Source: Thauera sp. K11
Lineage (GTDB): Bacteria; Pseudomonadota; Gammaproteobacteria; Burkholderiales; Rhodocyclaceae
Direction: 5' to 3'
Assembly: GCF_002354895.1 (NCBI RefSeq)
Contig: NZ_CP023439.1
Coordinates: forward strand, 4,278,001 to 4,342,000
Length of the DNA stretch: 64,000 nucleotides
The notes under the pieces are model-generated. The model saw nothing but the letters and a program-made list of their open reading frames with translations. It was not told the origin of the DNA and ran no database searches. Positions 1 to 64,000 of the stretch are shown here, one piece after another (within the stretch, counting starts at the first letter, position 1; each line of letters opens with the position of its first letter). The position numbers and the translations under genes are program-made.

Positions 1-1106
1 TGCAGGGCGTCCACGGGACTGTCCGGGTAGCGCGCGGATACCTGGCGCAGGCTGAGCGCATGCCCCGGCTCGGGTGGCTCGGGTGGCTCGGCGGGCCGGA
101 TCGTTTGTTGGGTATCGCCGCCACAATGCGGCGACAGTCGCCGCGCCGCCAGCCACGTGCGGCCAGCCTCTACGGCGCCCCGCCGCAGCGCAGCGAAGGG
201 CTCCATGGCGCTCAACGCGATCAGCAAGGCCAGCGCTGCGCCTGCGGTTCCGATCCGCCCGTGGTCAGCCAGGATGCCCACGCCTAGCAGCACGAGCGCC
301 AACGTAAGGCTGCCGGCCACACCATAGACCGCGCCAGCCGCCACGTCCAAGCGGTGCAGATGCCGGTCTGCACGCGCGAGACGACGGTCTGTCTGTTGCA
401 GCGCCTCGCAGTGGCTTGCCAGACGGCCAGCCATGACCAGTTCCGTTTGGCCCGATACCAGGTCGACAGCCTGCGCGCGCAGGCGCTCGGTGATCAACGC
501 GCGGCGCACGGCGGGCGGCCGTGCCCGAAGCGACAGTCCCGCGGTCACGGCCACGCCGACGGCCAGCAGCCAGACGCCCAGCGCGATGCCGAGCCAAGGG
601 GCCATGACGCCGATCACCAAGGCAGCGAGAACGGCGGCGCCCAGGGCCGCGCAGGCCGGCACCAGCAGACGCAGATAAAGGGATTCCAGAGCGTCGAGGT
701 CGCTGGTCAGGCGAAACAGCGCCCGGGCCGGGCGGCGCAACAGATCGCGGATGTCCTGAGCAGCCGCCCACCCCCGGAAGAGACGCTCGCGCAGGTGCGC
801 CAGCGCGGCCAGCGTGGCGTCGTGCGTGATCAGCCGCTCGCCATAGCGGGCGGCGGTGCGCCCCAGCGCCAGCAGGCGAATGCCGGCCGAAGGCATGAAG
901 ACATCGAATGTCAGGGCGCTGATCACCTGCAGTCCAGCGATGGCCGTGGCGGCGATGAACCACCCCGACAGGCCGAGCAGCCCCATGCCCGCGAGGACGG
1001 TCAGCGCTGCGAGCGCAGCGCCCAGGATCATGCGACGGGAAGATGCTGCGAGCACGGCCCGCAGAGCAGGCAGCAGTATCGATGCCGGGGCGGTTCTACG
1101 CGCCAT
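1..1106 (-). CDS. cydC: Thiol exporter ABC subunit CydC, partial at the window edge
   Basis: This is the N-terminal membrane half of CydC; the nucleotide-binding half lies beyond base 1. CydC pairs with CydD in the inner-membrane ABC exporter that moves cysteine/glutathione to the periplasm and is needed to assemble cytochrome bd. The reading begins MARRTAPASILL, and the first membrane segment contains GLSGWFIAATAIAG, typical of CydC, followed by further hydrophobic helices. The start codon at 1106 overlaps the end of cydD by 11 bp, so the two are translationally linked. The frame stays open for about 368 codons to the window edge. Confidence 0.85.
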   Translation of the reverse strand, partial: MARRTAPASILLPALRAVLAASSRRMILGAALAALTVLAGMGLLGLSGWFIAATAIAGLQVISALTFDVFMPSAGIRLLALGRTAARYGERLITHDATLAALAHLRERLFRGWAAAQDIRDLLRRPARALFRLTSDLDALESLYLRLLVPACAALGAAVLAALVIGVMAPWLGIALGVWLLAVGVAVTAGLSLRARPPAVRRALITERLRAQAVDLVSGQTELVMAGRLASHCEALQQTDRRLARADRHLHRLDVAAGAVYGVAGSLTLALVLLGVGILADHGRIGTAGAALALLIALSAMEPFAALRRGAVEAGRTWLAARRLSPHCGGDTQQTIRPAEPPEPPEPGHALSLRQVSARYPDSPVDAL

Positions 1107-2841
1107 GCCATCCTCCCGGGATGGGCTGCGCGGCATCGACCGGTGCCGACAGGTGCACGATGCGGTCCATGCGCGCGGCGAGCGCCGGGTCGTGGGTGGC
1201 CACGATCAGGGTGCGCCCCTGGGCCAGGGCCACCAGGGATTCGATGACCTGCTCGGCGGTTTCGGTGTCCAAATGCGCGGTAGGCTCGTCTGCCAGTAGC
1301 AGATCGGCGCGCGGTGCGGCGGCCAGCCGAGCCAGCGCCAGACGCGCGGCTTCGCCCCCCGACAGGCCTGTCCCGCCTTCTCCGAGCGACGTCCCCGGAC
1401 GGGCCTGAGCCACCTTGTCGAGCTGTGCCCACTGGATCGCGCGGTGCACTTGCTGATCTCTTACGCCCGCTCGACCGAGGGCGACGTTGTGTCGGACCGA
1501 CCCAGAAAACACGTGGGGCCGCTGCCCCATCCAGGCCATGCGTCCGCGCAACGCGCGTGCGGATTCGGCGGTCAACGCAGTGCCGGCGATCTCGATACGG
1601 CCTGCCGAAGCGGGCAGCAATCCGGCCAGCAGCGACATTAGGATGGTCTTTCCCGCCCCGCTGCCACCCATCAGGGCGACGTGCTCACCGGGCTTTACGT
1701 CCAGCGCAAAGTCCCTGAAAACCGGTGTCTCGCCAGAGAACGCGAATGCCAGGTCCTGAACCTTGACGCGGGGCGGACGAACTCGCTTGCCGTCTTCATC
1801 CGAGTTCCCTGCCTGGGCTTCCTGCCTGGGCTGATCCGACGTCTCGTCGTCCGGCAATGGCAACCCGTCTGCATTGAGCCGGTCCAAGGCATCCATTGCC
1901 GCCATGCCGGAAGCGCGGTCATGCCAGACGGATGCCAATTCCCGCAAGGGCTCGAAGAAGGCGGGTGCCAGCAACAGGATGAAGAGGCCCTCGGCGAGAC
2001 TGAGACGCCGACCCCAGGCGCCGAAATCCAGATGCCCCAGCAGATGGAACCCGACGTAGGCGGCGACCATGGCGACGCCCAGCGCCGCGAAAAGCTCCAG
2101 CACCGCCGAAGAAAGAAATGCGATGCGCAGTACGCGCATGGTGCGCTGGCGCAGGTCCTCGGCGCTGGCCCGCAGGCGGCGCGCCGTGACCTCGACGCTG
2201 CCGAGTGCGCGCAGCGTCGGCAAGCCGCGCAGGCGATCGAGCAGGAACGCATTCATGCTGCCCATTTGCAGCCACTGAGCCTCGCTGGCGGACTTGGCCC
2301 GCCAGCCCACGATCACCATGAACATGGGGATCAACGGCGCGGCCAGCACAAGTACGGCCGCTGCTGCCCAGGAGTACCAGGCCACGGGCAGCAGAATCAG
2401 CACGGGTATGAGGCGCACGCGCCAGACAGCGCCGCGGTAGCGCGTCTGCCAGGGCAGGATCGCCTCAGCCTGTTCCGCCAGCGCGCTGGCCGCGGCACCT
2501 GCGTGCGCGCGGGCGCGATCCAGCGGAGAACGCGCCGCAACTGCAGCGATGGCGCGGCCGCGCCAGTGGCTCAGGCTTTCGCGGGCCGTATCGAACATAC
2601 GCCCGGCGCTCCAGGCGTCGAGCCAGGCGCGCAGTACGCCGGCGAGTACTATGCCCACCGCCGGACCCACGACGCCATTCAGGCCGGCGCCACTCTGCAA
2701 CCGTGCCACGCCCAGCGCCAGCAATGCGGCCTGCGGCAGCCACAGCAGCGGGCTGACGGCATGGAGCAGGCAGGCTGCATCCAACCGCAAGTCCGAACTC
2801 GGTCCGGACTTGGGGGCTTGCAGTCTGTCTGGAGGGGCCAT
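1096..2841 (-). CDS. cydD: Thiol exporter ABC subunit CydD
   Basis: A 581-residue ABC exporter half-transporter, the partner of CydC, with the normal family length. The N-terminal half holds about six hydrophobic helices. The C-terminal ATPase domain shows Walker A GGSGAGKT, the signature LSGGE and Walker B LLLADEPT. The gene starts 32 bp after the metallo-beta-lactamase gene ends on the same strand, so blh-cydD-cydC is probably one transcript under the BigR-type operator at 3782-3805. That would couple thiol export to persulfide sensing; the regulatory link is inferred from spacing only. Confidence 0.88.
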   Translation of the reverse strand: MAPPDRLQAPKSGPSSDLRLDAACLLHAVSPLLWLPQAALLALGVARLQSGAGLNGVVGPAVGIVLAGVLRAWLDAWSAGRMFDTARESLSHWRGRAIAAVAARSPLDRARAHAGAAASALAEQAEAILPWQTRYRGAVWRVRLIPVLILLPVAWYSWAAAAVLVLAAPLIPMFMVIVGWRAKSASEAQWLQMGSMNAFLLDRLRGLPTLRALGSVEVTARRLRASAEDLRQRTMRVLRIAFLSSAVLELFAALGVAMVAAYVGFHLLGHLDFGAWGRRLSLAEGLFILLLAPAFFEPLRELASVWHDRASGMAAMDALDRLNADGLPLPDDETSDQPRQEAQAGNSDEDGKRVRPPRVKVQDLAFAFSGETPVFRDFALDVKPGEHVALMGGSGAGKTILMSLLAGLLPASAGRIEIAGTALTAESARALRGRMAWMGQRPHVFSGSVRHNVALGRAGVRDQQVHRAIQWAQLDKVAQARPGTSLGEGGTGLSGGEAARLALARLAAAPRADLLLADEPTAHLDTETAEQVIESLVALAQGRTLIVATHDPALAARMDRIVHLSAPVDAAQPIPGGWHGA

Positions 2842-2873
2842 GCTTCAACGGACCGTGCGTCGCGCTGCGCCCC

Positions 2874-3743
2874 TCATGCGGCCATCCGGACAGGGATCTT
2901 GAGGTATTGCACGCCGTTGGACTCGGCGCGGGGCAGTTGGCCGGCGCGGATGTTGACCTGGATCGACGGCAGCAGCAGTGTGGGCGCCGCCAGTGTCGCG
3001 TCGCGCTGCTGGCGCATTGCGACGAACGCTTCCTCGTCGATCCCTTCGCGGACATGAACGTTGCGCGCGCGCTCTTCGGCCACGGTCGTTTCCCAGGCAT
3101 AGCTGTCGCGTCCGGGGGCCTTGTAGTCATGGCACAGGAAAATCCTGGTCTGCGGCGGGAGCGCCAGCAGCCGCTGTATGGATCGGTACAAGGTCCGCGC
3201 ACTGCCTCCAGGGAAGTCCGCGCGCGCCGTTCCATAGTCGGGCATGAACAGCGTGTCGCCCACGAAGACCGCATCCCCGATGCGATAGGAGACGCAAGCG
3301 GGGGTATGGCCGGGCGTGTGCAGGACTTCCATGGTCAGTTGCCCGATCTGGAGCGTTTCTCCGTCCTTGAGAAGACGATCGAACTCGCTGCCGTCGCCTG
3401 ACACATCGTCAAGGTTGAAGACCGGCCGGAAGATCGTCTGCACATCGCGGATGTGCTCGCCAATGGCCACCCGCGCATTCGTGCGTTGTCGGATATAAGG
3501 GGCGGCGCTCAGATGATCGGCGTGGGCATGGGTTTCCAGCACCCAGGCGATGGTCAGGTCGTCGGCGCGGGCAGCGTCCAGCACGCGGTCAGCGGACGCC
3601 GTAGAGGCCTTGCCGCTGCGATGGTCATAGTCCAGAACCGGATCGATCACCGCAGCTTGCCGCGTCGCCGGGTCCCACACCAGATAGGTCACTGTGCTGG
3701 TTGGCTCGTCGAAGAATGCTTGGATGCGGGCTTGAGGCTGCAT
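2874..3743 (-). CDS. blh: Metallo-beta-lactamase fold hydrolase, persulfide-dioxygenase-like (Blh/ETHE1 type)
   Basis: A 289-residue MBL-fold enzyme. Metal ligands are visible in order: THAHADH at residues 71-77, HTPGHT at 142-147, the Asp of GDTLF at 163, and the His of LCHDYK at 205. This arrangement fits ETHE1-like persulfide dioxygenases and the Blh protein encoded next to BigR in other proteobacteria. The start MQPQ at 3743 is chosen because AAGGAG lies four bases upstream; an upstream in-frame start at 3767 lacks a good ribosome site. Probable role: oxidation of glutathione persulfide to sulfite and GSH. Divergent from bigR and leading into cydDC. Confidence 0.82.
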   Translation of the reverse strand: MQPQARIQAFFDEPTSTVTYLVWDPATRQAAVIDPVLDYDHRSGKASTASADRVLDAARADDLTIAWVLETHAHADHLSAAPYIRQRTNARVAIGEHIRDVQTIFRPVFNLDDVSGDGSEFDRLLKDGETLQIGQLTMEVLHTPGHTPACVSYRIGDAVFVGDTLFMPDYGTARADFPGGSARTLYRSIQRLLALPPQTRIFLCHDYKAPGRDSYAWETTVAEERARNVHVREGIDEEAFVAMRQQRDATLAAPTLLLPSIQVNIRAGQLPRAESNGVQYLKIPVRMAA

Positions 3744-3781
3744 GCTTGACTCCTTACAAAGAAACACATCTGGAATTCATT

Positions 3782-3805
3782 ATATATTAGAATCTACTAA
3801 ATTAG
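3782..3805. promoter_or_regulatory. Putative BigR-type operator between blh and bigR
   Basis: An AT-rich island in GC-rich DNA with the form ATATATTAG, 8 bases, AAATTAG. The same two blocks with the same spacing recur at 30165-30188 ahead of the peroxiredoxin operon. It lies between divergent blh and bigR, where BigR is known to bind in related systems. Binding by the adjacent regulator is inferred. Confidence 0.7.
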
Positions 3806-3827
3806 TGAACCTAAGTCGAGGACATCC

Positions 3828-4139
3828 GTGGCACTGAACAAGAGAGACCAGCGATTCATCCAGGAAGGTGCAGCCAAGGCGGCGGCGATGCTGCGCGCTA
3901 TCGGCAACGAGCACCGGATGTTGGTGCTGTGTCTGCTGATCCAGCACGAAGAACTGACTGTGGGCGCGATGCTGGAGCATGTGTCGCTGAGCCAGTCAGC
4001 CCTGTCGCAGCATCTGGCGAAGATGCGCGAGGAGGGGCTCGTGACGTTCCGCCGTGAATCCCAGACCTTGCACTACCGCATCGACAACCCCGATGTGGAG
4101 AAGCTGATGACGACCCTCAAGGCCATGTTTTGCCCGTGA
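3828..4139 (+). CDS. bigR: ArsR-family persulfide-sensing repressor (BigR/SqrR type)
   Basis: A 103-residue winged-helix repressor. The DNA-recognition region reads LSQSALSQHLAKMREEGLV, matching ArsR proteins. Two cysteines lie at residue 35 (VLCLL) and 102 (MFCP), the spacing of the Cys pair that BigR and SqrR use to form a disulfide or tetrasulfide with reactive sulfur. Translation appears to start at GTG 3828, with GAGGA just upstream. It is divergent from blh, with the AT-rich operator between them, so autoregulation and control of blh-cydDC are likely. Confidence 0.87.
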   Translation: MALNKRDQRFIQEGAAKAAAMLRAIGNEHRMLVLCLLIQHEELTVGAMLEHVSLSQSALSQHLAKMREEGLVTFRRESQTLHYRIDNPDVEKLMTTLKAMFCP

Positions 4140-4252
4140 TGGCTGATCGAAGTCGCTCCGGTGTCGGGGTGGTTGGCAGGGGCGTAGCCGCTGCTGCTAC
4201 CGGGCCGTGAAGCCGGTCGGAACGTTTTTTTGTTGAAGAAAGGAGCTTGCAC

Positions 4253-4453
4253 ATGAAATCCAACGTTGGTGGTATCGACAGGGGCCTGCGCATCGTCCTT
4301 GGCATCGTCTTGATCGCCTTGGCCGCCACGGGAACTGTGGGCTGGTGGGGTTGGCTGGGGGTTGTGCCCCTGCTGACCGGCTTGGTGAGCTTCTGCCCGC
4401 TGTATCCGCTCCTGGGTCTCAGCACCTGCCCTGTGAAGTCCAAGCAACCTTAA
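4253..4453 (+). CDS. DUF2892 (YgaP-type) small inner-membrane protein
   Basis: A 66-residue protein with two hydrophobic helices (IVLGIVLIALAATGTVGWWG and VVPLLTGLVSFCPLYPLLGL). It matches the DUF2892 family, which forms the membrane part of the rhodanese YgaP. Start ATG 4253 follows AAAGGAGC; a TTG two codons upstream is less likely. Conserved FCP and a near-terminal TCP give two cysteines that could carry persulfide; this is inference. It lies downstream of bigR on the same strand and is followed by a terminator hairpin. A paralogue sits at 35379 in the RND operon. Confidence 0.8.
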   Translation: MKSNVGGIDRGLRIVLGIVLIALAATGTVGWWGWLGVVPLLTGLVSFCPLYPLLGLSTCPVKSKQP

Positions 4454-4470
4454 ACGCATCCAGGATGCGC

Positions 4471-4496
4471 TGCCGGCGGAAGTGCGCCGGCATCTT
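4471..4496 (+). terminator. Rho-independent terminator after the DUF2892 gene
   Basis: A perfect 8-bp stem, TGCCGGCG / CGCCGGCA, with a six-base loop (gaagtg) is followed by TCTTT. It sits 17 bp after the DUF2892 stop and probably ends the bigR transcript. Confidence 0.65.
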
Positions 4497-4870
4497 TAGC
4501 TGAAGTGTGGCCCGTGGTTGGCACCAGCGCTCGCCTGCTTGGAGCCGGGGCATCCTGGCCGCACGCGGCGAGCACTTGGCTGCACCTGTCGGATGGCCGT
4601 CGAGCGTGGTGTGGCGGTAGACAGCTTGCTGACGATGCCGTCCAGAGATGGAGCGAAGCGTGCTCAAGGCCAGAGCATCGGCTGGACCCAACGCAGGTTA
4701 GCTCTGCCGACGCCTTGCGCGACCGTGTCTGAGAACTACGCGCTGTCTTACACACCCGCGACGCAGGACGGCCGCTGTGCAGCTTGGCGTGCTGTCATTG
4801 AGCAATGCTGACGGCACAACAGCCTGTCGCTTGTTCCCGGGCCTTTTACCTTCTTCGACAGGAGTATGTC
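4497..4870. other. Non-coding stretch, no gene recognised
   Basis: About 370 bases between the terminator and the methyltransferase start. Short open frames exist on both strands, but none has a recognisable motif or a convincing ribosome site. The promoter of the methyltransferase gene should lie here; I could not place it confidently. Confidence 0.4.
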
Positions 4871-5497
4871 GTGACCTCTGAATCAATCGCCGCCGCTGCC
4901 GCGACATGGAACGAACGATATTCCGGCGAAGACTACGTTTTTGGACGCGAACCCAACGAATACCTGCGCGCCCAGGCGGCGCTGTTCGCACCTGGCAGCC
5001 GCGCGCTATGCGTCGCCGACGGCGAAGGGCGCAACTGTGTCTGGCTTGCCCACCAGGGCCTGCACGTCGAGGCATTCGATGTGGCGCAGGCAGGCGTGGC
5101 CAAGGCCCGCAGGTTGGCTGACGAAGCAAGGGTGTCTGTGGCCTACCATGTCGCTGGCTGCGATGAGTGGCCATGGGCCGTGGATGCTTACGATCTCGTC
5201 GTCGCGGTGTTCGTCCAGTTCGCTGACCCTGAGATGCGAGAGCGGCTCTTCGCCAATATCGTGCGAGCGTTGAAACCGGGTGGCCTGCTGGTCCTTCAGG
5301 GCTATACGCCCAAGCAGTTGGAGTACAAGACAGGCGGCCCAGGGGCACTGTCGCACCTCTACACCGCAGACCTGCTCCGCCGCGCATTCGCCTCTCTGCA
5401 GATCGTCGAATTGGTCGAGTACGAAGCCGAGTTGCGCGAAGGGGCGCGCCACGCAGGGCGCTCGGCGCTTGTGGGCCTTGTGGCGCGCAGGCCGTGA
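4871..5497 (+). CDS. Class I SAM-dependent methyltransferase (TehB/thiopurine-methyltransferase-like)
   Basis: A 208-residue Rossmann-fold methyltransferase. It begins with a TWNERYSGEDYVFGREPNEYL block typical of this group, then a SAM-binding motif (ALCVADGEGRNCVWLA), an acidic residue in VEAFDVA, and the post-I region NIVRALKPGGLLVLQGY. The start is GTG 4871 with AGGAG six bases upstream; an in-frame ATG at 4805 has no comparable signal. The substrate cannot be read from sequence. Relatives detoxify tellurite or methylate thiols, which would suit the redox-stress setting. Confidence 0.78.
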   Translation: MTSESIAAAAATWNERYSGEDYVFGREPNEYLRAQAALFAPGSRALCVADGEGRNCVWLAHQGLHVEAFDVAQAGVAKARRLADEARVSVAYHVAGCDEWPWAVDAYDLVVAVFVQFADPEMRERLFANIVRALKPGGLLVLQGYTPKQLEYKTGGPGALSHLYTADLLRRAFASLQIVELVEYEAELREGARHAGRSALVGLVARRP

Positions 5498-5513
5498 ATC
5501 TGAGGCATCTGGT

Positions 5514-5882
5514 ATGTCGTACTTAGATGATCCCCGTGTGTTGTTCGCCGCCGAACGGACTTTGCTCGCCTGGCAACGCACAGCCATAGCGCTGATGGGC
5601 TTCGGCTTCGTCGTCGAGCGCTTTGGACTGTTTCTGCGCATGATCAGCAACCAGCCGCTCTCCGATGCTCAGCGCGGGTTTTCATTGTGGCTTGGGGTCG
5701 TGTTGTTGATGCTCGGCGCGGGTGTGGCGGTTGCCTCTGCGCTGCAGTTCCGCCGAGTCTTGCGTGGGTTGGGCGAGAAGGAGATACCCGCTGGTTACTG
5801 GACCACCTTGGGCATCTGGCTCAACTTCATCCTGGCGGTTGTCGCGCTCGCGCTCACGGTGTATTTCGTGATCAGCGCATGA
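5514..5882 (+). CDS. DUF202 (YidH-type) inner-membrane protein
   Basis: A 122-residue protein starting MSYLDDPRVLFAAERTLLAW, the characteristic DUF202 N-terminus (ERTLLAWxRT), followed by three hydrophobic helices around residues 24-44, 57-78 and 97-119. It begins 16 bases after the methyltransferase stop, so the two are probably co-transcribed. Function unknown across the family. This is the last gene before the Tn3-family insertion and faces convergently towards dsrE on the far side of the element. Confidence 0.8.
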   Translation: MSYLDDPRVLFAAERTLLAWQRTAIALMGFGFVVERFGLFLRMISNQPLSDAQRGFSLWLGVVLLMLGAGVAVASALQFRRVLRGLGEKEIPAGYWTTLGIWLNFILAVVALALTVYFVISA

Positions 5883-6080
5883 ACGGTATACGCGGTCGTG
5901 AAACCCCGGCAAGAGAAGACCGAGCTACTCTGGGGTCTCCGAAGCAGCGGCCGGCGCAGGTTGGCTGCTGACAGGCCCGCCAGAAAATTGGCGACCTCGG
6001 CCATGCCGACACCTGCATCGACACGGCCGGGGGCCGCAAGCGCCGCACTGGCCCACGTCGTCCCTGCGACTGTGAAGGAC

Positions 6081-6085
6081 TAGCA
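6081..6085. repeat. Left copy of the 5-bp target duplication (TAGCA) of the Tn3-family element
   Basis: TAGCA directly precedes the left terminal repeat and recurs at 26379-26383 directly after the right one. Tn3-family elements make 5-bp duplications, so both ends derive from a single insertion event. Confidence 0.9.
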
Positions 6086-6123
6086 GGGGACGTCTCAGAA
6101 AACGGAAAATAAAGCACGTTAAG
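6086..6123 (+). repeat. Left 38-bp inverted repeat of the Tn3-family transposon
   Basis: Begins GGGGACGTCTCAGAAAACGG and ends GCACGTTAAG. It pairs with 26341-26378 with few mismatches (outer GGGGA versus GAGGT, inner GTTAAG versus GCTAAG). Confidence 0.95.
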
Positions 6124-6188
6124 CCCATTGCAGACGCTAGATATTGACGAGTACGTCGGGTTTTCTCTTGTTTGAGTTGCCTCTTGTG

Positions 6189-6216
6189 GTAAGATAGCAA
6201 TCAATTACTATCTTAC
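6189..6216. promoter_or_regulatory. Palindromic operator ahead of the tetR-type gene
   Basis: Perfect 9-bp arms, GTAAGATAG and CTATCTTAC, separated by 10 bases. It ends one base before the AAGGAG ribosome site of the regulator gene, so binding would block its own expression. This is typical of TetR autoregulation; the bound protein is inferred. Confidence 0.75.
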
Positions 6217-6227
6217 AAGGAGTGCTC

Positions 6228-6836
6228 GTGGACACCCATCCAAAGCATCTGCCGGCCGATGAACGTCGTGCCGTAACTGTCGAGTCCGTCGTGGCGCTTG
6301 CCGGTTCACAAAACCCAAGCGAGATAACCACTGCAGCTATCGCTAAACACATGAACTTGACCCAGGGTGCGCTGTTTCGGCACTTCCCGAACAAGGAAGC
6401 CATTTGGCAGGCGGTCATGGAGTGGGTAGCAGAGCGCCTATTAGCCAGAATCGATCGATCCGCACAAGGAATCGAGTCGCCCTTGGCAGCCATGGAGGCG
6501 ATGTTCATGAGTCATATCGAATTCGTAGCTGAGCACCCAGGCGTGCCAAGAATGATGTTTGGTGAGCTTCAGCGTGCCGAATCGACACCGGCCAAGCGCA
6601 TGGTGCAAACCTTGATTCAGCGCTACGGCGAACGTTTGCATCGTCTCATCGAGAAAGGCAAGGCCAGCGGCGAGTTGTCTCCCTCGCTTGACAACGAGGC
6701 GGCGGCAACGCTGTTCATTGGCACGATCCAGGGCTTGGTCATGCAATCGCTGTTGGCGGGTGATGTGGGACGTATGCACCGCGATGCGCCGCGCGTCTTT
6801 GCAATTTATCGGCGTGGCATAAGGAGTGCGCAATGA
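6228..6836 (+). CDS. TetR/AcrR-family repressor of the transposon-borne export operon
   Basis: A 202-residue regulator. The N-terminal helix-turn-helix is visible as ITTAAIAKHMNLTQGALFRH followed by FPNKEAIWQAVMEW, the classic TetR pattern. The C-terminal ligand domain is divergent. GTG 6228 is preferred because AAGGAG lies five bases upstream; GTG 6222 overlaps that site. The gene follows a perfect 28-bp dyad and overlaps the HlyD gene by ATGA, so it is the first gene of the export operon. The inducing ligand is unknown but presumably a substrate of the exporter. Confidence 0.85.
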   Translation: MDTHPKHLPADERRAVTVESVVALAGSQNPSEITTAAIAKHMNLTQGALFRHFPNKEAIWQAVMEWVAERLLARIDRSAQGIESPLAAMEAMFMSHIEFVAEHPGVPRMMFGELQRAESTPAKRMVQTLIQRYGERLHRLIEKGKASGELSPSLDNEAAATLFIGTIQGLVMQSLLAGDVGRMHRDAPRVFAIYRRGIRSAQ

Positions 6837-7984
6837 AAAAGTTACCCTTGCAAGGCCGCACCCTGGCGCTGCTTGCCGTCATCATTCCTATGCTGGTGCT
6901 TTTTATTTATGTCGGTCTGCGATCAGGGCCGCTCGCCCCGGTCGCTGTGACGGTGGCAAGCGTGGAATCACGGGCTATCTCACCGGCGCTGTTCGGCATC
7001 GGCACGGTGGAGGCGCGCTACACCTACAAGATCGGGCCGACGTTTGCCGGGCGCGTCAAACGCCTGGACGTGCATGTAGGCGACCAGGTCAAGGCCGGAC
7101 AGGTGCTCGGCGAGATGGAGCCGGTCGACCTCGATGATCGGGTGCGCTCACAGGAGTCGGCATTCAAGCGTGCGGAAGCGGCTTTGCGCGAGGCAGAAGC
7201 CCGGCAAGCCTACGCGCAAACCCAGGCGCGCCGCTACGAGCAATTGTTTGCGGTGCGCTCGACCAGCGAGGAAATCGTCACCACCAAGCGGCAGGAACTG
7301 CAGATCGCCGATGCCGCCTTATCTGCCGCTCGGGAAGATATTGTCCGGGCACGCTCCGACCGCGAAGGACTCGTCGCGCAGCGGAGCAATCTGCGCCTGA
7401 TCGCGCCGGTCGATGGTGTAGTCGCCGTGCGCGATGCCGATCCCGGCACGACCATCGTCGCGGGCCAGGCCGTGGTGGAAGTGATCGACCCCAAGAGTTT
7501 GTGGATCAATGCGCGCTTCGACCAGATCAGCGCATCGGAGCTGGCTGGGGGGTTGCCGACTCTTATCGTCCTGCGTTCGCGTGGTGGCCAGACCTTGAAA
7601 GGTCGCGTGCTGCGGGTGGAACCCAAGGCCGACGCGGTAACCGAGGAAACGCTTGCCAAGGTGACATTCGATAACAAACCAGAACCTTTGCCACCGGTGG
7701 GTGAACTGGCCGAAGTCACGGTTGACTTGCCGGCGCTCCCGGCCGCTCCACTGATCCCCAACGCTGCCGTCCAGCGTGAGGGCGACAAAGTTGGTGTCTG
7801 GCAAATCGTGGATGGTGATCTGCATTTCTCCCCGGTCAAGCTCGGCACTTCCGACCTCAATGGTTACGTGCAGGTGCGCGAAGGGCTCAAGAATGGGGAC
7901 CAGGTTGTGACCTATAGCGAAAAGGCACTGACGGCGCGCAGCCGCATCCATGTGGTCGACCATATCCCAGGAGTGTCACGATGA
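6833..7984 (+). CDS. HlyD-family periplasmic adaptor of an ABC exporter
   Basis: A 383-residue membrane fusion protein. A hydrophobic anchor spans residues 9-28. A lipoyl-like half follows (GRVKRLDVHVGDQVKAGQVL), then a coiled coil rich in Ala, Glu and Arg (about 100-180), the second lipoyl half (LIAPVDGVVAVRDADPGTTI) and a beta-barrel. The next genes encode an FtsX-type permease and an ATPase, so this is a DevB/MacA-like adaptor rather than an RND one. It overlaps tetR by ATGA and the permease gene by 4 bp. Confidence 0.85.
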   Translation: MKKLPLQGRTLALLAVIIPMLVLFIYVGLRSGPLAPVAVTVASVESRAISPALFGIGTVEARYTYKIGPTFAGRVKRLDVHVGDQVKAGQVLGEMEPVDLDDRVRSQESAFKRAEAALREAEARQAYAQTQARRYEQLFAVRSTSEEIVTTKRQELQIADAALSAAREDIVRARSDREGLVAQRSNLRLIAPVDGVVAVRDADPGTTIVAGQAVVEVIDPKSLWINARFDQISASELAGGLPTLIVLRSRGGQTLKGRVLRVEPKADAVTEETLAKVTFDNKPEPLPPVGELAEVTVDLPALPAAPLIPNAAVQREGDKVGVWQIVDGDLHFSPVKLGTSDLNGYVQVREGLKNGDQVVTYSEKALTARSRIHVVDHIPGVSR

Positions 7985-9186
7985 TCAGCCTGGCCGGCCG
8001 CGACATTCTCCATGCCTGGGGAAAATTCGTCTTCACCGGCATCGGTCTGGGTCTGCTGATCGGCGTCACCCTGGTCATGGCTGGGGTGTACCGAGGCATG
8101 GTGGACGACGGCAAGGCGTTGCTCGACAACAGTGGCGCTGACCTTTGGGTGGTGCAAAAGGATACTCTGGGTCCTTATGCGGAGTCGTCCAGCCTCAACG
8201 ATGACGTGTATCGCGCCATTCTCGCCATGCCGGGAGTCTCACAGGCAGCGAACGTGACCTACCTGACCATGCAGGTACGCAAGGGCGAGAGTGATGTACG
8301 CACCATGGTGGTCGGCATCGCGCCCGGTGCGTTGGGGGCTACACCCGGATGGCCTCCTTATCTCGTCGCTGGACGCCAGATCACGCGCGGTCACTACGAG
8401 GCGGTGGCCGACATCGCCACCGGCTTCAAACTGGGAGATCGTCTTGCCATTCGCCGAAATCATTACACCGTCGTGGGGCTGACACGGCGCATGGTGTCGT
8501 CCAGCGGCGACCCGATGGTATTCATTCCGCTCAAGGATGCCCAAGAGGCTCAGTTCCTCAAGGACAACGACGCCATTTGGCAAAGCCGGCGTCGCACCGA
8601 AGCCAACCCGGCCTTCAATCGACCCGGTGTTACTGGTTTGCTGGATGCCGTGATTGCTTCACAGAGCACCAACGCGTTCGTCAATGCAGTGCTGGTCACT
8701 CTGAAACCTGGTCATGCGCCGGACGAGGTTGCCGAATCCATCCGGCGCTGGAAACGTTTGACGGTCTACACACGGGCACAGATGGAAGACATCCTCGTCG
8801 GCAAGTTGATCGCCACGTCGGCCAAGCAGATCGGCATGTTCTTGGTGATTCTGGCCATCGTTAGCGCGGCCATCGTTGCCTTCATCATCTATTCGCTGAC
8901 GATGGACAAAATCCGCGAGATCGCGGTGTTGAAGCTCATCGGCACACGCAACCGAACCATCGCCGCGATGATCATGCAGCAGGCGCTCGCCCTGGGCGTG
9001 ATTGGTTTCGTGGTCGGCAAGATCACAGCCACTTTCTCAGCGCCCCTGTTTCCCAAGTACGTACTGCTGATGCCGTTCGACTCCATCGCCGGTTTTTTCG
9101 CCGTGCTCGTGATCTGCGTTCTAGCCAGCATCGTCGCCATTCGCATGGCACTCAAGGTCGACCCGGCCGAAGCCATTGGAGGTTGA
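7981..9186 (+). CDS. FtsX-type ABC permease (MacB/DevC family)
   Basis: A 401-residue permease with the four-helix MacB/DevC layout: one helix near residues 17-35, a large periplasmic domain (about 40-270), then three C-terminal helices (about 280-303, 335-355 and 360-385). The C-terminus ALKVDPAEAIGG matches the conserved end of FtsX/MacB proteins. Length is normal for DevC-type subunits. It works with the ATPase encoded just downstream and the adaptor upstream; such systems drive substrates from the periplasm through an outer-membrane factor by mechanotransmission. Confidence 0.86.
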   Translation: MISLAGRDILHAWGKFVFTGIGLGLLIGVTLVMAGVYRGMVDDGKALLDNSGADLWVVQKDTLGPYAESSSLNDDVYRAILAMPGVSQAANVTYLTMQVRKGESDVRTMVVGIAPGALGATPGWPPYLVAGRQITRGHYEAVADIATGFKLGDRLAIRRNHYTVVGLTRRMVSSSGDPMVFIPLKDAQEAQFLKDNDAIWQSRRRTEANPAFNRPGVTGLLDAVIASQSTNAFVNAVLVTLKPGHAPDEVAESIRRWKRLTVYTRAQMEDILVGKLIATSAKQIGMFLVILAIVSAAIVAFIIYSLTMDKIREIAVLKLIGTRNRTIAAMIMQQALALGVIGFVVGKITATFSAPLFPKYVLLMPFDSIAGFFAVLVICVLASIVAIRMALKVDPAEAIGG

Positions 9187-9187
9187 G

Positions 9188-9898
9188 ATGAGTGGCAAAG
9201 GCATTCGCATCGAAGGTTTGAGAAAACGTTATGGCGAGGGCGATACCGCGGTCAATGCCTTGAAAGGCGTGGACATGCAGGTGGCACCCGGCGAGGTGGT
9301 GGGCCTGATTGGCCCTTCCGGGTCCGGCAAGAGCACGCTGCTCAAATGTCTGGGCGCGGTGATTGATCCGACCGCCGGTCGCATGACGCTGGGCGATGAA
9401 GTGATCTACGACGATGGCTGGAAAGTCCGCGACTTGCGCGCCTTGCGGCGCGACAAGATCGGTTTCGTTTTCCAGGCACCATACCTGATTCCGTTTCTCG
9501 ATGTCACCGACAACGTGGCGCTACTGCCGATGCTCGCAGGCGTCGCGAATGGGGAGTCGCGCGCGAAGGCACTGGAACTGCTCACCGCGCTCGATGTGCA
9601 ACACCGGGCTCGCGCCATGCCCTCGCAACTCTCCGGTGGCGAGCAGCAACGGGTCGCCATTGCGCGAGGTTTGGTCAATCGCCCTCCGGTGATCCTGGCT
9701 GATGAGCCCACAGCTCCACTAGACAGTGAGCGCGCCATGGCTGTAATCCGCATCCTCAATGACATGGCTCGGAAGTTCGAGACCGCCATCATCGTCGTCA
9801 CCCATGACGAAAAGATCATCCCCACTTTCAAGCGCATCTACCACATCCGCGACGGTGTGACCCATGAGGAAGCTGGCGAAGGGCGGGAGTTCGAATGA
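9188..9898 (+). CDS. ABC transporter ATPase (MacB/LolD type)
   Basis: A 236-residue ATPase with Walker A GPSGSGKS, signature LSGGEQQR and Walker B VILADEPTAPLDSE followed by the switch His in VVTHDEK. ATG 9188 is preferred because GGAGG lies just upstream; an in-frame ATG at 9176 lies inside the permease gene. One base separates the permease stop from this start, so translation is coupled. The subfamily is the one that pairs with FtsX-like permeases. Confidence 0.9.
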   Translation: MSGKGIRIEGLRKRYGEGDTAVNALKGVDMQVAPGEVVGLIGPSGSGKSTLLKCLGAVIDPTAGRMTLGDEVIYDDGWKVRDLRALRRDKIGFVFQAPYLIPFLDVTDNVALLPMLAGVANGESRAKALELLTALDVQHRARAMPSQLSGGEQQRVAIARGLVNRPPVILADEPTAPLDSERAMAVIRILNDMARKFETAIIVVTHDEKIIPTFKRIYHIRDGVTHEEAGEGREFE

Positions 9899-9926
9899 GA
9901 GAACGATTGAATTACAGGAGAATTTC

Positions 9927-10400
9927 ATGACCCACCGCAAACACAGCCACGCATTTGGAACTATCACCCTGACCGTTACGGCCTGCCTGCTTTTATGGGG
10001 TTTTCAGTTGCCAGCTTGGGCTGGTGACGCTACCCAGGTTGAGCCACTGGCGCTACGCAAGATCATGCAGGAACTCGGGCGCAACATGCAGGCTATTACC
10101 GGTGCGATTTCGCAGGAGGAATGGGTTCAGGTCGTTCAGCTCGCCCCAAAAGTTGCTGCACACCCCGAGCCACCGCTTACTGAAAAAATGCGCATCCTTG
10201 CTTACCTCGGCGCTGATGCGACCAAGTTCAGAAACTTTGACGCGCAGACTCACGAGGCGGCGCTGGCCATGAAGCTGGCTGCTGCGAGCAGCGACGGCAA
10301 GGCGGTGATCCAATCATTCGCCCACGTGCAGGAAAGCTGCTTGGGCTGCCACCAAGCTTTCCGTAAACCTTTCGTGGAGCATTTTTATGGAGCACGCTAA
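9927..10400 (+). CDS. Periplasmic c-type cytochrome of the cytochrome c'/c556 family
   Basis: A 157-residue secreted protein. A signal peptide ends near residue 32 (LPAWA-GD). The single haem site is CLGCH close to the C-terminus (about residues 137-141), as in cytochrome c' and c556 proteins, in a mostly helical, Ala-rich chain. The start follows CAGGAG. It sits between the ATPase and outer-membrane factor genes and overlaps the latter by 14 bp, so it is an integral part of the operon. A haem protein is unusual in an ABC export operon; a redox or NO-related role is a guess. Confidence 0.8.
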   Translation: MTHRKHSHAFGTITLTVTACLLLWGFQLPAWAGDATQVEPLALRKIMQELGRNMQAITGAISQEEWVQVVQLAPKVAAHPEPPLTEKMRILAYLGADATKFRNFDAQTHEAALAMKLAAASSDGKAVIQSFAHVQESCLGCHQAFRKPFVEHFYGAR

Positions 10401-11874
10401 AACATGCCAGCGCCCCATCAGCCTCGAAAGACGGCTTGCGGCAACTTACCTGGTAGCTGGTCTGGTCACCGCCGGTCTGGCCGGTTGCGCCGCCGGCCCT
10501 GATTTTCAGCGTCCCACCGCACCCGATGTGGCTCGCTACACTGCAACACCGGTGGCTGATAGAACCGCGTCCGCTCTCACGCAGTTCGGCGAAACACAAC
10601 GTCTAGTCGAAGGGCTTCCGATCGAAACGCAATGGTGGCAAAGCTTGGGTTCATCCACACTCGACGGACTGATCAACGAAGCTTTCCATGTCAGCCCGAC
10701 GCTGGCGAGCATCAGCGCCAATTTGCGACAGGCGCAGGAGCTTCTTGCCGCACAGGCGGGCTCGACGCAATATCCACAGGTAGATGTCGCACTGGGATCT
10801 CAGCGCCAGCAAATGAGTCCCAGTAGCCAAGGGTTGAGCGGAGACGCACGTCAATTCAGCCTCTACAACGCCAGCGTTGGCGTGCATTACAACCTCGATC
10901 TGGCTGGCGGCAACCGGCGCGCACTCGAAGCCTTGGCTGCTCGCGCCGACTACCGTCGCTTCGAACTGAATGCTGCGCGCCTGGCCCTTGCCGGCAACAT
11001 GGCAACCGCTGCCATTACCCGAGCACGCCTCGCCGCGCAACTAGAAGCCACTACTGCCATTTTGCGCGTGCAGGATGAGCAACTGCGCCTAGCCCATGAA
11101 CGCGTGCGTATCGGTCAGGCCTCACCTGATGAAGCGTTGAGCCTACAAGCTCAGGCGGAGCAAACGCGGGCAGAACTGCCTGCGCTGCGTAAACAACTGC
11201 AACAAACCGAACATCTACTGGCGGTGCTAGCCGGTCGTGCCCCAGGCACGGGTGGCATCCCGGCCTTCACTCTGGCCGATTTCACTCTGCCCGTCGAGAT
11301 GCCGCTCGTCGTGCCCTCAGAACTGGTGCGCCGCCGACCGGATATCCAGGCGTCAGAGGCGCTGTTGCATGCGGCCAATGCAGACTATGGTGTGGCTGTC
11401 GCCAAGCTCTACCCACAGATCAACCTGAGCGCCAACCTTGGCTCTCAAGCGCTGACCACCGGTACCCTGTTCGGTGGTGGCTCGGCAGTGTGGGGCCTGG
11501 TTGCGCAGCTCACCCAGCCTCTTTTTAATCCAGGGCTACCCGCTGAAAAAAGAGCGGCGCTCGCCGCTTTTGATGCCGCCGCAGCCAATTACCAGAGCGT
11601 CGTATTGGAGTCTTTGCGTAACGTCGCCGACACCCTGCGCGCGGTGGAAAGCGATGCACAAACTTTGACTGCCCTCGCTGCCGCTGATATGGCTGCACAG
11701 GCCTCCTTGCAGTCGGTCGAGCGGCAATACCGGCTGGGCGCGGCCAGCTACCTGCAACTGCTCATCGCGCAGCAACAGGCACAGTCAATCCGGATCAATA
11801 TGGTTGCGGCCCAGGCACAACGCCTAGTCGATAGTGTTGCTTTATATCAGGCCCTGGGAGGTGGTGTCAGTTAA
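10387..11874 (+). CDS. Outer-membrane factor lipoprotein (NodT/OprM family)
   Basis: A 495-residue TolC-like channel lipoprotein. The signal peptide ends in the lipobox LAGC at residues 30-33, followed by AAGPDFQRPTAP, typical of NodT-family proteins. Long helical repeats with LVPSELVRRRPDIQASEALL and the equivalent N-terminal hairpins are visible. It completes the tripartite exporter with the HlyD, FtsX and ATPase proteins. The Tn402-type element begins 16 bp after its stop codon. Confidence 0.88.
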   Translation: MEHAKTCQRPISLERRLAATYLVAGLVTAGLAGCAAGPDFQRPTAPDVARYTATPVADRTASALTQFGETQRLVEGLPIETQWWQSLGSSTLDGLINEAFHVSPTLASISANLRQAQELLAAQAGSTQYPQVDVALGSQRQQMSPSSQGLSGDARQFSLYNASVGVHYNLDLAGGNRRALEALAARADYRRFELNAARLALAGNMATAAITRARLAAQLEATTAILRVQDEQLRLAHERVRIGQASPDEALSLQAQAEQTRAELPALRKQLQQTEHLLAVLAGRAPGTGGIPAFTLADFTLPVEMPLVVPSELVRRRPDIQASEALLHAANADYGVAVAKLYPQINLSANLGSQALTTGTLFGGGSAVWGLVAQLTQPLFNPGLPAEKRAALAAFDAAAANYQSVVLESLRNVADTLRAVESDAQTLTALAAADMAAQASLQSVERQYRLGAASYLQLLIAQQQAQSIRINMVAAQAQRLVDSVALYQALGGGVS

Positions 11875-11890
11875 GGCTATGCCCTAACCT

Positions 11891-11915
11891 TGTCATTTTC
11901 AGAAGACGACTGCAC
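11891..11915 (+). repeat. Left terminal repeat (IRt) of the Tn402-type element
   Basis: The 25 bases match 22668-22692 exactly in inverted orientation. The preceding AACCT (11886-11890) is the left target duplication. Confidence 0.93.
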
Positions 11916-12031
11916 CAATCAACGAGACATGAAGCCTGCTGTGCATACGGCTCCTGACAGCCCGATATCAGGACTCCTCTGCACGAAACTCGTCTATGCT
12001 CAATACTCGTGTGCACCAAAGCGAGGCGAGC

Positions 12032-13714
12032 ATGGCGACCGATACCGTACCGATTGCCGAGCGCGGCGTAGCCACCCTGTCAGAACAGGCATGGGAGCGT
12101 GCTCGCTGCCGCGCGGAGATCATTGGGCCGTTGGCGCAGTCGGAGACGGTCGGGCATGAAGCGGCCGACGCAGCAGCCCAGGCGCTGGGTCTGTCCCGGC
12201 GGCAGGTCTACGTCCTGATCCGCCGTGCCCGGCAAGGTTCGGGGCTGGTCACTGATTTGGCACTTGGACAGTCGAGCGGTGGCAAAGGTAAAGGCCGCTT
12301 GCCGGAGTCGGTCGAACGAATCATCCGCGAGCTACTGCAAAAGCGCTTCCTGACCAAGCAGAAGCGCAGCTTGGCGGCGTTCCACCGTGAAGTTGCGCGG
12401 GTGTGCAAGCTGCAAAAGCTGCGGATGCCGGCGCGCAACACGGTCGCGTTGCGGATCGCCAGCCTTGATCCACTCAAGACCACTCGACTTCGGGAAGGCC
12501 AGGATGCGTCCCGCATCCTGCAAGGTGTTGGCGGTGTTCCTCCGCCAGTCTCCGCACCGCTGGAGCAGGTACAGATCGACCACACAGTCATCGACCTGAT
12601 CGTGGTGGACGAGCGCGACCGGCAACCGATTGGCCGTCCGTACCTGACCCTCGCCATCGACGTGTTCACCCGCTGCGTGGTTGGCATGGTGGTCACGTTA
12701 GAAGCGCCATCTGCCGTCTCGGTCGGCCTGTGCCTCGCACACGCCGGTTGCGACAAGCGCCCTTGGTTGGAAAGGTTGGACGTGGAAATGGACTGGCCGA
12801 TGAGCGGCAAGCCCGCGCTGCTCTACCTGGACAACGCGGCCGAATTCAAGAGCGAGGCGCTACGCCGTGGCTGCGAGCAGCATGGCATCCGGTTGGACTA
12901 TCGGCCTCTCGGGCAGCCGCACTATGGCGGCATCGTGGAACGGATCATCGGCACGGCGATGCAAATGATCCACGACGAATTGCCGGGGACGACCTTCTCC
13001 AACCCTGACCAGCGCGGGGAATACGCCTCCGAGAAGATGGCCGCCCTGACACTGCGCGAGCTGGAACGCTGGCTCGCATTGGCGGTTGGCACCTATCACG
13101 GCTCCGTGCACAACGGCCTGCTCCAACCGCCGGCCGCACGCTGGGCCGAAGCTGTCGCGCGTACCGGCGTTCCAACCGTCATCACTCGCACCACGGCTTT
13201 TCTGGTCGATTTCCTGCCCGTCCTCCGCCGCACCCTGACCCGCACTGGCTTCGTCATCGACCACATCCACTACTACGCCGATGCGCTCAAGCCGTGGATA
13301 GCTCGGCGCGACCGCCTGCCTGCGTTCCTGATCCGGCGCGACCCACGCGACATCAGCCGCATTTGGGTGCTGGAGCCGGAGGGGCAGCACTATCTGGAAA
13401 TTCCATACCGTACCTTGTCGCACCCGGCTGTCACCCTCTGGGAACAACGGCAGGCGCTGGCGAAATTGCGGCAGCAAGGGCGCGAACAGGTGGATGAGTC
13501 GGCGCTGTTCCGCATGATCGGGCAGATGCGCGAAATCGTGACCACTGCGCAGAAAGCCACGCGCAAGGCGCGGCGCGACGCGGATCGACGCCAGCATCTC
13601 AAGTCAACGGAACAACCTGTCAAAACCACGCCACCAGCGGACACGGACATGGCAGACCCGCAGGCGGACAACCAGCCACCTGCCAAACCGTTCGACCAGA
13701 TTGAGGAGTGGTAG
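12032..13714 (+). CDS. tniA: TniA, DDE transposase of the Tn402/Tn5053 family
   Basis: A 560-residue rve-fold transposase, near-identical in recognisable blocks to TniA of Tn5053 and class 1 integron Tn402 elements. Catalytic acidic residues are visible in QIDHTVID, LLYLDNAAEF and GGIVERIIG. The start MATDT at 12032 follows GCGAGGCGAG; an upstream in-frame ATG at 11996 would add 12 atypical residues. The C-terminus AKPFDQIEEW is the usual family ending. It acts with TniB and TniQ on the 25-bp ends. Confidence 0.93.
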   Translation: MATDTVPIAERGVATLSEQAWERARCRAEIIGPLAQSETVGHEAADAAAQALGLSRRQVYVLIRRARQGSGLVTDLALGQSSGGKGKGRLPESVERIIRELLQKRFLTKQKRSLAAFHREVARVCKLQKLRMPARNTVALRIASLDPLKTTRLREGQDASRILQGVGGVPPPVSAPLEQVQIDHTVIDLIVVDERDRQPIGRPYLTLAIDVFTRCVVGMVVTLEAPSAVSVGLCLAHAGCDKRPWLERLDVEMDWPMSGKPALLYLDNAAEFKSEALRRGCEQHGIRLDYRPLGQPHYGGIVERIIGTAMQMIHDELPGTTFSNPDQRGEYASEKMAALTLRELERWLALAVGTYHGSVHNGLLQPPAARWAEAVARTGVPTVITRTTAFLVDFLPVLRRTLTRTGFVIDHIHYYADALKPWIARRDRLPAFLIRRDPRDISRIWVLEPEGQHYLEIPYRTLSHPAVTLWEQRQALAKLRQQGREQVDESALFRMIGQMREIVTTAQKATRKARRDADRRQHLKSTEQPVKTTPPADTDMADPQADNQPPAKPFDQIEEW

Positions 13715-13716
13715 CC

Positions 13717-14625
13717 GTGGACGAATATCCCATCATCGACCTGTCCCACCTGCTGCCGGCGGCCCAGGGCTTGGCCCGTCTCCCGGCGGACGAGCGCATC
13801 CATCGCCTTCGCGCCGACCGCTGGATCGGCTATCCGCGAGCAGTCGAGGCGTTGAACCGGCTGGAAGCCCTGTATACGTGGCCAAACAAACAACGCATGC
13901 CCAACCTGCTGTTGGTCGGTCCAACCAACAACGGCAAGTCGATGATCGTCGAGAAGTTCCGCCGCGCCCACCCGGCCAGCTCCGACGCCGACCAGGAGCA
14001 CATCCCGGTATTGGTCGTGCAGATGCCGTCCGAGCCATCGGTGATCCGCTTCTACGTCGCGCTGCTCGCGGCGATGGGAGCACCATTGCGACCGCGCCCA
14101 CGGCTGCCGGAAATAGAGCAACTGGCGCTGACACTGCTGCGCAAGCTCGGTGTGCGTTTGCTGGTGATCGACGAGCTGCACAACGTCCTGGCCGGCAACA
14201 GCGTCAACCGCCGGGAATTCCTCAACCTGCTGCGCTTCCTCGGCAACGAATTGCGCATCCCGCTGGTCGGTGTGGGCACACGCGACGCCTACCTGGCCAT
14301 CCGCTCGGATGACCAGTTGGAAAATCGCTTCGAGCCGATGATGCTGCCGGTGTGGGAGGCCAACGACGATTGCTGTTCACTGCTGGCCAGCTTCGCGGCT
14401 TCGCTCCCGCTGCGGCGACCTTCGTCGATTGCCACGCTGGACATGGCTCGCTACCTGCTCACGCGCAGCGAGGGCACTATTGGCGAGCTGGCGCACCTAT
14501 TGATGGCGGCGGCCGTGGCCGCCGTGGAGAGTGGTGAGGAAGCGATCAACCACCGCACGCTCAGCATGGCCGATTACACCGGTCCCAGCGAGCGGCGGCG
14601 GCAATTCGAGCGGGAACTGATGTGA
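13717..14625 (+). CDS. tniB: TniB, AAA+ ATPase transposition regulator
   Basis: A 302-residue ATPase beginning VDEYPIIDLSHLLPAAQG at GTG 13717, the usual TniB start. Walker A is GPTNNGKS and Walker B is LLVIDELHN. It selects targets and activates TniA. Two bases separate it from tniA, and its stop overlaps the tniQ start (GTGA). Confidence 0.92.
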   Translation: MDEYPIIDLSHLLPAAQGLARLPADERIHRLRADRWIGYPRAVEALNRLEALYTWPNKQRMPNLLLVGPTNNGKSMIVEKFRRAHPASSDADQEHIPVLVVQMPSEPSVIRFYVALLAAMGAPLRPRPRLPEIEQLALTLLRKLGVRLLVIDELHNVLAGNSVNRREFLNLLRFLGNELRIPLVGVGTRDAYLAIRSDDQLENRFEPMMLPVWEANDDCCSLLASFAASLPLRRPSSIATLDMARYLLTRSEGTIGELAHLLMAAAVAAVESGEEAINHRTLSMADYTGPSERRRQFERELM

Positions 14626-15839
14626 AGCCAGCGCCACGCTGGCCACTGCATCCGGCACCCAGGGAAGCCGAAGCCCTGTCTTCGTGGCTCAACCGCGTGG
14701 CCCTTTGCTATCACATGGAAGTGTCCGAGCTGCTGGAGCACGATCTTGGTCACGGCCAGGTTGATGACCTGGACACCGCGCCACCACTGGCGCTGCTGGC
14801 GATGCTCTCCCAGCGGAGCGGTATCGAGCTGGATCGGCTGCGCTGCATGAGTTTCGCCGGCTGGGTGCCTTGGCTACTGGACAGCCTTGATGATCAGATT
14901 CCAGCCACATTGGAAACCTATGCGTTCCAGCTCTCGGTACTGCTGCCGAGACTCCGCCGTAAGACGCGATCCATCACGAGCTGGCGTGCCTGGCTGCCCA
15001 CCCAACCGATACACCGCGCCTGTCCGCTCTGCCTGAACGATCCGGAGAACCAAGCCGTACTGCTCGCGTGGAAGCTGCCCCTGATGCTGAGCTGCCCACT
15101 GCATGGCTGCTGGCTGGAATCCTATTGGGGCGTGCCAGGGCGGTTTCTCGGCTGGGAGAACGCCGACGCCGAACCGCGCACTGCCAGCGACGCGATTGCG
15201 GCGATGGACCAGCGTACCTGGCAGGCACTGACGACCGGCCACGTGGAGTTGCCGCGCCGACGCATCCACGCCGGATTGTGGTTTAGGCTGCTACGCACGC
15301 TGCTCGATGAGCTGAACACCCCGCTTTCGACGTGCGGCACCTACGCGGGGTATCTCCGCCAAATCTGGGAATGCTGCGGGCATCCGCTGCGTGCTGGGCA
15401 AAGTCTGTGGCGACCGTATGAAACTCTGAACCCGGCAGTACGGTTGCAGATGCTGGAGGCGGCGGCAACGGCAATCAGCTTGATTGAGGTGAGGGATATA
15501 AGCCCGCCAGGCGAGCACGCAACGCTATTCTGGTCCGAGCCCCAAACCGGGTTCACCAGTGGCCTGCCGGCGAAAGCGCCGAAGCCCGAACCCGTCGATC
15601 ACTGGCAGCGTGCAATCCAGGCCATTGATGAGGCCATCATTGAAGCACGACACAACCCCGAGACGGCACGCTCGCTGTTCGCGTTGGCTTCCTATGGTCG
15701 GCGCGACCCCGCTTCCTTGGAACAGTTGCGCGCCACCTTCGCGAAGGAAGGCATCCCCCCGGAATTTCTGTCACATTATGAGCCTAGCCTACCCTTTGCA
15801 TGCCTTAGACAGAATGACGGGTTAAGTGACAAATTTTGA
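14622..15839 (+). CDS. tniQ: TniQ transposition protein
   Basis: A 405-residue TniQ/TnsD-type protein. Zinc-ribbon cysteines and histidines are visible in HRACPLCLND and SCPLHGCWLE (about residues 127-170). It starts at GTG 14622, overlapping the tniB stop. It is required with TniA and TniB for target-directed transposition. Length agrees with TniQ of Tn5053. Confidence 0.9.
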   Translation: MKPAPRWPLHPAPREAEALSSWLNRVALCYHMEVSELLEHDLGHGQVDDLDTAPPLALLAMLSQRSGIELDRLRCMSFAGWVPWLLDSLDDQIPATLETYAFQLSVLLPRLRRKTRSITSWRAWLPTQPIHRACPLCLNDPENQAVLLAWKLPLMLSCPLHGCWLESYWGVPGRFLGWENADAEPRTASDAIAAMDQRTWQALTTGHVELPRRRIHAGLWFRLLRTLLDELNTPLSTCGTYAGYLRQIWECCGHPLRAGQSLWRPYETLNPAVRLQMLEAAATAISLIEVRDISPPGEHATLFWSEPQTGFTSGLPAKAPKPEPVDHWQRAIQAIDEAIIEARHNPETARSLFALASYGRRDPASLEQLRATFAKEGIPPEFLSHYEPSLPFACLRQNDGLSDKF

Positions 15840-15863
15840 CGTGCAGAGCTTCCCGATGCAAAC

Positions 15864-15891
15864 TGTCACATAATCGAACGTATATGTGACA
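15864..15891. promoter_or_regulatory. Resolution-site dyad ahead of tniR
   Basis: 9-bp arms TGTCACATA and TATGTGACA separated by 10 bases form a 28-bp site, the size of a serine-resolvase subsite. Related TGTCAC and GTGACA motifs at about 15768 and 15826 suggest the remaining subsites. It lies 9 bp before the tniR start. Confidence 0.8.
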
Positions 15892-15899
15892 GGTACAAG

Positions 15900-16625
15900 A
15901 TGCTGATTGGCTACATGCGAGTATCGAAGGCGGATGGCTCCCAGGCGACGGACTTGCAGCGCGATGCGCTGGTCGCGGCCGGTGTTGATCCGGCGCATCT
16001 CTATGAAGACCAAGCGTCCGGAAAACGCGAGGATCGTCCCGGTCTGGCGAGCTGTCTGAAGGCACTACGGCCAGGCGACACGTTGGTCGTTTGGAAACTG
16101 GATCGGCTCGGGCGCGACCTGCGCCATCTGATCAATACCGTCCATGACCTGACCGGACGCGGCATCGGCCTCAAGGTGCTGACCGGGCACGGCGCGGCCA
16201 TTGACACCACGACCGCCGCCGGCAAGCTGGTCTTCGGTATCTTCGCCGCGCTGGCCGAGTTCGAGCGCGAGTTGATCGCCGAGCGCACCGTGGCGGGCCT
16301 GGCCTCAGCACGGGCACGCGGCCGGAAAGGCGGCCGGCCGTTCAAGATGACCGCCGCCAAGCTGCGGCTGGCGATGGCGGCAATGGGGCAGTCAGAGACC
16401 AAGGTCGGCGACCTGTGCCAGGAACTTGGCATCACGCGGCAGACCCTGTATCGGCATATTTCTCCCAAGGGGAATTGCGCGCAGATGGAATACGACTGCT
16501 GTCCAAGATGTAAAAGAAAAACTGGCCTCTACATGGTCAGCACGGATTCGAGGATGACGGCGCTCATCGCGGCATCAATTCACCTATTCACGCCGTCAAA
16601 TCAGCTTTTTTGTACTGCCATTTGA
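15900..16625 (+). CDS. tniR: TniR serine resolvase with a frameshifted C-terminus
   Basis: The serine recombinase core is intact: MLIGYMRVSKADGSQ with the catalytic Ser, then LDRLGRDLRHLI and FAALAEFERELIAERT, and a C-terminal helix-turn-helix (LCQELGITRQTLYRHISPKG). After codon SPKG the frame departs from the family. Adding one G to the GGGG run at 16470-16472 would restore the usual ending ELRADGIRLLSKM with a stop at 16511-16513. As read, translation runs on to 16625 with about 35 unrelated residues, overlapping the 3' end of pbrT. The DNA-binding helix is retained, so activity may survive. Confidence 0.85.
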   Translation: MLIGYMRVSKADGSQATDLQRDALVAAGVDPAHLYEDQASGKREDRPGLASCLKALRPGDTLVVWKLDRLGRDLRHLINTVHDLTGRGIGLKVLTGHGAAIDTTTAAGKLVFGIFAALAEFERELIAERTVAGLASARARGRKGGRPFKMTAAKLRLAMAAMGQSETKVGDLCQELGITRQTLYRHISPKGNCAQMEYDCCPRCKRKTGLYMVSTDSRMTALIAASIHLFTPSNQLFCTAI

Positions 16626-18547
16626 CGCGATGACCGCGAATTGATCGTAAAAACCACCACAATGATGAATAACACAGCGAATTGCGCTGAGAGTGTTTGC
16701 CACGACGGATAGATGCCCAGCAGATCAATGCGTGGGATCGATATTGGGCTGGTATGCAATAACCCTGCTTCTTGCAGACCTGCGATGCCCTTGCCTGCCA
16801 AGACCACGGCAAGTATGGCCACCAGCAGTGAGCTGGCAGCGAAGAACTGGCCAATCGGCAGGCGCGCACTGGTGCGCAGCAGCACGACTGCCAGCAGGGC
16901 CAGGATTCCCATGCCAGTGCCCAAGCCCGCCAGCAGGGGCCAGCCATTTCCTTCTGTCCAGAGCGCTGCGTAGAACAGCACCGTCTCGAACACCTCACGG
17001 TAGACGGCGACGAAGGCCAGCGAAAACAAGAACCATGCCGTGCGCTTGTTGAGCGCCGAAGACAGCTTTTCCTTGAGGTAGACCTGCCAACGACCGGCAA
17101 CGCTCTTCTGGTGCATCCACATGCCCACACCCAGCAAGACCACGGCGGCAAAGAGTGACGAAAAGCCTTCCGTTAGCTCCCGGCTTGCCCCACTGACGCC
17201 GACCAAGTAAGTTGCCACTGCCCATGTAATGCCGCCTGCGGCCAGCGCGGATGCCCAGCCTGCATGCACGTAGATCAATACGTCTTTCCGTTCGGCTTTC
17301 TTGAGAAACGCCAGCATGGCAACGACCACCAGCAGGGCTTCCAATCCTTCACGTAGCAAGATGGTTAACGCACCGATGAAGGCCGCCACGGCATCGTCGT
17401 CGGAGGGGGCAAGCACCTTGTCCGCTTCATCCAGCAAGCCGCGCAAATGCAGCTCCGCTGTCTGCACATCGGCAGGCGAACCATTGGCTATCAATGCCCG
17501 GTAGGACACCATCGCGGCTTCGATCTTCTCGAACAGCGGCCGATTGCGAGTGGCCAACGCCGGTTCGACCGGCTCGAAGCCATCGAGGTAAGCAGACAAG
17601 GCTAGCTTGGTCGCACCTGCACGGTCGTCAGCCAGCAATGCCGTCACGCTCTCACTGAGTTTGGCTTTGGCAATCGCGGTGCCCTTCGGACTGCTGATAT
17701 TCAGCGCGCTCGGATTGGCGCGCAAATAGGCCGTCAGGGCTCTGGCGGAAGGCTCATCCAGCCTGTCCGCCAAGACATGCTCAGATGTTTGCGTCAGCAC
17801 ATCCAGACTGGCGAGCGTCTGGCGAACCTGCGCGTTGGCTTGCCAGAGCTTGGCTCCTTCGTCCTTGTCGCTTTGCGTATAAGGTAGCGTGCCAACAAAG
17901 AACGCCAATGCCCATCGGTCTTCATCCGACAACGCGCCAAAGCCCTGCATAGCGGTGCCCTGGACACCGTTGCTGATAATTTGGTGTAGCGCGAATAAGC
18001 TGCGCTCGCGCGCCCGCATGTGATCGGCCAGCGCGGTCGGCTTGGGGTTGAGGGATGCCGCTAGGGGGCCATCACCGCGCCCTTGCTGACCGTGACAGGC
18101 CGCACACTGGGCCTGAAACAACTGCCCTCCCTTCGCTAAGACCGGCATGGCAGTCGGTGCGACTGGAAACGGGTACGCCTTTTGCACCGCACTGGACAGC
18201 GCGTGCGCCAGTTTTGCTACGCTGGCCGGATCGGCTTTGGCAGCTACCGCAGCACGCAAAGCGGTCGCTTGTTGCAACAAGCGACCCTTGTCGGTCTGGT
18301 CAGGTAATTCTCCCAGTTGACGTTCGGCTGTCGCTGAAAATTCCTGCATTTCAGCGTACTCCGACGCTTTCAGGACAGCACCGTTGGCGACCGCGCCGCC
18401 GTAATCGACGGCGACGTAGTCCAGAAGCTGCCAAATCTGTTTGGCTTTGAGTTCGGTGGTGTCGGCTGCGTAGCTTGGCCCGCCAATCAACGCGCAAGTC
18501 GCCAACAGCAAAGTCATCAGCCAGCGATAGGTTGCTCGGCAAGTCAT
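16601..18547 (-). CDS. pbrT: PbrT-like lead/iron permease: cytochrome c domain fused to FTR1 permease
   Basis: A 648-residue fusion. The signal peptide ends near residue 27 (GGPSYA-A), followed by a helical domain, a cytochrome c domain with CAACH at 148-152, and a C-terminal FTR1-type permease from about residue 388 with seven hydrophobic helices. Two Arg-Glu metal-binding motifs are present, REGLE at 399-403 and REVFE at 517-521. FTR1 proteins take up oxidised iron with an electron-transfer partner; PbrT is reported to import Pb(II). It is the last gene of the minus-strand pbr operon, 18 bp after the pbrBC gene. Confidence 0.85.
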   Translation of the reverse strand: MTCRATYRWLMTLLLATCALIGGPSYAADTTELKAKQIWQLLDYVAVDYGGAVANGAVLKASEYAEMQEFSATAERQLGELPDQTDKGRLLQQATALRAAVAAKADPASVAKLAHALSSAVQKAYPFPVAPTAMPVLAKGGQLFQAQCAACHGQQGRGDGPLAASLNPKPTALADHMRARERSLFALHQIISNGVQGTAMQGFGALSDEDRWALAFFVGTLPYTQSDKDEGAKLWQANAQVRQTLASLDVLTQTSEHVLADRLDEPSARALTAYLRANPSALNISSPKGTAIAKAKLSESVTALLADDRAGATKLALSAYLDGFEPVEPALATRNRPLFEKIEAAMVSYRALIANGSPADVQTAELHLRGLLDEADKVLAPSDDDAVAAFIGALTILLREGLEALLVVVAMLAFLKKAERKDVLIYVHAGWASALAAGGITWAVATYLVGVSGASRELTEGFSSLFAAVVLLGVGMWMHQKSVAGRWQVYLKEKLSSALNKRTAWFLFSLAFVAVYREVFETVLFYAALWTEGNGWPLLAGLGTGMGILALLAVVLLRTSARLPIGQFFAASSLLVAILAVVLAGKGIAGLQEAGLLHTSPISIPRIDLLGIYPSWQTLSAQFAVLFIIVVVFTINSRSSRQMAVQKS

Positions 18548-18565
18548 GGAAACTCTCGGATTATA

Positions 18566-19657
18566 TCATTGTGAATGATTATAATTCCCATTTGCGCCGG
18601 TATCCACCGCCTTGCCTTGGGTTAGCATCTGCATGATGAGCAAAGCAGCACCCGATGTGATCGCCACATCTGCGAGGTTGAAGGCGGGCCAGTGCACAAG
18701 CTGCCAATGGAAGTCGAGGAAATCGACAACCGATCCACGCAGCACACGATCCGCGACATTGCCGAGCGCACCACCAAGGATCAGGCTGTAGCCCATCGCT
18801 TCGAGACGTGGCCGTTGCTGGCACAGCATGCGCCCCAGCCAAGCAGAAACAGCCAGACCCAGCGTGATGAAAAAGTAACGTTGCCAGCCACCAGCGTTCG
18901 CCAAAAAGCTGAATGCCGCACCCGGATTCAGGACATGAACGAGGTTGAAAAACGGGGTGATTTCGACTTGCTCACCGTAGGCAAACGTGCGGATGATGGC
19001 GAACTTCGTGAGCTGATCGGTCATGACAGCACTGGCGGCCACGGTGAACCAGACCCAAGCCGATGTGCGGCGGGCCGATTGCCACACAGGGGCGGCCAAC
19101 GGCAGCAACCACCCGGCGAGTGCCGTGCAGCTCCATCCCAGCGTCCACCCCGCCAACACATCGGCCGGAAAGTGCATTCCGGCCGCGATGCGCGACCAGC
19201 CGACCAATGTGGCGTACAGCATTAAACTGAGACGACCACGGCGGCCCATCAAAGGCCAGAGCGCGCCGACCACCATCGCGGCATAGGTGGCATGCCCGCT
19301 GGGCAGGCTGTAGTGAAGCTCTTTGTCCCCGATGACGCGCGCCAGGTCGCCAAGGACGGCAGGCGGGCGTGGAAAGTCGAACCATAGCTTCAAGGCGGTG
19401 GCGACCAATAACGCCAGCAAGAAGGCCGCGCTAAAACCAATAAGGCGATGCCGAACGGCCGTACCACGCGCCGGGTTTGTAGCCGATTTCGACCACCACC
19501 ACAGACCCAACAGCATCAGCGGCGCTGTCCAGTAACTTCCCACGAGGCCAAAGAACCATGCCAGTGGTTTCAGCGTGGCGGGCGTGCCTGTGTTGATGGC
19601 TTGAAACAACGCGATGTTCAGGCCACCCCAGTCATAGAGAAAGAGTTTCCAGCTCAT
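18566..19657 (-). CDS. pbrB: PbrB-PbrC fusion: PAP2 undecaprenyl-PP phosphatase plus LspA signal peptidase II
   Basis: A 363-residue membrane protein of two enzymes. The N-terminal PAP2 domain has KLWFDFPRP (90-98), PSGH (119-122) and SRIAAGMHFPAD (155-166). The C-terminal LspA domain (about 200-345) has NPGAAFSFL, VADRVLRGSVVDFLDFH with catalytic Asp 312, and FNLADVAI with Asp 330. In lead resistance the phosphatase supplies phosphate to trap Pb(II) exported by PbrA, while LspA may process a lipoprotein. ATG 19657 overlaps the pbrA stop (ATGA). Confidence 0.88.
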   Translation of the reverse strand: MSWKLFLYDWGGLNIALFQAINTGTPATLKPLAWFFGLVGSYWTAPLMLLGLWWWSKSATNPARGTAVRHRLIGFSAAFLLALLVATALKLWFDFPRPPAVLGDLARVIGDKELHYSLPSGHATYAAMVVGALWPLMGRRGRLSLMLYATLVGWSRIAAGMHFPADVLAGWTLGWSCTALAGWLLPLAAPVWQSARRTSAWVWFTVAASAVMTDQLTKFAIIRTFAYGEQVEITPFFNLVHVLNPGAAFSFLANAGGWQRYFFITLGLAVSAWLGRMLCQQRPRLEAMGYSLILGGALGNVADRVLRGSVVDFLDFHWQLVHWPAFNLADVAITSGAALLIMQMLTQGKAVDTGANGNYNHSQ

Positions 19658-22059
19658 CGGCGCAACAACCTCAAGCCGTTGCCGACAACAAGCAAGCTGG
19701 CACCCATATCGGCGAACACAGCCATCCACATGGTCGCGTGACCCGTGAAGGTGAGCACCAAAAATACCGCCTTGATGCCAAGGGCCAGCACAATGTTTTG
19801 CATCAGCACCTGTGCTGTCGCACGCGACAGGCGCACGAAGGTCGGAATCTTGCGCAGGTCATCGTCCATCAGGGCCACGTCGGCGGTTTCAATAGCGGTA
19901 TCTGTGCCCGCCGCTCCCATTGCAAAGCCAATGTCCGCACGCGCCAAGGCCGGTGCGTCGTTGATGCCATCACCGACCATGCCAACCTTGCCGTTTCTGG
20001 ACAATTGCTCCACTTCGCGCAGTTTGTCGTCGGGCAGTTGGTTGCCTTGCGCGCGGTCAATGCCGGCTTGTGCGGCGATGGCCTGTGCCGTGTGGGGGTT
20101 ATCGCCGGTCAACATCACGGTGTTGATGCCCAGAGCATGCAGCTCGGCGATGGCTCTCTTGCTGCTGTCCTTGATGGTGTCCGCAACGGCGAATAAGCCA
20201 TGTACCCCTTTTGCGCCCACCAGCATCACGACGGTCTTGCCTGCGGTTTCCAGCGCTGCGATGCGCTGCTCCAGCTCTGGTGTGCACTGCCCCAGCTCTT
20301 CCAGCATCCGGTGGTTGCCCAGATGGTAGGTCTCCCCGTCGATTTGGCCTTGCACACCCCGACCGGGCAGCGCGCTGAACTCGGCCACGTCGAGCAAGGC
20401 AACCCCATCCCGCTGCGCAGCCTGCGCCACCGCTTTGGATACCGGATGGTCTGAGCGGGCCGCCAGACTGGCAGCGATGCTGCGGCTATCCGAGGCGAGT
20501 GCATGACCCCATGCGACAAAATCGGTCTGAGCAGGCTTGCCGTGCGTGATTGTGCCGGTCTTGTCCAGAGCCAGCCAGCGCAGCTTGCGGCCTTCTTCCA
20601 GATAGACACCGCCCTTAACGAGAATGCCGTGGCGGGCAGCGGCGGCCAAGCCGCTGACGATGCTGACCGGCGTGGAGATCACCAAGGCGCATGGGCAGGC
20701 AACCACCAGCAGAACCAGTGCACGGTAAATCCAGTCCATCCATGCCGCGCCCATGAAAAGCGGGGGCAGCAGTGCGACGGCGATGGCTAGGGCGAACACG
20801 AGAGGCGTGTACCAACGGGCGAACTGATCGACAAAACGCTGGGTCGGCGCACGGCTACCTTGTGCAGCCTCTACCGCGTGAATGATGCGGGCCAAAGTGG
20901 AGTTGCTGGCCAAGGAGGAAACGCGGTACTCGAAGGAACCGGATTCGTTGATCGTGCCCGCAAACACCGGATCGCCGGGGGACTTCTCGACCGGGAGGCT
21001 TTCGCCCGTGATCGGGGCTTGGTTGACCGTGGAGCGTCCGTCTAGCACCTCGCCATCGAGCGCGATGCGCTCACCCGGTCTGACCCGGACTCGGCTGCCA
21101 ATGGCGATTTGCTTGGCGCTTGCCTCTCGCCAGGTGCCGTCAGGCTGTTGCACCGTGGCCTGCTCCGGGGTCAGGTCGAGCAGTCCACGGATGGCGTTGC
21201 GGGCGCGATCCAATGACTTGGCCTCGATCACCTCGGCCAGCGCGAAGAGCACCATCACCATCGCAGCTTCGGGCCAGTGGCCGATGAACATGGCACCTGT
21301 GACAGCAATCGACATCAGGGCGTTCATGTTGAGGTTACGGTTCTTGAGCGCGATCCAGCCCTTCTTGTAGGTGGACAGGCCTCCCGTCAAGACCGCTACA
21401 AGCGCCAGAATGACGACCGACCAATGATTGCCGTTGTGGAACCAGTAGACCGCTTCGGCCGCTGATGCGGCGATGAGGGAAATACCGAGTGGCCACCAGT
21501 TGGTCTGCGTTGTCACAGGGGACGCCGATGGCGACGCGGCCATGGCCTTGTCCTCGACCTGCGCCTCGAATCCGAGCGCTTGTAGTGCCACAAGCACATC
21601 CGGCAGAACCCCGTCAGCATGGCGTACCGACAACGTGCGCTGCATCAGGTTGAAATCGAGACCGGTAACCCCGGCCACGGTGCCGAGCTTGTTGCGGATC
21701 AATGCTTCCTCTGTCGGACAATCCATCTTGGCAATGGACAGCTTGGTTGTCTGCCCAGCCGACGCCTCATCCATGCGCACAGCTTGCATGCCGATGGCCT
21801 TCAGTGCCTGTTCAACGGGAGACAGCGAAGGCAATTCGTGCTGCACGGTCAAGGTACGCTGCATCAGGTTGAACTCAAGACCAACCACACCCGCCAGCCC
21901 AACCAGCTTGCCTCGGATCAGCGCCTCTTCCGTGGGGCAATCCATGTTCTCGATGCGGTACACCGCTTGAGCCGATCCGGTTGTCGGCGGGGCTTGTGTC
22001 GTGGGTTGCATGATCGGCCCAGCCGAGCAGCCACACGCCTTTGAAGCGCATTCACTCAT
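19654..22059 (-). CDS. pbrA: PbrA, Pb/Cd/Zn-exporting P1B-type ATPase
   Basis: An 801-residue heavy-metal ATPase. Two N-terminal metal-binding domains each carry CPTEE (41-45 and 114-118) in place of CxxC, as in PbrA and Cd/Zn pumps with this variant. CPC is at 455-457, the phosphorylation site DKTGT at 499-503 and a SDHPVS block further on. The N-terminus is Cys-rich (SECASKACGC). ATG 22059 follows AAGGAG at six bases; a TTG 15 bases upstream is less likely. It exports Pb(II), and probably Cd(II) and Zn(II), to the periplasm, and is first in the operon controlled by PbrR. Confidence 0.92.
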   Translation of the reverse strand: MSECASKACGCSAGPIMQPTTQAPPTTGSAQAVYRIENMDCPTEEALIRGKLVGLAGVVGLEFNLMQRTLTVQHELPSLSPVEQALKAIGMQAVRMDEASAGQTTKLSIAKMDCPTEEALIRNKLGTVAGVTGLDFNLMQRTLSVRHADGVLPDVLVALQALGFEAQVEDKAMAASPSASPVTTQTNWWPLGISLIAASAAEAVYWFHNGNHWSVVILALVAVLTGGLSTYKKGWIALKNRNLNMNALMSIAVTGAMFIGHWPEAAMVMVLFALAEVIEAKSLDRARNAIRGLLDLTPEQATVQQPDGTWREASAKQIAIGSRVRVRPGERIALDGEVLDGRSTVNQAPITGESLPVEKSPGDPVFAGTINESGSFEYRVSSLASNSTLARIIHAVEAAQGSRAPTQRFVDQFARWYTPLVFALAIAVALLPPLFMGAAWMDWIYRALVLLVVACPCALVISTPVSIVSGLAAAARHGILVKGGVYLEEGRKLRWLALDKTGTITHGKPAQTDFVAWGHALASDSRSIAASLAARSDHPVSKAVAQAAQRDGVALLDVAEFSALPGRGVQGQIDGETYHLGNHRMLEELGQCTPELEQRIAALETAGKTVVMLVGAKGVHGLFAVADTIKDSSKRAIAELHALGINTVMLTGDNPHTAQAIAAQAGIDRAQGNQLPDDKLREVEQLSRNGKVGMVGDGINDAPALARADIGFAMGAAGTDTAIETADVALMDDDLRKIPTFVRLSRATAQVLMQNIVLALGIKAVFLVLTFTGHATMWMAVFADMGASLLVVGNGLRLLRR

Positions 22060-22094
22060 GGATAACTCCTTCAAATCTTCTGTACAACCTCCAT

Positions 22095-22123
22095 TAAAAA
22101 CTCTATAGTTACTATAGAGTCAA
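22095..22123 (-). promoter_or_regulatory. PbrR-controlled pbrA promoter with a MerR-type operator
   Basis: On the minus strand, TTGACT and TTTAAT are separated by 19 bases, the over-long spacer typical of MerR-activated promoters. Between them lies a perfect dyad with arms ACTCTATAG and CTATAGAGT (22100-22120) and a 3-base centre. It drives pbrA-pbrBC-pbrT and overlaps the divergent pbrR leader. Confidence 0.88.
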
Positions 22124-22144
22124 GTGATAAATGGAGATTGAGGC

Positions 22145-22564
22145 ATGGAAATCAGAATTGGCGATCTAGCCAAGCGCTCTGGGTGCGAGGTCGTGACCAT
22201 CCGCTACTACGAAAAGGAAGGGCTGCTGCCAAAGCCAGCGCGAAGCGGTGGCAACTTTCGGTTGTACAGCGATGTGCACATCGAGCGTTTGCAGTTCATT
22301 CGTCATTGCCGTTCGCTTGACATGACGCTGAGCGAAATCAGGATACTGCTGGGTCTACGAGATAACCCTGCTCAGGACTGCGGCGACGTCAATACACTAC
22401 TGGATGCCCATATTCGTCAGACCGAAGATCGCGTCGAAGCGCTGTTGCAATTGAAGCGGCACTTGCTCTCGCTGCGTGAAAAATGCTCGGGCGCTCGACG
22501 AATAGAGGCATGTGGCATCTTGCAAGGTTTATCAGATTGCAATCATCCGGGATGCAACGCATAG
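22145..22564 (+). CDS. pbrR: PbrR, MerR-family Pb(II)-responsive activator
   Basis: A 139-residue MerR-family regulator. The helix-turn-helix reads RIGDLAKRSGCEVVTIRYYE, with cysteine 14 as in PbrR proteins. It is followed by a dimerisation helix and a Cys-rich metal loop and tail (CGD about residue 79, KCSGARRIEACG about 113-123, SDCNHPGC near the end). Cys 79 is the residue expected to bind metal across the dimer. It is divergent from pbrA over the 21-bp dyad. Confidence 0.92.
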   Translation: MEIRIGDLAKRSGCEVVTIRYYEKEGLLPKPARSGGNFRLYSDVHIERLQFIRHCRSLDMTLSEIRILLGLRDNPAQDCGDVNTLLDAHIRQTEDRVEALLQLKRHLLSLREKCSGARRIEACGILQGLSDCNHPGCNA

Positions 22565-22667
22565 CATGAGTTGTTTCGCACGCCGACATTGGCCTGCGAT
22601 TTTGGATTCGTGAGCGGCCTGCCTAATTGGCATCGGAGAAGGTCGTGCGGCTGACTTCTGATATTCC

Positions 22668-22692
22668 GTGCAGTCGTCTTCTGAAAATGACA
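22668..22692 (-). repeat. Right terminal repeat (IRi) of the Tn402-type element
   Basis: Exact 25-bp inverted copy of 11891-11915. It is followed by AACCT (22693-22697), the second copy of the target duplication. Confidence 0.93.
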
Positions 22693-22697
22693 AACCT

Positions 22698-22811
22698 GAT
22701 GTCAGATGTTGAGCACAAACAACGTCAGAGTAGAGTGTGAATTTATATTTATTGACACATTCAGCCAAGGGTAATAGATTTCATCCTGACATTTTTACCT
22801 TTGGAGGCATC
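22698..22811. promoter_or_regulatory. res region and tnpR promoter of the Tn3-family element
   Basis: About 114 bp of relatively AT-rich DNA between the Tn402-type insertion and tnpR. It holds several TGTCAG/TGACA-like motifs (near 22701, 22755 and 22789), as expected for resolvase subsites. Exact subsites I-III were not delimited. The insertion lies at its left edge. Confidence 0.65.
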
Positions 22812-23369
22812 TTGCAAGGTCAACGTATCGGCTACGTCCGCGTCAGCAGCTTCGACCAGAATCCTGATCGACAACTGGAACAAATAGAAGTCGGCAAGGT
22901 ATTCACCGATAAGGCTTCAGGCAAGGACACACAACGTCCCGAACTTGAAAGGCTGCTGGCCTTCGTCCGCGAGGGCGACACCGTGGTGGTGCATAGCATG
23001 GACAGGTTGGCACGCAACCTTGATGACCTGCGCCGCATCGTCCAAGGGCTGACACAACGGGGCGTGCGCATGGAGTTCGTCAAAGAAGGGCTGACGTTCA
23101 CCGGCGAGGACTCACCGATGGCCAATCTGATGCTGTCGGTCATGGGAGCCTTTGCTGAGTTCGAGCGCGCCCTGATCCGCGAACGTCAGCGCGAGGGAAT
23201 CGTGCTGGCCAAGCAGCGCGGTGCCTACCGGGGACGAAAGAAATCGCTGAACAGCGAACAAATTGCCGAGTTGAAACGGCGAGTTGCGGCAGGCGACCAA
23301 AAAACCTTGGTGGCCCGTGACTTCGGCATCAGCCGCGAAACCTTGTATCAGTACCTGCGGGAAGACTGA
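22812..23369 (+). CDS. tnpR: TnpR serine resolvase of the Tn3-family transposon
   Basis: A 185-residue resolvase of the Tn21 group. The catalytic region is GQRIGYVRVSSFDQNP, followed by VVHSMDRLARNLDDLRRIV and AFAEFERALIRERQREGI. The C-terminal helix-turn-helix is ARDFGISRETLYQYLRED. The start is probably TTG 22812, preceded by TTTGGAGG; the alternative ATG at 22737 would add 25 residues absent from relatives. It resolves cointegrates at the adjacent res. Two bases separate it from tnpA. Confidence 0.9.
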   Translation: MQGQRIGYVRVSSFDQNPDRQLEQIEVGKVFTDKASGKDTQRPELERLLAFVREGDTVVVHSMDRLARNLDDLRRIVQGLTQRGVRMEFVKEGLTFTGEDSPMANLMLSVMGAFAEFERALIRERQREGIVLAKQRGAYRGRKKSLNSEQIAELKRRVAAGDQKTLVARDFGISRETLYQYLRED

Positions 23370-23371
23370 CC

Positions 23372-26345
23372 ATGCCACGCCGCTCAATCCTGTCCGCCAC
23401 CGAGCGCGAAAGTCTGCTGGCACTGCCAGATGCCAAAGACGAACTGATACGGCACTACACGTTCAACGAAACCGACCTGTCGGTGATCCGTCAGCGTCGC
23501 GGCGCCGCGAATCGATTGGGCTTCGCCGTGCAGCTTTGCTACTTGCGATTCCCTGGCATCTTCTTGGGCGTCGATGAACCTCCATTTCCGCCCCTGCTGC
23601 GCATGGTGGCCGCACAACTCAAGGTGCCGGTGGAAAGCTGGAACGATTACGGCCAGCGCGAGCAGACACGGCGGGAGCACTTGGTCGAGCTGCAAACGGT
23701 GTTTGGATTCAAGCCCTTCACCATGAGTCACTACCGGCAAGCAGTGCATACATTGACCGAACTGGCCTTGTAAACAGACAAAGGCATTGTGCTGGCCAGC
23801 ACCCTTGTTGAAAACCTGCGGCGGCAGAGCATCATCCTACCCGCCATGAATGCCATCGAGCGCGCAAGCGCCGAGGCCATTACCCGTGCCAACCGGAGCA
23901 TCCATGCGGCATTGGCCGATTCCTTGATACCTGTCCATCGCCAGCGCCTGGACGAACTGCTCAAGCGCAAGGATGGTAGCAAAATGACGTGGCTAGCGTG
24001 GCTGCGCCAATCGCCCGCCAAGCCGAACTCGCGCCACATGCTTGAACACATCGAACGCCTCAAAGCCTGGCAGGCGCTTGACTTACCTGCTGGCATCGAA
24101 CGGCAGGTACACCAAAACCGCTTGCTCAAGATCGCCCGCGAGGGCGGCCAGATGACGCCCGCCGACCTGGCCAAGTTCGAGTCGCAGCGGCGTTACGCCA
24201 CCTTGGTAGCACTGGCCATCGAGGGCATGGCCACCGTCACTGATGAAATCATCGACCTTCACGACCGCATCATCGGCAAGCTGTTCAATGCGGCCAAGAA
24301 CAAGCATCAACAGCAGTTCCAGGCTTCCGGCAAGGCGATCAACGACAAGGTGCGGATGTATGGGCGCATCGGTCAGGCGCTGATTGAAGCCAAACAAAGC
24401 GGCGGCGATCCGTTCGCCGCCATCGAAGCGGTCATGCCGTGGGACACCTTCGCCGCCAGCGTCACCGAGGCGCAAACGCTGGCGCGGCCTGCCGATTTTG
24501 ATTTCCTGCACCATATCGGCGAGAGTTACGCCACGCTGCGCCGCTATGCGCCGCAGTTCCTGGACGTGCTCAAACTGCGCGCCGCGCCCACCGCCAAGGG
24601 TGTGCTCGATGCCATCGACGTGCTGCGCGGCATGAACAGCGACAGCGCGCGCAAGGTGCCCGCCGATGCGCCAACCGCATTCATCAAGCCGCGCTGGGCA
24701 AAGCTGGTTCTGACCGACGAGGGTATTGACCGGCGTTACTACGAGTTATGCGCCCTGTCGGAGCTGAAGAACGCACTGCGCTCTGGTGATGTTTGGGTGC
24801 AGGGTTCGCGCCAGTTCAAGGACTTCGACGAATACCTGGTGCCGATCGAGAAGTTCGCCACCCTGAAGCTGGCCAGCGAATTGCCACTGGCCGTGGCCAC
24901 CGACTGCGACCAATATCTGCATGACCGACTGGAATTATTGGAGGCGCAACTCGCCACAGTCAACCGCATGGCGGCGACCAACGACTTACCGGATGCCATC
25001 ATCACCACTGCATCGGGCCTGAAGATCACGCCGCTGGACGCAGCGGTGCCAGACGCCGCGCAAGCCTTGATTGACCAGTCGGCGATGTTGCTGCCGCACC
25101 TCAAGATCACCGAGTTGCTGATGGAGGTCGATGAATGGACGGGCTTCACGCGCCACTTCACACACCTGAAGACCGGCGACACGGCCAAGGACAAAACCTT
25201 GCTGATGACGACGATTCTGGCTGATGGTATCAATCTTGGGCTCACCAAGATGGCCGAGTCCTGCCCTGGCACCACCTACGCCAAGCTGTCTTGGCTGCAA
25301 GCCTGGCACGTTCGCGACGAAACCTATTCGACGGCGCTGGCCGAGCTGGTGAACGCACAGTTTCGACAACCCTTCGCCGGAAACTGGGGCGACGGCACCA
25401 CGTCATCGTCGGACGGCCAGAACTTCCGAACCGGCAGCAAGGCAGAGAGCACCGGGCATATCAATCCGAAGTATGGAAGTAGCCCTGGGCTGACGTTCTA
25501 TACCCATATCTCCGACCAATACGCGCCCTTCAGCGCTAAGGTGGTCAACGTCGGCTTGCGCGACTCGACCTATGTGCTCGATGGCCTGCTGTACCACGAG
25601 TCTGACTTGCGTATCGAGGAACACTACACCGACACGGCGGGCTTCACCGATCATGTGTTCGGCCTGATGCACTTTCTGGGATTCCGGTTCGCGCCGCGCA
25701 TCCGCGACCTGGGCGACACCAAGCTGTTCATTCCCAAGGGCGATACTGCCTACGATGCACTCAAGCCGATGATTAGCAGCGACAGGCTGAACATCAAGGC
25801 TATTCGCGCTCATTGGGATGAAATCCTACGGCTGGCCACTTCGATCAAGCAGGGCACGGTGACGTGCCTCGCTGATGCTGCGCAAGCTCGGCAGCTATCC
25901 GCGCCAAAACGGCTTGGCCGTCGCCCTGCGCGAGCTGGGGCGCATCGAGCGCACGCTGTTCATTCTGGATTGGCTGCAAAGCGTGGAGCTGCGCCGCCGC
26001 GTCCATGCGGGGCTGAATAAGGGCGAGGCGCGCAACGCGCTGGCCAGGGCGGTCTTCTTCTACCGATTGGGTGAAATCCGCGACCGCAGTTTTGAGCAGC
26101 AGCGCTACCGGGCCAGCGGCCTCAATCTGGTGACGGCGGCCATCGTGTTGTGGAACACGGTCTATCTGGAGCGTGCCACCAGTGCTTTGCGTGCCCACGG
26201 CAAGGCGCTGGACGACACGTTGCTGCAATATCTGTCACCGCTGGGGTGGGAGCATATCAACCTGACCGGCGATTACCTATGGCGCAGCAGTGCCAAGGTC
26301 GGTGCGGGGAAGTTCAGGCCATTGCGACCGCTGCCACCGGCTTAG
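23372..26345 (+). pseudogene. tnpA: Broken TnpA transposase of the Tn3-family transposon
   Basis: The reading frame encodes a near full-length (about 990 residues) Tn3-family transposase starting MPRRSILSATERESLL, but with two lesions. Codon 134 is TAA (23771-23773) where the frame and family expect CAA. An extra T at 25865 shifts the frame inside [13 protein letters not shown]; dropping it rejoins the last 157 codons to the stop within the right inverted repeat at 26345. The catalytic core (for example [24 protein letters not shown]) lies between the lesions. Sequencing error could explain either, but both would have to be wrong for a functional gene. Confidence 0.9.
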
Positions 26346-26378
26346 CGTGCTTTATTTTCCGTTTTCTGAGACGACCTC
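26341..26378 (-). repeat. Right 38-bp inverted repeat of the Tn3-family transposon
   Basis: Read inward on the minus strand it begins GAGGTCGTCTCAGAAAACGG and ends GCACGCTAAG, pairing with 6086-6123. The tnpA stop codon lies inside it. TAGCA at 26379-26383 is the second target duplication. Confidence 0.95.
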
Positions 26379-26385
26379 TAGCAGG

Positions 26386-26808
26386 TCAGAACGCCAATGT
26401 CTTCACGCCGGGCTTGAGCAGATGGGCTGCCACATCTGCAGGTTTGGCTGCCGTGACACCCGCCAGCAGGTCCGTCGGCTGCTTGCCGGTGTTGGGCAGG
26501 TACAGCGCGCAGACTTCCACCTTCGCGCCACCTTTGATAATCCCTTGCAGCATTTGCTGCGGCGTGACGTTGCGGGGCTTGAGGGTTGGCTGAGCTTTGC
26601 CGTCTTGGCTGCTCAAGGCGATGTCGCCGGCCGCGTCACAGAGCAACACCCGTACCGATGCTTTCTGTTCGAGGGCCTGACCTGCCAGCACCAGGCCGGC
26701 TCCCTGGGCCATGGGACTTGATGAATGGATCGACACAAAGAGTTCCTCGGCTTGGGCGGCTGTGGCCGCGCAGGCGAGCGCGAGGGCGAGTGCGATGGAC
26801 TTTTTCAT
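26386..26808 (-). CDS. Periplasmic DsrE/DsrF-like protein
   Basis: A 140-residue protein with a clear signal peptide (MKKSIALALALACAATAAQA-EE). The mature part follows the DsrE/F fold pattern: an alternating strand-helix chain with HSSSPMAQGAGLVLAGQAL, a Cys at 57 in VRVLLCDAAGD and a Cys at 100 in KVEVCALYLPN. Cytoplasmic relatives carry persulfide sulfur on a conserved cysteine; whether Cys 100 does so here is inferred. It is the last gene of the sulfide-type operon. The Tn3-family element begins two bases beyond its stop codon, leaving the gene intact. Confidence 0.75.
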   Translation of the reverse strand: MKKSIALALALACAATAAQAEELFVSIHSSSPMAQGAGLVLAGQALEQKASVRVLLCDAAGDIALSSQDGKAQPTLKPRNVTPQQMLQGIIKGGAKVEVCALYLPNTGKQPTDLLAGVTAAKPADVAAHLLKPGVKTLAF

Positions 26809-26850
26809 AGGAAGGCTCCTTGGTTGGAAGAAACACGCACGGGCACCCCG

Positions 26851-27396
26851 TCAAGGCGGGGCAATGCCCAGGCTGCGGCGCAGCGATGCCGCGTCGGGCA
26901 GGTATTCGATGGTTTGGACACGCTGTTGCTCCAGCGCAATCAGCGTGACCTCCTTAGGCTTTCGGGGCAGATGACTCGTGATTTCGGAGTTCTGGACCAA
27001 GCCGACTTGGAAGGGCAAATCACGCATCTTGGGAAGCGCAAACATGCGGGTCACCATCGCAGGCATGGCACTGATGTCCGCGATATAGACGAGCCGACGC
27101 TCAGCGAAAATGGATGGGTGCGGACGCAACGCACCGCTCACGATGTCGCTGGCCGTCTTGTCGGCCGCAAAAACGACAAAACGAGTGGACGCCTCGATGC
27201 TCACTTGGCGCTCGTGCTTGTCCACAACGCTCAGGGCTGGCAAGAGACTTCCCGGAGCCAAGGGCGCTGCCAATAGTGGGGTGGAGGCGCCTCCAACGAC
27301 CACTGCGAGCAGGATCAGCGAGATCCGCCGGCGGGCGATACCTCTGTTGGCCTTCGCCAGCGGTCTGTGTGCATAGGGGATGGTTTGGGGATTCAT
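26851..27396 (-). CDS. Secreted or membrane-anchored protein of unknown function in the sulfide operon
   Basis: A 181-residue protein starting MNPQTIPYAHRPLAK, with a hydrophobic segment at about residues 26-45 that could be a signal peptide or anchor. The rest suggests an alpha/beta domain with strands at FVVFAADK, RLVYIADI and FQVGLVQ. It could be a thioredoxin-like or YtfJ-like fold, but it contains no cysteine, so thiol chemistry is excluded. The start overlaps the SQR-like stop (ATGA). I do not recognise the family with confidence. Confidence 0.65.
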   Translation of the reverse strand: MNPQTIPYAHRPLAKANRGIARRRISLILLAVVVGGASTPLLAAPLAPGSLLPALSVVDKHERQVSIEASTRFVVFAADKTASDIVSGALRPHPSIFAERRLVYIADISAMPAMVTRMFALPKMRDLPFQVGLVQNSEITSHLPRKPKEVTLIALEQQRVQTIEYLPDAASLRRSLGIAPP

Positions 27397-28538
27397 CGGT
27401 ACTGCCTGAGATAGTTCCACTCGAAGCCACGCTTGGCCCAATGGAATAAACGGGTCGAAGGCAGCAGTACATTGCGCTGCGGGGTGCGCCACACCAGAGT
27501 TCCATGATCGATCGCATCCACGATGCAGATCAGCTCGACACGGAACGTCTCGCTCGATGGGCGGCCGTCCAGGTCGGCAATCAGATTGGCTGCCGCGGCC
27601 TTCGCCTGCAGGTCCGCCATGTGGGCCTGCTTGGGCATCCAGTCCGGGCCAGGGAAGCTGCCCGAGTCGCCGACCACGACCACGCGCTCGAAGCCAGGCA
27701 CCCGGCAATGCGCATCGGCCTGCACCAGGCCGCCTGGGGACCGAGGGAGCGTCGTTGCATCAAACCAGGTGTTGCCGGTCATGCCGGGCATGAAGAGGAT
27801 CAGGTCCGCTGCGAACGATCCGCCTTCCGTCACAACCTGGTCAGCCTCGAACCGCACCAGCTTGTGGCCCAGGTGGGTCCGGATGCCTCGCCGTTCCATT
27901 TCTCGGAGCAGGTGCTTCACCGTCTTCATGCCGAGACGGTTGCCGGGCTCGGAGGACGGGTTGAAGAAAACGAGATCGAAGTGCTGGCGCCGGCCCTCCC
28001 GTTTGAGCTGCTCATCGATGCCGAACAGGAACTCGAACATCGGGCCGCCGCGCACCGCACTGGGCTCATTCGGATTTCCCGCGAAGCCGACGGCGATCGT
28101 GCCGCCGGTCATTTCGCGCAGTCGATCGCGGATGCGTTCTGCCGCTGAGATGCCTTCGCAGGGTGTGATGGCATGCTCGATGCCGGGCAGCTTCTTGATG
28201 AAGCGCCCGCCGGTGGCGAGAACCAGGCCGTCGTTGACGACATCGCCGGTGCTCGTCTGCACGGTGCGGCCGTTATCGGCGAGGCCCGTGACTTCGGCCG
28301 GGACAAAGCGCACGCGCTGGCGCTGCAGAAAGCCGTCCAACGGCACGATCAGATCCTCACGGCGGCGCAAGCCGCTCGGGATCCAGATGATGCCTGGAAG
28401 GTAGTGCAGTTCCGGGCGCGGTGCGACCAGCGTGATCTGCGCCGCGGGATCACGGCGCCGCAGTTCGCGGATCGTCGACAGGCCGGCAAAGCCCGCACCC
28501 AGGACCACAATGTGTCGGGGATTCTGCGCGGTCGTCAT
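27393..28538 (-). CDS. sqr: Sulfide:quinone oxidoreductase-like FAD flavoprotein
   Basis: A 381-residue two-dinucleotide-fold flavoprotein. The FAD-binding motif is GAGFAG at 14-19, and a second FAD contact is VVVVGDSGSFPGPDW (286-300). Its cysteines are 127 (TPCEG), 278 and 338 (ELICIV). SQR uses three conserved cysteines; 127 and 338 fit two of them, but there is no cysteine near residue 160 where the third is expected. Likely role: oxidise sulfide or a related thiol and pass electrons to quinone at the membrane. The company of DsrE-like, Rieske and peroxiredoxin genes supports sulfur chemistry. Confidence 0.75.
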   Translation of the reverse strand: MTTAQNPRHIVVLGAGFAGLSTIRELRRRDPAAQITLVAPRPELHYLPGIIWIPSGLRRREDLIVPLDGFLQRQRVRFVPAEVTGLADNGRTVQTSTGDVVNDGLVLATGGRFIKKLPGIEHAITPCEGISAAERIRDRLREMTGGTIAVGFAGNPNEPSAVRGGPMFEFLFGIDEQLKREGRRQHFDLVFFNPSSEPGNRLGMKTVKHLLREMERRGIRTHLGHKLVRFEADQVVTEGGSFAADLILFMPGMTGNTWFDATTLPRSPGGLVQADAHCRVPGFERVVVVGDSGSFPGPDWMPKQAHMADLQAKAAAANLIADLDGRPSSETFRVELICIVDAIDHGTLVWRTPQRNVLLPSTRLFHWAKRGFEWNYLRQYR

Positions 28539-28644
28539 GGCAGTGCGTTCGAGGCGTCCCCTGCAAGATCAGCAGGCACCGGGGGCAACGCGGTGAACCT
28601 CGCGCCGGACAGGGATATGGATTGCGACACGGTTGGATTCCCTC

Positions 28645-29250
28645 TCAGGCCGACTCGTCGCCGATGACGATACGTGCGTCGCTCAGAAAACGGTGTGGCG
28701 GGATTTCTAGATTGGTGGGTGCCGGCTTGTTCTTGAACACCCGACCGGCGAGGTCGAAGGTCGAGCCGTGGCAGGGGCAGAAGAACCCCCCTTGCCAGTC
28801 TTCGCCAACGCTCGGGTTGGAAGTGCCCGCAGCCACCGCGCTGGGAGAACACCCGAGATGGGTGCAGATCCCGATGGCAACGAATAGGTCTTGTCGCTCG
28901 GAGCGGCCGGGATTGCGCAGGGCTTCCGGCAAGGCATCCTTGCTGGAGTTGGGGTCGGCGAGCTTGTCGTCCTGCCCGCTGAGTGCGGCGATCATTTCCG
29001 GCGTGCGTCGCATGATCCATACGGGCTTGCCCCGCCATTCGACCGTCTTCAATCCGCCGGGCGGGATGTCCGCCAGGTCGACTTCGACCGCCGCGCCCGC
29101 TGCTCTTGCCCGTTCACTGGGCGCGAAACTAGAGACGAAGGGGATGGCGGTCGCCGCGGCCGCAACACCGCCGGCCGCAGTCGTGGCGATCAGCCATGCG
29201 CGGCGCTCAGGATCCATGGCGCTGGAAGGAGGAAGGGCAAGGTCGCTCAT
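28645..29250 (-). CDS. petA: Rieske iron-sulfur protein (ubiquinol-cytochrome c reductase type)
   Basis: A 201-residue Rieske protein. A short cytoplasmic N-terminus is followed by a membrane anchor at about residues 19-45 (LIATTAAGGVAAAATAIPF). The cluster ligands are CTHLGC and, about 27 residues later, CPCHGS. Start ATG 29250 follows an AGGAG. It resembles bc1-complex subunits, yet no cytochrome b or c1 gene is present: its neighbours are an SQR-like gene and a peroxiredoxin gene. It may shuttle electrons for this operon or replace the housekeeping subunit under stress; both are inferences. Confidence 0.85.
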   Translation of the reverse strand: MSDLALPPSSAMDPERRAWLIATTAAGGVAAAATAIPFVSSFAPSERARAAGAAVEVDLADIPPGGLKTVEWRGKPVWIMRRTPEMIAALSGQDDKLADPNSSKDALPEALRNPGRSERQDLFVAIGICTHLGCSPSAVAAGTSNPSVGEDWQGGFFCPCHGSTFDLAGRVFKNKPAPTNLEIPPHRFLSDARIVIGDESA

Positions 29251-29477
29251 GTCGGGCTCCTGGTGCGCGGCTGACGATGCAACCGCATAGGGGCTGAGGG
29301 CTGGTCCGGTGGCCGGTGCGCCAAAGCGCTTGCGCGGCACAGGCTGAACCGGACACCGGACACCGGCCGCAGGCTGGACGGCGGTTCGACGCGAGAGCGC
29401 AGATGACGCGCCCAGCCTCCTCCGGCAGCCCAGATCCCACGGCGCGGGGCTGCGGCCTTTCGGTCGCAGCGGCGGAC

Positions 29478-30122
29478 TTAAAGGCTCTTCGTCGAGAAGT
29501 ACCAGTCCGTGGTCTTGTAGCCTTCGCCCATACGCTGCTTGATGGCGTCGGGACTCTTGGGTGGGGGAACGATCACATCGCATCCCGGCGTCCACCCCTC
29601 GGGGGTCGCCACCTGGTTGGCGTCGCTCGTTTGCATGGCCGTGAGCAGGCGCACGAACTCGTCGATCGAGCGGCCGTTGCTCATGGGGTAATACACCATG
29701 GCGCGCAGGATGCCGTTCGGATCGATGAAGAACGTCGCGCGCACGGCCTGCGTGTCGGCTGCGCCCGGGTGCACCATTCCATAGGCACGGGCCACGTCCA
29801 TCTTGATGTCCTCGATGATCGGGAAGCTGATCTCGACGCCGAACTTCTCCTGGATGTTCTGCGTCCAGGCCAGGTGCGAGTACAGGCTGTCGATGGACAG
29901 GCCGATCAGTTCGCAGTTCATGCCGCGGAACGTGTCGGCGGCCTTCTGGAAGCCGATGAACTCGGTGGTGCAGACCGGCGTGAAGTCAGCCGGGTGCGAG
30001 AACAGGATCAACCACTTGCCCTTGTAGTCCGCCAGGCTGCGCTCGCCGTGGGTGGTCTTGGCCTTGAAGTCCGGGGCAGGTTCGTTGAGACGGGGGAAGG
30101 CGACAGGTGCGATGTCTTGCAT
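29478..30122 (-). CDS. Peroxiredoxin of the 1-Cys/Prx6 type
   Basis: A 214-residue peroxiredoxin. The peroxidatic Cys is residue 51 in HPADFTPVCTTE. The partner Arg lies in VRATFFIDPNG, and the long C-terminal extension of the Prx6 group contains GCDVIVPPP, which may provide a resolving Cys. It is the first gene of the minus-strand operon running to dsrE, downstream of the operator at 30165-30188. It reduces peroxides and possibly persulfides using a thiol donor. Confidence 0.87.
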   Translation of the reverse strand: MQDIAPVAFPRLNEPAPDFKAKTTHGERSLADYKGKWLILFSHPADFTPVCTTEFIGFQKAADTFRGMNCELIGLSIDSLYSHLAWTQNIQEKFGVEISFPIIEDIKMDVARAYGMVHPGAADTQAVRATFFIDPNGILRAMVYYPMSNGRSIDEFVRLLTAMQTSDANQVATPEGWTPGCDVIVPPPKSPDAIKQRMGEGYKTTDWYFSTKSL

Positions 30123-30164
30123 GATGACCTCTTCAGTTGAAGGTTGTGTGTCGAAGTGACCATC

Positions 30165-30188
30165 ATATATTAGTTGATTCTAAATTAG
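30165..30188. promoter_or_regulatory. Second copy of the BigR-type operator, ahead of the peroxiredoxin operon
   Basis: ATATATTAG, 8 bases, AAATTAG: identical outer blocks and spacing to 3782-3805, with a different centre (TTGATTCT versus AATCTACT). It lies 43 bp upstream of the peroxiredoxin start codon. A shared regulator is the simplest explanation. Confidence 0.72.
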
Positions 30189-30451
30189 AAGATATTGAAA
30201 TAAAAGTATTGAAGTCATTGTTGTCGCCTATCAAGGAGCAACGATGTAGCGGGCAGACAGCCAGGAGTGCACACCAAGCCTGGGGGCGCAGGACCGAGTA
30301 GGGGCGGCAGCACGGCCGGCCAAGCGCCGAGGAGACCTCGGCATGTTGACGTGCGGTGACAAGCAGGATGAAACCTGTCTAGGCCTGGGCTGCGGCAGTC
30401 TCCTCCGTTCACCCGCGCGGGCGGTCTGCGATCGATGGCGGCAGACCCAGC
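30189..30451. other. Intergenic stretch, nothing recognised
   Basis: About 260 bases between the operator and the end of the second ArsR gene. It is AT-rich for its first 40 bases, then GC-rich, with only short frames lacking motifs. The peroxiredoxin operon promoter must lie at its left edge. Confidence 0.4.
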
Positions 30452-30847
30452 TCAGTGCGCTTTGGTTCGCCTGTGTGGGGCTCCGGCGAAGGCGGCCTGC
30501 GCCTTCGCCTTGCGCTCGAACTGCCTGGCGATGTTGCCGCAGACCAGGTCGCACAAGGAATAAACGGACTTGTCCGCGATGCTGTAGATGGCGCTGTTTC
30601 CGCGGCTTTCGCGTGCCACCAGACCGTGCTGGGTCAGCAGCGTCAAGTGCCGCGAGATGTTGGCCGAGCTGTAGCCACACAACTGGGCGAGTTCGCCCAC
30701 GCTGCGCTCCTGCTTGCGCAGCAGGTTGAGGATCTGCAGCCGCGTTGGCTCGGACAGCGCCTGGAAGTACGCCGCCACCTGTTCCAGCGCCTCGTCGGGA
30801 AGGTCTTCCATATGTGTTGAGCATGCCAAGGATAGATGGGTAGACAT
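30452..30847 (-). CDS. ArsR-family transcriptional regulator, divergent from the RND operon
   Basis: A 131-residue winged-helix protein. The DNA-binding region reads SVGELAQLCGYSSANISRHL, followed by the wing LVARESRGNSAIYS. Cysteines occur at the N-terminus (SLACSTH), in the recognition region (QLCGYS) and in the C-terminal helix (YSLCDLVCGN); these are candidate metal or thiol sensors. ATG 30847 is preferred for its upstream GAGG; an in-frame ATG at 30889 would add 14 residues. It is the probable repressor of the divergent RND pump operon. Confidence 0.8.
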   Translation of the reverse strand: MSTHLSLACSTHMEDLPDEALEQVAAYFQALSEPTRLQILNLLRKQERSVGELAQLCGYSSANISRHLTLLTQHGLVARESRGNSAIYSIADKSVYSLCDLVCGNIARQFERKAKAQAAFAGAPHRRTKAH

Positions 30848-30899
30848 GATGCCTCGGATCTTGATGATCTGCTTGTCTGTGAGCATCATGGTACTTGAC

Positions 30900-30921
30900 T
30901 ATTTAGCTATGTGCGCAAATA
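30900..30921. promoter_or_regulatory. Putative ArsR operator between the regulator and the RND operon
   Basis: An AT-rich imperfect dyad in GC-rich surroundings: TATTTAGC, five bases, GCGCAAATA. It differs from the ATATATTAG operators, so a different ArsR protein probably reads it, most likely the adjacent one. Confidence 0.5.
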
Positions 30922-30973
30922 ATGACTGAAATTTCTTCGCACTCGACAGCGCTCCTAACAGAAAGTGCCCTCC

Positions 30974-32041
30974 ATGCGCCACACCAGCTACACCCTTTGC
31001 ATCGCGGCTTTCGCCTTGATGGCGAGCCTGACTGCCTCCGCCCAGACGCCGCCCCAGCCGTTGAAGGCTACCGCGGCAGTGGCCACTGCGGGCACGACGA
31101 CTTCGGCCTTCGATGGCGTCGTCGAAGCTGTTCGCCAGACGGTGATCGCGGCGCAGGTGCCCGGTGCGGTCATCCAGTTGGATGTCAAAGTAGGCGATCG
31201 TGTGAAAGCGGGCCAGGTGCTGCTGCGCATCGACGCCCGGGCGGCTGAGCAGAATGCCGCCGCCAGCGATGCCCAGGTGCAGGCAGCACGGTCATCCCTG
31301 GATCTGGCGACGAAGGACTTTGAGCGTCAGCAGCGGCTGTTCCAGAAGAACTACATCAGCCAGGCGGCCATGGAGCGCGCCGAGTCGGCTTACAAGTCGG
31401 CCCAAGCCCAGGCCAATGCGCTGCTCGCGCAGGCCAGTGCGTCGCGCACGCAGAGCGGCTACTACGTCGTGCGCGCACCCTTCGCGGGTGTGGTGTCCGA
31501 AGTGCCGGTATCCCTGGGCGACATGGCCATGCCTGGCCGGCCTCTGCTCACCCTGTATGACCCGACGGCTCTGCGCGTCACGGCGGCTGTGCCGCAGTCG
31601 GTGACGGCGCGCATGCCGGCCGATCCGAAGCTGCGCATCGAACTGCCCGGCCTGTCGGCGGCGAGTGCATGGGTGGTCCCTGGAAAGGTCCAACTGCTGC
31701 CCACCGTCGATGCAGCGACGCACACTGTGCAGTTGCGTGCCGAACTGCCTGGTGGCGTGGACGCTACCGTCGCGCCTGGCATGTTCGCGCGGCTGTGGCT
31801 GCCGCTGGCACGCAGCGATGCCCCCGGTACAGCGCCAGGCGCTCTCCTGTCCGTGCCCGTGGAAGCCATCGTGCGTCGCGCCGAACTCACCGGCTTGTAT
31901 GTACTGAATCCGCAGGGCAAGCCCGTGCTGCGCCAAGTCCGCCTCGGGCGGGCCACCGATGGCCGCGTCGAGATCCTGTCCGGACTGATGCCCGGTGAGC
32001 AGGTCGTGACCGATCCGCAATCCGCCGCGCGCGTGCGTTGA
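30974..32041 (+). CDS. RND efflux periplasmic adaptor subunit
   Basis: A 355-residue membrane fusion protein with a signal peptide (about residues 1-24, LMASLTASAQ). It has the lipoyl half-motifs VIQLDVKVGDRVKAGQVLL and VRAPFAGVVSEVPVSLGDM, a short coiled-coil hairpin between them, and a beta-barrel and proximal domain after. ATG 30974 is chosen; a GTG three codons upstream is also in frame. It links the RND permease to the TolC-like channel encoded further down the operon. Confidence 0.86.
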   Translation: MRHTSYTLCIAAFALMASLTASAQTPPQPLKATAAVATAGTTTSAFDGVVEAVRQTVIAAQVPGAVIQLDVKVGDRVKAGQVLLRIDARAAEQNAAASDAQVQAARSSLDLATKDFERQQRLFQKNYISQAAMERAESAYKSAQAQANALLAQASASRTQSGYYVVRAPFAGVVSEVPVSLGDMAMPGRPLLTLYDPTALRVTAAVPQSVTARMPADPKLRIELPGLSAASAWVVPGKVQLLPTVDAATHTVQLRAELPGGVDATVAPGMFARLWLPLARSDAPGTAPGALLSVPVEAIVRRAELTGLYVLNPQGKPVLRQVRLGRATDGRVEILSGLMPGEQVVTDPQSAARVR

Positions 32042-32049
32042 GGCCGGTC

Positions 32050-35000
32050 ATGACGAAAACACGATCCACCACTACCGGCGCGCCTGCCATGGGCGTTTCG
32101 GGCCGCATCGCCGCCTTTTTCCAGCGGGCACAGATTACGCCACTGCTGGCACTGCTCGCGCTGTTGCTCGGCCTGTTCGCCGTGGGCGTGACCCCACGCG
32201 AAGAGGAGCCGCAGATCAACGTCACGATGGCGAATGTGCTGATCCCCTTCCCGGGGGCTGCGGTGCGCGACGTGGAACAGATGGTGGCCGTGCCGGCAGA
32301 GCAGGTGCTGAGCCAGATCCTGGACGTCGAGCATGTGATGTCGGTGTCCCGTCCTGGTCTGGCCGTGCTGACCGTCCAGTTCAAGGTCGGCGTGACCCGC
32401 ACCGAGGCGCTGGTGCGGCTGTACGACACGGTGAATTCGAACGCCGACTGGCTGCCCAAGGGGCTTGGTGTGCTCGAACCGATCATCAAGCCCAAGGGCA
32501 TCGATGATGTGCCAATCGTTACGTTGACGCTGTTCAGCGAGAACGCGCAGACCGGCGCATTCGACCTGGAGCGTGTCGCGCACAGTGTCGAGGCGGACCT
32601 CAAGCGTGTGCCCGGCACCCGCGAAGTGACCACGATCGGTGGCCCGGGCCGAGCGGTGATGGTGCAAATCGACCCGGTGCGCATGAGCGGCGTCGGCGTC
32701 ACGGTGCCGGAGGTGCGGCAGGCGCTGCTGTCGGCCAATCTGGGGCTTCCTGTGGGTGAGCTGATCGCAGGCAACCGTTCGGTGGCCATCGAGTCCGGGC
32801 CTTTCCTGCGCCACGCCCACGAGGTAGCCGATCTGGTGGTCGGCGTGCGGGCCGGCAAGCCGGTCTTTCTGCGGGAGGTGGCACAGGTTCGTGACGGTCC
32901 GCTTCCACCCAGCCGCTATGTCTGGCATGGCGTTGCCGGCAAGGACGGCGCCGCGCCGGCCGAGTATCCGGCGGTCACGGTCGCGGTGACGAAGAAGGCG
33001 GGTGAGAACGCCATCGACGTGGCCAACGCCGTGATGAAGCGGGTGGAAGGTCTGCGCAACACCGTCATCCCCGGCGATGTCCAGGTGGCGGAAACGCGCA
33101 ACTACGGCGCCTCCGCCAACGACAAGGCGCAGACGCTGATGAAGAAGCTGCTGTTCGCCACCGCGTCGGTGGTGGCGCTGGTTTTCTTCGCGCTCGGCCG
33201 GCGCGAGGCGGCCATCGTCGGCAGCGCGGTGGTGCTGACGCTGACGGTGACCTTGTTCGCGTCCTGGGCCTGGGGTTTCACGCTCAACCGCGTATCGCTG
33301 TTCGCGCTGATCTTCTCGATCGGCATCCTGGTGGACGACGCCATCGTCGTGGTCGAGAACATCCATCGGCACCAGCAGCTCTACCCCGGCAAGTCGCTGG
33401 CGGCGATCATCCCGGGTGCCGTGGACGAAGTGGGGGGGCCGACCATCCTGGCGACGCTGACCGTGATCGCCGCGCTGCTGCCCATGGCCTTCGTGACGGG
33501 CTTGATGGGCCCGTACATGAGCCCGATCCCGATCAATGCCAGCATGGGCATGCTGTTGTCCCTGGCCATCGCCTTCGTCGTCACGCCCTGGCTGGCTCGG
33601 CTGTGGATGAAGGCGGTACCGGCTGCTGCGCATGGCGACGGCGGGCCGCACACGGCGACCCACTCCGGCCTGGCCGCGAAGATCGCGCCGGTCTTTGAGC
33701 GGATCTTCCGCCCACTGCTGGACGAGCGGCGTGGCTCGCGCAACCGCAGCCTGCTGGCCCTGGGGGTCGCGCTGCTGATCGCTGCATCGCTGGCGCTGCC
33801 GGCCACCGGCCTGGTGCTGCTGAAGATGCTGCCCTTCGACAACAAGTCGGAGTTCCAGGTCATCGTTGACATGCCCGCCGGCACGCCGGTGGAGCAGACG
33901 GCCGCAGTCCTGCACGAGCTGGGCAGCTACCTGGCGACAGTGCCCGAAGTCACCGACTACCAGGCCTATGCCGGTACCGCGGCGCCGATCAACTTCAACG
34001 GCCTGGTGCGCCAATACTATTTGCGTGCCGGCGGCAACGTCGGCGACCTGCAGGTCAATCTGGTGGACAAGACCGCGCGCAAGGACCAGAGCCATGCCAT
34101 CGCAACCCGCGTGCGGCCAGAACTGCAGAAGATCGGTGAGCGCTTCGACGCCAACGTCAAGGTGGTCGAAGTGCCGCCGGGCCCGCCGGTGCTCTCTCCC
34201 ATCGTGGCGGAGATCTATGGCCCGGATGCGGCCGGTCGGCATCAGGTCGCCAAGGCCGTGCGCGCCGTGTTCGAGCGCACGCCTGGCGTGGTGGACGTGG
34301 ACGACAGCAGCATCGCTGCGGCACCGAAGACGATGCTGCTGGTGGACCGGCAGAAGGCCTCCATGCTCGGCGTGCCGCAGCAGGCCATCGTCACCACGCT
34401 GCGCGCCGGACTGGCCGGCGAGGCCACGGCCTTTCTGCATGACGAGACCAAGTACCCGGCGGCCGCGGTGCTGCAATTGCCGCCCGAGCAGCACGGCGAC
34501 CTGAACGCCCTGCTGCAGCTCACGGTGCGCAGCGCCGATGGGAAACTGGTGCCGATCCGGGAACTCGTCACCCTCAGCGACCAGGTGAGCGAGCAGCCGA
34601 TTTACCACAAGGATCTGTTGCCGGTGAACTTCGTCGTGGCCGACATGGCCGGCGCGCTCGACAGCCCGCTCTACGGCATGTTCCAGATGCGTGGGGAACT
34701 CACCAAGATCGCCACGCCCGGCGGTGGGACGCTGCAGGAGTATTTCATCCGCCAGCCTGATGACGCTTACCGCGACTACGCGCTGAAGTGGGATGGCGAG
34801 TGGCAGGTGACCTACGAAACATTCCGCGACATGGGCCTGGCCTATGGCGTTGGCCTCGTGCTGATCTACCTGCTGGTGGTGGCGCAGTTCGGGTCCTACC
34901 TAACACCGTTGATCATCATGGCGCCGATCCCCTTGACCATCATCGGCGTGATGCCAGGCCACGCCGTGCTGGGCGCGCAGTACACCGCCACCAGCATGAT

Positions 35001-35382
35001 CGGAATGATCGCGCTCGCCGGCATCATCGTGCGCAACTCCATCCTGCTGGTGGACTTCATCAACCTGCAGGTGCGCGAAGGCGTGGAGTTCAAGCAGGCC
35101 ATCGTGCGCTCCGCCATCACGCGCGCGCAGCCCATCGTGCTGACCGGGCTGGCTGCCATGTTGGGCGCCTTCTTCATCCTCGACGACCCGATCTTCAACG
35201 GCCTGGCGATCTCGCTGATCTTCGGCATCTTCGTCTCGACCGTGCTGACGCTGGTCGTAATTCCGATCCTCTACTTCATCGCGTACCGGAACCGGCTGGA
35301 CGCGATCGCGGGCCGCGAAGAGCCCGAGGAACCCCTCACGCCAACCCCTGCAACCCTGTCCACTCAAGGAGAAACACCATGA
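32050..35382 (+). CDS. RND-family efflux permease
   Basis: A 1110-residue inner-membrane pump of the AcrB/HAE superfamily with the expected twelve-helix layout and two large periplasmic loops. Helix 4 contains the proton-relay aspartates in FSIGILVDDAIVVVENIHRH. The C-terminal helices include MIALAGIIVRNSILLVDFIN. Divergence from AcrB suggests the group found with DUF2892/thioredoxin operons rather than classical drug pumps; the substrate is unknown. The start 8 bp after the adaptor stop and the ATGA overlap with the DUF2892 gene mark an operon. Confidence 0.87.
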   Translation: MTKTRSTTTGAPAMGVSGRIAAFFQRAQITPLLALLALLLGLFAVGVTPREEEPQINVTMANVLIPFPGAAVRDVEQMVAVPAEQVLSQILDVEHVMSVSRPGLAVLTVQFKVGVTRTEALVRLYDTVNSNADWLPKGLGVLEPIIKPKGIDDVPIVTLTLFSENAQTGAFDLERVAHSVEADLKRVPGTREVTTIGGPGRAVMVQIDPVRMSGVGVTVPEVRQALLSANLGLPVGELIAGNRSVAIESGPFLRHAHEVADLVVGVRAGKPVFLREVAQVRDGPLPPSRYVWHGVAGKDGAAPAEYPAVTVAVTKKAGENAIDVANAVMKRVEGLRNTVIPGDVQVAETRNYGASANDKAQTLMKKLLFATASVVALVFFALGRREAAIVGSAVVLTLTVTLFASWAWGFTLNRVSLFALIFSIGILVDDAIVVVENIHRHQQLYPGKSLAAIIPGAVDEVGGPTILATLTVIAALLPMAFVTGLMGPYMSPIPINASMGMLLSLAIAFVVTPWLARLWMKAVPAAAHGDGGPHTATHSGLAAKIAPVFERIFRPLLDERRGSRNRSLLALGVALLIAASLALPATGLVLLKMLPFDNKSEFQVIVDMPAGTPVEQTAAVLHELGSYLATVPEVTDYQAYAGTAAPINFNGLVRQYYLRAGGNVGDLQVNLVDKTARKDQSHAIATRVRPELQKIGERFDANVKVVEVPPGPPVLSPIVAEIYGPDAAGRHQVAKAVRAVFERTPGVVDVDDSSIAAAPKTMLLVDRQKASMLGVPQQAIVTTLRAGLAGEATAFLHDETKYPAAAVLQLPPEQHGDLNALLQLTVRSADGKLVPIRELVTLSDQVSEQPIYHKDLLPVNFVVADMAGALDSPLYGMFQMRGELTKIATPGGGTLQEYFIRQPDDAYRDYALKWDGEWQVTYETFRDMGLAYGVGLVLIYLLVVAQFGSYLTPLIIMAPIPLTIIGVMPGHAVLGAQYTATSMIGMIALAGIIVRNSILLVDFINLQVREGVEFKQAIVRSAITRAQPIVLTGLAAMLGAFFILDDPIFNGLAISLIFGIFVSTVLTLVVIPILYFIAYRNRLDAIAGREEPEEPLTPTPATLSTQGETP

Positions 35383-35588
35383 CTTCCTGGCAACTCGTTC
35401 GCGTCATCGCAGGCACCTTCATCCTGCTGTCGCTGGCCCTGGGCATCCCTGGCAGCCCGATCTTCGTCAATCAATGGTGGCTGGCCTTCACCGCCTTCGT
35501 CGGGGTGAACCTGCTGCAAAGCGGGCTGACCAAGTGGTGCCTGATGGAATCCATTCTGCGCAAGCTCGGCGTGCGCCAGGGAGCCTGA
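35379..35588 (+). CDS. DUF2892 small membrane protein in the RND operon
   Basis: A 69-residue protein with two hydrophobic helices (LVRVIAGTFILLSLALGIPG and WWLAFTAFVGVNLLQSGLTK) and a conserved WC followed by MESILRKLG, typical of DUF2892. It starts inside the permease stop codon and ends two bases before trxC. DUF2892 is the membrane half of the E. coli rhodanese YgaP; here a separate rhodanese gene occurs later in the same operon, so the two may work together. Confidence 0.82.
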   Translation: MTSWQLVRVIAGTFILLSLALGIPGSPIFVNQWWLAFTAFVGVNLLQSGLTKWCLMESILRKLGVRQGA

Positions 35589-35590
35589 TC

Positions 35591-36022
35591 ATGCATGTCG
35601 GCTGCCCCGCCTGCGGGACGATCAATCGCGTCCCCGACGAACGCCCGTCCGGCGAGCCGGTCTGTGGTCGTTGCGGCGCTGAACTGATGGCGGCCAAGCC
35701 CGCATCGCTAAGCGATGCGACCTTCGAGCGCTACATCACGCGCACCGATCCGCCGGTGCTGGTGGACTTCTGGGCCAGTTGGTGCGGCCCCTGCAAGATG
35801 ATGGCGCCGCATTTCGACGATGCGGCTGCGAAGCTCCCCGAGGTCCGTTTCGCCAAGCTCGACATCGATGCCAATCCGCAGGCCGTGGCGGCCAGCGCCA
35901 TTCGCAGCGTCCCAACGCTCATCCTGTACCGCGCCGGCAAGGAGCTGGCGCGCCACTCGGGGGCGATGGTCGCAGGCGACCTGGTGCGCTGGGTCCGCAA
36001 AAACCTCACGCAGAAGGGATGA
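35591..36022 (+). CDS. trxC: Thioredoxin 2 (TrxC type)
   Basis: A 143-residue thioredoxin with the N-terminal zinc module of TrxC: CPACG and CGRCG (residues 5-9 and 26-30). The active site is WCGPC, preceded by VLVDFWAS, and the cis-proline loop is RSVPTL. It reduces disulfides and persulfides in the cytosol. It lies between the DUF2892 and TolC genes with spacings of a few bases. Confidence 0.92.
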   Translation: MHVGCPACGTINRVPDERPSGEPVCGRCGAELMAAKPASLSDATFERYITRTDPPVLVDFWASWCGPCKMMAPHFDDAAAKLPEVRFAKLDIDANPQAVAASAIRSVPTLILYRAGKELARHSGAMVAGDLVRWVRKNLTQKG

Positions 36023-36027
36023 AGTCC

Positions 36028-37431
36028 ATGAAGAAGCGCATGTCAAAGGCTTTGTGGATCTCGTTGCTGGCTGCGCCCCTGTATTGCCAGACGCAAGTGG
36101 CGATGGCCGCAGGGCTCATGGAGGCTTGGCAAGCGGCGACGCAGAACGACAAGGAATACGCTGTCGCCCGCGCGGCCCATGCAGCAGCCCAGCCGCGCCG
36201 TGACCAGGCCGCGGCGCTGTGGCGACCGACTGTCGGCGTGGTCGGCTCGGTGGGGGTAGCCACGAACGAGTCCGAAACGCGAGGTGCGCAGTTCAGCGCC
36301 CCTGGGTTCGGACAATCCAGTGGCGTAGGCTTCAGCACCTCCGTGACCAACGGCACCGCCTCGCGCTGGGCCGTGGCAGCGACGCAGCCGCTCTACAACC
36401 CGAAGCGGCGCGCCGAGCAGCAGCAGCTTTCCACCTCAGCCGACCTGGCAGACCTTCAATGGCAGGCAGCAGGACAGACGCTGATGCTCCGCACGGTGGA
36501 GCGCTATCTCGATCTCGCCCTTGCCGAGGAAACCGTGCGCGTGCATAGACAGCAACTCGATGCCGTCGAGAAGGCGGCGGTCGAAGCGCAAGACCGCTTC
36601 AAGCTCGGGGACGTCCCCATTACCGATACCCATGAGGCAGGCGCACGCCTGGCAGCACTTCGCGCGCAGGTACTGGCGGCCGAGAGCGACGTGCTGGTCA
36701 AGCGCAACCTGCTGGCGAACACCACGGGATTGCCTCCCGGTTCTCTGGCGGCCCGTCTTCCTGGCCCCAGCGCAGGCCAGACGTCATCGCTCCAGCCGCT
36801 GGAGTTCTGGCTGGATGAGGCGCAGTCGCGCAACCCTGAAATTCGCACCCAGTTGCTGGCAGCCGATGTCGCGAGGCAAGAGGCGACGAAGTACGGCCGG
36901 AGTTCGTCCGCCACCGTCGATCTCGTCGCCCAGGTGGGACGTGATCGACTGAGCGGCAGTGGCGATTTTGGGTCGGCCAGCAACACGGGCGCGAACTGGA
37001 TGATCGGCATCCAGTTCTCGATGCCGCTTTTCACCGGCGGATACCGCAGCGCCAAGGAAGAAGAGGCGCTGCGACTGGCGGAAAAGGCCGCAGCCGAGGT
37101 AGAGCGCACGCGAGAGCAAGTCGCGCAGCAGGTGCGCTTGGCCTGGCTGGGGCTGAGCGTTGGCGCCGAACGTGTCAGGGCGCTGGAACAGGCGCTCAGT
37201 GCCAGCCTGGCAAGGCTCGACGCCACGCGCCTGGGACGCGAGGTCGGCCAGCGCACCACGCTGGACCTTCTCAATGCCGAAAACGAATCCGCCACATCCA
37301 GCCTTGCGCTTGCGCAAGCTCGCATCGGTCTGTTGATGGACCGGCTGCGACTGGCCGCGCTGATCGGCCGCCTGGATGAGGCTGCTTTGCAAGTAGCCGA
37401 TGGCGAACTTGCTGCGTCACCTTTGAACTGA
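36028..37431 (+). CDS. TolC-family outer-membrane channel
   Basis: A 467-residue TolC-like protein with a signal peptide ending near AMAAG. Two long helical-hairpin repeats are seen; the second ends with LGREVGQRTTLDLLNAENE, a TolC hallmark, and a QPLYNPKRRAEQ block marks the first barrel strand region. ATG 36028 is preferred for its AGAAGGG at suitable distance; ATG 36019, overlapping the trxC stop, is possible. It forms the exit duct for the RND pump. Confidence 0.85.
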   Translation: MKKRMSKALWISLLAAPLYCQTQVAMAAGLMEAWQAATQNDKEYAVARAAHAAAQPRRDQAAALWRPTVGVVGSVGVATNESETRGAQFSAPGFGQSSGVGFSTSVTNGTASRWAVAATQPLYNPKRRAEQQQLSTSADLADLQWQAAGQTLMLRTVERYLDLALAEETVRVHRQQLDAVEKAAVEAQDRFKLGDVPITDTHEAGARLAALRAQVLAAESDVLVKRNLLANTTGLPPGSLAARLPGPSAGQTSSLQPLEFWLDEAQSRNPEIRTQLLAADVARQEATKYGRSSSATVDLVAQVGRDRLSGSGDFGSASNTGANWMIGIQFSMPLFTGGYRSAKEEEALRLAEKAAAEVERTREQVAQQVRLAWLGLSVGAERVRALEQALSASLARLDATRLGREVGQRTTLDLLNAENESATSSLALAQARIGLLMDRLRLAALIGRLDEAALQVADGELAASPLN

Positions 37432-37448
37432 CACTGGAAATTGATCGC

Positions 37449-37808
37449 ATGAGTTGGTTAGCGAAGATTCTTGGGGCTTCTTGTTCCCGTTTTGGTCGAT
37501 CGGCGGGTAAATCGGCCGCCGAAATGCTGTCGGCCGGCGCCGTCTTGGTTGACGTCCGCTCCGCCGGGGAGTTCGCTGCAGGGCACATCGAAGGAGCGCT
37601 GTGGCTACCGCTTGACCGTATCCACTTAGACGTTGCGACCGCTGTGCCCACTCGGACCCAGCCTTTGATCCTGTATTGCCGCTCGGGCGCGCGCTCCCAA
37701 CGTGCCTGCAAAATCGTTGAGCAGATGGGATATAGCCATGCGATCAACGGAGGCGGGGTGGGCGCACTTTCGAAGTTATTGAACCGGCCGGTCGTTGGTG
37801 GGCCGTGA
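37449..37808 (+). CDS. Single-domain rhodanese-like sulfurtransferase
   Basis: A 119-residue rhodanese domain. The active-site loop is YCRSGARSQRA with the persulfide-forming Cys, and the CH2A-like motif VLVDVRSAGEFAAGHIEGA lies upstream. It has no membrane segment, unlike YgaP. It follows the TolC gene by 17 bp and closes the RND operon, which pairs it with the DUF2892 protein. It transfers or stores sulfane sulfur. Confidence 0.86.
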   Translation: MSWLAKILGASCSRFGRSAGKSAAEMLSAGAVLVDVRSAGEFAAGHIEGALWLPLDRIHLDVATAVPTRTQPLILYCRSGARSQRACKIVEQMGYSHAINGGGVGALSKLLNRPVVGGP

Positions 37809-37956
37809 CGCTGTTCATTCACGAACGGGTAGGCTGACGAGAGGAGCCAGGTATCGAGCTTTGGTAGGAGGCGACCAAGAGAACAGTAGCGGGCATCGAT
37901 TTGAATCCGGCGGGTCGGATCGGCCGAACCAGAACAAGACGAACAAGGAGCACGCA

Positions 37957-38865
37957 ATGGAACTGAGATTGCTGCGCTACTTCGTGGCAGTGGCCGAGGA
38001 ACTGCACCTGGCGCGCGCAGCCGATCGGCTGGGCATCGATCAGTCGCCACTGTCGCGCGCGATGCGCGATCTCGAACAAGGGCTGGGTGTGGCGCTATTC
38101 GACCGCAGTAGCCGGCAGACGCGCCTGACCTGGGCCGGCCAAGTGCTGCTGGTGGAGTGCCGGCGCGTTCTCGCTACGCTGGACCAGGCGATCCAGGCTA
38201 CCAAGGGCGCCGCGCAGGGGTACCAGAGCTACCTTCGCATCGCGATCTGCGACAGCCTGGCCCAGCCCAGGATCGCCGCGTTGCTCGCTCGCAACCGCGA
38301 GGAAGAGCCGGAACTGGAAATTCGCATCTTCGAGCTTCCGTTATCGCAGCAGCTCAAGGGCCTGCACACCGATCTACTGGACGTGGGCTTCGCGTTGTCG
38401 GGTTCGGTCAATGGCGGCCTAGTGGCCGAACCGGTGTGGACCGATCCACTTTCGGTGATCGTGTCGGCGCGCCACCCGCTGTTGGTCCACAAGGAGGTCA
38501 AGCTCGCCGACGCGCTGAAGTTTCCGGTGGTGTTGTGCCACCCGGACGCAGCCTCGGGCTGCCACGACCAGATCCAGGCGGTGCTCGATGGTGCGGCGCT
38601 GCCGCTGAAGGTGGTCGATCATGTCACCAGCTTGGGCGTGATGCTCACGCTGGTTGGGGCAGGATACGGGATCGGCTTTGCGATTGCCTCGCAGGTGGAG
38701 GCGCTGAACCGGCCGGACATTGCGACACGGCCGCTAGCGGGCACGCCACCGATGCTCTCGACCTACCTGGTGCGCCGTGGGGGCGAGCCCTCCGAGCCGT
38801 TGAAGCGGTTCATCAGTCGAGTGAAACGCTTGAACGCCCCGACACCTGACGAGGGCGGGGCCTGA
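37957..38865 (+). CDS. LysR-family transcriptional regulator
   Basis: A 302-residue LysR regulator. The helix-turn-helix is LARAADRLGIDQSPLSRAMR near the N-terminus, followed by a linker helix and a periplasmic-binding-like effector domain. ATG 37957 is preceded by AAGGAG. The overall style (MELRLLRYFVAVAEELHLAR) is that of the CbnR/CatR/BenM-like group. Its target is unknown: no divergent gene lies beside it, and 148 bp separate it from the rhodanese gene. Confidence 0.85.
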   Translation: MELRLLRYFVAVAEELHLARAADRLGIDQSPLSRAMRDLEQGLGVALFDRSSRQTRLTWAGQVLLVECRRVLATLDQAIQATKGAAQGYQSYLRIAICDSLAQPRIAALLARNREEEPELEIRIFELPLSQQLKGLHTDLLDVGFALSGSVNGGLVAEPVWTDPLSVIVSARHPLLVHKEVKLADALKFPVVLCHPDAASGCHDQIQAVLDGAALPLKVVDHVTSLGVMLTLVGAGYGIGFAIASQVEALNRPDIATRPLAGTPPMLSTYLVRRGGEPSEPLKRFISRVKRLNAPTPDEGGA

Positions 38866-39271
38866 GCGATCCTTGTCGGCTGTTGTTGGTCGCGGGCAGA
38901 CACCGATGGACGCCGCGCGGTGACTAGCGTGCGCCGCTGGTACAATATGTGGTCATTTCCTGTGGAGCTAACAGGAAAAACCCGTTATTAATCAATGGGT
39001 TGGTTGATTGGACTTGTTCCCATCGCCCGCTCCACTGCATCATTCTGCGGAAGTCCGCAGAAATCCAAGAGAGTCTGCAAGTCGTTGTCACACAAGGACT
39101 TTTCTTCTCTTTGACGTTCTGCTGACATCCACGGAAATACACCTGAAGCCAGGACTTTTATGTCCATGAATGTGTCCATTTTGCGGACACGACGGCTTCC
39201 GGTTTGTTGATGGATGGGCGCGGTCGAAGTGACCAGCATCAGGTTCCTGACTCATGTTCAGGAGCAGGAGC
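38866..39271. other. Hairpin-rich non-coding leader before the integrase remnant
   Basis: No gene is visible. Three inverted repeats stand out: TTTCCTGT / ACAGGAAA (38956-38978), TTCTGCGGA / TCCGCAGAA (39043-39062, two-base centre) and GTGTCC / GGACAC (39172-39190). TACAAT at about 38940 could be a -10 box. The stretch may hold an attachment site of the island the integrase came from; no duplicate was found in the window. Confidence 0.45.
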
Positions 39272-39940
39272 ATGTCACTCTCAGACTTGGCCGTCCGACG
39301 CGCCAAAACCACAGGCAAGGCCTACACAATCCCCGATACGCTGGGCTTGTCCCTCGCCGTCACTGCGACCGGCGATAAGCGCGCGGCAGTCAAGCTCGCC
39401 GGCGAGCACACCTTCGAGGTGGTCTAGAGGAAGTGGTTTGCCCACCGCGCACTGAGCCTCAAGAAGGGCCGCCAGACCACGCGAGAGACGCTCCCGCGCA
39501 TCTTCGACAAGGACGTGCTGCCCTTCCTGGGCAAGTGCTCGATCTTCGAGATCAAGCGCTCCGATCTCTTGGAGGTGATTGCCAGGATCGAGAAGCACAA
39601 GGCGCTTTCCGTGGCCAAGAAAGTCAGGACATGGCTGAACCGGTTGTTCCGCCACGCGCTGGTGATCGTGCCGGGCCTGGAGCAAAACCCGACCTCCGAC
39701 CTCGATGTGGTCGCGGTGCCGTTGCCAGCCGTGAACCACAACCCGTTCCTGCGCATGGAGGATCTGCCGAAGCTATTGCAGCGGCTGCGCAAGTACCGCG
39801 GCCGACTGCAGACTCAGCTTGGATTGCGGATGCTGATCCTGACCGGCGTGCGCACGGGTGAGCTGCGGCTGGCGACATCTTTGATGCGCAGGCTCCGAGT
39901 GCCCCGCCCAAGGCGGCGACCTCGCCGATCCTGCTGGTGA
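39272..39940 (+). pseudogene. Degenerate P4-type tyrosine integrase
   Basis: Begins MSLSDLAVRRAKTTGKAYTI after GGAGCAGGAG, the N-terminal arm-binding (DUF4102) domain of P4-like integrases, but part of that domain is missing. A TAG follows at codon 52 (39425-39427). Beyond it the same frame continues with core-binding helices (SIFEIKRSDLLEVIARIE, VRTWLNRLFRHALV) and the first catalytic box LTGVRTGELRLAT, where homology ends. The His-Arg and Tyr boxes are absent, so the gene cannot be active. It marks a decayed island edge. Confidence 0.85.
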
Positions 39941-40108
39941 CGAAGCCTGGGGATGCGATGCCGCTGGTGTCGGCCGCCGCAAATCAGGCTGTTTCAGCGT
40001 GTACTGAAAGAGCGCCGAGGGCCGTGAAACCTGGGGCATCATCTGGGTGACTTGCAGTGCAGGAAGCAAGGAAGTAAGATTTCCTTGTAAAACTTCCAGG
40101 AGGCTGCC

Positions 40109-40327
40109 ATGCTTGCCAAGCTCACGTCAAAGAATCAGATCACCTTGCCCAAGGCGGCGGTGTCCAGTGTGGACGCTGCGGAGTATTTCGACGTGACCGT
40201 CGAGAGCGGCCGGATCGTCCTGACGCCGGTGCGGGTTCAGAAGGCCCAGGCCGTGCGTGAAAAGCTGGAGCAGCTCGGGATTACCGAGCGGGATGTCGAG
40301 GATGCCGTTGCCTGGGCGCGGCGGTGA
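40109..40327 (+). CDS. AbrB/MazE-type antitoxin
   Basis: A 72-residue protein with the swapped-hairpin AbrB start MLAKLTSKNQITLPKA, then a helical tail (VREKLEQLGITERDVEDAV) for toxin binding. AGGAGG lies upstream of the ATG. The stop TGA overlaps the ATG of the PIN toxin gene by one base (TGATG), the usual antitoxin-first arrangement. Confidence 0.85.
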   Translation: MLAKLTSKNQITLPKAAVSSVDAAEYFDVTVESGRIVLTPVRVQKAQAVREKLEQLGITERDVEDAVAWARR

Positions 40328-40770
40328 TGCGCAGAGTCGTCCTCGACACCAACGTCGTGCTGTCGGCGCTGCTCTTCACTGCGGGGCGCTTGACCTGGAT
40401 ACGCCACGCCTGGCAGCGCCACCAGCTACAGCCGCTGGTCTGCAAGGAGACGGTCAGCGAACTTCTGCGCGTTCTGGCCTATCCCAAGTTCAAGCTCTCG
40501 GCATCGGAGCAGGAGGCGTTGCTGGCGGACTTCCTGCCCTACGCCGACGTGGTGGAACTGCCGGCACCATGGCCCGCCTTGCCGGCCTGCCGCGACGAGA
40601 AGGACCAGGTGTTTCTGGTTCTCGCGCATATCGGTAAGGCAGATGCGTTGGTCACGGGCGACGCGGACATTCTCGCCATGCGCGAGGCCTTTCCCGGCTT
40701 GATCCTGACCGCCGAAGAGCTGGCGGCTCAGCAGAATGAGCTGCCGCACGAATTTCGTCTTCCAACGTAG
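40327..40770 (+). CDS. PIN-domain toxin of a type II toxin-antitoxin pair
   Basis: A 147-residue PIN-domain ribonuclease. The acidic residues are seen in VVLDTNVVLSAL, KETVSELLRVL, DEKDQVFLVLAH and LVTGDADIL, the order expected for this family (COG1569-type). ATG 40327 overlaps the antitoxin stop. It would cleave RNA when freed from the antitoxin. It lies between the integrase remnant and an IS3 fragment. Confidence 0.85.
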   Translation: MRRVVLDTNVVLSALLFTAGRLTWIRHAWQRHQLQPLVCKETVSELLRVLAYPKFKLSASEQEALLADFLPYADVVELPAPWPALPACRDEKDQVFLVLAHIGKADALVTGDADILAMREAFPGLILTAEELAAQQNELPHEFRLPT

Positions 40771-40806
40771 TGGTCGTAGGATCGACACAACGAGAGGAAG
40801 AACGAC

Positions 40807-40857
40807 GTGAAACGCATCCCGAAGCAGGAATACACGGCCGAGTTCAAGGAGCAGGCC
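40807..40857 (+). pseudogene. IS3-family orfA fragment (first 17 codons only)
   Basis: GTG followed by codons for KRIPKQEYTAEFKEQA, the conserved start of a common IS3-family OrfA. Homology stops abruptly at a terminator hairpin. No inverted repeats or orfB are present. It is a scar at the border of the accessory region. Confidence 0.75.
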
Positions 40858-40884
40858 GGCTCCCGACGCCGGCCTTTTTCGTTT
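40854..40884 (+). terminator. Strong Rho-independent terminator
   Basis: Perfect 7-bp stem GGCCGGC / GCCGGCC with a seven-base loop (tcccgac) followed by TTTTTCGTTTT. It is placed to end transcripts from the toxin-antitoxin side. Confidence 0.8.
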
Positions 40885-41047
40885 TCCGGGTTCCGGAACG
40901 GCCGGCACGGATCGCGCGCCGACGCGCACGCCTTCCGTCGGCGCAATCCGGAGAGCCGCCTGACGAAGCCTTGCCCCGGGCCCTACGGGAACCCCACACG
41001 CATCCGGCGCACCGCCGGCGGCATCTGCGCGCAGGTCCGCACCGCGC

Positions 41048-41452
41048 TCAATCCACCGACACGCTCTCCAGCGTCAGCCCCCAGCGCGTCAGCGCGTGGC
41101 GCAGGAGGGTCTGTTCCGACAGCGTGATGCGGCCGTCGGCCTTGGCCAGCACCAGCATCGCGCGGCAGACGAGTTTCTGCAGCGCGGGATCGGTGATGCT
41201 GTCGAGCAGGCGTTCGGTCTGCTCGAGGTCCAGCACGCGGACGGCACCGGGCGTCGCCTGGCTGGCGAGCAGGCCCCCGCAATGGTCCGCGATCGCTTGG
41301 ACCAGCGTATCGCGGGGCACGCCGAGCAGTTCGGCGATGTGAAAGCGGTCGATGGCCTCGATCTCGCGGTTGGCCAGCTCACCGTCGGCCACCAGGGTCA
41401 GCACCACGAGCCGGGCCGCGGTCAGGCGAGGGTCGGTCGGGAAAGTGCGCAT
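41048..41452 (-). CDS. TerB-like tellurite-resistance-domain protein
   Basis: A 134-residue helical protein. LVVLTLVADGELANREIEAI and a second LVLAKADGRITLSEQTLLR form the paired acidic helix motifs of TerB-like proteins, each with a D-G-E/D-G-R turn that may bind metal. ATG 41452 is followed by a plain MRTFPTDPRL start. It is divergent from alr with a 150-bp gap. The cellular role of single TerB domains outside ter operons is not known. Confidence 0.7.
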   Translation of the reverse strand: MRTFPTDPRLTAARLVVLTLVADGELANREIEAIDRFHIAELLGVPRDTLVQAIADHCGGLLASQATPGAVRVLDLEQTERLLDSITDPALQKLVCRAMLVLAKADGRITLSEQTLLRHALTRWGLTLESVSVD

Positions 41453-41602
41453 GGGAATCCTTTGCAATCGGGGAGAGGAATGACCATGCCGGCGCCGGCG
41501 GGTTGCAACTGTTTCCTTCCGAAACATCCGGCCGGCGCGGATTGCGGGCCGCCGGCTTTGGCTGCACCATGGCGTGCTTCGCCATCTCCGCTTCCCGGCC
41601 CC

Positions 41603-42664
41603 ATGCGCCCCGCCCGTGCCCTGATCGACCTCGCCGCCCTGCGCCACAATTACCTGCTCGCCCGCGCACGGCACGGCGGACGCGCGCTCGCGGTGGTGAA
41701 GGCGAACGCCTACGGGCACGGGGCCGCACGATGCGCGCATGCGCTGGCCGGTCTCGCCGACGGCTTCGCCGTCGCCTTCCTGGAAGAGGCGCTGGAACTG
41801 CGCGCCGCCGGCATCCGCCAGCCCATCCTGCTGCTGGAAGGCCCTTTCGCACCCGGGGAGCTTGCCGAGGTCCATGGCCACGGCCTGTGGATCGTCGTCC
41901 ACCACGACGAGCAGATCCGCATGATCGAGACCGCCACGCTGGCAGGGCCGCTGACGGTGTGGCTGAAGATCAATAGCGGCATGAACCGCGCGGGTTTCGT
42001 CCCCGAGGCGGTCGAGGGCGCGTGGCGGCGCCTGAACGACAGCGGCAAGGTCGCCGGAATCACGCTGATGACGCATTTCGCACGCGCCGACGAACCGCAC
42101 GTGATCGCCACCGCCGAGCAGATCGACCGTTTCGACACCGCCACCCGCCACCTGCCGGGCGCGCGCAGCCTGGCCAATTCGGGCGGCGTGCTGGGCTGGC
42201 CGGCGGCGCACCGGGACTGGGCGCGCCCCGGCATCCTGCTGTACGGCGCCGACCCGATGCCCGGCGAAGACAACGGCCTGCAGCCGGTGATGAGCCTGGA
42301 GAGCGCCGTCATCGGCGTGCGCGAGATCGAGACCGGCGAGCCGCTGGGCTACGGCGCGCGCTTCATCGCCGACCGGCCGACCCGCGTCGGACTGGTGGCG
42401 ATGGGCTACGCCGACGGCTACCCCCGCGTCGTGCCGGACGGCACGCCGGTGGCGGTGGACGGCCTGCGCACGCGGCTGATCGGCCGCGTGTCGATGGACA
42501 TGCTGACGGTGGATCTCACCGACCTGCCGGCAGCGGGCAGCGGCAGCCGGGTGGAACTGTGGGGCCGCAACATCCCGGTCAATCGCATCGCCGAGGCGGC
42601 GGGCACCATCGCCTACGAGCTGCTGTGCAACGTGAAGCGGGTGCCGTTCGAATATCGCGACTGA
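41603..42664 (+). CDS. alr: Alanine racemase
   Basis: A 353-residue PLP enzyme converting L-alanine to D-alanine for peptidoglycan. The PLP lysine lies in AVVKANAYGHG near residue 34. The catalytic tyrosine region is LGYGARFIADRPTRVGLVAMGYADGYPR, and the C-terminal barrel contains GRVSMDMLTVDLTDL. MRPARALIDLAALRHNY at ATG 41603 fits the family N-terminus; longer in-frame starts run back into unrelated sequence. Confidence 0.94.
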   Translation: MRPARALIDLAALRHNYLLARARHGGRALAVVKANAYGHGAARCAHALAGLADGFAVAFLEEALELRAAGIRQPILLLEGPFAPGELAEVHGHGLWIVVHHDEQIRMIETATLAGPLTVWLKINSGMNRAGFVPEAVEGAWRRLNDSGKVAGITLMTHFARADEPHVIATAEQIDRFDTATRHLPGARSLANSGGVLGWPAAHRDWARPGILLYGADPMPGEDNGLQPVMSLESAVIGVREIETGEPLGYGARFIADRPTRVGLVAMGYADGYPRVVPDGTPVAVDGLRTRLIGRVSMDMLTVDLTDLPAAGSGSRVELWGRNIPVNRIAEAAGTIAYELLCNVKRVPFEYRD

Positions 42665-42666
42665 CG

Positions 42667-42803
42667 CCGCCTGCGCGGCGGCAAACGGGCGGGATCTCGC
42701 GCGTTTGGCGCGGGTACTCCTTCTCAACCGCCTACGCGGCGGCAAACGTGAGCGTGGCGTCTTGTGCCGCGAGCACGTACTTCTCAACCGCCTGCGCGGC
42801 GGC
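42667..42803. repeat. Three regularly spaced hairpin repeats between alr and ccmI
   Basis: CCGCCTGCGCGGCGGC occurs at 42667-42682, 42728-42743 (one change) and 42788-42803, about 60 bases apart. The last two are preceded by the same TTCTCAA. Each copy is self-complementary (CCGCC...GGCGG). They lie between convergent genes and could act as tandem bidirectional terminators. They are too few and too palindromic to be CRISPR. Confidence 0.7.
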
Positions 42804-42824
42804 ATCATGCGGCCCGACGCTTGC

Positions 42825-44051
42825 TCAGTGCCGGGTATCGATCGTCAGCTTCAGGCCCGACGCATCGGGCGCCACTCCGCTCAGCCGGCCTTCGAGATCG
42901 CCCGCCGCGGCCGTCACGTTGCCGCTCTTCGAGACCCGCGCCGCCACCGCGACGCGCACGGGGACGGAGGCATCGCCGGTCATCAGCGGCACGCCGTCGA
43001 AGCTGAAATCGCGCGGCAGTTCGTTGCCGCGAAAGCGCAGCGCGGCGAGCGGCGGGCCGCCGCCCTCGCCGCGCACGAAGACGAACACCGTGTCGTCCGG
43101 CGCCAGCTCGTCGCGCAGCGCCGCATCGATGTCGACGCGGCCGGACAGCGTCAGCGCGGACGACGGGTGGGCTGAAGGGGCTGCGGCAGCGGGTGCTTCC
43201 GCCAGCGGCGGCAGGCCGGCCTTTTCCCGCGCGTCGTCGATGCTCGCGCGCACGCCGCGCGCCAGATCGTCGCCCGGCGGGATGCGCGCCAGGATCTTCT
43301 CCCAGTGCGCAGCGGCGGCAGCGAAATCCTTGCGCTGGTAGGCGGCGGTGCCGGCCAGCGCCAGCGCCTTGGGGTGCTCCGGCGCGAGATCCAGCGCCTT
43401 CTGCGCAAGCGCCTCGGCTTCGCCCGCCACCGAGCCCATCCGGGCGGCGACCACGTCGGCCCAGTCGGCATAGACGTCCGGCTCGCCCGGCGCCAGCTTC
43501 GCCACCCGCTCGTAGGTCCGGGCCGCCTTGTCGTAGTCCTGCAGCACCGCGTAGGAACGCGCCAGCATCAGCCAGCCCTCGACGTTGTCCGGCTCCTGTT
43601 CCAGCCGGGCGGCGAGCTTGCCCACCATGTCGGCGATCTCGGCCTGGCTGAAGCCCTGGCGTCCCGCGACCTTCGCGGGATCGAGCCCGTCCGGGTTGCC
43701 GAGCGCCACATAGGCGACGGCGGCCATGGCCGGCACGCCCAGCGCCAGCGCCAGCGCCCAGCGCTTCGCCGGTTTCGCTTCGGCGGCGGCGACCGATGCG
43801 GCGGAGGCTTCGCCTTCTTCCAGCGCCCGGCGTTCGAGTTCGTCGCGCGCCTGGGCGTGCGTCGCGGCATCGAGACGGCCGGCGGCGAGGTCGGCATCCA
43901 GTTCGGCGAGCTGTTCGCGCAGCACCTTCAGTGCGATGGCCGCCTGTTCGGGCTCCGCCTCGTCGCGGCCGCGGGCGCGCAGCAGGGGCGGCAGAACCAA
44001 TAGCAGGGCGCCGGCCACGAGCAGGCCGGCGAGAACGATGAAGGTGATCAC
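42825..44051 (-). CDS. ccmI: Cytochrome c maturation protein CcmI (CycH)
   Basis: A 408-residue protein. Two N-terminal helices (ITFIVLAGLLVAGALLLVL and WALALALGVPAMAAVAYVAL) flank a cytosolic loop. They are followed by a periplasmic TPR region (for example PDNVEGWLMLARSYAVLQDY, PDVYADWADVVA, PEHPKALALAGTAAYQRKDF) and a C-terminal domain. It presents apocytochrome c to the CcmFH haem lyase. GTG 44051 overlaps the ccmH stop (GTGA). Last gene of the ccm operon. Confidence 0.87.
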   Translation of the reverse strand: MITFIVLAGLLVAGALLLVLPPLLRARGRDEAEPEQAAIALKVLREQLAELDADLAAGRLDAATHAQARDELERRALEEGEASAASVAAAEAKPAKRWALALALGVPAMAAVAYVALGNPDGLDPAKVAGRQGFSQAEIADMVGKLAARLEQEPDNVEGWLMLARSYAVLQDYDKAARTYERVAKLAPGEPDVYADWADVVAARMGSVAGEAEALAQKALDLAPEHPKALALAGTAAYQRKDFAAAAAHWEKILARIPPGDDLARGVRASIDDAREKAGLPPLAEAPAAAAPSAHPSSALTLSGRVDIDAALRDELAPDDTVFVFVRGEGGGPPLAALRFRGNELPRDFSFDGVPLMTGDASVPVRVAVAARVSKSGNVTAAAGDLEGRLSGVAPDASGLKLTIDTRH

Positions 44052-44599
44052 GAACGGGACTCCCGGGTTTCGGAGGACGGCGGCGCGTCGGCATCGGTGC
44101 CGGCCAGCAGCGCGCGCGCGCGGGCGTGCTCGGCCTCGCTCAGCGCGGCCACCGAGGCGGATTCGGCCGCGCGCCGGCGCACCCGGTACGCCAGCCAGCC
44201 GATCCCCGCCAGCAGCAGCACCGCCGGGCCGCCCCACAGCAGCAGCGTGATGCCCTTCACCGGCGGCTCATAGAGGACGAAATCGCCGTAGCGCGCGACC
44301 AGATAGTCGATGACGTCTTCCTTGCTGCGGCCGGCGGCGAGTTGCTCGCGCACCTGGTTGCGCAGGTCGAGCGCCAGCGGCGCGTTGGACTCGGCGATCG
44401 ACTGGTTCTGGCACACCAGGCAGCGCAGCTTGTGCGCGAGTTCCTGCACGTCGGCCTCGAGCCGGGGGTCGGCCGCGACCGTCGGCGCGACGTCGCCCGC
44501 CGGTGCCTCCCCGGCCGCGGCGGGTGACAGCCACAGGGCGGCGGAGAAGGCGGCGGCACAGGCCGCCGCGCGCGGAAACCGGATGCGATCAGCCCGCAC
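44048..44599 (-). CDS. ccmH: Cytochrome c maturation thiol protein CcmH
   Basis: A 183-residue protein with a signal peptide (to about residue 29) and the diagnostic LRCLVCQNQSIAES motif. A C-terminal membrane helix (ITLLLWGGPAVLLLAGIGWLA) and a short cytosolic tail follow. The Cys pair reduces or holds the apocytochrome CxxCH. It overlaps ccmG by 11 bp and ccmI by 4 bp. Confidence 0.93.
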   Translation of the reverse strand: MRADRIRFPRAAACAAAFSAALWLSPAAAGEAPAGDVAPTVAADPRLEADVQELAHKLRCLVCQNQSIAESNAPLALDLRNQVREQLAAGRSKEDVIDYLVARYGDFVLYEPPVKGITLLLWGGPAVLLLAGIGWLAYRVRRRAAESASVAALSEAEHARARALLAGTDADAPPSSETRESRS

Positions 44600-45182
44600 G
44601 GCGGATCTCCTCGACCTTGGGCAGGATCACCTGCTGCAGGTTTTCCGGCGTGATCGGCCCGATGTGCTTGTAGCGGATCTTGCCGTTGCCATCGATCAGG
44701 AAGGTTTCCGGGACGCCATACACGCCGAAGTCGATGCCCACGCGGCCGTCGATGTCGAGCACTGACAGCATGTAGGGATTGCCGTGGTCGCCCAGCCAGC
44801 GGCGCGCGCGCTCCACGGCGAGGGTGGTCTCGGCCTCCGGCGCCATGCCGCGCACGTCGAGCTGGCCGTCGCCGCGCACTTCCTTGTAGTTGAGGCCGAC
44901 GACGGGCACCACGTCCCTGCGCGCCAGGTCGACCAGCACCGGATGCTCCTGCCGGCACGCCACGCACCACGAGGCCCACACGTTCAGCAGCCACACCTTG
45001 CCGCGCATGTCGGCAAGCGCGAACTGCTGCGCGGGATCATCCACCCGCGCCAGCGTGAAGGCGGGCGCAGGCTTGTCGATCAGCGGCGACGGCACCTCCC
45101 GCGGGTTCAGCGTGAGGCCGAAGGCGAGAAAACCCACGAGGCCGAGGAACAGGAACAGCGGAACGAGGAACTTTGCTTTCAT
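44589..45182 (-). CDS. ccmG: Cytochrome c maturation thioredoxin CcmG (DsbE)
   Basis: A 197-residue membrane-anchored thioredoxin. An anchor at residues 5-24 is followed by the domain with active site WASWCVACRQEHP, where the CVAC variant differs from the usual CxxC of DsbE (CPTC). GVPETFLIDGNG is the cis-Pro region. It keeps apocytochrome c thiols reduced in the periplasm, supplied with electrons by DsbD or CcdA, which are not encoded here. Confidence 0.92.
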   Translation of the reverse strand: MKAKFLVPLFLFLGLVGFLAFGLTLNPREVPSPLIDKPAPAFTLARVDDPAQQFALADMRGKVWLLNVWASWCVACRQEHPVLVDLARRDVVPVVGLNYKEVRGDGQLDVRGMAPEAETTLAVERARRWLGDHGNPYMLSVLDIDGRVGIDFGVYGVPETFLIDGNGKIRYKHIGPITPENLQQVILPKVEEIRRAG

Positions 45183-45214
45183 GAAAAGACTCTGGCGGAC
45201 GGCCCGGGCACCGC

Positions 45215-47188
45215 TCAGGCCGCCTGCCGCGCGGCGCCGGCCGGCGCGCTGCGCTCGGCCAGCCGGCGGTAGCGGCGGTCGGCCGCGGCGAAGATGCCGC
45301 CCAGCGCCATCAGGGCGCAGCCCAGCCAGATCCAGCTGATGAAGGGTTTGAAATACAGGCTGACGATCCAGCTACCGTCAGGCAGTTGCTCGCCCAGCGA
45401 TACATACACGTCGCGGAACGGCCCAATGTCGATCGAAGCTTCGGTCATCGGCATGCCCTGCGCGCGGTAGAGGCGCTTTTCCGGCCGCAGCGTGGCGATG
45501 GCGACGCCGTCGCGGCTCACCTCCAGCGTGGCGCGCGCGGCGTCGTAGTTGGGTCCGGCGGCATCCTGCACGCCGCGGAACACGAAGCCGTAGCCGGCGA
45601 GTTCGGCGCGCTGGCCGTCGCGCATCTTCACGTCCAGGCTCTGGTTCAGGCTGCCGACCAGGGTCACGCCGATGATGAAGATGCCCACTCCCAGGTGCGC
45701 CAGCCACATGCCCCACCACGCCGACGGAATGCCGCGCAGGCGCGCCGCGGACGAGGCGCCGGCACGCTCGCCCAGCCGCGCGGCGAGCTGCTGCACGCTG
45801 GCGAGCACCACCCAGGCCGCGAGCGCGAGGCCGAGCACGGTGCGCGGCGTGGCATGGCCGATGGCGAACGCGGTGCCGACGCCGATCGCCACGCTGGCGG
45901 CGAAGGCCGGCGCCACGCGGCGCAGCACGGGGCCAAGCGTGTCGCCCTTCCAGCGCAGGAAGGGGCCGAACATCATCAGCACCACCACCGGCGTCATCAG
46001 CGGCACGAACACCGCCTCGAAGTAAGGCGGGCCGACCGAGATCTTGCCCATGCCCAGGGCGTCGAGGAACAGCGGATACAGCGTACCCAGCAGCACCGAG
46101 GCGGAAGCCACAGACAGCAGCACGTTGTTGCCCAGCAGCGCGGTCTCGCGCGACACGAAGGCGAAGCCGCCGCCGCCCGCCAGCCTGGGTGCGCGCCAGG
46201 CGTACAGCAGCAGCGACACGCCGATCACGACGACGAGCAGGAACAGGATGAAGAGGCCGCGCTTGGGGTCGGTGGCGAAGGCATGCACGCTGGTGATGAC
46301 GCCCGAGCGCACGAGGAAGGTGCCGAGCAGCGACAGCGAGAAGGCGCCGATCGCCAGCAGCACCGTCCAGCTACGGAAGGCACCGCGCTTCTCGGTGACG
46401 GCGAGCGAATGGATCAGCGCGGTGCCGAGCAGCCAGGGCATGAAGGAGGCGTTCTCCACCGGGTCCCAGAACCACCAGCCACCCCAGCCCAGCTCGTAGT
46501 AGGCCCAGCCCGAGCCGACCGCGATGCCGGCGGTCAGGAACACCCAGGCCACCGTGGTCCATGGCCGCGACCAGCGCGCCCACGCCGCATCCATGCGTCC
46601 CGACAGCAGCGCGGCGATGGCGAAGGCGAAGGCGACCGAGAAGCCGACGTAGCCCATGTAGAGCAGCGGCGGGTGGATGATCATGCCCGGGTCCTGCAGC
46701 AGCGGATTGAGGTCGCGCCCTTCCGGCGCGCCCGGCAGCAGGCGTTCGAAGGGGTTGGAGGTGACCAGCAGGAAGGCGAGGAAGCCGACGCTGACCCAGC
46801 CCAGCACGCCGAGCACGCGGGCGAGGAAGACGTCGGGCAGATGGCGCGAGAACACCGTGACCGCCACCGTCCACAACGCCAGCACCAGCGCCCACAGCAG
46901 CAGCGAGCCCTCGTGGCTGCCCCACACGCCGGTGATGCGGTAGTAGAGCGGCGTGGCGGTGTTGGAGTGCAGGGCGACGTATTCGACCGAGAAGTCGCTG
47001 GTGACGAAGGCCCAGGTCAGACAGGCGAACGAGAAGGCGACGAAGAAGAACTGCCCCTGCGCCGCCGGCCGCCCGACCGCCATCAGCGTGAGCCGGTTGC
47101 GGCTGGCGCCGACCATGGGCACCACCGCCTGCACCAGGGCGAGCACGAGGGCGAGGACGAGAGAGAAATGGCCGAGTTCGGGAATCAT
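45215..47188 (-). CDS. ccmF: Cytochrome c haem lyase subunit CcmF
   Basis: A 657-residue polytopic protein of usual CcmF length. The tryptophan-rich haem-handling motif is [19 protein letters not shown]. Conserved histidines flank it ([25 protein letters not shown]). Many hydrophobic helices and a large periplasmic C-terminal loop are present. It receives haem from CcmE and joins it to apocytochrome with CcmH/I. It overlaps ccmE by 4 bp. Confidence 0.95.
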
Positions 47189-47631
47189 TGCGCCACCGTC
47201 GCGCCGGCCTTGTGCGCCTGCTCCACTGCGTGGGCGGCCTCCGGCGGCATGTAGTTTTCGTCGTGCTTGGCGAGCACCTCGGTGGCGCGGAAGGTGCCGT
47301 CGGCTTCCAGCCGGCCCTGCACCACCGCGCCCTTGCCCTCCTTGAAGAGGTCGGGCAGCGTGCCCCTGTAGGACACCGGGATGGTCTTGGCGGTATCCGT
47401 GACGGCGAAGCGCACGGTGATGCCGTCGGCCTCGCGCCGGATGGAGCCCGTCTCCACCAGCCCGCCGATGCGGAAGGTCTTGCCCGAGGGCGCCTTGCCG
47501 GCGACGACCTCGGTCGGCGTATGGAAGAACACCAGGTTCTGCTGGAATGCGTTCAGCACCAGCGCCACCGCGGCCACCAGCAGGGCGACGCCGCCGCCCA
47601 CCAGCACCAGACGTTTGCTACGGGGTTTCAT
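47185..47631 (-). CDS. ccmE: Periplasmic haem chaperone CcmE
   Basis: A 148-residue protein with an N-terminal anchor (residues 8-28) and an OB-fold. The covalent haem-binding His 123 is in [11 protein letters not shown], with Tyr 127 as a haem-iron ligand. ATG 47631 lies inside the end of ccmD (14-bp overlap). Length and motif are standard. Confidence 0.94.
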
Positions 47632-47863
47632 TCGCTTGCGACTCCATGCCGGTGCGCGCCGGCCCATTGCCAATCCCACTGCCGCCGCCGTTCCTGCCCA
47701 CCGCCTTGCGCCAGCGCAGCAGCCGGTTCACGGTGTCTTTCCGACGCTGGAACACGAACACGAGTTCCAGCGCGACGAGGACGAAGGTGAGGCCATAGCT
47801 GCCCCACACGAAGAATGCCGCGCCGCCCATGTTCCAGAACGCGGACCAGCTTTCCCACTGCAT
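47618..47863 (-). CDS. ccmD: Haem exporter accessory protein CcmD
   Basis: An 81-residue protein with one helix ([20 protein letters not shown]) followed by a basic stretch ([17 protein letters not shown]), the CcmD pattern. It helps release holo-CcmE from CcmABC. It is slightly longer than typical because of a Gly-rich tail that overlaps ccmE. The start overlaps the ccmC stop by one base. Confidence 0.85.
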
Positions 47864-48627
47864 CAGGCCCGCCCTCCCTCGCGCGTCAGTACGGCGCCGA
47901 CCCACTCGGTGTGGCGTTCGCGCTCCAGGATCATCGGCCGTACCCGCCACAGCGTCACCGCCAGCGTATAGGCCCACGCCGCGAAGGCCATCGCCAGCAT
48001 GCCGAGGAGCATGGTCGCGGCCATCGACGGTGCCTTGGTCAGGCTCACCGAGGCGCCCTGGTGCAGCGTGTTCCACCACTGCACCGAGAAATAGATCACC
48101 GGCACGTTGACCACGCCGACCAGCGCGACGATGGCGCCGGCGCGGTCGGCGCGGCGCGGGTCCTCGATCGCGCGCGTGAGCGCGATGAAGCCGAGGTAGA
48201 GGAACAGCAGCAGCGCCTGCGAGGTCAGCCGCGCATCCCACACCCAGTAGGTGCCCCAGGTCGGCTTGCCCCACAGCGCCCCGGTCCACAGCGCGACCAC
48301 GCAGAACATGGCGCCGGTGGGCGCCAGCGCCTGGCTCATCATGAAGGACAGCCGGGTGTTCATGACCAGCCCCACCGCCGACCAGAAGGCCATCACCAGA
48401 TAGACGAACATCGACATCCAGGCCGCCGGCACGTGGATGAAGATCACGCGATACACCTCGCCCTGGGTGGCATCGGTGGGCGCGACGAAAAAGCCCAGCC
48501 ACAGGCCGGCGACGGCCAGCACCGCGGCGGCGGCGGCGAACCACGGGGCGAGGCGCCCCGCCAGGGGATAGAAGTTCTGCGGAGCGGCGAAGCGCAGGAA
48601 GCTGGGGCCGCGGTCGGGTCTGCTCAT
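47863..48627 (-). CDS. ccmC: Haem exporter membrane protein CcmC
   Basis: A 254-residue six-helix protein with the tryptophan-rich motif WGTYWVWDARLTSQ and conserved histidines in VIFIHVPAAWMS and WWNTLHQGAS. It binds haem for attachment to CcmE. It starts 24 bp after ccmB ends. Confidence 0.94.
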   Translation of the reverse strand: MSRPDRGPSFLRFAAPQNFYPLAGRLAPWFAAAAAVLAVAGLWLGFFVAPTDATQGEVYRVIFIHVPAAWMSMFVYLVMAFWSAVGLVMNTRLSFMMSQALAPTGAMFCVVALWTGALWGKPTWGTYWVWDARLTSQALLLFLYLGFIALTRAIEDPRRADRAGAIVALVGVVNVPVIYFSVQWWNTLHQGASVSLTKAPSMAATMLLGMLAMAFAAWAYTLAVTLWRVRPMILERERHTEWVGAVLTREGGRA

Positions 48628-48651
48628 CGGGGTCGGTTCAGTTGCACAACG

Positions 48652-49320
48652 TCATTCGGTCGATATCCGCAGCGCCGCCGCACAGGCCCACGGCGCCAGC
48701 GCCAGCGCGCCGGCCAGGCCGCCGCCCAGCAGCAGCAGGTGCGCGGCGGCGCCGCTGCCGGACAGTTCCGCCTCCACCGCGCCCGCGCCGAAGATCAGCA
48801 CCGGCACGAACAGCGGCAGCACCAGCAGTGCGAGCAGCATGCCGCCGCCGCGCAGGCCCAGCGTCAGCGCCGCACCCACCGCGCCGAGCAGCGCGAGGAT
48901 GGGGGTACCGAGCGCCAAACTTACTACCAGCACCGGGTAGGCGCCTTGTTCGAGGTCAAACAGCAGCGCGAGCACCGGCGCCACCGCCACCAGCGGCAGG
49001 CCGGTGCTGAGCCAGAAGGCGAGCACCTTGCCCGTCACCCACAGCACGGCCGGTTCGCTGGACAGCAGCAGTTGCTCCAGGGTTCCATCGGCGTGGTCCT
49101 GCGCGAACAGGCGATGCAGCGACAGCAGGCAGGCCAGCAGCGCGGCGACCCACACCACGCCGGGGGCGATCGAACGCAGCAGGTTGGTCTCGGCGCCGAC
49201 GCCGAACGGGAACAGGCACACGACGATGACGAAGAAGGCCAGCGTCACCAGCACGTCGGCGCGGCCGCGCCAGGCCAGCAGCAGGTCGCGCCGCAGCACG
49301 GCGAGGAAGGTGCTCAGCAT
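48652..49320 (-). CDS. ccmB: Haem exporter membrane protein CcmB
   Basis: A 222-residue ABC permease with six hydrophobic helices. MLSTFLAVLRRDLLLAWR and FAQDHADGTLEQLLLS are typical CcmB blocks. It pairs with CcmA to free holo-CcmE. ATG 49320 overlaps the ccmA end by 7 bp. Confidence 0.92.
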   Translation of the reverse strand: MLSTFLAVLRRDLLLAWRGRADVLVTLAFFVIVVCLFPFGVGAETNLLRSIAPGVVWVAALLACLLSLHRLFAQDHADGTLEQLLLSSEPAVLWVTGKVLAFWLSTGLPLVAVAPVLALLFDLEQGAYPVLVVSLALGTPILALLGAVGAALTLGLRGGGMLLALLVLPLFVPVLIFGAGAVEAELSGSGAAAHLLLLGGGLAGALALAPWACAAALRISTE

Positions 49321-49940
49321 GTGTAGGCCCCGACATCCAGCACCTCGGGGGCACGGGCGAAGGGCGCGTCCTGGTGGGTGGTCAGCATCACCATGCCACC
49401 GGCGGCGCAATGGTCGGACAGCGTCGTCGCCAGGTCGGCCACCGCCGCGGCATCGAGCGCGGTGAAGGGTTCGTCCAGCACCCACAGCGAGCGCCGCGCC
49501 GACAGGAACAGCCGCGCCAAGCCCACGCGCCGCCGCTGGCCCTGGGACAGCACGCGGGCGGGCAGGTCGAGTTGGTTCTCCAGCCCGATGCGGGCGAGCG
49601 CGGTGACGCAGTTCTCCTCGTCCACGTCGTCGCCGGCCGCGGCACAGGCGAAACGCAGGTTCTCGAGCGGCGTCAGCAGATCGTTCAGCGCCGCGGCGTG
49701 GCCGAGATAGAGCAGTTCGCGATGCAGCGCCTCGCGGTCGCGGCGGATGCCGACGCCGCGCCAGCGCACCTCGCCGGCCTCGGGCAGCGCCAGGCCGGTG
49801 ACGAGGCGCAGCAGGCTGGTCTTGCCCACGCCGTTGGGGCCTGCCACGCGCAACAGCCCGCCCGCCTTCAGGTGCAGGGCGAGGCCGCGGAACAGAAGGC
49901 GGTCGCCCTTCAGGCAGGCGAGATCGTGGGCTTCGAGCAT
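49314..49940 (-). CDS. ccmA: Haem exporter ATPase CcmA
   Basis: A 208-residue ABC ATPase. Walker A is GPNGVGKT, the signature region LSQGQRRR and Walker B LWVLDEPFTALD, the CcmA variants. It is the first gene of the ccm operon, transcribed through to ccmI. A TATAAT lies only 9 bases ahead of the ATG, with no ribosome site between. Confidence 0.93.
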   Translation of the reverse strand: MLEAHDLACLKGDRLLFRGLALHLKAGGLLRVAGPNGVGKTSLLRLVTGLALPEAGEVRWRGVGIRRDREALHRELLYLGHAAALNDLLTPLENLRFACAAAGDDVDEENCVTALARIGLENQLDLPARVLSQGQRRRVGLARLFLSARRSLWVLDEPFTALDAAAVADLATTLSDHCAAGGMVMLTTHQDAPFARAPEVLDVGAYTC

Positions 49941-49949
49941 AAGGCGGCG

Positions 49950-49955
49950 ATTATA
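49950..49955 (-). promoter_or_regulatory. Possible -10 box very close to the ccmA start
   Basis: A perfect TATAAT on the minus strand ends 9 bases before ATG 49940. A start of transcription 6-7 bases downstream would give an mRNA with almost no leader. No good -35 hexamer was seen. Confidence 0.4.
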
Positions 49956-49995
49956 GCCCGGAGCCCTCCCATCTTCGTCGCGCGGCCGGGCCGGA

Positions 49996-52029
49996 TCATG
50001 CCTGCCCGCCATCGAACGGATGGAGGCCGGGCATGAAGGCGGAGACCTCGGCGAGCGAGCGCCGCACGCCCGCAGGCGACAGGCCGGCATACCGTGCCAG
50101 CGCGTCGGCCGGCAGCGGGCCGACGATGCGGTCCAGGTCGCCGAAACGCAGTCCCTGGCGGACCAGGTGGGCGATGCAGGTGTGGCGCAGCGTGTCCGGC
50201 GTGATGCCCGCGGGGTCGTCCAGCCCGGCGTCGTGCGCGGCGCACAGCAGGCGCCGCTGCAGTTCCTCGTCGGTTCCCGGCGCCAGCGCGGCCCCGCCCC
50301 CGTCCGGACCGGGAGCCGCCGCCAGCCTGCGGCACAGGCCCGGCGGCACGGGGAGTTCGCGGGCGGATGCGCCGGCAAGCCGGACGCGGGCCGCGGCGGC
50401 GTCCACGTCGGCCGGGGCGAGGCCGCGTATCTCGCCAGGCGTGGCGCCGCACAGCAGCAGACCCGCCCACACGGAATCCTGCGCGGACAGGGTACGCAGC
50501 AGGGCCGCGACCTCTTCCTGCGACAGTTCCCGCATCGACTCCGCCGGCGAGGCCAGCAGGTTCGCGCCGGCCGCGGGCCCGCGCAGCGGCCGCGCGGCCG
50601 GGCCGGCGGCGAGCGCGGGCGGGAGGTCCTGGCCGACGGCGATCCACGGCTGCGGCACGATGACCGGCGTCGCCGGCGGCCGCGGCGGACGGTTGAACAG
50701 CTCGGTCACCCCCATCGCAAGCAGGGCGAGGCCGAGGGCGGCCGCGACGCTGATCGCCGCGTCCCGGGCGTAGTCCGGCCGCCATGCGCTGACCGGCGCG
50801 GTCGCGGCCTCGATCACCTGCACCGAGGGCATGCGCGAACGCTCGCTCGCCTCGGTGCGCAGCAGGCGCTCGGACACCGCGCTGCGGCTGGTCTCGAGCT
50901 GCGCCAGTTCTTCCTGCATGGACTTGAAGGTGCCGAAGCTGCGCGAAAAGGCGTGCACCGCCCCGCGGTCGCGGGTGATCTGGGCCTGCAGGGTCTGCTG
51001 TTCCTCACGCGCGGTGGCGAGTTCTTCCTCGGCCTCGGCCAGCGAAACCTGCCCGGCGGTGGACTTCGTCTCGGCGATCTGCGCCTCGAGTTCGGCCAGC
51101 CGCGAGCGCAGGCTGTGCGCCTCCGGGTCCATGTCCATGAACTGCGGGGTATGCGTGCGCTCCATGTCGCGCAGCGATTCCCGCAACTGCGACGCGCGCG
51201 ACTCCAGCCCGGCGAGGGTGGGGTTGTCGCGCGCCCGCACCACCGGCCTGCCGGCGGCGAGGGATTCGCGCAGCGACCGCACCCGCCCCTCGGCCTTGGC
51301 GACCTTCTCGTTGGCCTGGTTCAGCGACAGGGACAAGCCTTTCACACGGGCGAGGACCTGGTTCTCGTCGCGCTCGCCGGAAACGATGTCCGCCGCCTGG
51401 CGGAAATCCTCCAGCGCCTTGCGCTTTTCTTCGAGGCGGCGGTTCAGGTCCTGAAGCTCCTGGCGCAGCGCATCGATCTCGCCGCCGGCCGCGCTCGAAT
51501 AGGAGTCGAGCAAGCGGCGGGAATAGGCATCGATCAGTGCATTGACGAGCGCCGCGAGATGTTCGGGCTGCCCGCCCGTCGCCGCCACGCCGATGATGTT
51601 GCTGTCCGCGACCGGTGCCGCGCTCAGGGCCGCCTGCACGCCCTGCACCGGATCGGGGCCGAACTCGTCGAGAGCCACGCCTTGCCCGCGCAGCGCGGCG
51701 AGCGCGGCCTCGATCACCGGGCGGCTGGACAGCACGCCGGCCTCGGCCTGCAGGCTGCCGGCAGCGGACGCGGCGGTGGACACCGTCGCCCCTTCGGCCG
51801 CCGACGTCTGCAAGTCGGTGACGACGCCCGCCGGCTTCACCGCGATCCGCGCCTGCGCCCGGTACTCGGGCGGACGCAGGAAGGTGTAGGCCAGGCCGGC
51901 GAGCAGGGCCGGCACCAGCACCAGCAAGAAGGCACGCAGGCGCCGCCGGTTGCCGCGCGCCGCGATCTCCTCCGCGCGCGCGGTGTCGATGTCCGCGGCG
52001 GAATGGGTCAGGGTCCTGAACTCTGGCAT
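49996..52029 (-). CDS. GumC/Wzz-like chain-length protein with a degenerate tyrosine-recombinase-like C-terminus
   Basis: A 677-residue protein. Helix 31-50 is followed by a Wzz-like region (VKPAGVVTDLQ, SRPVIEAALAAL, NIIGVAATGGQPEHLAALVNA), a long coiled coil (about 183-395), then a second helix (423-445), as in GumC/Wzc-type co-polymerases. Instead of a tyrosine-kinase domain, the cytosolic tail (about 500-677) resembles a tyrosine-recombinase catalytic domain: a GLLLCGATPGEIRGL block like box I and ITPDTLRHTCIAHLVRQGL like box II, with a candidate Tyr 647. The box I Arg and the third-box His appear lost. It lies 63 bp after napC on the same strand. Confidence 0.78.
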   Translation of the reverse strand: MPEFRTLTHSAADIDTARAEEIAARGNRRRLRAFLLVLVPALLAGLAYTFLRPPEYRAQARIAVKPAGVVTDLQTSAAEGATVSTAASAAGSLQAEAGVLSSRPVIEAALAALRGQGVALDEFGPDPVQGVQAALSAAPVADSNIIGVAATGGQPEHLAALVNALIDAYSRRLLDSYSSAAGGEIDALRQELQDLNRRLEEKRKALEDFRQAADIVSGERDENQVLARVKGLSLSLNQANEKVAKAEGRVRSLRESLAAGRPVVRARDNPTLAGLESRASQLRESLRDMERTHTPQFMDMDPEAHSLRSRLAELEAQIAETKSTAGQVSLAEAEEELATAREEQQTLQAQITRDRGAVHAFSRSFGTFKSMQEELAQLETSRSAVSERLLRTEASERSRMPSVQVIEAATAPVSAWRPDYARDAAISVAAALGLALLAMGVTELFNRPPRPPATPVIVPQPWIAVGQDLPPALAAGPAARPLRGPAAGANLLASPAESMRELSQEEVAALLRTLSAQDSVWAGLLLCGATPGEIRGLAPADVDAAAARVRLAGASARELPVPPGLCRRLAAAPGPDGGGAALAPGTDEELQRRLLCAAHDAGLDDPAGITPDTLRHTCIAHLVRQGLRFGDLDRIVGPLPADALARYAGLSPAGVRRSLAEVSAFMPGLHPFDGGQA

Positions 52030-52091
52030 GGAGCGGCTCCTCGACGTGTCCCAGGGCGTCCGCTCCTTGCGCGCAAGGGCGTGCCGGCGGC

Positions 52092-52715
52092 CTATTGTGC
52101 CGCGGGCGGCGTCGGGTGCATCACTTCCGGCGGCACGCCGCCGCGGTCGGCACCGATGTCCTGCGCCACCGGCGGCAACTGGTGGGCGATGCCCTTGTGG
52201 CAGTCGATGCAGGTTTTGCCTTCGCTCAGCCCGGCCTGGTGCATCTGGTTGGAGCGGCGGCCCTGCACCGAGTAGTCGAAATACTCGTAGTTGTGGCAGT
52301 TGCGGCACTCCTGCGAGTTGTTCGCCTTCATCCGCCGCCATTCGTTCTGCGCCAGGCGCAGGCGCTCGGCGTGGAACTTCTCGGGCGTGTTGATGCTGCC
52401 CACGATCTTGCCATAGACCTCCTTGGAAGCCTGGATCTTGCGGATGATCTTGGGCACCCATTCCTTGGGCACGTGGCAGTCCGGACAGGTGGCGCGCACG
52501 CCGGTGCGGTTCTGGTAGTGGATCGTGTTGCGGTATTCCCTGAACACGTTCTCCTCCATCTCGTGGCAGGAGATGCAGAACTTCTCCCTGTTCGTCATTT
52601 CCAGCGCCCAGTTGAAACCGCCCCAGAAGACGATGCCCGCGGCAAACAGGATGGCGATGGCGCTCCAGCCCGCCCCGCGGATCCTCTGCACCAGGGTCTT
52701 GTTGTTGTCGCTCAT
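52092..52715 (-). CDS. napC: Tetrahaem quinol dehydrogenase NapC
   Basis: A 207-residue NapC/NirT-family protein. One N-terminal anchor ([20 protein letters not shown]) is followed by four haem sites CISCH, CPDCH, CRNCH and CIDCH. It takes electrons from the quinol pool to NapAB. The extra tail after the fourth haem ends in HPTPPAAQ. Confidence 0.95.
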
Positions 52716-52738
52716 GGTCTATCCCCGTCGTGTCGAGC

Positions 52739-53188
52739 CTAGCGCAGGCCATCCGCGCGCTGGAACTGGTTGCCCACCAGCGGCCTGGCGTCCGTCTGCG
52801 GCACGTGGCACTGCATGCAGAAGTAGCGCCGCGGCGAGATGTTCGACAGTTCGCCGCCATCGCGGTCCTTGAAGTGGGTCAGGCTCACCTTGGTCGCGCC
52901 GCTCTCCTTGTAGCGGCTCCACGCGTGGCAATCCATGCACTTGTTGAAGTTCATGGTGACCTCGTAGCCCTCGACCTTGTGCGGGATCAGCGGCGGCTGC
53001 TGCACGTAGTCGCGCTGCATCGGCGCCTGGTCGGGAAGGGTCTTGAAGCCGCCGGGGGACGCCTCCGGCGCCGCCACGTCGGCGCCGCGTATGCTCTTGA
53101 CGGCCTGGGCGCTCGCGGACGGCGGCAGCGCGGCAAGGCCGAGCGCAGCCACGAATGCAAGCACGCGTTTACGGATTGGTCTGTTCAT
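52739..53188 (-). CDS. napB: Dihaem cytochrome c subunit NapB of periplasmic nitrate reductase
   Basis: A 149-residue protein with a signal peptide ending at SASA-QA (about residue 27) and two haem sites, CMDCH (84-88) and CMQCH (124-128). It passes electrons from NapC to NapA. ATG 53188 overlaps the napH stop (ATGA). Confidence 0.95.
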   Translation of the reverse strand: MNRPIRKRVLAFVAALGLAALPPSASAQAVKSIRGADVAAPEASPGGFKTLPDQAPMQRDYVQQPPLIPHKVEGYEVTMNFNKCMDCHAWSRYKESGATKVSLTHFKDRDGGELSNISPRRYFCMQCHVPQTDARPLVGNQFQRADGLR

Positions 53189-54120
53189 GACTCGCTCCTG
53201 TTGAATCGGGTCGTAATGCGGAAAACGCTCCTGCCGCAGACGTCGACGCAGCGGCCGCAGGCGGTGCAGTCGCCGTCCAGGATCAGCGGATGGCCCTGGC
53301 CCACGCCCTTCAGCGCCGGACGGATGACCTGGGGTTCGGGGCACACGGCGAAGCAGTCCATGCAGTCGTTGCAGGCCGAGCGGCGGGCGGCGGACACGCG
53401 CAGCACGGCGGCGCGCCCGAGCAGGCCGTAGAAGGCGCCCTGCGGGCACAGGTGGCCGCACCATCCGCGCGGAGCGATGAGCAGGTCGTACAGGAAGATG
53501 CCGCCGACGATGCCCCATGCCAGGCCGAAGCCGAAGATCAGCGCGCGATGGAACATCGACACCGGATTCACCCATTCCCACGCCAGCGAGCCGGTGGCCG
53601 CCGCCGCCAGCAGGACGAAGCCGAGCAGCCAGTAGCGCGTGCCGCCCGCGGGCGCCTTGCCGCCCTTGAGCCCGAGGCGCCGCCGCAGCCAGGCCGCGGC
53701 ATCGGTGACGAGGTTCATCGGGCACACCCAGGAACAGAACAGCCGGCCGCCGAACAGCAGGTAGAACGCCAGCACGATGCCGCCGCCGAGCAGCGCCTCG
53801 CGGTAGGGCCAGTGGCCGGCTGCGAGCTGCTGCGCGACGAGGAAGGGGTCGGTGAGCGGCAGCACGTCCAGCGTCAGGCTGGACGCCAGGCTGCCCTTCA
53901 CGATCCACGCGCCGAGCCACGGACCGGCGAGGAAGACCGCGAGGATGCCGATCTGGGACAGGCGCCGCAGCAGCAGCCACTTGTGCGCCCGCAGCCAGCC
54001 CTTGGCCGCGACCGCCTCGCGCCCCGGACGTGCCACCACGCCACGCTGCGCCGCCCCGCGCACGCTGGTGGGCGGCGGCGGCTTGCGGCCGGCCGCGCCG
54101 GCGGAATCCTGCGTGCTCAT
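53185..54120 (-). CDS. napH: Membrane ferredoxin-type protein NapH
   Basis: A 311-residue protein with four or more membrane helices, two cytosolic CxxxCP motifs (FCSWVCP and WCGHLCP) and two C-terminal 4Fe-4S motifs (CNDCMDCFAVCP and CTACGRCVDVC). It forms a quinol dehydrogenase with NapG. ATG 54120 lies in the second half of a 14-bp tandem duplication spanning the napG/napH junction; a GTG three codons upstream is the alternative. Confidence 0.92.
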   Translation of the reverse strand: MSTQDSAGAAGRKPPPPTSVRGAAQRGVVARPGREAVAAKGWLRAHKWLLLRRLSQIGILAVFLAGPWLGAWIVKGSLASSLTLDVLPLTDPFLVAQQLAAGHWPYREALLGGGIVLAFYLLFGGRLFCSWVCPMNLVTDAAAWLRRRLGLKGGKAPAGGTRYWLLGFVLLAAAATGSLAWEWVNPVSMFHRALIFGFGLAWGIVGGIFLYDLLIAPRGWCGHLCPQGAFYGLLGRAAVLRVSAARRSACNDCMDCFAVCPEPQVIRPALKGVGQGHPLILDGDCTACGRCVDVCGRSVFRITTRFNRSES

Positions 54121-54144
54121 GGCTTCCACCTCATGGCTTCCACC
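54117..54144. repeat. Perfect 14-bp tandem duplication at the napG/napH junction
   Basis: TCATGGCTTCCACC occurs twice in a row (54117-54130 and 54131-54144). Removing one copy would give the ATGA stop/start overlap seen at the other nap junctions. The duplication leaves both reading frames intact and puts a decoy ATG between them. Confidence 0.9.
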
Positions 54145-55027
54145 CCGAATCGAGGCCGCCCGGCTTCGGGAACGGCTTGTAGTCGGGCACCGCCTGTTCG
54201 TCGCCGGCGGGCCCCTCGCCCGGGCCGACGCGGGTGTCGCCGTGGGCCTTGCCTTCCAGTCCGCGCACCGGCAGCTCGACCTGTTCGCCGATCAGCGATT
54301 CGCCGGCGGCCTTCTTCTCTTCCCAGCCGCGCAGGTAATGCTCGGCCTTGGAGCCCTGGGCGAGCCGTACCGGCAGCACCTTGATCGCCGCTTCGCCCGG
54401 CAGCACGCAGGACTTCTCGCACTTGCCGCAGCCGGTGCAGTGCTCGGAATGCACCGTCGGCAGCAGCATCGCGTGGCGGTCGGAACGCGGATTGTGGATG
54501 CGTTCGAGGGTGATCGCCTTGTCGATCACCGGGCACACCCGGTAGCAGACGTCGCAGCGTAGGCCGAGGAAGTTGAGGCAGTTTTCCTGGTCGATCAGCA
54601 CGGCGAGGCCCATCTTCGCCTTGCCGATGTCCTTCAGCCCGCGGTCGAGCGCACCGGTGGGACAGGCGGCGACGCAGGGAATGTCGTCGCACATCTCGCA
54701 CGGAATCTTGCGCGCCTCGAAGTAGGGCGTGCCGGTGGCGACGCCGTCACCTAGTCTGGCAAGTTGCAGCGTGTCGTAGGGGCAGCCGCGCACGCACAGG
54801 CCGCAGCGCACGCAGGCGGCGAGAAAAGCGGCCTCCGCCAGCGCGCCCGGCGGCCGGATGGCCGTCGCCGGCAGGGCCGAAGCCTGACGGGCGTACAGGC
54901 CGGCGCCGAGCGCCAGCAGCCCCGCGCCGCCCGCGACGCCGGCCGCATCCTTGAGGAAGCGGCGGCGCGAGGACGGCACGGCGCCCGACTGGCCGCCGGC
55001 CTGGCCGCGTTTGTCCTGGTCGCTCAT
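54131..55027 (-). CDS. napG: Periplasmic ferredoxin-type protein NapG
   Basis: A 298-residue protein with a Tat signal (SSRRRFLK then a hydrophobic stretch) and four 4Fe-4S motifs, including [43 protein letters not shown] and [11 protein letters not shown]. It relays electrons with NapH to NapC/NapAB. Its last codons overlap the 14-bp duplication. Confidence 0.93.
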
Positions 55028-55069
55028 GATCCGTACTCATCCGCCCCCGGCCGCATGCCCTTTCCCGCC

Positions 55070-57616
55070 TCAGGCTTTGACCACCTTCACCGCGCACTTC
55101 TTGTAGTCGGTTTCCTTGGAGATCGGGCAGGTGGCGTCCAGCGTGAGCTTGTTCACCAGCCGTCCCTCGTCGAAGAAGGGCACGAAGATCAGCCCGACCG
55201 GCGGCTTGTTGCGGCCGCGCGTCTCCAGCCGCGCGACGATCTCGCCGCGACGCGAGGCGACTTTCACCGCCATGCCGCGCTGCAGGCCGCGCCTGGTGGC
55301 GTCGTCCGGGTGCATGAAGACCTGCGCCTCGGGCACCGCCTTGTGCAGTTCGGGCACGCGGCGGGTCATCGAGCCGGTATGCCAGTGCTCCAGCACGCGG
55401 CCGGTGCACAGCCACATGTCGTACTCGGTGTCGGGCTTCTCGGGCGGGTCCTGGTAGGGCAGCGCGAAGATCACCGCCTTGTTGTCCTTGTGGCCGTAGA
55501 ACTTCACGCCCTCGCCGGACTTCACGTACGGGTCGTAGCCCTCGCGGAAGCGCCACAGCGTCTCCTTGCCTTCGACCACCGGCCAGCGCAGGCCGCGCGT
55601 CTTGTGGTAGAGGTCGAAGTCGGCGAGATCGTGGCCGTGGCCGCGGCCGAACATGGCGTATTCCTCGAAGAGGCCCTTCTGCAGGTAGAAGCCGAGCACC
55701 TTCGATTCGTCGTTCATGTAGCCCTTGATGGCGTGGCCGTTGGCCTTCTCGACGTCGGCGAGCGGGAACTTGTTCACCTGGCCGTTGGCGTACAGCACGT
55801 CGAACAGCGTCTTGCCCTTGTATTCCGGCTTCTTGGCGATCAGCTCGGCCGGCCACACCTCCTCGACCTTGAAGCGCTTGGAGAACTCCATGTACTGCCA
55901 CAGGTCGGACCTCGCCTCGCCCGGCGCCGGTACCTGCTGGCGCCAGAACTGGGTGCGGCGCTCGGCATTGCCGAAGGCGCCTTCCTTCTCGGCCCACATC
56001 GCGCTCGGCAGGATCAGGTCGGCCGACAGCGCGGACACCGTCGGATACACGTCGGACACCACGACGAAGGCTTCCGGATTGCGCCAGCCCGGATAGATCT
56101 CGCCATTGACGTTGGGCCCCGCCTGCATGTTGTTGGTGGTGGTGGTCCAGTAGCACTTGATCTTGCCGTCCTTCAGCGCCCGGCTCTGGGCCACCGCGTG
56201 CAGGCCGATCTTGGCCGGGATGGTGCCCTCGGGCAGCTTCCAGATCTCTTCCGTATGGGCGCGATGCACCGGATTGGTGACGACCATGTCCGCCGGCAGG
56301 CGGTGGGCGAAGGTGCCGACTTCGCGCGCCGTGCCGCAGGCCGAGGGCTGGCCGGTGAGCGAGAACGGGCTGTTGCCCGGCTCGCTGATCTTGCCCACCA
56401 GCAGATGGACGTTGTAGATCATGTTGTTCACCCAGGTGCCGCGGGTGTGCTGGTTGAAGCCCATGGTCCAGAACGACACCACCTTGCGCTTGGGGTCGGC
56501 ATAGACCTCGGCGAGGCGCTTGAGCCTGTCCACCGGCACGCCGGACAGCCTGGAGACATGCTCGGCCGTGTAGGTGGACACGAACCTGGCGAACTCGTCG
56601 AAGCCGATGTCCCTGGCCGCGCCGGTGTCGCCCTTGGGCTTGCCCTCGGCGTCCGGGTAGCCGTTGCTCGCGGCCTTGGCCTCGAGCGGATGGTTCGGAC
56701 GCAGGCCGAAGCCGATGTCCGTCTCGCCCACCTTGAACTTGACGTTGCGATTGACGAAGGCGGTGTTCACCCGCTTGGTCTGGATGATGTGGTTGCAGAT
56801 GTAGTTGAGGATCGCCAGGTCGGTCTGCGGCACGAAGATCATCGGGTTGTCGGCCAGTTCGTACGAACGGTGCTCGAAGGTCGACAGCACATGCACTTCG
56901 GTGCCGTCCTTGGACAGGCGGCGGTCGGTGATGCGGCTCCACAGGATGGGGTGCATCTCGGCCATGTTGGAACCCCACAGCACGAAGGTGTCGGTGTTCT
57001 CGATATCGTCGTAGCAGCCCATCGGCTCGTCGATGCCGAAGGTACGCATGAAGCCCGCCACCGCGGAGGCCATGCAGTGGCGCGCGTTGGGGTCGATGTT
57101 GTTGGTGCGGAAACCCGCCTTGTAGAGCTTGGAGGCGGCGTAGCCTTCCCAGATCGTCCATTGGCCGGAGCCGAACATCGCGATCGAATCCGGCCCGTTG
57201 GCCTTCATCGCGGCCTTCCACTTCTCGGCCATGATGTCGAACGCCTGGTTCCAGGTGATGGGCGTGAACTCGCCGTTCTTGTCGTACTTGCCGTTCTTCA
57301 TGCGCAGCAGCGGCTTGGTGAGCCGGTCCTCGCCGTACATGATCTTGGACAGGAAGTAGCCCTTGATGCAGTTCAGGCCGCGATTGACGGGCGAATCCGG
57401 GTCGCCCTGCGTCGCCACCACGCGGCCGTTCTGCACGCCGACCAGCACCGAACAGCCGGTGCCGCAGAAGCGGCAGGCCGCCTTGTCCCAGCGGATCCGG
57501 GTCCCGTCCGGGCTCCTGGTCTGCGCTTCCGCGACCACCGGGATGCCGATGCCGGCGCTGGCCGCCGCGGCCGCAATCGCGTTGGTCTTGATGAATTCGC
57601 GTCGATCCATGGTCAT
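55070..57616 (-). CDS. napA: Periplasmic nitrate reductase catalytic subunit NapA
   Basis: An 848-residue molybdoenzyme. The Tat signal begins [10 protein letters not shown]; mature NapA opens with the 4Fe-4S motif [13 protein letters not shown] and a fourth Cys in GLNCIKGYF. The Mo-ligand Cys is in [17 protein letters not shown], followed by [15 protein letters not shown]. Length is normal. It reduces nitrate to nitrite in the periplasm. One base separates it from napD. Confidence 0.97.
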
Positions 57617-57617
57617 T

Positions 57618-57872
57618 TCATGCCTCCAGATGTTCGAGACCTTCGTCGGTGTATTCGTAGGCGAGCGTCACGCCGTGGACTTTCGGCGCCATGTTCACTG
57701 CCAGGATGGAATCGGCGACCGACCAGCCCTCGCCGTCTTCGACGGTGACGACGATCCTGCCGGTCTCGGCCGACGCACCGTGCATCTCGACGCCCGGGAT
57801 GCCGCGCAGGCTTGCCTGCACTTCGGGGAAATCGGCGGGCATCGCCCGCACGACCAGACTTGCGACCTTCAT
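57618..57872 (-). CDS. napD: NapD, NapA signal-peptide-binding chaperone
   Basis: An 84-residue ferredoxin-like fold protein: [20 protein letters not shown], then [19 protein letters not shown]. It binds the Tat signal of NapA during cofactor insertion. ATG 57872 overlaps the napF stop (ATGA). Confidence 0.92.
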
Positions 57873-58390
57873 TGCTTGACCTCCGTGGGGGCGTTCATCG
57901 CATCTGCATCCATGGACCGCAGCTCGATCGCCCGCACCGGACAGGGCCCGGAGCAGGCGCCGCAGCCGTTGCAGGCATCGGTCTCGAGCACGGGCAGCGC
58001 CACCCCGCCCAGGCGCGGGCGAAAGCGGATGGCGGCGGCCGGACAGGCTTCGCCGCAGACCCGGCACTCGACGCCCTGCGCCGCCAGGCAGGCTTGGCCG
58101 ATGCGCACGCGCAGCGTCCAGGGGGGATCCTCGGCCTGCTCGCGGTACAGCGCGCGGGGTTCGCAGCGGCTGACGCACTCGCCGCAGAAGGTGCATTCAC
58201 CGCCGGCGAAGTCGACGGCGGGATAGCCGCCGTCGGCGCGCACCAGGATCTGCGTCGGACAGTGGTCGATGCAGGCAGCGCAGCGCGTGCAGTGGGCGAC
58301 GAAATCGGCCTCGTCCCGCGCCCACGGCGGACGCTGGGCGGTGGCGGCAGCGGCATTCACGCGTCCGCGCAGAAAACCACGGCGCGACAT
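57869..58390 (-). CDS. napF: NapF ferredoxin-type accessory protein
   Basis: A 173-residue cytosolic protein with 4Fe-4S motifs CTRCAACIDHCP, CTFCGECVSRCE, CRVCGEACP and CNGCGACSGPCP. MSRRGFLRGR at ATG 58390 matches NapF starts; a longer frame to 58462 would run through the FNR box. First gene of the nap operon, 72 bp after that box. Confidence 0.92.
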   Translation of the reverse strand: MSRRGFLRGRVNAAAATAQRPPWARDEADFVAHCTRCAACIDHCPTQILVRADGGYPAVDFAGGECTFCGECVSRCEPRALYREQAEDPPWTLRVRIGQACLAAQGVECRVCGEACPAAAIRFRPRLGGVALPVLETDACNGCGACSGPCPVRAIELRSMDADAMNAPTEVKQ

Positions 58391-58461
58391 CGAGGCGGCT
58401 TCCACAGGCTCTTCCCGGCAACTGATCGTTCGCATTAAAGGCCATGACGCGAACCGGGCCA

Positions 58462-58475
58462 TTGATTCGCATCAA
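58462..58475. promoter_or_regulatory. Perfect FNR/Dnr-type box upstream of napF
   Basis: TTGAT, four bases (tcgc), ATCAA: a full consensus site. It lies 72 bp upstream of the napF start in the only gap between nap and narL, so it most likely controls the nap operon. The Dnr-like regulator encoded at 61311 has a matching recognition helix. Confidence 0.85.
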
Positions 58476-58537
58476 GCCTGCACCCGCGGAAGGGGTTTTT
58501 TCACAACGGGAAAACGCCTGCCCTCGCAGCCGGGGAT

Positions 58538-58555
58538 GGCGGGCCGGAGCCCGCC
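58538..58555 (-). terminator. Hairpin after narL
   Basis: Perfect 7-bp stem GGCGGGC / GCCCGCC with a four-base loop, 10 bases past the narL stop. No T-run directly follows, so termination efficiency is uncertain. Confidence 0.5.
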
Positions 58556-58565
58556 CGTGCGGCGC

Positions 58566-59210
58566 TCAGCGGCGCAGGTGCTCCACCGCCCACACCGCGG
58601 CCTCGACCCGCGAGCGCAGCTCGAGCTTGCGCAGGATGTGCTTGACGTGGACCTTCACCGTGCCTTCGGCGATGTCGAGTTCGCGCCCGATGAGCTTGTT
58701 CGACAAGCCGGCGGCGATCTTCTCGAGGATGCGCACTTCCTGCTCGGTGAGTCCGGCCGCCGCCGCGGTGTGCGGCCGGTTGTCGCCGCGCAGGGCGGCG
58801 GCGAGCAGGTGGGTGAGCTGCTCCGACACGACGATGCGCCCGGCCGCGGCGTCGCGCAGCGCGGCCATCATCGCCTCGGGCTCCATGTCCTTCAGCAGAT
58901 AGCCGTCCGCACCGGCCTGCAGCGCCGCGACGAGGTCGGCGGCGCGGTCGGACACGGTGATCACGACCACGCAGGCGTCCGACTGCGCCGCGCGCAGGCT
59001 GCGCAGCACCTCGATGCCGCCCATGTCGCGCATGTTGAGGTCGAGCAGCATCAGGTCGGGCTGGAGTTCGCGCGCCAGCACCAGTCCTGCCGCGCCGCCG
59101 GCCGCCTCGCCGACCAGGCGGAAAGCGGGGATCGTCTGCAGCATCTGCGCCAGTCCCTTGCGGAACAGGGGGTGGTCGTCGACGATCAGGACGCGTTGCT
59201 GCTCGCTCAT
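58566..59210 (-). CDS. narL: NarL-type nitrate response regulator
   Basis: A 214-residue two-domain response regulator. The receiver has acidic pair VDDHPLF, phospho-Asp in LMLLDLNM and Lys in GYLLKDM. The C-terminal LuxR-type helix-turn-helix is LTEQEVRILEKIAAGLSNKLI then GTVKVHVKHILRKL. It is encoded just after its sensor (ATGA overlap at 59207-59210) and next to nap. Confidence 0.92.
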   Translation of the reverse strand: MSEQQRVLIVDDHPLFRKGLAQMLQTIPAFRLVGEAAGGAAGLVLARELQPDLMLLDLNMRDMGGIEVLRSLRAAQSDACVVVITVSDRAADLVAALQAGADGYLLKDMEPEAMMAALRDAAAGRIVVSEQLTHLLAAALRGDNRPHTAAAAGLTEQEVRILEKIAAGLSNKLIGRELDIAEGTVKVHVKHILRKLELRSRVEAAVWAVEHLRR

Positions 59211-61120
59211 CGAAGCGGGTTCTCCAGGGCGGGGGGAAGGGGTGCCGGCGCGTGGTGGCTGGCGATGAAGCGCAGGCCGACCCGCGTGCCGCCGCCAGGC
59301 CGCGGGCTGATCTCGAGCGTGCCGCCGAGGCCGCGCGCGCGTTCGCGCATGATGGCGAGGCCGTGATGCTGCCACGGATCGGCAGGCGATCCGCCCAGAC
59401 CCACGCCGTCGTCCTCGATGACGACGCCGACCTCGCCGCCGGGGCCACACGACAGGCTCACGGACGCCCGCCGTGCATTGGCGTGGCGCACCATGTTGGA
59501 CAGCGCTTCGCGCACGATCTGCAGCACATGGACTTCCTGGTTCGGACTCAGCCCGCAGTCGGCGAGCCGGGTGCTCAGTTCGACCTGCACGCCGCCGCGG
59601 GCCGCGTGCTCCTGCACCGCCTCGCGCAGCAGGGTCGGGAAGTCGCCCGACAGTTCGAGGCGGAAGGACACCAGCAGCTCACGCAACTGGCGGTAGGCCG
59701 CGCCGATGCCCTCGCGCAGGTCCGCCAGCACCGCCGCGGCCTCGGCCGCGCGTGCGGGGTCGCCGAGCAGCGGCTGCAGCAGGCTGACCTGGATCTTCAT
59801 GTACGACAGGGCCTGCGCCAGCGAGTCGTGCAGTTCGCGCGCGATCACCGAGCGCTCCTCCTGCAGCGCGAGCAGGCGCTCCTGCTCGCCGCGCCGGGCG
59901 GCGCCGAGCGCCATGCCGATGTGGCGGGTGAGCGCCTCGACGAGCTGGAACTGCCAGTCCTCGAGGCGTGCCCCCGCGGGCAGGGTGAGCCGCAGCATGC
60001 CGTAGTGGTATTCGCGGTCGCGCAGCGGGATGCGCAGCAGTTCGGCCTCGCGCGCCGGCGGATCGATGCGCAGCGGGTGCGCCGACGCGCGGCACGCGCC
60101 GCAGGCGGCATCGCCCAGGGCCAGGCGTTCGGGACAGGCGCCCAGCGTGGAGGCGATCACCGTGGCGGGCCCGTCGTGCCGCGGTTCGATGCACACGAAG
60201 CTGCTCGCCAGGCCGGCGATCTGCTCGATGTCGCGCAGCGTCGCCTCGTAGGCTTCGGGTGCGGTCGGCGTCTGGTAGAGGCGCGCGATGGCGTGATAGA
60301 GCAGTTCCAGCGAGCGGTTCGAGCGCTGCAGCGCGGCCGTCTTGTCGGCCACGCGCTGTTCCAGCGTCTGGTACTGGCGCGACATCTCGTTGGCCATCAG
60401 GTTGAAGGTGGCCCCGACGCGGCCGAGTTCGTCGTAGCCGACGTGCGTCACGCGGGCGGAGAAATTGCCGCGCGCGATCCCCTGCGCCGCCCGCAGCAGA
60501 TCCACCAGCGGGCGATGCACCGAACGATGCAGCATCAGCAGGGCCAGCGCGATGACGACCAGGATGGCGGCGATGGCGGCGGCGAGAATCTGCTTGAGGT
60601 CGGCGATGCGGGCCTCCGTGTCCTGCTCGAGCACGGTCACCAGCGTGTCGAGCTGCCCGACGAAGAGATCGACCTCCACGAGCAGTTTCTCGACGTTCTC
60701 CTGCGCCATCGGCGCCTTCTCGCCCATCGTCGCCTCGAGGCGCGGCCTCAGGCTGGTGTGCCAGGTGACATCGATGCCGCGGTAGGTGGCGGCGAACAGG
60801 CCGCCGGGGTTGCGCTGCACGGCCCGCTGCAATGCCGGATGGGCAAGGCCGCGTTCGAAATCGTCGATCGCCCCGTGCACGCGCTCGCCGGACAGGCCGC
60901 CGCCCAGCGCGTCGGTGGCGACCAGTCCGGCCACCCGGTGGGTGAGGCGCCGCAGGCTGCCGGCGACGTTGATGGCGCTCGCACTGCCGCGCATGCCTTC
61001 GGCGACCATGACCGACGCGCTCATGCCGGCCAGGCCGATCAGCGCCAGGGCGATCAGCGCCAGCGCCACCACCAGCAGGATCGAATGCCGCACGAGCCAG
61101 CGCGGCAGCATCAGCCCCAT
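59207..61120 (-). CDS. narX: NarX-type nitrate/nitrite sensor histidine kinase
   Basis: A 637-residue membrane kinase. Helix 1 (HSILLVVALALIALALIGLA) is followed by a periplasmic domain starting with a P-box-like INVAGSLRRLTHRVAG, then helix 2 (AAIAAILVVIALALLML), HAMP, a central Cys-containing domain and the HisKA_3 motif ARELHDSLAQALSYMK. The ATP domain has REALSNMVRHA and DDGVGLG. ATG 61120 is chosen for an AGGAGG six bases upstream; an in-frame start at 61171 is possible. It phosphorylates NarL in response to nitrate or nitrite. Confidence 0.9.
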   Translation of the reverse strand: MGLMLPRWLVRHSILLVVALALIALALIGLAGMSASVMVAEGMRGSASAINVAGSLRRLTHRVAGLVATDALGGGLSGERVHGAIDDFERGLAHPALQRAVQRNPGGLFAATYRGIDVTWHTSLRPRLEATMGEKAPMAQENVEKLLVEVDLFVGQLDTLVTVLEQDTEARIADLKQILAAAIAAILVVIALALLMLHRSVHRPLVDLLRAAQGIARGNFSARVTHVGYDELGRVGATFNLMANEMSRQYQTLEQRVADKTAALQRSNRSLELLYHAIARLYQTPTAPEAYEATLRDIEQIAGLASSFVCIEPRHDGPATVIASTLGACPERLALGDAACGACRASAHPLRIDPPAREAELLRIPLRDREYHYGMLRLTLPAGARLEDWQFQLVEALTRHIGMALGAARRGEQERLLALQEERSVIARELHDSLAQALSYMKIQVSLLQPLLGDPARAAEAAAVLADLREGIGAAYRQLRELLVSFRLELSGDFPTLLREAVQEHAARGGVQVELSTRLADCGLSPNQEVHVLQIVREALSNMVRHANARRASVSLSCGPGGEVGVVIEDDGVGLGGSPADPWQHHGLAIMRERARGLGGTLEISPRPGGGTRVGLRFIASHHAPAPLPPALENPLR

Positions 61121-61310
61121 GGCCTTCCTCCTGTCGAACCCCGCACGCCGGAGCGCCGCGCCATGCGACATGCATCCGCCCCCGAATACCTCCTTGGAGG
61201 TACGGCATGCCTCGAATGCGCCGCGGCAGCGCATTGGATATGGACTTCATCACATCTAGACTTCACACCATCGCCACGCCCTGTGCGTCATCGTCAAGGA
61301 GTGACGAAGC

Positions 61311-62003
61311 ATGCATTACGAAATCCCGGCGCCGTCCATCCCGCAGTTGCGGCGCATCCCGCCCTTCGATCTGCTGGCCGACGGTGCGCTGCACCGGCTG
61401 CTCTCGGGTTCCAAGCTGATACGCGCGGAGCGCGGCGAGATTCTCGCACAGGCGCAGGACGTCGCCACCAGCATCCATATCGTTCTGGACGGCGAGGTAC
61501 GGTGCGTCCTGCTGTCCCCCTCCGGCAACGAGAAGCTGCTGCGGCTGGTCGGCGCCGGCGACCTCTACGGTGAGGAAGCGGCGCTGCTCGGCCGCCACTA
61601 CATGGCCACCGTCCAGGCCCAGCGCCAGACCCGCCTGCTGGTCGTGCCGGTGGCCGCTTTCCGCCATGCGATGGCCGAGACCGCGGCCTTCGCGCAGGCC
61701 ATCACCATGCGGCTGGCCGCCGCGGCCTATGAACTGATGGCCCACCTGCAGCTCTGTGTGCAGCTCAACAGCACCCAGCGGGTGGCGCAGTACCTGGCCC
61801 AGCTCGCCCCCGAGGATGCGGAGCGCTGGGAGATTCACCTGTCCAGCGACAAGCAGACCATCGCCGCCCAGCTCAACCTCACGCCCGAGACCTTTTCCCG
61901 CGTGCTGTCGCGCTTCGCGCGCGAGGGCCTGATCCGCACCGAAGGCCGCCGCCGGGTGGTGCTGGACAAGCTTTCGCAGTTGCGCAACTGCGCCGCGCAG
62001 TAG
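61311..62003 (+). CDS. dnr: Crp/Fnr-family regulator, Dnr-like
   Basis: A 230-residue regulator with a cyclic-nucleotide-type beta barrel (HIVLDGEVRCVLLSPSGNEKLL, GDLYGEEAALLG), a dimer helix and a helix-turn-helix with recognition helix TPETFSRVLSRFAREGLI, close to that of FNR. The N-terminal Cys cluster that holds the 4Fe-4S centre in FNR is absent, which points to an NO- or haem-dependent Dnr-like protein. It probably binds the TTGAT-N4-ATCAA box ahead of napF. It is divergent from narX. Confidence 0.82.
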   Translation: MHYEIPAPSIPQLRRIPPFDLLADGALHRLLSGSKLIRAERGEILAQAQDVATSIHIVLDGEVRCVLLSPSGNEKLLRLVGAGDLYGEEAALLGRHYMATVQAQRQTRLLVVPVAAFRHAMAETAAFAQAITMRLAAAAYELMAHLQLCVQLNSTQRVAQYLAQLAPEDAERWEIHLSSDKQTIAAQLNLTPETFSRVLSRFAREGLIRTEGRRRVVLDKLSQLRNCAAQ

Positions 62004-62048
62004 CGTCTCCGCCGGAACCGCAGGCGCCGCCGCGTGCCGGCACGCCGG

Positions 62049-63491
62049 TCAGCGGGTGATCGGCTCGACCGCGGCCAGATGCGCCGGCACCGCCAGCCAG
62101 CGGCCCAGCATCCGCCAGGTGTCGAGGTCGAAACGGCGCTCGGCGGCGGCATGGAGGGCCGGCAGCGCATCGCGCCGGTCCGCGCTGCCCAGATGGCACC
62201 ACAGATCGAACAGGTGGAAAGCCTCGCGGCCGCTGGCGGCGTGCCGCTCCGCCACGATCACCGCCCCGGGCCAGGGCCAGGGCTTGACGCGCGCCGCGGC
62301 CAGCGCGCCCGCCAGCCGTGCATCGTGCTCGGCCATGGATTCCCGCCCGGCGCACACGCCGGCGCAGCGCCTGGCCGCGTGGGCCGAACAGGCGCCGCTC
62401 GTGCCCGGTTCGAGCCCGAGCCGGCGCGGGCACAGGCGGTACAGCAGGGCCAGTTCGCGCAGCAGGTTGTCGGCCTCGCGGCGGTTGCGGAACGCGCCGC
62501 ACAGGTCTTCCCAGTCCTGCGGATCGGTGCCGGCGATCGGCACCTGCTCGTAGATCGGCGCGCGCTTGCGGTTGGCGACCAGGCGCAGCGCGAATGCGCC
62601 GTCGCCCGCCTCCGGCAGCCGGTTGCCCGGCGGGCGCAGTTGCTTCAGCAGTTCGGCCTCGAGGAGCAGCGCCCCCAGTTCGCCGGCGGTCTCGATCCAG
62701 TCGACGCGCCGCACCTGACGGGCGAGTTCGGCATCGCGCGCCTTCGCACCGGAGGCGGCGAAGTGCTCCCTGACCTTGCCGCGCAGGTTCAGGCTGCGGC
62801 CGATGTACAGCGGCCGGTCGCCGCGCCCGGCGGGCGGCGGCTCGGCCTCGGCATGGAGGAGATAGACGCCCGGCCCGTCCGGCACCGCTTCGAGCATGCC
62901 TTCGGGCAGGCCGGGCGGACGCGCCGGGGCCTTCATCGCACGCTCGGCGGCGCGCGCCATCGTCTCGGGCGCGAAGTTGCCGCTCACCAGCCGCGCGAAC
63001 TGCAACAGCGCCTCGGCATCGCCCATCGCGCGGTGGCGGGCGTCGCACACCAGGCCGTGGCGCTCGATCAGCGCGTCGAGGCCGTGGCGGTGATGCTCCG
63101 GATGCAGGGCGCGCGACAGCTTGACGGTGCACAGCACCGGCGCGTCGAAGGAACGGCCGGCGCGGGCGAACTCGTTCTTGATGAAGCCGTAGTCGAAGCG
63201 CGCGTTGTGCGCCACGAACACGCAGCCTTCCAGCAGCGCGGCCACCGTGTCCGCGAGCGCCTCGAAGCGCGGCGCGCCGGACACCATCGCATCGGTGATG
63301 CCGACGAGGTCCTGGATCATGCGCGGGATGGGCACGCCGGGATCGACCAGGCTCTCCCAGCGCGCGACGACCTCGCCGCCCTCGATGCGCAGGATGGCGA
63401 TCTCGGTGACGCGGTCGCGCACCGGATGCGCACCGGTCGTCTCGACGTCGATGAAGGCGAGCCGGGCAGGCAAGCCGGAGGACAGGCTCAT
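62049..63491 (-). CDS. DnaQ-like 3'-5' exonuclease fused to a GIY-YIG (Cho/UvrC-N-like) domain
   Basis: A 480-residue protein. The N-terminal exonuclease has LAFIDVETTG (residues 11-20), VAHNARFDYGFI and HRAMGDAEALLQF, giving the D-E-D-H-D set. The GIY-YIG domain starts GPGVYLLHAEAEPP and contains PLYIGRSLNLRGKVREHF, with an acidic residue in LLLEAELLKQL. The C-terminus is unassigned but has a Cys-rich SACSAHAARRCAGVCAG segment. Such fusions are known in proteobacteria and act in DNA repair. Confidence 0.88.
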   Translation of the reverse strand: MSLSSGLPARLAFIDVETTGAHPVRDRVTEIAILRIEGGEVVARWESLVDPGVPIPRMIQDLVGITDAMVSGAPRFEALADTVAALLEGCVFVAHNARFDYGFIKNEFARAGRSFDAPVLCTVKLSRALHPEHHRHGLDALIERHGLVCDARHRAMGDAEALLQFARLVSGNFAPETMARAAERAMKAPARPPGLPEGMLEAVPDGPGVYLLHAEAEPPPAGRGDRPLYIGRSLNLRGKVREHFAASGAKARDAELARQVRRVDWIETAGELGALLLEAELLKQLRPPGNRLPEAGDGAFALRLVANRKRAPIYEQVPIAGTDPQDWEDLCGAFRNRREADNLLRELALLYRLCPRRLGLEPGTSGACSAHAARRCAGVCAGRESMAEHDARLAGALAAARVKPWPWPGAVIVAERHAASGREAFHLFDLWCHLGSADRRDALPALHAAAERRFDLDTWRMLGRWLAVPAHLAAVEPITR

Positions 63492-63611
63492 CGCTTCAGC
63501 CGCGCCTCGGGGCCGGGGACGAACGAAAGCGCGTGGCAGGGATTCCCCCGTCCACGCGCCCGTCCTGCTGGTCTGCGCCCCGGCCTCGACGCGGCCGGCG
63601 CGGCATCCCGG

Positions 63612-63800
63612 TCAATGATTGGTGTCGTAGTAGTACGGCTTCACCGCCACGCGGCTTTCCTGGAAGCGCTGCTGATCTTCCAGCGATTGCGGCTTGTCCC
63701 ACCACAGCGCGCGGCCCTTCTTCTGCTCGACGTTCTCTTGCGGATGCTTCTGCATCCATTCGCGCATGAACTTGGTGTGATCGGATTCGTACGTCGCCAT
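63612..63800 (-). CDS. DUF3460 family protein
   Basis: A 62-residue protein, MATYESDHTKFMREWMQKHP at the start and PYYYDTNH at the end, typical of DUF3460 proteins found in Betaproteobacteria. No membrane segment. Function unknown. Confidence 0.85.
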   Translation of the reverse strand: MATYESDHTKFMREWMQKHPQENVEQKKGRALWWDKPQSLEDQQRFQESRVAVKPYYYDTNH

Positions 63801-63853
63801 GTCGGCCCTTCTCCCAATGAAAACCGGCGTGATTCTAATCGAATCGGGGACGT

Positions 63854-64000
63854 TCAGCCGACGCGGCCGTCGCCCCGCACGCGGCCGATGCGCACCACTT
63901 CGGGGATGCGGCGCACCGCCCGCACCACGCGGGCGAGATGCGGGCGGTCGCGGACCTGCAGCGTGAGGTTGAGCGCGGTGTAGTCGCCCTGCTCGTTGTC
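63854..64000 (-). CDS. C-terminal ACT domain of a RelA/SpoT (p)ppGpp enzyme, partial
   Basis: Only the last 48 codons lie in the window. YTALNLTLQVRDRPHLARVV and RRIPEVVRIGRVRGDGRVG match the ACT domain that ends RelA and SpoT proteins. Which of the two it is cannot be decided here. Confidence 0.75.
   Translation of the reverse strand, partial: DNEQGDYTALNLTLQVRDRPHLARVVRAVRRIPEVVRIGRVRGDGRVG

Follow-up and report, generated by a model that had tools for sequence, protein, structure and literature searches.

The CAT domain of tyrosine recombinases acts with a core-binding domain, the two together clamping DNA, and the fold is also known in non-catalytic form, as in Ndc10 of yeast, which binds DNA. 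A further case is MrpR (YopR), a recombinase that has lost catalysis and has been kept for DNA binding (PMC10516654), a precedent showing that a recombinase without catalysis can be retained for another job. Polysaccharide co-polymerases (PCPs) set how long bacterial surface sugar chains become. In one of them, the BY-kinase co-polymerase Wzc (PCP-2a), the octamer comes apart when the tyrosine-rich tail is autophosphorylated, and a cycle of octameric and monomeric states has been proposed to regulate polymerization and translocation (PMC8285477). The gene described here, from Thauera sp. K11, pairs a PCP with a recombinase-fold domain. No description of this pairing was found in the open-access papers searched, a scope outside which most subscription papers lie. 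The pairing is already visible in automated annotation, in which some family members are called 'tyrosine-type recombinase/integrase', a label that can mislead counts of mobile elements.

Features of the locus are collected in Table 1, with positions counted within the window, i.e. the whole 64,000-nucleotide stretch of DNA that was analysed. The open reading frame of the fusion gene runs through 677 codons without an internal stop. A preliminary description of this DNA had placed the gene at exactly these coordinates without naming its strand, which is minus, and the recombinase-box motifs and Tyr647 that it reported are found at the positions it gave. Profile searches name the flanking genes as napC and ccmA, in keeping with the position between nap and ccm that it assigned. 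Its remark that no other polysaccharide gene lies nearby agrees with the list of open reading frames at 44000-58000, as read with napC, ccmA and the fusion gene named by profile.

Table 1. Features of the fusion gene and its flanks (window coordinates)
Feature	Coordinates	Strand	Basis or remark
napC, upstream neighbour, 62 bp gap	52092..52715	minus	NapC/NirT TIGR02161, E 3e-87, 291.3 bits, under the cut-off of 310.6
GAGGAG, likely ribosome-binding site	52037..52042	minus	sequence; 7 nt 5' of the ATG
PCP-pseudorecombinase fusion gene	49996..52029	minus	ATG at 52029, stop at 49996; 677 aa plus stop
Polysaccharide co-polymerase part, residues 1-446	50692..52029	minus	PF02706, Wzc profile match, Foldseek
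Linker, residues 447-494, predicted mostly disordered	50548..50691	minus	pLDDT <50 for 454-494
Tyrosine-recombinase-type CAT domain without catalytic set, residues 495-674	50008..50547	minus	profile, fold, residue census
Arg615 codon, second catalytic arginine	50185..50187	minus	alignment to XerA and XerD; kept in 197/208
Tyr647 codon, nucleophile position	50089..50091	minus	residue census; kept in 189/208
ccmA, downstream neighbour, 55 bp gap	49314..49940	minus	TIGR01189, E 7.8e-64, over cut-off

The N-terminal part is a PCP, as had been proposed. Pfam Wzz (PF02706) matches residues 29-111 with 29.6 bits against a cut-off of 25.5, the family profile finds Wzc among PDB sequences (E 2e-13, best stretch 132-243), and Foldseek comparison of the predicted model returns Wzc as its top matches (E 8e-10), with KpsE and WzzE also found. 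The model has helices at residues 10-51, in the region 155-398 and at 420-446, so that a predicted helical hairpin is flanked by the two terminal helices, the arrangement of solved PCPs, and by homology to Wzc we take helices 10-51 and 420-446 as the putative carriers of the membrane helices. The fusion protein shares with Wzc the PCP part, the hairpin between two terminal helices and a domain after the second helix, but it has no kinase and instead carries a CAT pseudoenzyme after a disordered linker. A scan for the Walker A motif was negative for the window protein and positive for one of 211 family sequences; Tyr647 is the sole tyrosine after residue 494, and the C terminus is not tyrosine-rich. 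The kinase expected after a PCP part is thus absent, as the preliminary description held, given the lack of a Walker A motif and the recombinase-type fold of the tail. We rate the family as PCPs with a new cytosolic domain.

Among NCBIfam models the PCP part is best matched by EpsF (TIGR03017) and the XrtA-type TIGR03007, at 60.0 and 60.4 bits, but these scores fall far under the respective cut-offs of 422.75 and 278.85, and the models (444 and 498 positions) leave no room for the tail of the fusion protein. An identity as EpsF is rejected by the first of these scores, 422.75 bits being the equivalog cut-off. A true EpsF (L002, 596.5 bits), a paralogue without the tail, is encoded elsewhere in the same genome.

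Taken as a single sequence, the C-terminal tail gives only weak matches, to an integron integrase (E 0.0077) and XerA (E 0.019), both far below the cut-off; PF00589 is not among the Pfam matches of the window protein up to E 1, and a PF00589 search of the own genome returned 26 matches, the fusion protein not among them. At least 30 of the 120 homologues listed (139 in total) bear a precomputed Pfam PF00589 match, as counted by eye. Family profiles take the match to tyrosine recombinases far beyond chance. A full-length profile from 60 of the 120 listed homologues (139 matches in all) finds in the PDB the archaeal XerC-like recombinase 4a8e with E 1.6e-11 over residues 495-666, XerA with 5.6e-11 and XerD with 3.6e-7. 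A tail profile from 59 rows (the window protein and 58 of 78 distinct relative tails) finds XerA (9.9e-17), 4a8e (7.6e-16), IntI4 (7.5e-15) and XerD (2.1e-13). In the predicted model the tail folds confidently and tyrosine recombinases lead its fold comparison, so the resemblance first noticed in the sequence extends to the predicted structure. The model has no core-binding domain next to the CAT domain: residues 454-494 have pLDDT values below 50, and the PCP part precedes them. The tail therefore shares fold and sequence profile with the PF00589 CAT domains of Xer/XerA and of the P2 and HP1 integrases, but differs from them in being acidic, in having lost the catalytic set, in the lack of a visible core-binding domain and in sitting on a membrane protein.

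Catalytic residues were counted over 211 family sequences (202 distinct), 208 of which have a residue at the column of the second arginine; these 208 include the tail-less paralogue L002, which is aligned at that column by accident. Arginine at RI occurs in 6 sequences, lysine in the beta-hairpin in 8, histidine at HII in none and histidine or tryptophan at the last histidine column in 2, and no sequence among the 208 combines RI with HII. Asp or Glu at 533 is present in 204, and R615 and Tyr647 are mostly kept (Table 1). The window protein itself has T530, D612, R615, P638 and Y647 at the catalytic positions and no lysine after residue 494. The full set R, K, H, R, H/W, Y is absent both here and family-wide, and because it is lost across the 208 sequences, normal catalysis is excluded by the known features of the family. 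In one Comamonadaceae/Sphaerotilaceae clade (Rhodoferax, Variovorax, Pseudorhodoferax, Paucibacter, Rubrivivax) leucine replaces the tyrosine, which is thus no required nucleophile there. Outside the catalytic set, R557, D600, H616 and Q625 are near-invariant. MrpR keeps three of seven catalytic positions (Glu, Lys and Tyr, as given in Table 3 of its description) and the fusion family also three (Glu, second Arg, Tyr). The family resembles MrpR and SroF in the non-catalytic use of a recombinase fold, but those are DNA-binding phage repressors, whereas here the fold, with another retained set and with features that speak against DNA binding, is joined to a membrane polysaccharide co-polymerase.

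The best explanation, with a probability of roughly one half, is that the protein is an accessory polysaccharide co-polymerase with a domesticated CAT pseudoenzyme as a cytosolic protein module, acting in trans. It would span the membrane with two helices and hold its helical hairpin in the periplasm, and a flexible linker after the second helix would lead to the pseudo-CAT domain. This domain retains the fold, the glutamate of box I, the second arginine and, in most members, the tyrosine, but lacks the first arginine, the hairpin lysine and the two histidines. Recombinase CAT domains join in cyclic assemblies, and in the most economical proposal the pseudo-CAT domain would stand in for the kinase ring of Wzc by providing contacts between subunits or with a partner. 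It may pack subunits into the ring formed by PCPs, or dock a partner, and would in this way control how the co-polymerase is assembled or turned over, with no phosphorylation involved and with a possible effect on chain length; the protein as a whole would act on a polysaccharide system of the Wzx/Wzy type whose genes lie elsewhere in the genome. With such a kinase-free natural variant of Wzc-like co-polymerases, domain swaps could reveal what the cytosolic domain contributes to ring assembly and to chain length.

A more specific alternative, which we consider unlikely, is that the pseudoenzyme took over from the tyrosine kinase as cytosolic switch of the co-polymerase. The ring would then form and come apart by recombinase-style subunit exchange instead of phosphorylation, and the domain might still recognise a ligand that is acidic or a nucleic acid; if true, such a switch would couple the building of sugar chains to the state of nucleotides or of the chromosome. 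The kept R615, R557, E533 and Tyr647 could form a surviving anion or nucleic-acid pocket, which counts against the reading as an accessory co-polymerase with a protein module. Selective retention of charged residues after the loss of catalysis would also suit a small-ligand sensor, in which the remnant site (R615, Tyr647, R557) binds a nucleotide, sugar nucleotide or second messenger and gates the co-polymerase. However, RI, a main phosphate ligand in recombinases, is gone and the retained residues may be structural, and a sensor of this kind appears improbable.

The preliminary description had suggested a regulatory DNA- or protein-binding module. Protein binding is the reading we favour, and DNA binding is less likely in view of the acidic tail, the absence of a visible core-binding domain and the loss of RI, of the lysine in the hairpin and of the two histidines. 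Over residues 500-665 the net charge lies between -7.7 and +0.6 per 100 residues and is below zero in 203 of 205 sequences (the 6 of 211 with fewer than 130 residues in this stretch were left out). In the control from the own genome, 17 distinct full-length CAT segments matching PF00589 range from 0.0 to +7.9, with 16 positive and one (L111) zero; among 4 distinct partial segments without stops, 3 are positive and 1 is negative (-3.4). The control is slightly weaker over all 26 PF00589 matches than over a set of 17 (15 distinct, all positive). Two pairs of recombinase CAT segments in this genome (L096/L097 and L099/L100) are identical, probably as copies of mobile elements. The protein might also be a membrane-bound one-component regulator, its PCP part sensing periplasmic polysaccharide assembly and its tail binding DNA like MrpR and SroF. 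The acidity and the missing core-binding domain, as judged from sequence and model, argue against this, as do the lost catalytic residues; MrpR has a core-binding domain whereas none is seen in the fusion-protein model, and the tyrosine is replaced throughout one clade. We therefore hold such a regulator to be doubtful; the tail seems to have given up DNA binding, the job of MrpR.

The tail is present in 85 of 88 family loci (L001 and L003-L089, some of them one genome fetched twice, e.g. L003 and L011), a count somewhat favoured by one of the three search patterns lying in the tail. Two of the others (L068, L072) are cut by contig ends, and the third, a Halieaceae member (L086, 8889-10400), has no tail at all. 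The fusion is thus kept in relatives, and its recurrence rules out an artefact or misassembly. All of the 120 homologues listed (139 in total) except P0045 cover at least 92% of the query. Purifying selection acts on the tail in all four clades tried, most strongly in Alteromonadaceae: dN/dS (Nei-Gojobori, residues 495-670) is 0.24-0.44 within the window's genus (15 pairs), 0.13-0.28 for Accumulibacter/Propionivibrio/Azoarcus (3 pairs), 0.09-0.16 for Zoogloea (6 pairs) and 0.03-0.07 for Alteromonadaceae (6 pairs). In 13 of the 15 pairs of the window's genus the ratio exceeds that of the PCP part (0.09-0.30), which counts against the best explanation. Recent decay is ruled out by these ratios, and the term 'decayed' first applied to the domain does not hold, because the fold is confident in the model, the residue signature is fixed and selection is purifying.

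These data also bear on a passive remnant, in which a recombinase gene was fused accidentally and the tail is a folded cap without a role of its own. The tail-less L086, ratios up to 0.44 in the window's genus and a patchy distribution (6 of 369 class genomes) would fit it, but the retention of the tail in nearly all loci, purifying selection in every clade tried and the near-invariant residues outside the catalytic set do not, and this explanation is distinctly unlikely. An active recombinase anchored in the membrane, for which the fold and Tyr647 would speak, is barely credible against the family-wide absence of catalytic residues, the acidic tail and the lack of a core-binding domain in the model.

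One fusion event, inherited afterwards as a unit, is the simplest reading of the sequences, since the p-distances of the PCP part and the tail correlate at 0.92 (204 sequences, near-copies included) and, in a tree with 15 recombinases of the own genome, the 59 tails lie on one side of a branch. The support for this branch (83/61, and 86% of 200 bootstrap trees) is not strong, and the one-genome outgroup is narrow. A search with the P0047 tail, covering proteins of about 370 to about 1185 aa, gave 301 matches, and 85 of the 120 listed were new. All 85 fit the family profile over a span that begins no later than residue 400 and reaches at least residue 630; 73 start at or before residue 60 and 12 lack the N-terminal stretch. 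The tail was not found on other N-termini among the matches listed (120 of 301). Natural variants include P0163, in which most of the helical hairpin is missing and the tail is intact, and, in Zoogloea sp. LCSB751, a short tail-less paralogue (L030, 14043-15053) that lies downstream of the complete gene. In members of the Nitrosomonadales/Nitrotoga type (L040, L048, L049, L053, L063) the longest open reading frame measures 687-744 aa, and L040 has an insertion in the beta-hairpin of the tail.

The fusion gene is carried by 9 of 61 relatives and by 6 of 369 genomes sampled from the class (both counts include the own genome), in a survey of the latter that scored up to three candidates per genome; all six cover the tail. 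Among the best 80 of 91 loci, those named include Thauera, Azoarcus, Aromatoleum, Zoogloea, Accumulibacter, Rhodoferax and Variovorax, as well as Nitrotoga, Alteromonas, Colwellia, Rhodovibrionaceae and Desulfacinum. Neighbouring genes differ by lineage, and, the fusion gene aside, no cluster is shared by more than 14 of 89 loci. Selected neighbours were named by profile in 20 of the 88 loci. Clear polysaccharide-synthesis genes are found in 3 of these: GT2, Glyphos_transf and Wzy_C in Colwellia (L085), a UDP-GlcNAc 2-epimerase in L061 and a UDP-glucose/GDP-mannose dehydrogenase in Pseudorhodoferax (L037). Another 3 (L028, L044, L059) are suggestive, with a heparinase-like protein with VanZ, a GATase/SIS protein, NTP_transf_5 and an HprK-related kinase A. 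The remaining 14 have none among the named neighbours, so a role in polysaccharide assembly rests on the homology of the PCP part. Other neighbours are DUF3025 and iPGM (Zoogloea), hypF and hypD (Desulfacinum), gyrB (Rhodovibrionaceae), uvrC and transporters. Genes of cluster c1 (14 loci) are found close to the fusion gene, at most a few genes away, in L008/L025, L019, L060/L066, L075 and L089, and the member in L025 is GGDEF by Pfam.

A system for the accessory co-polymerase to act on in trans is likely to be present, because the own genome encodes an authentic EpsF and all 9 carriers have both one or more additional TIGR03017-like PCP matches, most of them below the cut-off of that family, and a Wza-type Poly_export match over its cut-off. 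The latter is found in 35 of 52 non-carriers (raw counts).

Gene order was compared in 21 of 29 genomes of the genus. The fusion gene follows napC in 6 and ccmA directly follows napC in 9; 3 have a close napC without ccmA in the fetched stretch, and G011, G025 and G028 have only distant NapC/NirT-type matches. A nap or ccm function for the fusion gene is unsupported, napC and ccmA being adjacent without it in nine genomes. The nap-ccm position is specific to the lineage, a place where the gene either landed or was lost repeatedly, and therefore says little about function. Between the fusion gene and ccmA, a TATAAT at 49950-49955 (minus strand), 9 bases 5' of the ccmA start, is a candidate promoter. 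In a Motiliproteus MAG, a distant gammaproteobacterium, a relative with 28% identity (L070, 8597-11899) lies 720 bp downstream of a napC-cluster gene, which may be chance or a second association with nap.
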